Shown here in pieces: positions 1-33,601 of a stretch of DNA of 33,601 nucleotides; position 1 is the first letter of the stretch; the number at the start of each line of letters is the position of its first letter. A program made the translations under genes and the position numbers. The notes under the pieces are model-generated. The model worked only from the letters and a program-made list of their open reading frames with translations. It was not told the DNA's origin and made no database searches. Source of the DNA: Gemmatimonadota bacterium (GTDB lineage Bacteria; Gemmatimonadota; Gemmatimonadetes; Longimicrobiales; Gaopeijiaceae); contig SKSR01000216.1 of NCBI GenBank assembly GCA_007122885.1, forward strand, positions 1 to 33,601, read 5' to 3'.

Positions 1-560
1 CCCTCGAATCGGAGATCCACCACGTAATTCCCGTTGTCCGTGACGAAAGGTTGTCCATCCTCCCGCGTCCGAATCTCGGGATGCGCTCCCAGCGACCGGA
101 AATAGGGAAGGTGCGCCGACCAGCCGAAGGGAACCACCTCCACGGGAAGTGGCTTCGTCTCCCCGAGCATCCGGACCAGCTTCCCTTCGTCGGCGATGAC
201 CAGGAACCGCCCCGCGGCCTGGGCCACGATCTTTTCCCGTAGAAGAGCCCCACCCAGGCCCTTCACCAGGTCCAGGTTGGGCGCCACTTCATCCGCCCCG
301 TCCACAGCCAGGGAGACCTCCACCCCCTCCCTCAGATCCACCAGGGGTATTTTCTCCGCCACGGCTACGGCCCGGGTCCACTCGGAGGTCGGCACCCCCT
401 CCACGTGGGTCAAGGAACCTGATCGGATACGCTCGCCGAGAGCCCGGAGGAAATGGCGGACGGTGGAGCCCGTCCCCAGGCCCAGCACCATGCCGTCCTC
501 GACCCTCTCCGCCGCTTTCCGGCCCACGAGCTCCTTCGCCTCCTCGGCCCCCCGGATCAT
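1..560 (-). CDS. rpiA: Ribose-5-phosphate isomerase A, partial (C-terminus beyond left edge)
   Basis: Reverse-strand reading from ATG at 558-560: MIRGAEEAKELVGRKAAERVEDGMVLGLGTGSTVRHFLRALGERI...AVDGADEVAPNLDLVKGLGGALLREKIVAQAAGRFLVIADEGKLV; the GLGTGST, DGADE and KGLGGALLREK motifs are RpiA hallmarks. The frame stays open to position 1. Confidence 0.93.
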   Translation of the reverse strand, partial: MIRGAEEAKELVGRKAAERVEDGMVLGLGTGSTVRHFLRALGERIRSGSLTHVEGVPTSEWTRAVAVAEKIPLVDLREGVEVSLAVDGADEVAPNLDLVKGLGGALLREKIVAQAAGRFLVIADEGKLVRMLGETKPLPVEVVPFGWSAHLPYFRSLGAHPEIRTREDGQPFVTDNGNYVVDLRFE

Positions 561-743
561 CGCGTCTTCTCCATGATGCCCGCTCTCTTCGCCCCCCGAC
601 CGCCGTAGGCCCTGGCGCTTGCCCTTTCCGCAGGTCGTTCCCGGCCGGAGCCATTCCCCGGCGGGCCTGGAACCCTGTGGAACCGCCCGGCACCGAATCT
701 ACCCCCGCCCCAAGGGGCAGGCCAGGGAGGGAACGCCCCGGCC

Positions 744-772
744 TTGACATAGGGTGGAACTTCGGACACTCT
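744..772 (+). promoter_or_regulatory. Candidate promoter for the aroF leader transcript (TTGACA at 744-749; weak -10 around 765-772)
   Basis: Exact TTGACA hexamer just upstream of the leader ORF; -10 is poor (GACACT/CACTCT). A start site near 777-781 would make the leader peptide mRNA nearly leaderless. Confidence 0.4.
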
Positions 773-780
773 CCGATACC

Positions 781-864
781 ATGTTCAAGCTCGGCGCATC
801 GACCTACGCCCCCGTCTATTCGTATCCGCTCCCCCACGGGAGAAGCGGAGGGTCCGGCGTGTAG
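781..864 (+). CDS. Putative attenuator leader peptide MFKLGASTYAPVYSYPLPHGRSGGSGV (27 aa)
   Basis: Short ORF ATG(781)...TAG(862-864) with one Phe and three Tyr codons, directly upstream of a terminator hairpin and the aroF gene. Confidence 0.6.
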   Translation: MFKLGASTYAPVYSYPLPHGRSGGSGV

Positions 865-894
865 AAGCGTTCGAAGCGAACACGGCGTGCTTTC

Positions 895-931
895 AGCGGC
901 TCCCGGATCACTCCGGGGGCCGCTTTTTTTT
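895..931 (+). terminator. Intrinsic terminator / attenuator upstream of aroF
   Basis: AGCGGCTCCCGG (895-906) pairs with CCGGGGGCCGCT (913-924), 12 bp with one G.U wobble, followed by eight T (924-931). Confidence 0.85.
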
Positions 932-970
932 CATCATCACGAGGGCGATCCGCCCTGCAGGAGAACCGAC

Positions 971-2050
971 ATGATCATCGTGACGCGACCTGATGCCACG
1001 GAGGAGGACATCGATCGGATCCGCGAGAGAGTGGAGGCCTTGGGGGTCCGAACCCATCTCTCCCGGGGAGCGCACCACTGCGTCATCGGGTGTGTGGGCG
1101 ACGAAGAGCCCGTAGCCGAGCTCCCCCTCCGCTCCATGCCCGGGGTGGAAGCCGTCCACCCGGTCATGAAGCCCTACAAGCTCGCCGCTCGTGAGTTCGT
1201 GGCGGAGCCCACGGAGATCCCACTGGGCGACGGGGTGGTGGGAGGCTCCCGGTTCACGGTGGTGGCCGGCCCCTGCTCCGTGGAAGGTCGGGAGATGCTG
1301 TCCGCCACGGCGAAAGCCGTTCGAGACGCGGGAGCCCACGCCCTCCGAGGCGGAGCGTTCAAGCCGCGTACGTCCCCCTACTCGTTCCGGGGCCTGGGGA
1401 TGGAAGGTTTGGAGCTCCTGGCCGAGGTCCGCCGGGAGGACGGGCTCCCCGTGGTCACGGAGGTGATGGATACCCGCCAGGTCGAGGTGGTGGCCGAGCA
1501 CGCCGACCTCCTTCAGATCGGCGCCCGAAACATGCAGAACTTCGCCCTCCTATCGGAAGTCGGCAGGGTGCAACGCCCCGTCCTCCTCAAGCGCGGAATG
1601 TCGGCCACCGTCGAGGATCTGGTCCTGGCGGCGGAATACGTCATGCGGCAGGGGAACACCCATGTGATCCTCTGCGAACGCGGAATCCGAACCTTCGAGA
1701 CCGCCACGAGGAATACGATGGACTTGGGGGCGATTCCCATCCTCAAACGGGAAACGCACTTGCCGGTTCTGGCCGATCCCAGCCACGCAGGCGGGCTTCG
1801 TGAGCTGGTGGCCCCCCTGGGCTACGGAGCCGCCGCCGCCGGCGCGGACGGGCTCATGGTGGAGGTGCACCCCGAACCTGCAGCCGCACTGTCGGACGGC
1901 GACCAGTCGTTGACTTTCCCGGGGTTCCGGAGCTTCATGGAGGGTCTGGAGAGGTTCGTGGTGGCCGCCGGACGGACGCTTCGGGATGGGGTGGAGCATG
2001 CCGCTCCGCCGGAATCGGAGAAGGCAGGGGCTCCGGCCACCACGGCGTGA
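971..2050 (+). CDS. aroF: 3-deoxy-7-phosphoheptulonate (DAHP) synthase with N-terminal ferredoxin-like regulatory domain
   Basis: MIIVTRPDATEEDIDRIRERVEALGV...VVAGPCSVEGREML...GGAFKPRTSPYSFRGLG...LLQIGARNMQNFALL...LKRGMSATVEDLVLAAEYV...DPSHAGG; SD-like GCAGGAG upstream of ATG 971. The 677 start in the ORF track is an open-frame extension. Confidence 0.96.
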   Translation: MIIVTRPDATEEDIDRIRERVEALGVRTHLSRGAHHCVIGCVGDEEPVAELPLRSMPGVEAVHPVMKPYKLAAREFVAEPTEIPLGDGVVGGSRFTVVAGPCSVEGREMLSATAKAVRDAGAHALRGGAFKPRTSPYSFRGLGMEGLELLAEVRREDGLPVVTEVMDTRQVEVVAEHADLLQIGARNMQNFALLSEVGRVQRPVLLKRGMSATVEDLVLAAEYVMRQGNTHVILCERGIRTFETATRNTMDLGAIPILKRETHLPVLADPSHAGGLRELVAPLGYGAAAAGADGLMVEVHPEPAAALSDGDQSLTFPGFRSFMEGLERFVVAAGRTLRDGVEHAAPPESEKAGAPATTA

Positions 2051-2076
2051 CCGGGACGGACTGGGAGGCCGGAGAG

Positions 2077-2103
2077 CTCCCGGCGGAGAGGATCCGCCGG
2101 GGG
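2077..2103. terminator. Strong hairpin between convergent aroF and argR (no clear T-tract)
   Basis: CCCGGCGGA (2079-2087)/TCCGCCGGG (2093-2101), perfect 9 bp with 5-nt loop, extendable by 2 pairs. Confidence 0.5.
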
Positions 2104-2114
2104 CGACGGGCCGG

Positions 2115-2594
2115 CTATTCCTTCCGGGGTTCCCACCGGGCGATGGTTTCGATACGCCTCTGGACGCGGGGCAAGTGCTCGGGATCCCGGAGGATGACGA
2201 GGATCGTATCGTGACCGGCCAGGGTCCCCAACACTTCCGGCCAGCCCTCCCAATCCAATCCGAGGGCCACCGCCTGGGCGCCGCCGGTCATGGTGCGGAT
2301 CACCAGGAGGTTTCCGCTGCCCTCGGAGGAGATGTAGAGGGTCGGGAGGAGGGTCTCCAGAGGAGGGGTGTTCTCCCACTCCTCCGGCAGGGTGTAATAC
2401 GGGTGTCCTTCGGCGCCCGGGATCTTCACCAGCCGGAGTTCCCGGATGTCGCGGGAAAGGGTGGCCTGGGTAACGTCGATCCCCTTCTTCAGGAGCAACT
2501 CCCGGAGCGCTTCTTGGCTGCCCACTCTGTGCGAGCGGATGATCTCCAGGATCGCGGCCTGCCTCTCCTGCTTCGCCACCGAGCCGCCCCTCAC
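2115..2594 (-). CDS. argR: Arginine repressor ArgR
   Basis: VRGGSVAKQERQAAILEIIRSHRVGSQEALRELLLKKGIDVTQATLSRDIRELRLVK...VIRTMTGGAQAVALGLD...VLGTLAGHDTILVILRD; ArgR DNA-binding and hexamerisation motifs. GTG start at 2594 overlaps the upstream stop; GTG 2579 is an alternative. Confidence 0.92.
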   Translation of the reverse strand: MRGGSVAKQERQAAILEIIRSHRVGSQEALRELLLKKGIDVTQATLSRDIRELRLVKIPGAEGHPYYTLPEEWENTPPLETLLPTLYISSEGSGNLLVIRTMTGGAQAVALGLDWEGWPEVLGTLAGHDTILVILRDPEHLPRVQRRIETIARWEPRKE

Positions 2595-3037
2595 GCCACC
2601 TTCTCCACCAGGTCGTTCAGAACCTCGGGCTCCACCCCCAGGCTTCTTCCCTCCTCCTTTCCTTCCCGAAGAAGCAGCACCGTGGGCACGCTGTGCACCC
2701 CGTATTCGGTGACCCACTCGGGGGCTCGATCGGTGTCCAACTTGACCACGAGGATCCGGCCGGCCCACCGTCGGGCCAACTCCGCCAGGGTCGGATCGAG
2801 CCACTTGCACGGCCCACACCACTCCGCGTAGAAGTCCAGCAGGACCGGAACGGGCGAGCGAACCACGGTCGTCTCGAAGTCCTCCGAGTCCACGGGCACC
2901 GGCCGGTCCACCGGAAGGTCCGCCCCACATCCGGGACATTCGGTGGTCCGGCGTCCCGGGGAGAGGAGCACCGATCCTCGCTCGAGACAGCTGGGGCAAC
3001 GAAGCTGGAGGGTGCGGCTGGGTTCGGCTTGGGACAC
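2591..3037 (-). CDS. Thioredoxin with N-terminal zinc ribbon (thioredoxin 2/TrxC-like)
   Basis: N-terminal CPSC...CPGC pairs, then VLLDFYAEWCGPCKWLDPTLAELARR...VVKLDTDRAPEWVTEYGVHSVPTVLLL. Confidence 0.93.
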   Translation of the reverse strand: MSQAEPSRTLQLRCPSCLERGSVLLSPGRRTTECPGCGADLPVDRPVPVDSEDFETTVVRSPVPVLLDFYAEWCGPCKWLDPTLAELARRWAGRILVVKLDTDRAPEWVTEYGVHSVPTVLLLREGKEEGRSLGVEPEVLNDLVEKVA

Positions 3038-3163
3038 AGGGCTTTATCCTGCTGGAGCTGAGTTGCCACGGAACCGGGGAATGCCATCGACAGATGGTCC
3101 CGGACCACGGGATCCCGTGAAGCTATGGAAGACATTGGTCGAAATCCAGGGACTCAAGCCCCT

Positions 3164-3201
3164 GTGCACCCGATCCGGTGAACCCTAGCTTCCGGGTGCA
3201 C
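3164..3201. repeat. Inverted repeat GTGCACCCG-N20-CGGGTGCAC upstream of the PLP dehydratase gene
   Basis: 3164-3172 and 3193-3201 are perfect reverse complements (9 bp). Confidence 0.6.
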
Positions 3202-3244
3202 GTCCGCTCCGGATGCCAGACACGCTCCCAATCACCGTCTACCC

Positions 3245-4246
3245 ATGGAAGCCCAACGAGATCGAGCCGAAGCCCTGGAACGGCTCCTGGACAAGATTCC
3301 CCAGGCCGCCGCTCGAATCCGGGGACGCGTCCATCGGACTCCCCTTCTTTCGTCGCGAACCCTCGGGTCCATGGTCCGAGCCCCGGTTCACCTGAAGGCG
3401 GAGAACCTTCAGAAGACCGGATCCTTCAAGGTACGTGGGGCCCTTCACCGGGTTTCGACGCTGACGGAGGAGGAGCGGCGCCGGGGAGTGGTGAGTGTGT
3501 CGGCAGGCAATCACGCCCAGGCACTGGCCTGGGCGGCCGGGGCCGAGCAGGTTCCCGCCACTCTGGTCATGCCCGCCTCCGCCTCGCAAACGAAGGTCGA
3601 CGCCGTCCGGGCCTACGGTGCCCGAGCCCTCCTGCACGGGGATGTCTTCCAGGCGTTCGAGAAGGCGCTCGAGCTGGAACGACGGGAGGGACTCGTCTTC
3701 GTCCACCCGTTCGACGAACCGGACGTGGTAGCGGGACAGGGCACGGTCGGTCTGGAGATCGCCGAGGATCTCCAGGAGGTGGAAACCGTGGTCGTGCCGG
3801 TGGGCGGCGGGGGCCTGCTGGCCGGCACCGCGGCGGCCCTGAAGGGGCGAGGCTCGGGACCCCGCATCGTGGGGGTGGAGCCGGAAGGGGCGGCCTCCCT
3901 CCATGCGAGCCTGCGAGCCGGCCGAGCCGTTCGTCTGGACCGGGTGGACACGGTGGCCGATGGACTCGCGCCCCCCATGGCCGGCACGCTGGCCCTGGAG
4001 GCGGCCGAAGAGTGGGTGGACGAGGTGGTCCTGGTGACCGACGACGAGATCCGAGACGCCATGCGCTTCATCCTGAGCCGGGCCAAGCTCCTGACCGAGC
4101 CCGCCGGAGCGGCCGGGGTCGCCGGGCTTCTCTCAGGCAGGATCACCGGAGCGCTGGAGGGCCCGGTGGTGGCGATCCTGTCCGGGGGCAACGTGGACCC
4201 CACCCTCCTGAGAGAGATCCTGGCCGAACCGGACCCGCGAGGATAG
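3245..4246 (+). CDS. Threonine/serine dehydratase-like PLP enzyme (fold type II, no ACT domain)
   Basis: PVHLKAENLQKTGSFKVRGALHRV (PLP Lys), SAGNHAQALAW, VPVGGGGLLAG, EPAGAAGVAGLL, ILSGGNVD. Confidence 0.9.
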   Translation: MEAQRDRAEALERLLDKIPQAAARIRGRVHRTPLLSSRTLGSMVRAPVHLKAENLQKTGSFKVRGALHRVSTLTEEERRRGVVSVSAGNHAQALAWAAGAEQVPATLVMPASASQTKVDAVRAYGARALLHGDVFQAFEKALELERREGLVFVHPFDEPDVVAGQGTVGLEIAEDLQEVETVVVPVGGGGLLAGTAAALKGRGSGPRIVGVEPEGAASLHASLRAGRAVRLDRVDTVADGLAPPMAGTLALEAAEEWVDEVVLVTDDEIRDAMRFILSRAKLLTEPAGAAGVAGLLSGRITGALEGPVVAILSGGNVDPTLLREILAEPDPRG

Positions 4247-4250
4247 GACC

Positions 4251-5063
4251 GTGTGTCGAATGGTGGGATACCTGGGCCCGGCCCGCTCCCCGGCCGACCT
4301 CCTCTTCCACGGGACACACTCCCTGGAGCACCAGAGCCACAGCCCCCGAGAGCTCCTCCACGGCACGGTCAATGTGGACGGCTACGGGGTCGCCTGGTAT
4401 CCCGAGGACCCTCCCGGGGCCGGTGCGCCCGTAAGAATCGCCGAAGCTCGTCCCATCTGGCACGACCCCGACCTGGAGCCGCTTCTCCGGACGGTGCGAG
4501 CACGTGCCGCATTGGCCGCGATCCGGAACACGACCCCCGGCATCCCGACGGACCGAACCGGGGTGGCGCCCCTCACATCGGGACCGTGGGCCTTCGTGCT
4601 CAACGGATTCATCCAGGACTTTCGGCGAACGCTCATGCGGCCGCTCCACTCCCTCCTCCCGAACCCGGTCTACCAGCAGCTTCAGGGAGGTTCGGACACG
4701 GAAGCCCTCTTCCTCCTCTTGCAGACGGGCCTCCGAGAAGGGCTGAGCCTTTCCGAGGCCACGGCCAGGGTGGTCCACCGAACGCTCGAATTGGGTGACG
4801 GAGAAGGGCTCGAGATTCAACTGAACATGCTTACCTGCGACGGACGAACCCTCGTGGCCACCCGGGCGGGAACGGAAGAAGAACAGAACTCCCTGTACGT
4901 TCGCAATTCCGGCTTCTCGGAAGGCGATGGTGGGTTCATCGTGGCATCCGAAGCGCTGGACGACGAATCGGGTTGGCAGCCGGTGCCCCCGGGAACGCTG
5001 GTGACCTCAACCCTGGACGGTGGAGCCCGGATCGAGCCCCTGGCCTCCATCGACGACGGCTGA
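4251..5063 (+). CDS. egtC: Class II glutamine amidotransferase, EgtC-like (gamma-glutamyl hercynylcysteine sulfoxide hydrolase)
   Basis: GTG start followed directly by the catalytic Cys (M-C-R-M-V-G-Y-L-G); GYGVAWY, ALAAIRNTTPG, FVLNGFIQDFRRTL, GGSDTEALFLLL; adjacent to egtA/D/B. Confidence 0.85.
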   Translation: MCRMVGYLGPARSPADLLFHGTHSLEHQSHSPRELLHGTVNVDGYGVAWYPEDPPGAGAPVRIAEARPIWHDPDLEPLLRTVRARAALAAIRNTTPGIPTDRTGVAPLTSGPWAFVLNGFIQDFRRTLMRPLHSLLPNPVYQQLQGGSDTEALFLLLQTGLREGLSLSEATARVVHRTLELGDGEGLEIQLNMLTCDGRTLVATRAGTEEEQNSLYVRNSGFSEGDGGFIVASEALDDESGWQPVPPGTLVTSTLDGGARIEPLASIDDG

Positions 5064-6344
5064 GTCCGAGCTCTCGGTCGTCCCCCCCCCTCGCTGATCG
5101 GAGGTGGCGTCCCAGCCGTCCCGACCCCTTGCCGTGTACCTGGCTGCGAACTCCCGGGCCACCTCCAGCGATGCCCCGTCGACCACATCCGGCAGATCCG
5201 CGGCACCCTCCAGGGCCAATCCCCACACCTCCTCGGCCAGGGCTGCGAGCTCCGGGTCCTCCATCCCGGCCCGGCCCGCCCGGGCCATCAGGTCATCGGA
5301 AGGAGCCGGAAGGAGGTCCTGTGCTCGCGCTCGCGCCTCCGGGTGGTATAGGACGCCCACCAGGAACACGAGGGGCGCCGCCAGTAGCTCCGGGGGAAGT
5401 GCGTCCACCGAGCGAAGTTCCAGGTACCCTCGTGGCCGAACCTCCGGGAAGAGGGTAGTGAGATGGGCTCGCCAATCGTCCAGGTCCGCCCTCCCCTCCT
5501 CCACGACCTCCCGGAAGGAGGGAGGAGGTGAGCTTTCCGAGAGGAGGAAGGCCGGGGCGTCCAATGCGGCTTCGAGGTAACGAGCCACCGGGTCCCCTTC
5601 CCTGGCCCACCAGATTCCGGTGCGACCAGGATCCAGGTGCCGCCACTGATGGGCCCTGTAGTTCCGGTGACCCGTTTCGGTCCCCTCGTGCATTCTGGAG
5701 TTGGCGAACACCGCCGTCGTGATGGGAGCCAGGGCGTTGGCCAGCGCCCACTGGGTCGGCCAGGGGTCCACCCAATCCAGGTTCACGTGAACCGCCGCCG
5801 TCTGCCGCATCATCCGGCGACCCCAAGGGCCGATCCTGGAAAGGTGCCGGTCCATCCGGAGGTAGCGCTCGCCATGAACCTGCAGGCTGGCCTCCTCCTT
5901 CCGCGTGAGCGGATCCATTCCACGGTAGATCAGTCGGATCCCCCGCTCCTGCGCCTCCCTATCCAGCTCGGTCAGATCCCTGTGGGCACGCTCCAGGAGC
6001 TCCCACACTCCGGCCGATGGGGTGGAGACCCACTCCACCTGACCGCCCGGCTCGAAAGCGATCCGGTCGCCGCTCTCGGTCCGAAACCCGGGAATCGATT
6101 CGGAGGACGTGTCCTGCCAGCGCCGCTTGTCCGCGAGGGCTCGGACCGCGTCGAGGGTTCCCCGCCCGTCGGTCGAGACCAGGTCGGCGGCTCCGTGGCG
6201 CTCCAGGTCGAGGGCCAACGCTTCCACCTCGACTCCGACTCTCAGTCGGCCGGAATCGGGTTCGACACAAGCCTCCCTTCCCCCGGGAAAAGCCACTTCC
6301 CGAAGGTGCGCGGCCAACGCCTCGGGTATCAGGCCTCCAGCCAC
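5007..6344 (-). CDS. egtA: Glutamate-cysteine ligase family protein, EgtA-like
   Basis: RVGVEVEALALD, FEPGGQVEWVSTPS, TAAVHVNLDW, NSRMHEGTETGHRNYRAHQW, HLTTLFPEVRPRGYLELRSVDALP; 16-bp overlap with egtD. Confidence 0.87.
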   Translation of the reverse strand: MAGGLIPEALAAHLREVAFPGGREACVEPDSGRLRVGVEVEALALDLERHGAADLVSTDGRGTLDAVRALADKRRWQDTSSESIPGFRTESGDRIAFEPGGQVEWVSTPSAGVWELLERAHRDLTELDREAQERGIRLIYRGMDPLTRKEEASLQVHGERYLRMDRHLSRIGPWGRRMMRQTAAVHVNLDWVDPWPTQWALANALAPITTAVFANSRMHEGTETGHRNYRAHQWRHLDPGRTGIWWAREGDPVARYLEAALDAPAFLLSESSPPPSFREVVEEGRADLDDWRAHLTTLFPEVRPRGYLELRSVDALPPELLAAPLVFLVGVLYHPEARARAQDLLPAPSDDLMARAGRAGMEDPELAALAEEVWGLALEGAADLPDVVDGASLEVAREFAARYTARGRDGWDATSDQRGGGTTESSDSAVVDGGQGLDPGSTVQG

Positions 6345-7303
6345 TCCCCGTCCGTCTCCGCCAGAACGAGTGCGAAGCGCTCAGCCTCGTCCGGCTGCCA
6401 GGTTTCCAACCGGAAGCCGGCCCGCTCCAGGAAACCCTCGATGGTGGAGCGGTCGTACTTGGAGCTGATCTCGGTCCGGATCTCCTCCCCTTCGGCCACG
6501 GAGATCGTCCCCCCATCGGGAACGCGTACCTGCTGATCCTCCAGCGCCACGAGTCCGATCTCCATCCGACCGTGCTCCGGGTTGTAGCGGGCTCGATGCT
6601 CGAAGGCATCGGGGCGGAAGTTCGTCCGCAGTCGCCGATTCAGTACGTGGAGGATGTTCCGGTTGAACTCCGCGGTTACCCCTCGCGAGTCGTTGTAGGC
6701 CGCCTCCAAGTCGTCCACGCTCTTCCCGGGGCCCGGGCGCAGGTCGATCCCCAGCAACAGACGGTCCCCGTCGACCATCTCCCCACGAATCCGACGAAGG
6801 AGGGTCTCGGCCTGTTCCGGATAGAAGTTGCCCAGAGTGCTTCCCAGGAGGAGAAAGAGCGCGGGTCGTGGGAGATCGCCCTGGAGGACCAGGGACGAGG
6901 TCATGTCACGAGCCTGCGGCCGGATCTCCAGGGACGGATAGTCCGCACGAAGCTCCTGGGCCACCCGCATCAGGAACTCCTCGCTCACGTCCACGGGCAC
7001 GAACAAGCCCCCTCCCCCCCCGTCCCTCAGAGCGTCCAGGGCCACACGAGTCTTCCTGGAGCTCCCGGCGCCCAACTCCACCAGGGTCCTCGGAGCCAGT
7101 TCCGCAATCCATCCCGGGACCCACCGAACCAGGAGTTCCTCTTCCGCTCGAGTCAGGTAGTATTCCGGGAGACGGGTGATCTCCTCAAAGAGCTCGGACC
7201 CGCGTTCATCGTAGAAATACTTGGGCGACAGCTCCTTGCGTGCTCCCGAAAGGCCCTGGAGCACCTCCTCCCGCATGGACAGTGTGCCCACCGCATCGCT
7301 CAT
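6329..7303 (-). CDS. egtD: L-histidine N-alpha-methyltransferase
   Basis: MSDAVGTLSMREEVLQGLSGARKELSPKYFYDERGSELFEEITRLPEYYLTRAEEELL...ELGAGSSRKTRVALDAL...LLGSTLGNFYPEQAETLLRRI...VTAEFNRNILHVLNRRLRTNF; start at 7303 with ATGA overlap to egtB. Confidence 0.95.
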   Translation of the reverse strand: MSDAVGTLSMREEVLQGLSGARKELSPKYFYDERGSELFEEITRLPEYYLTRAEEELLVRWVPGWIAELAPRTLVELGAGSSRKTRVALDALRDGGGGGLFVPVDVSEEFLMRVAQELRADYPSLEIRPQARDMTSSLVLQGDLPRPALFLLLGSTLGNFYPEQAETLLRRIRGEMVDGDRLLLGIDLRPGPGKSVDDLEAAYNDSRGVTAEFNRNILHVLNRRLRTNFRPDAFEHRARYNPEHGRMEIGLVALEDQQVRVPDGGTISVAEGEEIRTEISSKYDRSTIEGFLERAGFRLETWQPDEAERFALVLAETDGEWLEA

Positions 7304-8631
7304 GCCCCACCTCCCAGTGCACAACGAAAGCCCGAGAAGATCTGCCGACGGACGGGGAAATCCCAGTTCCGGAAGGTTCCCCTCACGGCACCCGGCCGAC
7401 TGGCCCAGGAGCCTCCCCTGAGAACCTTGTACTCGGTACCGAAGAAGACCTGGGAGTACTCGGGGTACGGGAAGCTTTCGAACCCCGGATACCCCTGAAA
7501 ATCCGACGCCGTCCATTCCCAGACGTCCCCGATCATCCCATAGCACCCCACGGGCGAGACGTTCCCGGGGAAGCTCCCCACCGGAGCGGTCCCGAAGGCC
7601 ATCATGTCCACGTTCGCCCGAGTCGGATCCGGCGGCTCCTCTCCCCAGGGATAGGCTCGCTTTTCCCCCTGCTCCGGGTCCCACGTGGCGGCAGCCTCCC
7701 ACTCCACCTCCGTGGGCAGACGCTTGCCGGCGAACCGGGCGAACGCCTCCGCCTCATGATAGGTAACGTGGCACACAGGGCGGATAGGATCCACGTCCTC
7801 CCACCGATCGAAGCTTCGAACTTCCCACCGGCCGTCCCGCCTTCTCCAATAGCCCGGGCTCTCCACGTCGCTCTTCTGAAGCCACTTCCATCCTTCCGCA
7901 GACCAGAGCTTCGGATTCGAGTATCCCCCTGCGTCCATGAACTCGAGATACTGACCGTTCGTCACCGGTGCCGCGTCGATGGAGAAGGGCTCCACCTCCG
8001 TGGAATGCCGTGGACGCTCGTTGTCGTAGACCGTCGATCGGTCATCGGATCCGATTTCCACCATGCCCCCCGGGAACCGAACCATGGAACCGATCCGGTC
8101 CGCCCAGCCGGCATCGGGTTCCGGGAGGGCCAGGGCCCGGGGTGCCGGATACGGCTCCCCCTTCTTCAGTTGGAGCGTCTGAAGGATCGTCTCGTCGTGC
8201 TGGTACTCGTGCTGCAGGACGAGGCGAAAGACGAATCCATCCTTCAGCAGGGGATCGTCGTCCCTGGGCCCCAGGCGATCCTTCCGGGCCAGGACTTCCC
8301 TCCGCACCCGCCCCATGTACTCCAGTGCCTCGGCGACCGAGGGGAGCTCCAACCGATCCCGGGACGCGCGAGGGTTGTCGAAAGGGTTGTAGATCCCTCG
8401 GAGACCTTCCGATCCATCGGGGCCCGTTCCGGTCTTTTCCAGTAGCCAGACCTCTTCGAAGTGGGCGATGTGGCCCAGGTCCCACACGATGGGGCTCATG
8501 AGGGAGGAGTGCTGCACGGCCAGGTCGGCCTCCGGGAGGGGCCCGATGAGAAAGAGGGTGCGAACGCGGGCTTCGTCCAGGAGCTGCACACATTCGCGCA
8601 GATCGAGAGGTCGGCCGGGTTTCAAATCCAT
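7300..8631 (-). CDS. egtB: Ergothioneine biosynthesis sulfoxide synthase (DinB_2 + FGE-sulfatase domains)
   Basis: SPIVWDLGHIAHFEEVWLL, VLQHEYQHDETILQTLQ (iron-binding HxxxHxE), CHVTYHEAEAFARFAGKRLPTEVEWEAAA, GNVSPVGCYGMIGDVWEWTASDFQGYPGF, VLRGGSWAS. Confidence 0.95.
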   Translation of the reverse strand: MDLKPGRPLDLRECVQLLDEARVRTLFLIGPLPEADLAVQHSSLMSPIVWDLGHIAHFEEVWLLEKTGTGPDGSEGLRGIYNPFDNPRASRDRLELPSVAEALEYMGRVRREVLARKDRLGPRDDDPLLKDGFVFRLVLQHEYQHDETILQTLQLKKGEPYPAPRALALPEPDAGWADRIGSMVRFPGGMVEIGSDDRSTVYDNERPRHSTEVEPFSIDAAPVTNGQYLEFMDAGGYSNPKLWSAEGWKWLQKSDVESPGYWRRRDGRWEVRSFDRWEDVDPIRPVCHVTYHEAEAFARFAGKRLPTEVEWEAAATWDPEQGEKRAYPWGEEPPDPTRANVDMMAFGTAPVGSFPGNVSPVGCYGMIGDVWEWTASDFQGYPGFESFPYPEYSQVFFGTEYKVLRGGSWASRPGAVRGTFRNWDFPVRRQIFSGFRCALGGGA

Positions 8632-8729
8632 ATGGGGTCCGGAAAAGTTCGAGTGGAGTTCCTTCGGAGGTGACGGCGACCAAGGTAAGGACCCTGGCTG
8701 GAGCTACCCAACCAGAGAAGGTGAACGGC

Positions 8730-10313
8730 TCAGTCGTCGGGAGCCACGGTGTGGAGAGTCACATCGTCCTCGGTCGCCTCCACCTGCTGACGGGCCCACG
8801 GGCTCCGGAAAAGGAGGACGGGGCGGTCCCGGTGATCCCGTACCAGACTCCGGTCGTACCCTCGCCCCAAGCGCTCCATGACCTCCCGGTCCCCGGTCAC
8901 CCACCGGGCTTCCCTGAACGCCAACGGCTCCAACCGGGCAGGCACCCCGTACTCGTGCTCCAGCCGGTGGAGAAGAACGTCGAACTGCAGGGGCCCCACG
9001 ACCGCCACGAGGGGTGCCGGCCCCGCCAGCTCCTCCGAGTAGAAAAGCTGTACCGCTCCTTCCTCGGAGAGCTGCCTCAGGCCTCGATCCAGATGCTTCC
9101 GCCGCAGGGGGTCCGAAAGGAGCACCCGGGCGAAGTGCTCCGGTGAGAAGGAGGGAACCCCTTCGAAGTCCACGCCACCGTTGGACGAGAGGGTGTCTCC
9201 GACCCGAAGGTCACCCCGGTCGTGGAGCCCGACCACGTCGCCCGCCCACGCCTCCTCCACCCTTTGACGGTCCCGGGCCAGAAACTGTTGTGGCTGGGCC
9301 AGGCGAACGGGCTTGCCGGAGCGGACGTTGGTCACGGTGGCGCCCGGCTCGAAGCGGCCCGAGCAGATCCGAAAGAAGGCGAGCCGGTCCCGATGATTCG
9401 GATCCATGTTCGCCTGGATCTTGAAGATGAACCCCGTCAGGGCCTCGCTCCGCGGGTCCACGGGATCGCCGTCCCTCGTGGACCGCGGCCTGGGGGCCGG
9501 CGCCTCCTCCAGGAAGAATCGGAGAAAGGGCTCCACCCCGAAGTTGGTCAGTGCGCTACCGAAGAAGGTGGGCGACACCTCCCCCGCCAGGAAGGCGTCC
9601 CGATCGAACGGGGTGGCCGCCGCCTCCAGGAGCTCCAGCTCGTCCAGAAGCCGCTCGTAGATGTCGGCCCCCAAACGGTCCTTGGCCCGGTCCGACTCCA
9701 ATGGCACGGTCTCGACGTCCACTCGGCTCTGGCCGTGATCCCCGGTTCGTTCGAACAAATGAAGGCTCCCTTCCCTTCTTTCCACCACCCCGAGGAGATG
9801 CGACCCCTGGTAGACCGGCCAAGTGATCGGGCTGCATGGGAGCCCCAGCTCGGCCTCCACATCGTCTATGAGCTTCAGGGGGTCCTCGCCGATCCGGTCA
9901 CCCTTGTTCACAAAGGTGAATATCGGAAGCCGTCGCATCCGGCAGACCTCGAAGAGCTTTCGGGTCTGCTCCTCGACGCCCTTCCGGTTGTCGAGGAGCA
10001 TGACCGCGGAATCCGCCGCGAGCAAGGTCCGGTAGGTGTCCTCGGAGAAGTCTTGGTGGCCCGGGGTGTCCAGAAGGTTGAGACGAAGCCCGCCGTAATC
10101 GAACTGGAGGACGCTGGAGGTGACCGAGATCCCCCGTTCCTGTTCCATCTCCATCCAGTCGGACGTGGCGTGCCGCTTGGCTCGCCGGGCCTTCACGGTC
10201 CCCGCAAGGTGAATCGCTCCCCCGTAGAGGAGAAGCTTCTCCGTGAGGGTCGTCTTACCCGCGTCCGGATGGCTGATGATCGCGAACGTCCGCCTGCTCC
10301 CAACCGGATCCAC
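8730..10313 (-). CDS. prfC: Peptide chain release factor 3 (RF3)
   Basis: RRTFAIISHPDAGKTTLTEKLLLYGGAIHLAGTVKARRAKRHATSDWMEMEQERGISVTSSVLQF, LNLLDTPGHQDFSEDTYRTL, VNKGDR; full-length RF3 architecture. Confidence 0.96.
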   Translation of the reverse strand: MDPVGSRRTFAIISHPDAGKTTLTEKLLLYGGAIHLAGTVKARRAKRHATSDWMEMEQERGISVTSSVLQFDYGGLRLNLLDTPGHQDFSEDTYRTLLAADSAVMLLDNRKGVEEQTRKLFEVCRMRRLPIFTFVNKGDRIGEDPLKLIDDVEAELGLPCSPITWPVYQGSHLLGVVERREGSLHLFERTGDHGQSRVDVETVPLESDRAKDRLGADIYERLLDELELLEAAATPFDRDAFLAGEVSPTFFGSALTNFGVEPFLRFFLEEAPAPRPRSTRDGDPVDPRSEALTGFIFKIQANMDPNHRDRLAFFRICSGRFEPGATVTNVRSGKPVRLAQPQQFLARDRQRVEEAWAGDVVGLHDRGDLRVGDTLSSNGGVDFEGVPSFSPEHFARVLLSDPLRRKHLDRGLRQLSEEGAVQLFYSEELAGPAPLVAVVGPLQFDVLLHRLEHEYGVPARLEPLAFREARWVTGDREVMERLGRGYDRSLVRDHRDRPVLLFRSPWARQQVEATEDDVTLHTVAPDD

Positions 10314-10667
10314 GTGATCTCCTCATCGTTCCTGGGGTGTGTCTTCCGCCTGGCCGGTCCGTGTCGCGTGGCCGCGGCCGACCATTGCTGCCGAGCCATT
10401 GAATTTAACGGATTCGACCTCCCGGGTGCAGGCTCGGGGCCTTCTGTCCGGTAGGAACGACCGTGGTCGGGTCGGCCGCTCGAGGCCGGAAATCGTCCCC
10501 ACCGTCGACCCCGGGAGGAACAGTCCTGACAGCACCGTCGGTCCCATTCCGAGGAACCCATCGACCCTTGTCGGGCTCAAAGGATGGGGCACCCATGGAC
10601 GCCCGAAATGTAGCCGCTACCGTCCAGGCCAACTCCGAACGTCGTCCAGACCAACTTCGAAGGTGCC

Positions 10668-12803
10668 ATGACGGTCCTCGACGCCACTTCACCCCTGATC
10701 CCGACCCGGAACCCCACCGGCAGCAGCCGCATGGGCCGACTGCTGGCGGTTGCGGCGGCGATCGTGTCGGGATGGGCCGGCACCTCCGACCCCCTTCGAG
10801 CCCAGAGCTCGGAGGACGAGGGTTGGAACAGCCCACGGGCTCTCGAGCTCGCCGAGCTGGGCCGGGAGGCTCGGCGGGGACTCGACGCCGGCGGCGACCT
10901 TTCCACGTACAGGGCCGAGACCCGGGGGAACATCTACTTCTACCTGGATCCGGAGGAGGGTGACCAGCGTCCGCTTCTCCGAACCGACCAAGTGGCGGTG
11001 GATCTGTACTGGATGGCGCCCGGACTCACCCGACAGGTCATCGTGGGCCACCACAAGGAACGACACTTCCCCATTCGGGACTTCCAGTACTTTTTGGACC
11101 GCCTCACCGTGGTTCAGCACGGGTTCGGGGACCGAATCCACGTGGGTGAGGGGATGGACGTTCGGGACGTGCCCCATCCCCTGGCCGCCACAGAGGCGGA
11201 TGACCGGGTCTACGACATCCGGCTCGCCGACTCCGTGCGGATCACCCTCCCCGAAGAGCCGGAGCCCATCCGGGTATACGAGCTTCAGGTCCGCCCCAAG
11301 GACCCGGACGAACCTGCCATCGTCGGATCCCTCTTCCTGGAAGGGTCGTCCGGTCACCTGGTGAGGATGGACTTCACGTTCACCCCCTCATCCTACGTGG
11401 ACCCGCGAAACGACCGGGTCCACATCTCCCTGGAGTACGGGCGCTGGGAGGGGGAGCACTGGCTTCCCCACGAGCAGACCGTGGAGGTACGACGGGAGAT
11501 CCCCCGGTTGGATCTGGGAGTGGGCACCATCATCCTCGCGGTCTTGCGGACGGGCTCGTACGAGTTCGACGTCCCGCTGGAGAGGGAGTTCTTCCAGGGC
11601 CCCCGGGTCACCACGCGCCCGCAGGAGGAGCTGGAGGCTTACGACTTCCCCACCGATCCGCTGGCCGAGCTGAGGGATCGAGACCTGGCCGGATCCTTGG
11701 AACGCGTGGAGCCGTCGGAGCTGCGGCGCCAGGGGCGACAACTCGTTGGCTCCACACGCCCCTCCGGGCTTCCTGCCGTCCGGTTCCACTTGCCGGATGC
11801 CTCATCGGCGCTCCGGTTCAACCGAGCCGAGGGGTGGAGAGCCGGCGGGGGGGTCCAACTGGGCCCTTTCGGCCTGGGACACCTGCGCCTCTCCGGCGGA
11901 TACGCCTTCGGCTCCTCCCAGGTTTCCGGAACGGCCGGAACGACCTTCGAGCTGACTCCCGAAACTCGAGTGGAAGTCCGCGGGACCTACCGGCACCTTT
12001 CGGATCTGGGGCCCATCCGGGGCGCCGATGGAATGTTCAACTCTGTGGCCTCCAGCGTGACCGGGCACGATTACCTGGATCCGTTCCATAGGAGCGGGGG
12101 CTACGTCCGTCTCGTCCACCAGCGGGAGCGTGGGCTGCGAGTGACGGCCGAGGCGAGAGGGGAACGGCACAGCTCCCTGGATGGAATCCATACCTCCGCG
12201 CCCCTGGGGGGACGGGCCCTGAGACCCATCCGACCCGTCGACCCAGGGACCCTCCTGTCGGCCCGCCTGGGCCTGAGCAGGGAGCGCGGGGGCCCGTTGA
12301 GCCCCTCCTCATGGAAGGCTTCCATGGAGGCGGGACGCGGGCCCGTGGGCTCCTTCATACGAACCGAGGGTTCGGCCGCGCTCCGCCTCAAGGAGGAACG
12401 ACCGGGTTCGGGCCTCCACTTTCGCCTTCACGGCGGAACCGCAGCGGGCTCCCCGCCCCTGCAGAGACACTTTCTCCTGGGCGGTCGCCACACTGTTCCA
12501 GGGCATCCGTACCGGAGCTTCGCCGGCCGCCACTACATGGCGCTCTCCTTGGAGGGGGCGCGGGACCTGGCCCATCCCTGGCTTCGCCTCCGCACGGGGG
12601 TGTGGGCGGGAGCGGCCACGGAGCTCCGGGATCGAGTGGCTCGGGATTGGAACGTTTCCACCACCGGCGGAGCCCGATTCGGGGTTACGGGGGGCGTCGG
12701 GCTCTTCTACGACCTCCTCCGCGTGGAGGGGGCCCGGGGAGCCCCCGACGGCGAGTGGCAAATCCTCGTCTACGTGGACCCCGCTTGGTGGGAACGACTC
12801 TGA
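10668..12803 (+). CDS. Predicted outer-membrane beta-barrel protein with N-terminal periplasmic domain (DUF5686/surface-antigen-like)
   Basis: Signal peptide-like MGRLLAVAAAIVSGWAGTSDPLRAQ (alternative start 10731); C-terminal alternating strands with FLLGGRHTVPGHPYRSFAGRHYMALSLEGARDL and GGARFGVTGGVGLFYDLLRVEGARG resembling Omp85-type terminal strands. Confidence 0.6.
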   Translation: MTVLDATSPLIPTRNPTGSSRMGRLLAVAAAIVSGWAGTSDPLRAQSSEDEGWNSPRALELAELGREARRGLDAGGDLSTYRAETRGNIYFYLDPEEGDQRPLLRTDQVAVDLYWMAPGLTRQVIVGHHKERHFPIRDFQYFLDRLTVVQHGFGDRIHVGEGMDVRDVPHPLAATEADDRVYDIRLADSVRITLPEEPEPIRVYELQVRPKDPDEPAIVGSLFLEGSSGHLVRMDFTFTPSSYVDPRNDRVHISLEYGRWEGEHWLPHEQTVEVRREIPRLDLGVGTIILAVLRTGSYEFDVPLEREFFQGPRVTTRPQEELEAYDFPTDPLAELRDRDLAGSLERVEPSELRRQGRQLVGSTRPSGLPAVRFHLPDASSALRFNRAEGWRAGGGVQLGPFGLGHLRLSGGYAFGSSQVSGTAGTTFELTPETRVEVRGTYRHLSDLGPIRGADGMFNSVASSVTGHDYLDPFHRSGGYVRLVHQRERGLRVTAEARGERHSSLDGIHTSAPLGGRALRPIRPVDPGTLLSARLGLSRERGGPLSPSSWKASMEAGRGPVGSFIRTEGSAALRLKEERPGSGLHFRLHGGTAAGSPPLQRHFLLGGRHTVPGHPYRSFAGRHYMALSLEGARDLAHPWLRLRTGVWAGAATELRDRVARDWNVSTTGGARFGVTGGVGLFYDLLRVEGARGAPDGEWQILVYVDPAWWERL

Positions 12804-12911
12804 CCCGCCTGCAGGCTTTGGAGGCGGATCCCGGGAAGGCCTGTCCGGTGGGGCCCGACCCGGAAACGTTCGCGGCTTGACCCCTCCCCCGGGCCCAAAC
12901 ACTTTCCACGG

Positions 12912-15065
12912 ATGTTTGCAGCCGAGGAGCATCACCACCGGGCCGTTCCCACGCGTGCTCTCGTACTTTCCCTGGCGGCCCTGGCGGTCCCAGTGGTGGG
13001 CGCGGTGGCGTTCCCGGAGGTCCTGGGAGAGTTGGGCGCCCTCCTCTGGCTTCTGGCCCTCGTTCCGGCGTTTCTTCTCGCTTACTACCGAGGCTGGCGC
13101 GGGGTGGCCACCGCCCTGGCGCTCGGGATGGCCACCCTCTCCCTCACGCAGGTGGCCGTCATCCTTCTGGATCGACAGGTCCCCGAGATCCTTCTCGGCG
13201 TGGTGGTGGCCTATCTCGGTATCTCCCTCGGGATCGGGTGGGTAACCGAGCTCCTCCATCGGGAGAGGGCCACCGTCGAGGATCTGGCCCTCACCGATAT
13301 CCTTACGCGTCTTCCGAACCGCCGTCATGCCCGCATGGCCCTGGAGAACGAGTTCGGCGCCGCAGAGCGGGGACGGCTGCTGTCCGTGGTCCTCTTCGAC
13401 CTGGACGACTTCAAGGCGTACAACGACCGCTACGGCCACGCCGCGGGGGACCAGGCCCTGAAGGCCTTCGGCGAGATCCTGACGCAGACGACCCGCCGGA
13501 TGAACCTCTCGGCCCGCTTCGGTGGGGAGGAGTTCCTCTCCATCCTCTCGGGCTCGGATACGGAAGGAGCCATGGTATTCGCCGAGCGGGTCCGGGACGC
13601 TCTGCGACAATACAGGCTTCCCCACGGCCCCCTCACGGTGAGCGCCGGAGTGGCCGCATACCATCCCAGCATGCGTTCGCCCGACGAGCTGCTCGGAGCG
13701 GCGGACCACGCCCTCTATCGGGCCAAGAGCGAAGGCAGGAACTGTGTCCGGGCGTTCGGGCGCCCGGTGGACGACGTGCCGGGGAAGGAAGAGGGCCAGG
13801 ACGAGGGCATCAAGAAGGAGGAGCCGGAGGGGGAGTATCCTCGCCCCCCCGACGAGATGGGGCGATCGGCGCCTCCCACCACGCTCCTCCCCCACAAGAT
13901 CACCCAGTTCGGGCAGGGGAAGCGTGTCCTCCTGGTGGAGGATGAGCCACCGGTGCGAACGTTGATCTCCACCTACCTGAACCGAGAAGGTTTTCATGTG
14001 ACCGAGGTGGGAGACGTACGCCAGGCGGTGAAGGCCCTCGCCCGGGAGTTCGACGTGGTGATCACGGACATCCGCCTTCCCGATTCCAGCGGCAACGAGC
14101 TCGTGGGAGTCGTGAAGTCCCGCTGGCCACACACCCAGGTGATCGTGATCACTGGACACAGGGATGCCCAGATCGCCGCGGAAGCCCTGAACGCAGGTGC
14201 CGACCGCTATCTCTTCAAACCGTTCGGAATGCCCGAGCTCCAGTCCCACCTCTCTGACGCACTCGTTCGCCGAAGCCGGTCCCTGAGAGACCGAGCCGAA
14301 CGCATCCAGCTGGACGGGGAGGCAAAGAAGCGCGCGGAGGAGGCCCGTGAAGCGATCTTGAAGGGGGCGCGCGCCCTGGTGAAGGCTGTGGAGGTCCGAG
14401 ACCCCTACACCCGGGGCCACTCCCGGAGGGTCGGCGCGTATTCCCTCATTCTGGCGGAGCATGGAGGCTTCGACGAAGAAGAGCTCGACCGGGAGGCCCT
14501 TCGACTGGCGTGCGAACTGCACGATGTGGGCAAGATCGGCATCCCCGACGCGATCTTGAACAAAGCCGCCCCTCTCAGCGCGAACGAGTTCGTGGAGGTG
14601 AAGCACCACCCCAAGGTCGGCCGGAGCATTCTGGAGCCCCTGCTGGGAGACGACCTCGTGTTGTCGGTGACCCAATGGCATCACGAGCGCTGGGATGGCA
14701 CGGGTTACCCCGACGGACTCGCCGGCGACTCCATTCCGCTGGCGGCTCGGCTGGTGGCGGTGGCCGACACATTGGACGCCATGACCAGCACCCGCGCCTA
14801 CCGACCCGCGGTGCCGTGGGAGGACGCGGTGGCAACGATCGAGGAACTGGCCGGAGCCCAGTTCGACCCTGAGATGGTGGCGACCTTTCGCAAGGCCCTT
14901 CCGGATTTGGATGACGCGTTCCGGGAGGCGGGAAGGAACGGCCCGACCGAAGACGGTCGGGGTTCGAGAGAGAACGAATGGATCGACGAACCGCGGGTTG
15001 GAGGCGGACGGTGGGCTACCGACCACGACGGACAGGGAACGCACGACGAGAGGGGGGAGTCATGA
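12912..15065 (+). CDS. Membrane GGDEF - response receiver - HD-GYP triple-domain c-di-GMP protein
   Basis: N-terminal hydrophobic helices; DILTRLPNRR...FDLDDFKAYNDRYGHAAGDQAL...ARFGGEEFLSIL (GGDEF); RVLLVEDEPPVR...VVITDIRLPDSSG...YLFKPFGM (REC); HDVGKIGIPDAIL...HHPKVG...HHERWDGTGYPDGLAGDSIPLAARLVAVADTLDAMTSTRAYR (HD-GYP). Confidence 0.95.
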   Translation: MFAAEEHHHRAVPTRALVLSLAALAVPVVGAVAFPEVLGELGALLWLLALVPAFLLAYYRGWRGVATALALGMATLSLTQVAVILLDRQVPEILLGVVVAYLGISLGIGWVTELLHRERATVEDLALTDILTRLPNRRHARMALENEFGAAERGRLLSVVLFDLDDFKAYNDRYGHAAGDQALKAFGEILTQTTRRMNLSARFGGEEFLSILSGSDTEGAMVFAERVRDALRQYRLPHGPLTVSAGVAAYHPSMRSPDELLGAADHALYRAKSEGRNCVRAFGRPVDDVPGKEEGQDEGIKKEEPEGEYPRPPDEMGRSAPPTTLLPHKITQFGQGKRVLLVEDEPPVRTLISTYLNREGFHVTEVGDVRQAVKALAREFDVVITDIRLPDSSGNELVGVVKSRWPHTQVIVITGHRDAQIAAEALNAGADRYLFKPFGMPELQSHLSDALVRRSRSLRDRAERIQLDGEAKKRAEEAREAILKGARALVKAVEVRDPYTRGHSRRVGAYSLILAEHGGFDEEELDREALRLACELHDVGKIGIPDAILNKAAPLSANEFVEVKHHPKVGRSILEPLLGDDLVLSVTQWHHERWDGTGYPDGLAGDSIPLAARLVAVADTLDAMTSTRAYRPAVPWEDAVATIEELAGAQFDPEMVATFRKALPDLDDAFREAGRNGPTEDGRGSRENEWIDEPRVGGGRWATDHDGQGTHDERGES

Positions 15066-16243
15066 ACGATCACGGGTCCATGCGAACCGCGCGTCGAACC
15101 CACGGGTTCACCGAGTCGGTCATCCGGGAGATGAGTCGGGTGGCCCAGGAGGCCGGGGCGATCAACCTGGGGCAGGGATTTCCCGACTTCCCCGCCCCGG
15201 CGGTGCTCAAGGACGCCGCGTGCCGGGCCATCCAAGACGATGTGAACCAATACGCCATCACCTGGGGAACGCCGTCCCTGCGAGGGGCGTTGGCTCGGAA
15301 GTATCAGGACTGGTACGGAATGGAGGTGGACCCGGAAAGCGAGATCACCGTGACCTGCGGGGCCACGGAAGCGATGGCTTCCGTCATGCTCGGGCTGGTG
15401 AACCCCGGCGACGAAGTCGTGGTCTTCTCTCCCTTCTACGAGAACTACGGGCCGGACGCCACCCTATGCGGAGCCGAGCCGGTCTTCCTGCCGCTTTCCC
15501 CTCCAGAGTTCAAGCTCACACGAGAGCCCCTGGAGGCGGCGGTAACGGCTCGCACTCGGGCGATCATCGTGAACACGCCGAACAATCCCACAGGTCGGGT
15601 TCTCAGTCGCCAGGAGTTGGAGCTCATCGCCGACGTATGCCGGCGACACGACCTGTACGCGTTCACCGACGAAATCTACGAGCACATCTACTACGAAGGA
15701 GAACACATCCCCCTGGCCACGCTGGACGGGATGCGGGAACGAACCGTCACCGTCTCCGGAGCGTCCAAGACCTTCAGCATCACCGGATGGCGGATCGGCA
15801 CGATCATAGCTCCCTCCGACCTGACCGGGGCGATCCGGAAGGTGCACGACTTCCTCACCGTGGGAGCCCCTGCGCCTCTTCAGGAAGGCTGCGCGGCGGG
15901 AATGCGTGAACTCGGGGACGAGTACTACGAAGGGCTGGCCAAACAGTACCGGGAGCGGCGGGACGTCCTCCATCAGGCCATCACCGAGGCAGGGTTCCGG
16001 GCGGTGAAGCCTCAAGGGGCCTACTACATCATGGCCGACTTTTCGTCTCTCAGCGACCTGGACGACGACTCCTTCGCCCGACACATGACACGGAACGGGG
16101 GGGTGGCCACAGTTCCGGGGAGCAGTTTCTTCCAGAATCCGGAAGAGGGCCGTCACCTGGTCCGGTTCGCGTTCTGCAAGACGCTGGAAAAGCTGGAGGC
16201 GGCCGGGGATCGGCTTCGACAGTTCAGCCGGGCCGGAGGATAA
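15062..16243 (+). CDS. PLP-dependent aminotransferase class I/II (YbdL/kynurenine-aminotransferase-like)
   Basis: INLGQGFPDFPAP, IIVNTPNNPTGRVLS, YAFTDEIYEHIYYEGEHIPLATL, TVSGASKTFSITGWRIG, FLTVGAPAPLQEG; ATGA overlap with the upstream stop. Confidence 0.93.
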   Translation: MNDHGSMRTARRTHGFTESVIREMSRVAQEAGAINLGQGFPDFPAPAVLKDAACRAIQDDVNQYAITWGTPSLRGALARKYQDWYGMEVDPESEITVTCGATEAMASVMLGLVNPGDEVVVFSPFYENYGPDATLCGAEPVFLPLSPPEFKLTREPLEAAVTARTRAIIVNTPNNPTGRVLSRQELELIADVCRRHDLYAFTDEIYEHIYYEGEHIPLATLDGMRERTVTVSGASKTFSITGWRIGTIIAPSDLTGAIRKVHDFLTVGAPAPLQEGCAAGMRELGDEYYEGLAKQYRERRDVLHQAITEAGFRAVKPQGAYYIMADFSSLSDLDDDSFARHMTRNGGVATVPGSSFFQNPEEGRHLVRFAFCKTLEKLEAAGDRLRQFSRAGG

Positions 16244-16371
16244 GCGACTCAGGGCCCCGGCATCCGGCCCCGCTTTCCCGGAGGGCCAATCCGGGCCGCC
16301 GCTCGCCCCGCCTGGGAGGTCGGTGGTTTCAGCCGATCGATCTTCGGGCTCGCCCTTCGGCCACCCCTCGG

Positions 16372-17649
16372 TCAGGATTCGTCGGCGCCCCCCGGTTGAG
16401 CCTCGTGCTCCACGGGAAGGGCCTGCCCACTCTCGTCGCCCACCGCCCCTACGTCGTCCGGCCCGGAGCCCTTGCCCAGGCGCAGGGGTTCGGTCTCGTC
16501 CTCCAGTTGGGCCAACCTGGGGCCCCATCGCTCCATCATGTCGCAAAAGGCCCGGGCCAGGTGGGGATCGAACTCGGTCCCTGCCCCTTCCCGGATGTAG
16601 TCGAGGACCCGGTCCTGCTCCCAAGCCGACCGGTACGGTCGGTGTGTGCGCAGGGCGTCGTAGACGTCGCAGACGTGGACCAGGTTGCTACATTGGTGGC
16701 AATGGCGAGGGAAAGCGAAGCGGGGATAGCCACCACCATCCAGGCGGATGTGGTGCTCGTAGGCTACCACGGCGGCCAGATCGAGATGTTCGTCGGTCTC
16801 GATGATGAGCTTGGCCCCCTCCACCGTGTGGCTGTTCATCACCTCCCGCTCCTCGTCGGTGAGCTTCCCGGGCTTGTTCAAAATCTCCTCCGGGATGCGG
16901 GTCTTACCGAGATCGTGGAGCAGGCCCGAGATGCCGAAGGTCTTCACCTCCTTGGGGGACAAGCCGATATGTTCGGCCAGAGCCATGGAGAGGACCGAAA
17001 CGTTCAGGGAGTGCGTGGTCGTGTATTGGTCGAACTCCTTGAGCTGCAGGAGGGGAATGACGAACTCCTGGTCTCCATGCATGGCCACGGAGAGGGACCG
17101 GACGATCGCCTCGGCTTCCAGTAGGTGCAGGTCCCTGCCCTCCTTCAGCTCCTCGTGTATCCACCGGACCGCCTCCACCTCCTCCTGGAGGGAGTAATCC
17201 AGCGTGGCCATGGCCAGGTCCTCCAGATCCTCTCCTTCCTCGCCGTCCCTCCGGATATCGGCCCGACCATAGCGGATGTTCGTTTCCCGGGTCGGGCGGG
17301 CCTCGGCGCTGCTGACCGGCCGATCGGTGAGGAGAGCCAGCACGTCGTCCAGGAATCCCTCCAGCTCTTCCCGGGAGACGGGTCCGGTGAACTCGAGCAT
17401 CTGGAGGCCCGCGTCGGCCAATTGGGTCGCCCAGTCCCACCCCTTGAGATCCCAGAGCGGCCGGTCCTCGTGGAGGATTTCCCCCCCTAGAAAGGTGAAG
17501 CGGGGTTTCGGCTCCACGTTCTGGAGGTCCACGAGCCGTTCGTAGGCCGTGTCCAGAGCCCGCTCCCGGGCCGGATGCTCCTCCTCGTAGAGGTGCATGG
17601 TGGAAACCGCCTGGGCCATGGACGTGAGGAAACGAGCGGCCGAGTTCAC
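16372..17649 (-). CDS. HD-GYP domain protein with N-terminal 'YxxxHP' domain
   Basis: GLLHDLGKTRIPEEILNKPGKLTDEEREVMNSHTVEGAKLI, AYEHHIRLDGGGYPRF, LVHVCDVYDALRTHRPYR; N-terminus FLTSMAQAVSTMHLYEEEHPARERALDTAYERL. Confidence 0.92.
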   Translation of the reverse strand: MNSAARFLTSMAQAVSTMHLYEEEHPARERALDTAYERLVDLQNVEPKPRFTFLGGEILHEDRPLWDLKGWDWATQLADAGLQMLEFTGPVSREELEGFLDDVLALLTDRPVSSAEARPTRETNIRYGRADIRRDGEEGEDLEDLAMATLDYSLQEEVEAVRWIHEELKEGRDLHLLEAEAIVRSLSVAMHGDQEFVIPLLQLKEFDQYTTTHSLNVSVLSMALAEHIGLSPKEVKTFGISGLLHDLGKTRIPEEILNKPGKLTDEEREVMNSHTVEGAKLIIETDEHLDLAAVVAYEHHIRLDGGGYPRFAFPRHCHQCSNLVHVCDVYDALRTHRPYRSAWEQDRVLDYIREGAGTEFDPHLARAFCDMMERWGPRLAQLEDETEPLRLGKGSGPDDVGAVGDESGQALPVEHEAQPGGADES

Positions 17650-19784
17650 TGAACCTCCTGGGTCGAAGTCACGGCGGCGAGAATCTGCACATCCGAGGAC
17701 TTCCGGGCCAGTTGGAGGATGGGTTCGGCCTTGGGATGATCCGCCCAGCGCTCCGAGAGGGCCTTCAAAGCCGAGACGAGCTCGGGTGACTTGGGGGCCA
17801 GGCGGCGGCGGCCGAGGACGCTTCGTCCGCCGTCGCAGATTTCCAGAAGAGCATCCAACGCCAGGGGGACCCGGCTCGTGCCGATGGCCCGTACGGCCAG
17901 GGATCGAAGGGCAGACAGAGCATCGTTGCGGAGCACCCGGTTCACGACCACCGGAACGAGCGCATCCCCGATCCCATCCTGAAGCTCCAGAAGCGCCATC
18001 CGAACGATCCGTTCGTCCGAATCGCCCAAGGCCTGAGCCAACGCCCGTTGACGTCCCCCAGGGTCCCGGAACGCCAGCGGGAAGGCCTCCCGCCGCACCC
18101 TTGGGTCCGAGTGACCCAGATGCTCGGTGGGATCGAATCCTTCCGGAAGTTCCTCCAGCCGGTGCAACAGGGCGAGGATGTTGCGGCGGACGTACCAGCG
18201 GGAGTCGTCGAGCCGGTCCAGAGCATGTTCCACCATTCGGGGGCCCAGCTCGGCGATGCAGTCGAAGACCTTCCGCCGGACGGACCGGTATTCCGATTCG
18301 ATCAAGATCTCGAAAAGCGGTGCGATGGCCTGATCGCCCAAGCGGTCCACGAGCTGCCGGAGGGACTCCCGGTCCACATCTTCTCCCGACAGGAGCCGTC
18401 GAAGCTGATGGGGGGTGGCGAGCTGCCGTCGGAGCCGTTCGGCCACCTGACTTCCCTCTGAGGCCCGGTCGGCCAACGCCAACACCCGGGAAACGCCTCC
18501 GGCATCCACCAGGTCCGCTACCGCCTTGTGCAGCGTCGGTCCTTCGGCGTCCACCTCCAGGGCCATCTGGACGATCCGTTCCGCCCCCTCCAAGCCCTCG
18601 TCCCCTTCCTCCGTTCCTGAAAGGACAGGAGCGGCCCGGGCCATCTGATCCAGGACCCGCGTGTACTGGTCCGGGTTGGGGTCCTCCAGCTCCCAGTCCG
18701 AGATGAGCTCCTCCACATTCTCCAGGAGGGCGTTCGTCGCCTGTGCCCTCAGGTGGCGGGGCCCGGTCTCGGAATGGGCGGCCAGCTTCGAGAGCATCCG
18801 GGTCAGCGACGTGGAGATGTTCTGTCCGGATGCTTCCGCGCCGGCCCGAAGGATCTTGACCACCGCGTCCACCGGAAGTCCCTGCGCGGCGTCCATCAGA
18901 AACTTCTTTCGCTGGGTGAAACTCCCTCCCATTCGAACCAGGCGAGCCAAGGCATCCGGGTCCAGCTCCTCCACCAGGGCTGCCAGTCGCCGCCGGATCT
19001 CCTCGGCTTCTTCACCTTCCGCGTCCCGGAGCTCCTCCGCCAACTGGCGAAGGTAGTCGACGATGACTTCTTCGTATGCACCATCCTTGGCCCTGCGCCC
19101 CAGCCGGCGAGCCAGGGCCCGGGCATCCAGGTTTCCCTCGCTCACCTCCTCCTCGTCGGCCAGGGCAGCTTGCGCCATGTTCAACCAGAGCTTTCCGGCC
19201 TTCGAGCCCCCCTCACCGAAGTCCGCCTCCTTCATGTTCAGGCGGTCGTAGTCCACCGGATGAAGGCGGATGTGCGTCCACCCCGGGCGCTCGCCCTCGG
19301 CCATGAGACCGATGGGCTCGCCCCCTCGCTCCGGGTCCTGAGCCAGAGTTCGCAAGAGCTCACGAACCTCCCGTAGGCTGGCACCTCGCTGGAACGAGAT
19401 CGCACCGATCTGGTGGCTGTGAAGCCGGTGTGCCAGATCGCTCAGGACCGGATGGCGCGGGTCGGTGGCCACCCCCTCGATGACCAGTTGCCGTTGGGCT
19501 ACGCCGATGGCCAGGCTCTTCCGGTCGGAAAAGAGGGTGGAAAGGCCCTCGATCACGTTCTCAGCAGCCGGAACGAGGGAAGGGTGATCCCCCGGATACA
19601 TGGCGTGTCGGTGGACGGCGATGGACAGCTCGATGAGAAACTCGGAAAGATCCCGAGAGAGAGCCGCCTTCTCCCCTCCCTTGGATGCAGCCAGACGTTC
19701 GGTCACCGTATCAGCCGTCCACTCCTCGAGTCCGTTCGGCCCATGTCCGGAAACCCTGGAATCTCCGACACCGCCCCCCCGCAC
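17646..19784 (-). CDS. HEAT-repeat protein with N-terminal 'YxxxHP' domain
   Basis: C-terminal HEAT-like repeats (SVRRKVFDCIAELGPRMVEHALDRLDDSRWYVRRNILALLHRL, DPRVRREAFPLAFRD, DERIVRMALLELQDGIGDALVPVVVNRVL); N-terminus FLIELSIAVHRHAMYPGDHPSLVPAAENVIEGL; ATGA coupled to the HD-GYP gene. Confidence 0.8.
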   Translation of the reverse strand: MRGGGVGDSRVSGHGPNGLEEWTADTVTERLAASKGGEKAALSRDLSEFLIELSIAVHRHAMYPGDHPSLVPAAENVIEGLSTLFSDRKSLAIGVAQRQLVIEGVATDPRHPVLSDLAHRLHSHQIGAISFQRGASLREVRELLRTLAQDPERGGEPIGLMAEGERPGWTHIRLHPVDYDRLNMKEADFGEGGSKAGKLWLNMAQAALADEEEVSEGNLDARALARRLGRRAKDGAYEEVIVDYLRQLAEELRDAEGEEAEEIRRRLAALVEELDPDALARLVRMGGSFTQRKKFLMDAAQGLPVDAVVKILRAGAEASGQNISTSLTRMLSKLAAHSETGPRHLRAQATNALLENVEELISDWELEDPNPDQYTRVLDQMARAAPVLSGTEEGDEGLEGAERIVQMALEVDAEGPTLHKAVADLVDAGGVSRVLALADRASEGSQVAERLRRQLATPHQLRRLLSGEDVDRESLRQLVDRLGDQAIAPLFEILIESEYRSVRRKVFDCIAELGPRMVEHALDRLDDSRWYVRRNILALLHRLEELPEGFDPTEHLGHSDPRVRREAFPLAFRDPGGRQRALAQALGDSDERIVRMALLELQDGIGDALVPVVVNRVLRNDALSALRSLAVRAIGTSRVPLALDALLEICDGGRSVLGRRRLAPKSPELVSALKALSERWADHPKAEPILQLARKSSDVQILAAVTSTQEVQ

Positions 19785-19820
19785 CGCCAGGGTTCCAGCT
19801 CCGGATCTGCTCGCCCACCT

Positions 19821-22352
19821 TCATCCATCGTTTTCACCCCGGACGATGACGGAGGGCGGATGACGGAGAAAAGAAAGGGTCGCCAGCCACCCGGAAACCA
19901 TCACCAAGGCCACGCATGCCCCGGTCAACAACGCCAGACGGAATCCTGGAAAAGCCACCGGCACCTGAAACTGGAGGACGAGGAGAAGAACGGCCCCACA
20001 CGTACCCAATACCACGCCGGCCACTCCTGCGGTAGCTCCCAGGGCTCCGTACTCCCACGCCAGGAACGTTCGGAGCTGTGCCCGGCCTGCGCCCAGCGTA
20101 CGGAGCAATGCGATCTCCCGGGCCTTACGTCGCCGACGGGAAAGCACGACCGCCATCAGGACGACGGTCCCTATCAAGGCGGTGAAGAGGGACAAGCCCA
20201 GGACGGCCAACCCGATCCTGGAGCTCCAGAGGGTGAGCTCCTCCCGGAGCTGAGCGAAGTCCAGCACGGCCACCCCGGGGACCTCGGAGACGAGTCGGCC
20301 TTGGAGTCTGCCCCGTTCCCCCGAGTCCGGCACGTGGACGGCGGTGGCATACGTGGCTGGGGCCCCTTCGAGTGCGCCAGGTTCGAAGACCACAAAGAAG
20401 TTGGGCTCGAAACGGGCCCAATCCACCGAGCGAATGTTGGCCACTTCCGTGACCACGGGGACCCCCTGCACGTCCCAGACGATGGAATCTCCCATTCGGA
20501 TTCCCAGATCCATGGCCAAGCCCTGTTCCACCGAGATCCGGGTGGTACCATCCCCACCTCCCTCCTCCCACCATTCACCTCGAACCACCTCCTCCCCGGG
20601 GGCCAACTCCAGCCGATACGTATTCCGGTACGTTCGACGAAGCGTCCAACCGGGGATTCCCACCGATGGATCGTCCAATAGGTCGGAAACCTCCCTCCCC
20701 CGGAAGCGGGCGATCCTCGCCGAAACAATGGGAGTAAACGACGGCGCCGCACCCGTACCCCCCTCCAGGATCTCCCCAACACGTTCGCGCTGATCGGACT
20801 GGACGTCGAATATGAAGAGGTTCGCGTCACCTCCCGTTTCCTCCATAAGAAGGCGTTCCAGAAAGCTCCGCTCCACGACGGCGGCCGCTGCCAGCAGGGA
20901 GATTCCACACCCGAGCGCCAGCACCACCACTCCCGTCTGATTCCCGGGTCGAAATAGCGAAGAAAGGCCATGGCGCCGAGGGAAGGATGCATCCTCACCC
21001 AGCGTGGCTCGAGCGGTCATCGACAACGCCCTTGCCATGGCGAGGAGGAGGGCACACAGAACGAGGAACCCGAAGCCGTACCACAGGCCGGTGGACAGAT
21101 CGGGCGCCTTCGCGATCGCTCCGGCGAATACGGCGCCGACAAAGACCGCAGCGACTCCCGCCCAACTTCCTCCTCCCGCCCCCTCCTCCACCTCCCGGCG
21201 AAAAACCTGGAGGGGCGAGATCCCCCGGACCTGAGCCAGGGGGGCGACCGAGAACACCAGCCCGAAGGCAAGGCCCACGGCCACCCCGGAAAGTACGGCA
21301 CCCACATGGAGAGCCGGGGCGATGGTAAGATCCAGGATCGCGGAGAGGCCCGCGGCGCCCGCGTGCTGCACCCCCACCCCCAGCAGCGCGCCCGCCGCGC
21401 TTCCCACCATGGCCAGAACCAACGACTGGAGGACGAAGGCGCCCATCACGTCTCGTTCCCGGGCGCCGAGGCAACGCAGAACCGCCAGGCGCGACACCTT
21501 GTCTTCCACTCGGCCGTGTGTGGCGCTGGCGACCCCGATGCCCCCCAGGAGGAGGGCGGCCAGCCCCACGAGGGCGAGGAAATCCCCGAAGAACCCCACA
21601 CCCTCCACCAACGTCTCCGCCCGCTCCTCCGCCGAACGAATGGAAAGCCCTTCGGTGCTCAGCCGGTCCCGTAGCCGGTGGGCCAGTGCGGTTCCACCCT
21701 CCCCGTCGGGTGTCCGGAGATCCACCCGCCTCTGGGCCACGGTCCCGAACCCCAAGAGCCCCATGGCTTCCAGGTCGCCTTCGGACACGAAGATCCTGGC
21801 ACCCATGAGGCCCCGGAGACCTAGCTCCGCCGGCAGCCCCTCCACCTCCCCCACGATGCGGACCGGAGCCTCGCCCACCCGCACCGTGTCTCCGACCTCG
21901 GTCTCCATCTGGGCCGCGGCTTGCGGTTCCAGGAGGGCGGTACCGCCTGCGAGCCGGGACCAGCTCCCCTCAGGATCGTCCCGGGGCGACCCGTAGAGAG
22001 GATACTCCGGGGACACGGCCACCACCTGGAGGAACCGGGACATGTCGGATCCGGAATGGTAGACGGATGTGCCCAATGCGGTGGAGCGCGCCACGCGAAC
22101 CCCCTCGGCCGCCAAAGAGTCCACAACGGCCAGCGCCTCCTCCGTAAATGGCGCGCTGCTCGAAATCCGGACGTCGGCCCCGAGGAGATCTCTCCCCTGC
22201 ACGGAAATCCCTTCCTCCACATCCTGCTGCAGGGAGGAAAGGGCCACGAGACCCGCCACGCCCAGGGCCAGGGCCATGAGATGGACTCGGGAGCGACGCA
22301 GTTCCGTCCGCCCATCCCGCCACGCGAACCGGAAGGTGAACGGGCGGATCAA
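19821..22352 (-). CDS. ABC transporter permease, FtsX/YbbP-like (MacB-type superfamily)
   Basis: 843 aa; N-terminal TM then SLQQDVEEGISVQGRDLLGADVRISSSAPF; repeated FtsX permease segments (FGDFLALVGLAALLLGGIGVASATHGRVEDKVSRLAVLRCLGARERDVM; LGLSLFTALIGTVVLMAVVLSRRRRKAREIALLRTLGAGRAQLRTFLAWEYGALG). Confidence 0.92.
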   Translation of the reverse strand: MIRPFTFRFAWRDGRTELRRSRVHLMALALGVAGLVALSSLQQDVEEGISVQGRDLLGADVRISSSAPFTEEALAVVDSLAAEGVRVARSTALGTSVYHSGSDMSRFLQVVAVSPEYPLYGSPRDDPEGSWSRLAGGTALLEPQAAAQMETEVGDTVRVGEAPVRIVGEVEGLPAELGLRGLMGARIFVSEGDLEAMGLLGFGTVAQRRVDLRTPDGEGGTALAHRLRDRLSTEGLSIRSAEERAETLVEGVGFFGDFLALVGLAALLLGGIGVASATHGRVEDKVSRLAVLRCLGARERDVMGAFVLQSLVLAMVGSAAGALLGVGVQHAGAAGLSAILDLTIAPALHVGAVLSGVAVGLAFGLVFSVAPLAQVRGISPLQVFRREVEEGAGGGSWAGVAAVFVGAVFAGAIAKAPDLSTGLWYGFGFLVLCALLLAMARALSMTARATLGEDASFPRRHGLSSLFRPGNQTGVVVLALGCGISLLAAAAVVERSFLERLLMEETGGDANLFIFDVQSDQRERVGEILEGGTGAAPSFTPIVSARIARFRGREVSDLLDDPSVGIPGWTLRRTYRNTYRLELAPGEEVVRGEWWEEGGGDGTTRISVEQGLAMDLGIRMGDSIVWDVQGVPVVTEVANIRSVDWARFEPNFFVVFEPGALEGAPATYATAVHVPDSGERGRLQGRLVSEVPGVAVLDFAQLREELTLWSSRIGLAVLGLSLFTALIGTVVLMAVVLSRRRRKAREIALLRTLGAGRAQLRTFLAWEYGALGATAGVAGVVLGTCGAVLLLVLQFQVPVAFPGFRLALLTGACVALVMVSGWLATLSFLRHPPSVIVRGENDG

Positions 22353-23059
22353 TCCCCTCCCCCCTCCCCGGCCTCGGGAGCCAGCGTGCCGCCTCTGAGC
22401 CGCACGATCCTGTCGGCCCGCTCGGCCAAACTGAGATCGTGCGTCACCAGAACCAACGTGGTTCCCCTCTCCCGGTTCAGGGTCTGGAGAAGGGAAGCCA
22501 CATGACTTCCCGTCTCGTCGTCCAGATTGCCCGTCGGTTCGTCGGCCAGGAGGATCGCCGGATCGCTGGAAAACGCCCGGGCCAATCCCACGCGCTGCTG
22601 CTCGCCTCCGGAAAGTTGAGCCGGGTAGTGGTCCATTCGGTCGGCCAGCCCCACCCGGCTCATGAGCTCGCGGGCCCGCCGTCGAGGCCGCTCGCCGGTC
22701 TCACCTTGGAGCTCGAGAGGGACCATGACGTTTTCCAGGGCCGTCAGAGAGGAGATGAGCTGGAAGGTCTGGAAGACGAAGCCCATCCTCCGGACCCGAA
22801 ACTCGGCTCTCTGGTCCTCGGTAAGAGAGGCGAGGTCGTGCCCTTCGACCTTGACGACGCCCTGGCTCGGAACATCCAGACCGGCGAGAAGTCCCAGAAG
22901 GGTCGTCTTCCCGCTCCCGGACGGACCCACGATGGCGATGAACTCTCCAGGCGACACGGAAAGATCGATTCCGTTGAGCACGGCAACGGCTCGATGCCCA
23001 CGCCCGTACCTCATGGCGAGGCCGTGGGCCTCGATGGCCGGAGTCGCCGCGGTCCTCAC
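22349..23059 (-). CDS. ABC transporter ATP-binding protein (LolD/YbbA-like)
   Basis: [20 protein letters not shown] (Walker A), [16 protein letters not shown] (signature), [16 protein letters not shown] (Walker B); ATGA overlap with permease. Confidence 0.95.
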
Positions 23060-23771
23060 CGTGATCGGCCTCCTATCGGGCTGCCAGGAAAGTGAAGAAT
23101 CGGAGATGGTACGCCACCCTGGGTCGGAAGGTTCTGATCATGCGGAGGCCGGAGAGATTCGGGTTACCTTCCTTGGCACGAGCCTCACGGAGGGGTACGG
23201 GCTGGACCATCCGCGGGACGCGTTTCCGGGCCGGATCCAAGCCATGGCCGACTCGGCAGGGTACCCGGTCCAGGTTACGGAGGTGGGAGTAAGCGGGGAA
23301 ACCAGCGCAGGCGCTCGGGAGAGGATCGAGTGGGTGATGAGCCGACCGACGGATATCCTGGTTCTGGAGGTGGGAGCCAACGACGGTCTGCGAAGCCTGG
23401 ATCCTTCGGAGCTCGAACGGAACCTCGACACCATCGTCCGACGGGCCCGCGAAGCGGAGCCCGAGGTGCGCATCCTCCTCCTGGGAATGAAGGCCCCGCC
23501 CAACGCGGGCCCCGAGTACGCTCGCCGTTTCGAGTCGGCCTTCGAAACGGTGGGAGGGAGGGAGGATGTGGCTCTGGGCCCGTTCCTCCTCGAGGGAGTG
23601 GCGGGAGAGCCGGAATTGAATCAAGCGGACGGAATCCACCCGACACGGGAGGGACATGCGGTCATGGCTAGGACGGTCTGGAAGGCCCTGGAACCAATCC
23701 TCGAAGAGGTGAACGAGGACGAGAGACCCGAGTTGGCCGACTCCCTGAACGCCGGAGCGAACGGTGGCTGA
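23013..23771 (+). CDS. TesA-like arylesterase/SGNH hydrolase, predicted lipoprotein
   Basis: IRVTFLGTSLTEGYGLDHPRDAFPGRI (block I; GTS in place of the usual GDS), VLEVGANDGLRSLD (block III GxND), DGIHPTREGHAVMA (block V DxxH). Proposed start [25 protein letters not shown] gives a lipobox LLSGC; ATG 23106 is a signal-less alternative. Confidence 0.85.
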   Translation: MARPWASMAGVAAVLTVIGLLSGCQESEESEMVRHPGSEGSDHAEAGEIRVTFLGTSLTEGYGLDHPRDAFPGRIQAMADSAGYPVQVTEVGVSGETSAGARERIEWVMSRPTDILVLEVGANDGLRSLDPSELERNLDTIVRRAREAEPEVRILLLGMKAPPNAGPEYARRFESAFETVGGREDVALGPFLLEGVAGEPELNQADGIHPTREGHAVMARTVWKALEPILEEVNEDERPELADSLNAGANGG

Positions 23772-24366
23772 GGGGAGCGGGGCGGGTGCCCCCTCCTCCG
23801 CTCGGCGTCCCTTTCACATCGCCGCCATCGCATTGTCCATCATCGGGGCCCTCCTGGTGGGTGTTCTGGCCATCGGGCTCATTCTGCCCGGCGAATGGAG
23901 GGCGGAGACGGAAGCCTGGATCGAAGCGGAACCCACTGAGGTCTACGATCACGTAACCTCCGCCGACGGCTGGGGTCGCTGGACCCCCATGCCCGAATCC
24001 GGAATCGAGGCCCTTGCCCCCGCTCAGGGGCACCAAGGTGGCTGGAGCTGGGACGACCCCGCCTATGGCCAGGGAGTCTTCACCATCCTGGAATCCGACC
24101 CGCCACACCGCCTGGACTACCGGGTGGAAGTGGAGGGAGGTAGCCTGGTGACGGACGGCCGGATGACCCTCCATGCCGAATCCGGAGGGACCCGCATCCA
24201 GTGGCGCGAAGAGGGGGATTTCGGATGGAATCCCCTTCTGGGGTACGTGGCCGCCCAGATGCCGGACACCCAGGGGGAGCAGATGGAACAGAGCCTGGAG
24301 CGACTGAGCTCCCTCGTGACCGAGGGACGCGTTCCCGAGGGGAGCGAAGGGGAGACCGAACGTTAG
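23764..24366 (+). CDS. Membrane-anchored SRPBCC-fold protein (polyketide cyclase/dehydrase-like)
   Basis: N-terminal TM HIAAIALSIIGALLVGVLAIGLIL; WIEAEPTEVYDHVTSADGWGRWTPM...GTRIQWREEGDFGWNPLLGYVAAQM; GTG start overlaps the esterase stop. Confidence 0.7.
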   Translation: MAEGSGAGAPSSARRPFHIAAIALSIIGALLVGVLAIGLILPGEWRAETEAWIEAEPTEVYDHVTSADGWGRWTPMPESGIEALAPAQGHQGGWSWDDPAYGQGVFTILESDPPHRLDYRVEVEGGSLVTDGRMTLHAESGGTRIQWREEGDFGWNPLLGYVAAQMPDTQGEQMEQSLERLSSLVTEGRVPEGSEGETER

Positions 24367-24412
24367 CGGAACCGTTACCGGAGCCCGATCGACCGGGCCC
24401 CGACCCGTACGA

Positions 24413-25555
24413 TCAGCGAGCCGCTCGACTCTTCTCCAGGAGCTCCTTGTTCGTGGCCGTCCGACGCATGACGGCCAGGAGCTCGGTCATGGCATCCGCC
24501 GGGTCCTGACCGGCGAACTGCCGGCGTAGGGCGCGGGAGAGGGTCAGGCTCTCCTCGGAAAGGACTCGCTCCTCCCGTCGGGTTGCCGACGCCATCAGGT
24601 CGATGGCGGGGAAGATTCTACGGTCCGCCAGATCTCTGCTCAGAACGAGCTCCGAGTTCCCCGTCCCCTTGAACTCCTCGAAGATCACCTGGTCCATCCG
24701 GGAGCCGGTGTCCACCAGGGCCGTGGCCACGATGGTGAGGGATCCGCCCCCCTGAGCCGGATCGATCTTCCGGGCGCTTCCCAGAAGCCGCTTCGGCCGC
24801 TCCAACGCCGTGGCATCCAGGCCGCCCGAAAGGGTCCGGCCGCTCCCATCCTCCACCGTGTTGCACGCCCGGGCCAGCCGCGTGATGGAGTCCAAGACCA
24901 GAACCACGTCCTGCCCCATCTCCACCCGGCGACGACACCGCTCCAGGGTCATGTTCGCCAGGGCGATATGCCGGTCGGGCGGGAAGTCGAAGCTGGACGC
25001 GATCACCTCCCCGAACCCGCACATCTCCATGTCCGTGATCTCTTCAGGGCGCTCGTCGACCAGAAGAATGAAGAGGGCACACTCTGGGTGGTTCCGAACC
25101 ACTCCTTCCGCCACCCTCTGGAGGACCGTCGTCTTCCCCGCTTTGGCCGGAGCGACGATCATGGCGCGCTGGCCTTTCCCCAACGGACAGAAGAGATCGA
25201 TCACCCGATTGGTGAGATCCGGCTCGCCCCGCTCGCGGATGTCACATTCCAAGACGATCTGCTCGTCCGGGTGCTGGGCGCTGAGTCGGTCGAACTCCCG
25301 CCTCTTCTTGGCTTCGGCCGGGGGCTGCCCGTTGACGGCCTTGAGGTTCGAGAGGGGCGGAGACTTACCGTTCCGCGGTCGTCCGCCCACGTCTCCGGAA
25401 AGCTCATCCCCGGTTCGGAGACCGAACTTCTGGATGAGCTTGCCGCTCACATAGATGTCGTCGGAACCCGGGGCGTAGCCGGCGTGCTTGCGACGCACGA
25501 AACCGGAACCACTTCCCAGGACTTCGAGAACGCCGAGGGGTTGCTCTGAAGTCAC
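24413..25555 (-). CDS. rho: Transcription termination factor Rho, short form lacking the N-terminal helical domain
   Basis: VTSEQPLGVLEVLGSGSGFVRRKHAGYAPGSDDIYVSGKLIQKFGLRTGDELSG (CSD), RAMIVAPAKAGKTTVLQRVAEGV (Walker A), FILLVDERPEEITDMEM, VLVLDSITRLARACNTV, GGGSLTIVATALVDTGSRMDQVIFEEFKGTGNSELVLSRDLADRRIFPAID. GTG start at 25555. Confidence 0.93.
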   Translation of the reverse strand: MTSEQPLGVLEVLGSGSGFVRRKHAGYAPGSDDIYVSGKLIQKFGLRTGDELSGDVGGRPRNGKSPPLSNLKAVNGQPPAEAKKRREFDRLSAQHPDEQIVLECDIRERGEPDLTNRVIDLFCPLGKGQRAMIVAPAKAGKTTVLQRVAEGVVRNHPECALFILLVDERPEEITDMEMCGFGEVIASSFDFPPDRHIALANMTLERCRRRVEMGQDVVLVLDSITRLARACNTVEDGSGRTLSGGLDATALERPKRLLGSARKIDPAQGGGSLTIVATALVDTGSRMDQVIFEEFKGTGNSELVLSRDLADRRIFPAIDLMASATRREERVLSEESLTLSRALRRQFAGQDPADAMTELLAVMRRTATNKELLEKSRAAR

Positions 25556-25566
25556 TGTACGTATTT

Positions 25567-25732
25567 CGATTGTGGTGGCGTGTGACGGACCCCGGCACCA
25601 ACACGGTGCCTGGGAGGGAGCCTCCCGAAGTGGGCGGAGGCTCCGGTGACAATTCGGTGTATTGAGCCTACAGCCCTTTGGGCTCCGAGACAAGTGCCTA
25701 CGGCGAAAAATCGCGCTAGTCGCCCACGTTCG
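25567..25732. promoter_or_regulatory. Potential structured leader RNA between divergent rho and a small-protein gene
   Basis: Hairpins GGCACC/GGTGCC (25594-25610) and GGAGCCTCC/GGAGGCTCC (25617-25625/25636-25644); alternative GGGAGG/CCTCCC (25612-25626); imperfect long-range pairing of 25567-25580 with 25721-25732. Confidence 0.4.
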
Positions 25733-25753
25733 TCCCAACGGACGAGGAACGGA

Positions 25754-25951
25754 ATGAGTGGAAGCGAAAGTTCAACCGGCGACCCCCCACTGGGGGACGA
25801 TCCCCGGACCGAACCCCCTGAGGACGAAGCCGAGGGCGAGTCTACGGAGGAGCACCCGGCCCCCCTGTTGGGAAAGGTGGTGCTCACGGCCGCCCCCTTC
25901 GTGGCCCTTCTCCTTCTTTACCTTCTGGACCAGTGCGTGGCCGGCGGTTGA
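25754..25951 (+). CDS. Small acidic single-TM protein (65 aa)
   Basis: MSGSESSTGDPPLGDDPRTEPPEDEAEGESTEEHPAPLLGKVVLTAAPFVALLLLYLLDQCVAGG; GAGG-type SD upstream. Confidence 0.5.
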   Translation: MSGSESSTGDPPLGDDPRTEPPEDEAEGESTEEHPAPLLGKVVLTAAPFVALLLLYLLDQCVAGG

Positions 25952-25993
25952 CCCCGACCCGCTTCCGACCCGATGCACCCCGGCCGCTTCCAG

Positions 25994-27520
25994 TCAGTCG
26001 CCTCGGTCCGGTGCAGCGACCGTGTGGAGCCCGCCGTGCCGAACCAGCCGGGCCATGGCTTCCAGGTCAGGGGCAAGAACCCGGTCCTCCTCCACAGCCG
26101 GCACCCGCTCCCGGACCGCCGACCGCACCCGACGCAGCCGCCGCGCCGGCTCCAATGGGCGTCTGAACTCCAAGGCCTGCACGCCGGCCAGGAGCTCGAT
26201 CCCCAGAACGCGTTCCAGGCACTCCACCGCTCGGAAGACCTTTCGCCCGGCCCACAGCCCCATGGAAACGTGGTCTTCCTGCCCGGCGCTGGTGGGCACG
26301 GAATCCACACTGGCGGGGTGGGCCAGCGTGCGCATCTCGCTCAGCAAATCCACCACCGTCACCTGGGCGATCATGAGCCCGGACCGAAGTCCGGGTTCAG
26401 GTGAGAGGAACGCCGGCAGCCCGGACAGGTCCGGGTTCAGGAGTCGTTCCAACCTGCGCTCGCTAATGGAGGCCAGATCCGCCAGGGCCATGCAAAGAAA
26501 GTCCAGGGCCTGGGCCACCACCTGACCGTGGAAGTTCCCCGCGCTCACCACCGACCCGTCATCGGGGAAGACCAGGGGATTGTCCGTGGCCGAGTTCGCT
26601 TCGGTGACCAGAATCCTCCGGACGTAACCCAAGGCCTCCCGGGCGGCCCCATGGACCTGGGGCATACAGCGGAGCGAGTAGGCATCCTGGACTCGGGGGT
26701 CACCGTGCCGGTGGGACTCCCGGATTTCCGAATCCTCCATGAGAGCCCGGAGACGGCTGGCACTCGTCACCTGCCCCGGATGGGGCCGGGCTTCCTGAAC
26801 CTTCGCCCGAAAGGCCTGCGGGGTGCCCATGAGCCCCTCCAGGCTGGTGGCTCCGGCTACCTCGGCCACCTCCACCGCCCGTTCAGCCCGGAGGAGGGAG
26901 AGAATCCCCAGAGCCGTAGTGGCCTGGGTCCCATTGATGAGGGCGAGTCCCTCCTTGGCCCTCAACTCGAGCGGTGAAAGGCCCACCCCTTTCAGGGCGT
27001 GCTCGGCGGGCTCCACCCTTCCCTCCCTTTCCATCTCACCTTCACCCGTGAGGGCAAGGGCCACATGGGCCAATGGAGCCAGGTCTCCACTGGCGCCCAC
27101 GGAGCCCCAGCTGGGAACGACCGGGTGAAGCTTGTGATTGAGGAGGGCCAGGAGAGCATCCACCACCTCCGGACGGCAACCCGAGTTGCCGCGAGCCAGG
27201 GCGTTCGCTCGCAGGAGCATGATCGCCCGGACCACTTCGGTCGGCAGAGGGTCGCCCACCCCCGCCGAATGGCTCCGAATCAAGTTCGACTGGAGCTCAC
27301 GACGGGCTTCCGGGGGAACGACCACTTCGGCGAGACGACCGAACCCCGTGTTGACCCCGTAGACGGCCTCGCCGGACTCCAGGACCCTCTCGATGACCCG
27401 TCGGCCTTGCCGGAGGTTCTCCCGACCGGCATCCGCCAGCCGAACCTCCGGCGAGGCCTCCGGGGCCGCGACCAACTCCACCTCTTCCAGAGCCAGGGAG
27501 CGGCCCTCCAGCTCCAACAT
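25994..27520 (-). CDS. hutH: Histidine ammonia-lyase
   Basis: GVNTGFGRLAEVVVPPEARRELQSNLIRSHSAGVGDPL, GSVGASGDLAPLAHVAL (ASG MIO site), ALINGTQATTALG, NSATDNPLVFPDDG; SD GGAAGGAG. Confidence 0.96.
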   Translation of the reverse strand: MLELEGRSLALEEVELVAAPEASPEVRLADAGRENLRQGRRVIERVLESGEAVYGVNTGFGRLAEVVVPPEARRELQSNLIRSHSAGVGDPLPTEVVRAIMLLRANALARGNSGCRPEVVDALLALLNHKLHPVVPSWGSVGASGDLAPLAHVALALTGEGEMEREGRVEPAEHALKGVGLSPLELRAKEGLALINGTQATTALGILSLLRAERAVEVAEVAGATSLEGLMGTPQAFRAKVQEARPHPGQVTSASRLRALMEDSEIRESHRHGDPRVQDAYSLRCMPQVHGAAREALGYVRRILVTEANSATDNPLVFPDDGSVVSAGNFHGQVVAQALDFLCMALADLASISERRLERLLNPDLSGLPAFLSPEPGLRSGLMIAQVTVVDLLSEMRTLAHPASVDSVPTSAGQEDHVSMGLWAGRKVFRAVECLERVLGIELLAGVQALEFRRPLEPARRLRRVRSAVRERVPAVEEDRVLAPDLEAMARLVRHGGLHTVAAPDRGD

Positions 27521-27647
27521 CGCTCGCTCCTTCCCAGGACGAACTCGTCACACCCGACCCTCCGGGACGAAGGGCGGCGTCGGGATCAGGACAAGTACCG
27601 ACCGGAGCACGACCTGTCCAGAAGAGGGCGACCCGGGGTAGGGGCTC

Positions 27648-28511
27648 TCAGGACCCACCCCGCCACGCTAGATCGGTCAGGCTGATCCTGTATTCGCCGG
27701 CGGCGTCGTCCCACCGGATCGAATACGAGGCGGGATAGTAGCCCTCCGGGTCATACCGCTCCGCCACGGCGATGGGGAAGCTCAGATCGTGCTTTTCGGC
27801 CAGGAACGCCGTGGTCACCATGGGCTCGAGAAAGATCAGCCGCCCATCCCAGGAACCGTAGAGAAAAGTGTGAGTGAACGGCTCAGGAGCCTCGGCCCGC
27901 AACTCCGGTGAGGTCGGGTCCACCAGGTGGACGCCCATCATCGGCACGGCCCCCATCCCCGGGTCCACGAAGCCGGCCGGGACGAACTCGGCCTCCGGAA
28001 GGCGCGCCCCTTTTTCCAGGAACGTGGGATCGTCGGGTCGGATCGCCCTCCGCTCTTCCGCCGAGATCGTATAGAAGTGAACGTCGAAATGGGGCTTGTC
28101 GTAGATGCCCGGAGGCTCGTGGCCCGCGGGAATCCAATCCAAGGTGGCGTGCTGGAACGGGGTTCCATGGCCCTCGGGCATCTCGAGCGCATACTCGAAC
28201 ATACTGTGCCCGTTAGGCATCACCAGACCGCCCGGAGCTCCATCCTCCGGAAGTGAGGTAAGAAAAGCCTGGTCCACGGCCACTCCCACCTCCAGAGGCC
28301 GTTCGGATTCCACGATCACGTAGGTGCGGGCCGATCCGTCACCCAACCGGACGGCCGGCCCGTACACGATTTCCGGGTCCGTGAGCGGGGGGTCCAGACC
28401 TTCCACGGGGGCGGGCAGGGCGAGGATGGCTCCGAGGGCCAGAAGGACCACCCTCGAAGGCTTCCAGGGGACTGGGATAGAGGGGACCTGCGTGGACGAT
28501 GGGATCGTCAT
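27648..28511 (-). CDS. Secreted DUF5602 / TTHB210-like protein
   Basis: Signal peptide VVLLALGAILALPAPVEG; GDGSARTYVIVESERPLEVGVAVDQAFLTSLP...PHFDVHFYTISAEERRAI...FVDPGMGAVPMMGVHLVD...HTFLYGSWDGRLIFLEPMVTTAFL, matching my recollection of the TTHB210/DUF5602 family. Confidence 0.6.
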   Translation of the reverse strand: MTIPSSTQVPSIPVPWKPSRVVLLALGAILALPAPVEGLDPPLTDPEIVYGPAVRLGDGSARTYVIVESERPLEVGVAVDQAFLTSLPEDGAPGGLVMPNGHSMFEYALEMPEGHGTPFQHATLDWIPAGHEPPGIYDKPHFDVHFYTISAEERRAIRPDDPTFLEKGARLPEAEFVPAGFVDPGMGAVPMMGVHLVDPTSPELRAEAPEPFTHTFLYGSWDGRLIFLEPMVTTAFLAEKHDLSFPIAVAERYDPEGYYPASYSIRWDDAAGEYRISLTDLAWRGGS

Positions 28512-28542
28512 GGCACCGTACCTCTAAGACGGCAGGTGAACT

Positions 28543-28614
28543 CCTCCGAGCCGGATGATCCGGAGGATGGCCTTCCGGCCAGCCGCCCTGGCCGGGAGAC
28601 GCTAGGGGGTTATA
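28543..28614 (-). promoter_or_regulatory. Candidate promoter -10 (TATAAC) and two tandem 5'UTR hairpins upstream of the DUF5602 gene
   Basis: Minus-strand TATAAC at 28609-28614; stems CCGGCCAG/CTGGCCGG (28575-28582/28588-28595) and CCTCCG/CGGAGG (28543-28548/28561-28566). Confidence 0.35.
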
Positions 28615-28759
28615 CCCCTCCCGGGTTCCCTTCGTCGCCGGGCCCCGCTCGGGGCAGCCGAGAAGATTCGGACGCAAGCCGACACGCGACTCAATGCCCT
28701 CCTCGATGCGTTTCATACGCAGGAACCCGGAGGTTCGAAAACGTCAGGATGGGCCCCCG

Positions 28760-29350
28760 TCACGGCAGGTAAATCAGGACGGGCACCCATCCTGCGAGCT
28801 TTGCCCACTCCACGAGGTCGGCGACCACGAAGACCAGTGGGATTGCGAGGCCGTCTCGCAGCGCGGCCTGGAAGCGGATGCCGTCCACCAGCAAGGTGTC
28901 ACTCGGGCGGAGAAGCCCGGCCCTCGGAACGAACCGAGGCACCCGCCGTCGATACCTCTCGTACTCGATCCCGAAGAGGGCGTGCAGCGTCCGCTCTTCG
29001 GCCAGGACCGCAGGCCAGTGCGTCACGGCGAACAGGAGGGCGAGCAGCACGGCCAGGGTGAGGGACTCCCACGCCAATCCGGCGCCGACGAACCCCAGGA
29101 AGCTGAACAGGTAGAGGGGATTCCGAACCACCGAATATGGTCCTTCCACGACCAACGCCCGATTCTTCTTGCCGGCCAGGTACGCGCTCGCCCAGATCCG
29201 TCCGCCCATCGCGAGAACGAGAAGCACGAGCCCCGCGGAGGCCATCAGCCGATCCCAGCCCGAGTCCTCCGGGTGAAGATGGTGCGACACGAGACCCAGC
29301 GCGATCACGGGGACCAGGAGGAGCCGGGTGAAACGGAGTCGAGAAGCCAT
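28760..29350 (-). CDS. Membrane methyltransferase, ICMT/PEMT-like
   Basis: Multiple TM helices; ALVVEGPYSVVRNPLYLFSFLGFVGAGLAWESL and AEERTLHALFGIEYERYRRRVPRFVPR are typical of the family. Confidence 0.8.
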   Translation of the reverse strand: MASRLRFTRLLLVPVIALGLVSHHLHPEDSGWDRLMASAGLVLLVLAMGGRIWASAYLAGKKNRALVVEGPYSVVRNPLYLFSFLGFVGAGLAWESLTLAVLLALLFAVTHWPAVLAEERTLHALFGIEYERYRRRVPRFVPRAGLLRPSDTLLVDGIRFQAALRDGLAIPLVFVVADLVEWAKLAGWVPVLIYLP

Positions 29351-29419
29351 CGGTTCGTTCCTTCGGGGGATTCGCGCGGGGCCATCCCCATCCCTTCGCT
29401 CCCGCCCCTCCCCCCCGGA

Positions 29420-29864
29420 TCAGGTGGCGGATCGGACGACCAACCACTCCGCGTCCTCCCTGGATCCGGCGAGTACGGGAAGACCGTAGAGGGAACCCGG
29501 ACCGTCCTCCGAGATGACCATCAGGAACGATACCAGCGAACACCCCGTGATGACCAGGAGACCCACGGCTCCTCGAGAAGGCAGGGGGCTCGGTGTGACG
29601 GGCCGCGACATGCCCCAGATGCAGAAGAGGTCCAAGATATTGGACCCGACGATGTTGCCGATCGCGATGTCTCCCTCCCACGGGCGCGCGGCAGCGAGAG
29701 AGGTCGCGAGCCTCGGCAGCAACGTTCCCACAGCGACCACTGCGGGCCGCCCAGGGACTTGGCCCCCCGGTCCTAAGAGCGCCCCCCGTCGTCGCCCGGA
29801 CCGTGAGCTCCTCTCCCACCACCAGGACGGAGAGGCCGCCCAAGATCAAAAGGGCCGATAGCAT
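29420..29864 (-). pseudogene. Calcium/sodium antiporter (CaCA family) remnant, C-terminal half only and apparently frameshifted
   Basis: Frame 1: MLSALLILGGLSVLVVGEELTVRATTGGALRTGG; frame 2: VVAVGTLLPRLATSLAAARPWEGDIAIGNIVGSNILDLFCIWGMSRPVTPSPL, the conserved alpha-repeat. The two lie in different minus-strand frames and the N-terminal half is absent. Confidence 0.65.
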
Positions 29865-29882
29865 GGGTCGCCGGCCGAACCC

Positions 29883-31004
29883 TCACCCCTCGCCGCCAAC
29901 CGGGTCGCTTCGGGCGAATCGGCGCCCTTCCTCGGTGAGCTCCAAACGTCCTTGTCCATCCCCCCGAAGTAGACCGCGGAGCTCGCCCCACCGGGCCGCG
30001 CGGCGGACCAGGGCGGGATCCCACTGGAATTCCGCAGGCAGACGGGTCAGCCGCCCGGTCTCGGCCCCACTCCGCTCGCTCTCGCGGGCGAAAAGGTGGG
30101 CAACCAGGGTCGCCCCCGCCAGGGCCAGTCGTTGACGAGACCGACGCCGAACCTGGACCACGAGGCCGCGGTGGGGGGCGAAGAGGAAGGCGAGGAGAAA
30201 AACCAGGCCGGCCATTCCCGCCATCGATCCGGCGATGGAGCTGTCGATCCAGCGAGCCGTCCAGTAGCCGGTGAGCGCAGCAGCGATCGCCAGGAGCGCG
30301 CTCAACGCCAGAACCACCGGCAGGCGGTCGGAAAGGAGGTAGGCTGCCGCTGGGGGCGCGATCATGAGAGCTACCACCAGGATGGACCCCACCGCGTCGA
30401 AGGCTCCCACGGCGGTCACGGAGACCACGCTCATGAAGGCGTAGTGGAGTAGACCCGGAGAGAAGCCGAGGGCGGCGGCCAAGACCGGATCGAAGGTAGA
30501 GACCTTGAGCTCCTTGTAGAACGTGGCCAGGAAGGCGGCATTCAGAAGAAGGATCGCCCCCATCAGCCACAGGCTGCGGGGTCCGAGGTCGCGCCCCCCC
30601 AGCTCCAGGCGGTCGAAAGGTGCGAACCCGATCTCGCCTAGGAGGACGGCATCCAGATCCAAATGCACGCTGGCTGCGTAGCGGGAGATCAGAATCACCG
30701 CCACCGAGAAGAGGGCCGGAAAGACGATGGCGATCGCGGCGTCCTCCTTCATCCGGCCGGTCCGGTGTAGCGCTTCCACCAAGAAGACCGTAGCCACCCC
30801 GGTGGCCGCCGCCGCTACGACGAGAAGGGGGTGGTTGAGGTCGTGCACTACGAAGAAGGCCAGGACGATCCCGAGCAGGATGGAGTGGCTGATGGCATCG
30901 CTCATCAGCGCCATCCGCCGTAGCACGAGGAAGACCCCCGGAAGGGCGCAGGCCACCGCCACCAGAATGGCCAGGAGCTGGATCTCGATTTCGAACGGAC
31001 TCAC
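29883..31004 (-). CDS. Mn/Zn-type ABC transporter permease with C-terminal winged-helix-like extension
   Basis: VACALPGVFLVLRRMALMSDAISHSILLGIVLAFF, TFYKELKVSTFDPVLAAALGF, GSILVVALMIAPPAAAYLL; C-terminal segment RRAARWGELRGLLRGDGQGRLELTEEGRRFA. Confidence 0.9.
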   Translation of the reverse strand: MSPFEIEIQLLAILVAVACALPGVFLVLRRMALMSDAISHSILLGIVLAFFVVHDLNHPLLVVAAAATGVATVFLVEALHRTGRMKEDAAIAIVFPALFSVAVILISRYAASVHLDLDAVLLGEIGFAPFDRLELGGRDLGPRSLWLMGAILLLNAAFLATFYKELKVSTFDPVLAAALGFSPGLLHYAFMSVVSVTAVGAFDAVGSILVVALMIAPPAAAYLLSDRLPVVLALSALLAIAAALTGYWTARWIDSSIAGSMAGMAGLVFLLAFLFAPHRGLVVQVRRRSRQRLALAGATLVAHLFARESERSGAETGRLTRLPAEFQWDPALVRRAARWGELRGLLRGDGQGRLELTEEGRRFARSDPVGGEG

Positions 31005-31969
31005 CAGCCGGCTCCGGGTTCACGCTCTTCTCCAGCGCTCGGGGACCCGCCCAAGCGTCCCCGGTTCCGAGCATCTCGGAGCGAGGCCCAGGCGAGGCCC
31101 CGGCGAGGAGCCAGGAGCAGGGAAAACACGACGAGGCCACTCATGGTGAGGACGATCACCGGGCCGGTGGGGATGCCGGGGGCCAGGGTGCTGATCAGGG
31201 CTCCGGCCACTCCCGCCGCCCCACCCAGAGCACCCGCCAGGAGGACCATCACGCCCAACGATTCCGTCCACTGACGAGCGGCTGCGGCCGGCGCCACCAC
31301 CATGGCGGCCATGAGTACGACCCCCACGGTCTGGAGTCCGATCACTATGGCGACGACGAGGACCGTGGTCAGCACGACATCCATCCCTACCATGGGGATG
31401 CCCAGCGACGCGCCGAATCCCCGATCGAACGTCAGGAGCTTGAGCTCTTTCCAGAAGAACGCCACGGTCAACACGGCCAGGCCCCCCAGGACCAGGACGA
31501 CCCAGAGGTCTCGCTCGAGCAGGGTGGCCGCCTGGCCGAAGAGGAAGGTATCGAGGCCGGCCTGTCGAGCCCCGGGCATCCGTTGCACGTACCCGAGCAC
31601 CACCAGTCCGACCCCGAAGAACACGGAGAGCACGATGCCCAGGGCGGCATCTTCAGAGAGCCGGCTTTTCCCGACGATGGCCATCACCGCCAGTGTCCCC
31701 ATCCATCCCGTCAGCGCCGCCCCAAGTACGAGCACCAGGGTGGCCCGGCTCCCCGTGAGGAGAAACGCCAGTGCGATCCCGGGAAGCGCCGCGTGGGCGA
31801 TGGCATCGCCGAGCAGGCTCTGGCGACGGAGGACGGCGAACGTGCCCAGGGATCCGCTCACCGCCCCCAGTGCCCCGGAGCCCAGCGCGACCGTCCGGAG
31901 CGTGTAGTCGAACAGGAGCAGGTGGAACAGTTCCGGAAGTGCACCGGCCAGGGTCTCCAGGCCGGTCAT
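31001..31969 (-). CDS. Mn/Zn-type ABC transporter permease
   Basis: GSLGTFAVLRRQSLLGDAIAHAALPGIALAFLL, FFWKELKLLTFDRGFGASLG, TVGVVLMAAMVVAPAAAARQW; ATGA overlaps at both ends. Confidence 0.92.
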   Translation of the reverse strand: MTGLETLAGALPELFHLLLFDYTLRTVALGSGALGAVSGSLGTFAVLRRQSLLGDAIAHAALPGIALAFLLTGSRATLVLVLGAALTGWMGTLAVMAIVGKSRLSEDAALGIVLSVFFGVGLVVLGYVQRMPGARQAGLDTFLFGQAATLLERDLWVVLVLGGLAVLTVAFFWKELKLLTFDRGFGASLGIPMVGMDVVLTTVLVVAIVIGLQTVGVVLMAAMVVAPAAAARQWTESLGVMVLLAGALGGAAGVAGALISTLAPGIPTGPVIVLTMSGLVVFSLLLAPRRGLAWASLRDARNRGRLGGSPSAGEEREPGAGW

Positions 31970-32895
31970 CCCGCGGTCGAGCCTCCGTCGGGCCCGGAGC
32001 GCTCCGTGTCGGGCCCTCGATAGAGGTGCCCGCCGGTGCCCCGGCGGACCAGGGCGCCTGGAAACCCGTTCGGTGTCAGGAGGGGCACATCGCCCCCGTA
32101 GGCCAACCTCAGATTCTCCTCAGTGAAGACGTCCGCCACCGGACCGGACGCGATGCGGCGGACGTTTAGGACCAAGAGATGGTCGAAGTACTCAGGGACC
32201 GTCTGGAGCGCGTGATGGACGCAAACCACGGTTCCCCCATCCTCCTGGAGCTCACGGAGGACCCGGACGATGGCTCGCTCCGTCGTGGCGTCCACACCCT
32301 GGAAGGGCTCGTCCATGAGATAGATACTCGCGTCTTGGACGAGCGCCCGGGCCAGAAAGACCCGCTGTTGCTGGCCCCCGGAGAGCTGGCTAATCTGACG
32401 ATCGGCCACCGGAACCATTCCCACTTTCTCCAGCGCGTCGAGCGCCCGCCCCCGTTCCCGCCGACCGGGTCGGCGAAACCACCCCAGAGCCCCGTAGGTG
32501 CCCATCATGACCACGTCGAGCACGGACGTGGGAAAATCCCAGTCCACACTCTCCCGTTGAGGGACGTAGGCCACAGATCGGAATCGCTCGCGATAGGGGC
32601 GTCCCTGGACCAGAACCTGGCCGGCGACCGGCTCCACCAGACCGAGAACGGCCTTGATCAGCGTAGTCTTTCCGGCACCGTTGGGCCCCACGATGCCCAT
32701 AATCGAGCCTGGGGGGACCGTGACGTCCACGGCTCGGAGCACGGGCTCGTCCCGGTAGGCCACCGTGAGGTCCCGGACCTCGATGGCCGCGGGGGTGCGG
32801 GACGGAGTTCGAGGGCCTTCGGGGCCACCGGCGGAAGGGGCGCCGGCGCCTCCGGCTACGTCAGCAGCCACGCCCGAGGAGCGATCGAAACTCAT
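31966..32895 (-). CDS. Mn/Zn-type ABC transporter ATP-binding protein
   Basis: IVGPNGAGKTTLIKAVLGLVEP, AYVPQRESVDWDFPTSVLDVVMMGTYG, QLSGGQQQRVFLARALVQDASIYLMDEPFQGVDATTE; start at 32895 (ATGA overlap with upstream stop). Confidence 0.94.
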   Translation of the reverse strand: MSFDRSSGVAADVAGGAGAPSAGGPEGPRTPSRTPAAIEVRDLTVAYRDEPVLRAVDVTVPPGSIMGIVGPNGAGKTTLIKAVLGLVEPVAGQVLVQGRPYRERFRSVAYVPQRESVDWDFPTSVLDVVMMGTYGALGWFRRPGRRERGRALDALEKVGMVPVADRQISQLSGGQQQRVFLARALVQDASIYLMDEPFQGVDATTERAIVRVLRELQEDGGTVVCVHHALQTVPEYFDHLLVLNVRRIASGPVADVFTEENLRLAYGGDVPLLTPNGFPGALVRRGTGGHLYRGPDTERSGPDGGSTAG

Positions 32896-33601
32896 GGGGC
32901 ACCTTCCGCCACCGCTTCTGCGATACCGAGAGAGAGGCCGTCCACGATCGTGTTCACGTTGTGTCGGATCATACCGGGGTAGGTCCCTTCCGGGGTTCCA
33001 GCCGGGCCCATGGCGTCGGAGAAGAGCTCGCCCCCGATCTCCACGCGGTGTCCACGAGAACGCGCGGCCGCCTGCACAGCCTCCACGTTCCGCCGTGGGA
33101 TGGAGGTCTCGATGAAGATGCTCGGCAGCCGGTGTTCGACGATGAAATCCGCCAGGCGTCGGACGTCGCCGATCCCCGCCTCTGTGGCGGTGCTCAACCC
33201 CTGGAGTCCCCGAACCTCGAACCCGTAGGCCTCGCCGAAGTAGTTGAATGCGTCGTGGGCTGTCACGAGGATCCGCCGCTCCGGCGGGAGCTCCTCCACC
33301 CGACCCCAAACCCACGTCTCGAGATCCTCGAGTTCGCGCACGAACTCGGCCGCGGATCGCTCGTACTGCTCCCTCCCGTCCGGGTCCGCCTCGGCCAGGG
33401 CGTTCGCCACCTCCTGCACCGCCTCAATCCATAGACACACGTCCATCCAGACGTGCGGGTCGTACTGGCCTTCCCACTCGGGCGGGGTCAGGAGCCGGTC
33501 TTGGTCAATCCCTGCGGTGACGGCTCGCGTGCGCGTCCGCCCGTCCATCCGGTCGAGGACGTCCGACATCGCGGCCTCGAGGTGGAGGCCGTTGTAGAGG
33601 A
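32892..33601 (-). CDS. Metal ABC transporter substrate-binding protein (TroA/MntA/ZnuA family), partial (N-terminus beyond right edge)
   Basis: LYNGLHLEAAMSDVLDRM at the edge, YDPHVWMDVCLWIEAV, VTAHDAFNYFGEAYGFEVRGLQGLSTATEAG, IFIETSIPRRNVEAVQAAARSRGHRVEIGGELFSDAMG. Confidence 0.93.
   Translation of the reverse strand, partial: LYNGLHLEAAMSDVLDRMDGRTRTRAVTAGIDQDRLLTPPEWEGQYDPHVWMDVCLWIEAVQEVANALAEADPDGREQYERSAAEFVRELEDLETWVWGRVEELPPERRILVTAHDAFNYFGEAYGFEVRGLQGLSTATEAGIGDVRRLADFIVEHRLPSIFIETSIPRRNVEAVQAAARSRGHRVEIGGELFSDAMGPAGTPEGTYPGMIRHNVNTIVDGLSLGIAEAVAEGAP

Follow-up and report, generated by a model that had tools for sequence, protein, structure and literature searches.

An N-terminal domain shared by adjacent HEAT-repeat and HD-GYP proteins in Gemmatimonadota

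PmGH of Persephonella marina (PDB 4mcw) is an HD-GYP enzyme whose dimer relies on an N-terminal GAF domain together with a linker helix (PMC4159591). Regulation of an HD-GYP protein through contact with other proteins is represented by RpfG and its GGDEF protein partners (PMC4159591), and V-cGAP3 (PDB 5z7c) is a 3'3'-cGAMP phosphodiesterase of the HD-GYP fold class. HD-GYP enzymes are common, and the control of most of them is unexplained.

We analysed a window of 33,601 nucleotides, contig C79 in the draft genome of a Gemmatimonadota bacterium, which carries on its minus strand a gene for an HD-GYP protein paired with a gene for a HEAT-repeat protein. Like PmGH, the HD-GYP protein has the metal ligands H, HD, H, HH and D, the lysine and the GYP motif, and an N-terminal domain, which we term ND, is placed where PmGH has its GAF domain. 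Unlike in PmGH, this N-terminal domain is not detectably GAF, the position of E185 is occupied by tyrosine, and the HEAT partner carries the same domain. The pair resembles RpfG and its partners in the regulation by protein contact that we predict here and in the presence of GGDEF genes nearby in some relatives; however, the HD-GYP protein has no receiver domain, and its partner is a HEAT solenoid that also carries the ND. The similarity to V-cGAP3 (E 2.9e-20) is confined to the HD-GYP domain, and substrate preference is not readable from the window sequence. The partner protein has a HEAT-type solenoid at its C-terminus, as do bacterial HEAT-repeat proteins in general (Pfam HEAT_2), but differs from the others in carrying the ND and in being tied to an HD-GYP partner gene. 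The HD-GYP enzyme class is already known; neither the ND nor its fixed HEAT partner is described in the domain libraries or literature searched, and literature searches on HD-GYP with HEAT repeat, on Gemmatimonas, on c-di-GMP in Gemmatimonadetes and on the trp operon found nothing on the pair. A fixed partner with the same undescribed domain provides a direct handle on the control of such enzymes.

Both open reading frames lie on the minus strand at the positions given by a first-pass annotation of this DNA. The ND-HD-GYP gene (16372..17649, minus strand) encodes 425 aa from a GTG start, and the start residue is the same in homologues. The ND-HEAT gene (17646..19706, minus strand) most likely begins at the GTG at 19706, giving a protein of 686 aa, and homologues begin with VTES or LTES there. 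The first-pass annotation had extended this gene to 19784, and the frame is indeed open as far as a GTG at that position (712 aa), but the longer version is doubtful because the closest homologues begin at the residue matching the GTG at 19706, which is probably the start of the protein. An ATGA overlap had also been reported at 17646-17649; a 4-base overlap is present at this place, but its sequence is GTGA (minus strand), with the HEAT gene ending ...GTT CAG TGA and the HD-GYP gene beginning GTG AAC TCG. A Shine-Dalgarno-like AGGAGG for the HD-GYP gene (17654..17659, minus strand) lies inside the HEAT gene near its 3' end, and 4 nt separate it from the GTG. Our preferred reading, to which we assign a probability of about 0.6, is that an ND-mediated complex of the HEAT and HD-GYP proteins controls a cyclic-dinucleotide phosphodiesterase and that the two genes form one signalling module; we infer both the complex and the substrate from sequence.

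Conservation of the gene pair

We sampled 77 ND-HD-GYP genes, of which 76 are distinct (L012 and L046 denote one locus). In 77/77 the gene immediately upstream, on the same strand, encodes a HEAT-type partner, and the ND was detected in all of these partners except that of L158. The two genes overlap by 4 bases in 58/77 pairs, the window being counted with its corrected start. A survey of co-occurrence, as had been suggested for the pair, gave an independent count from two domain searches: 71 of 150 Gemmatimonadota genomes have both window-type genes, in equal copy numbers. The Fisher value for this co-occurrence takes no account of phylogeny. No genome clearly holding just one of the window-type genes was found among these 150, and the two apparent HD-only genomes are explained by a stretch of N in G002 and by the start of a contig in G048. 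G118, a genome of the same family, contains a 74-residue ND-HEAT fragment flanked by two conserved genes, for an aminotransferase and FtsX, and has no ND-HD gene, which suggests that both genes of the pair were lost jointly.

The genome that carries the window also has a second, paralogous ND-HEAT/ND-HD-GYP pair, on contig C179 (L044:2399-5637), in the order trpF-trpB-(ND-HEAT)-(ND-HD-GYP)-trpA. Across Gemmatimonadota, 22/28 sampled loci that are not of the window type sit between trpB and trpA (L044, L160-L162, L164-L169, L177, L179-L182 and L186-L192), a position through which cyclic-dinucleotide turnover might be linked to a housekeeping operon in a little-studied phylum. Four further loci (L178, L183, L184 and L185) adjoin lexA, and the stretch fetched there contains no trp genes, which looks like loss or relocation of those genes with the pair left in place.

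In Hydrogenedentota, ND matches were detected in 6/68 genomes, and in 5 of these an HD-GYP gene adjoins a HEAT gene. The pairing rule is thereby seen in three lineages: the window type, the trp-operon type and Hydrogenedentota. The ND was found in 0/200 Bacteroidota genomes, in a search run without a positive control, and plasmids searched for the ND pair gave nothing relevant. N-terminally extended HD-GYP proteins of similar appearance occur elsewhere. The near-obligate adjacency and the co-occurrence in three lineages strongly suggest, at the level of gene content and order, that the two proteins constitute a co-assembling signalling module. At one locus (L163:6732-9205) the gene that overlaps an ND-HEAT gene encodes a MoxR-type AAA ATPase and not an HD-GYP protein; the ND may be associated with HEAT proteins more widely.

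The HD-GYP active site

The HD-GYP domain (16537..17037, minus strand; residues about 205-371; Pfam HD_5 E 2e-22) aligns to PmGH 4mcw with E 4e-33. The PmGH metal ligands H189, H221, D222, H250, H276, H277 and D305 correspond to H213, H245, D246, H274, H299, H300 and D328, residues D183, K225 and D308 correspond to D207, K249 and D331, and the GYP motif is formed by G307, Y308 and P309. In PmGH, alanine at the metal ligands, D183, K225 or D308 abolishes or strongly reduces activity (PMC4159591). Among the 77 homologues, H213, H245, D246, H274, H299 and H300 are invariant or nearly so, K249 is present in 69/77, D328 in 71/77 and the GYP motif in 77/77, and the metal-ligand set in the window is complete. 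The signature region HHExxDGxGYP reads HHIRLDGGGYP in the window, retaining all but the Glu after HH. Because the active-site residues are almost always intact, the window enzyme is probably active, and its earlier description as a c-di-GMP phosphodiesterase-type enzyme is borne out at the level of active-site residues by their conservation and by the PmGH alignment.

The glutamate of the trinuclear site (E185 in PmGH) is absent. Its position is taken by Tyr209 in the window and by tyrosine in 59/60 type-A proteins, and a two-metal site is therefore more likely. This tyrosine marks a subfamily and, by analogy with PmGH, in which the E185A variant still hydrolyses c-di-GMP (PMC4159591), the glutamate would not be required for phosphodiesterase activity. 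The HD-GYP domain is predicted to hydrolyse c-di-GMP or a related cyclic dinucleotide at a two-metal site.

In six sampled enzymes (L085, L086, L088-L090 and L171) D328 and K249 are both lost, L089 being also without H213, and in L074 H245 and K249 are changed. Judged by these residues, the HD-GYP partners at all of these loci are probably inactive, and the HEAT/HD-GYP pair is kept in every one of them despite the metal-site losses. Since the pair persists where metal-site residues are lost, catalysis is not the sole function retained. This persistence favours an alternative in which the HD-GYP protein is mainly a cyclic-dinucleotide-responsive switch or adaptor of the trigger type, with hydrolysis secondary and the HEAT protein as its output, and the tyrosine at the E185 position, which makes a full trinuclear site unlikely, points in the same direction. 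However, the catalytic residues are kept in most homologues, and we consider such a switch a possible but rather unlikely account of the pair.

An alpha/beta domain at the N-terminus of both proteins

The ND comprises residues 1-134 of the HD-GYP protein (17248..17649, minus strand), with the motif LYxxxHP, and residues 40-190 of the HEAT protein as numbered in the 712-aa frame (19215..19667, minus strand), with the motif YPxxHP. The first-pass annotation had aligned the two N-termini by eye and proposed a common domain. BLASTP of the full HEAT against the full HD-GYP protein found no similarity, so this alignment needed profiles. We built these from 60 homologues of each protein, the majority found in Gemmatimonadota genomes. 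When HD residues 1-135 were compared with HEAT residues 40-190 in HHalign, the probability was 98.9 (E 1.8e-17, score 101.7, 131 columns); on reduced alignments E was 1.4e-17, and the 131-133 aligned columns span the whole domain. As controls we compared four further segments of the HEAT protein and three of the HD protein, reversed a profile and permuted the columns 100 times; none of these exceeded 3.3% probability or a score of 19.4. The HEAT-ND profile also matched the HD N-terminus directly in many genomes, with E 2e-7 for one relative and E 1.5e-5 for the window itself. Profile alignment, the check that had been named for the by-eye claim, could have returned no similarity; it returned significant similarity, and the common domain was confirmed.

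Structure predictions, built from 3-6 sequences each, gave the same picture for both proteins. AlphaFold2 modelled the HEAT ND with pLDDT 86.9 and pTM 0.82 (H5-23, H31-45, E51-57, E60-63, H73-84, E87-93, H98-109, E133-137). The model of the HD-GYP protein, made with 3 HD sequences only, has an overall pLDDT of 50, and residues 1-110 have pLDDT 77-94; the element order H-H-E-E-H-E-H-E predicted from the HD sequences alone is the same as in the HEAT ND. In both, (L)Y-x-x-x-H-P lies close to the end of helix 1 and is followed by helix, hairpin, helix, strand and helix. We conclude that the ND is an alpha/beta domain of about 110-130 aa at the N-terminus of both proteins.

The earlier statement that this region belongs to no recognised named family held: the ND has no confident match in Pfam, NCBIfam or PDB sequences, and Foldseek found no confident fold match in the PDB or among viral models. 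It merits its own family model. A GAF fold was rejected, with no Pfam GAF match at E 0.1 among 76 domains and with support consisting of subthreshold Foldseek matches at TM about 0.2; the best had E 0.06 and TM 0.21, and some were GAF sensor domains (PelD, E 0.06), which are not significant.

The conserved residues of the ND are Tyr, His, Pro and hydrophobic residues, and no ligand-pocket pattern was identified among them. In genus g11 (L095 and L097) the LYxxHP motif has been lost from the ND of the HD protein; this loss, like the MoxR neighbour at L163, counts against our preferred reading. A tree of 126 columns, which cannot decide whether a single split between HEAT and HD domains preceded the divergence of the lineages, places the window-type HEAT and HD domains in separate groups. 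This grouping is consistent with a second alternative, in which each protein uses its ND separately, to sense a ligand or to homodimerise; the pair would have arisen through domain duplication and would stay together because both act in one pathway, with no complex formed. Homodimerisation of PmGH through its N-terminal domain (PMC4159591) offers a precedent, and the nonsignificant GAF sensor matches would fit such a role. However, near-obligate adjacency with equal copy numbers exceeds the usual loose link between members of a pathway, and conserved ND residues without a ligand-pocket pattern argue against a sensor; we therefore judge separate use to be unlikely. That the similarity reflects chance or the composition of two helical regions, as the failed pairwise BLASTP might suggest, is ruled out for practical purposes by the permuted and reversed controls, the whole-domain profile match and the finding that in many genomes the HEAT-ND profile hits HD N-termini directly.

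Proposed module and genomic surroundings

We thus favour the reading in which both genes encode one cytoplasmic two-protein signalling module held together by the ND. The ND would serve as an assembly domain, like the dimerising GAF domain plus linker helix of PmGH, and the HEAT and HD-GYP proteins would be joined through ND-ND pairing. The HEAT-type solenoid (17667..19142, minus strand; residues about 215-706) may bind a target or input protein, setting where or when the enzyme acts. Its Pfam HEAT_2 match in the window has E 9.8e-6, just under the cut-off; HEAT_2 is well above the cut-off in most partner proteins of other lineages, HEAT repeats are found in the partners of all pair types, and the tandem HEAT helical repeats identify the protein as a HEAT-repeat protein. 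Pairwise distances of the two NDs are correlated (r 0.80, the top cross-protein value), which supports pairing weakly because the neighbouring first HEAT segment reaches 0.78 and linkage alone gives high values.

More tentatively, the ND could be a new pairing domain and the ND-HEAT/ND-HD-GYP proteins a distinct class of two-subunit complex for cyclic-dinucleotide signalling, ancient enough to be common to Gemmatimonadota and Hydrogenedentota. One paralogue would have been built into the tryptophan operon and kept next to lexA at loci that lack neighbouring trp genes; the module would, in some lineages, outlive the catalysis of its enzyme.

The gene surroundings support a role in cyclic-dinucleotide signalling: in several relatives, a GGDEF gene is next downstream on the same strand. 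PAS-GGDEF genes lie directly downstream in at least four (L057, L061, L068 and L070), with a 4-base overlap in L057. In the window, one protein encoded at 12912-15065 (plus strand), two genes from the pair, fuses GGDEF, receiver (REC) and HD-GYP domains; in G118, the GGDEF-REC-HD-GYP gene and the pair both look degraded. Upstream of the HEAT gene are genes for an FtsX/MacB-type permease and an ABC ATPase (19821-23059, minus strand), which are kept in close relatives only. An anti-phage defence system was considered and rejected, as the PADLOC matches were all weak, namely HD-superfamily matches to Cas3 models and a single HEAT match. Elsewhere in the window (about 4251-8631) is a putative ergothioneine cluster, with an EgtB-like protein (FGE-sulfatase and DinB_2), an EgtD-like methyltransferase, a GCS2 ligase and a class II glutamine amidotransferase.
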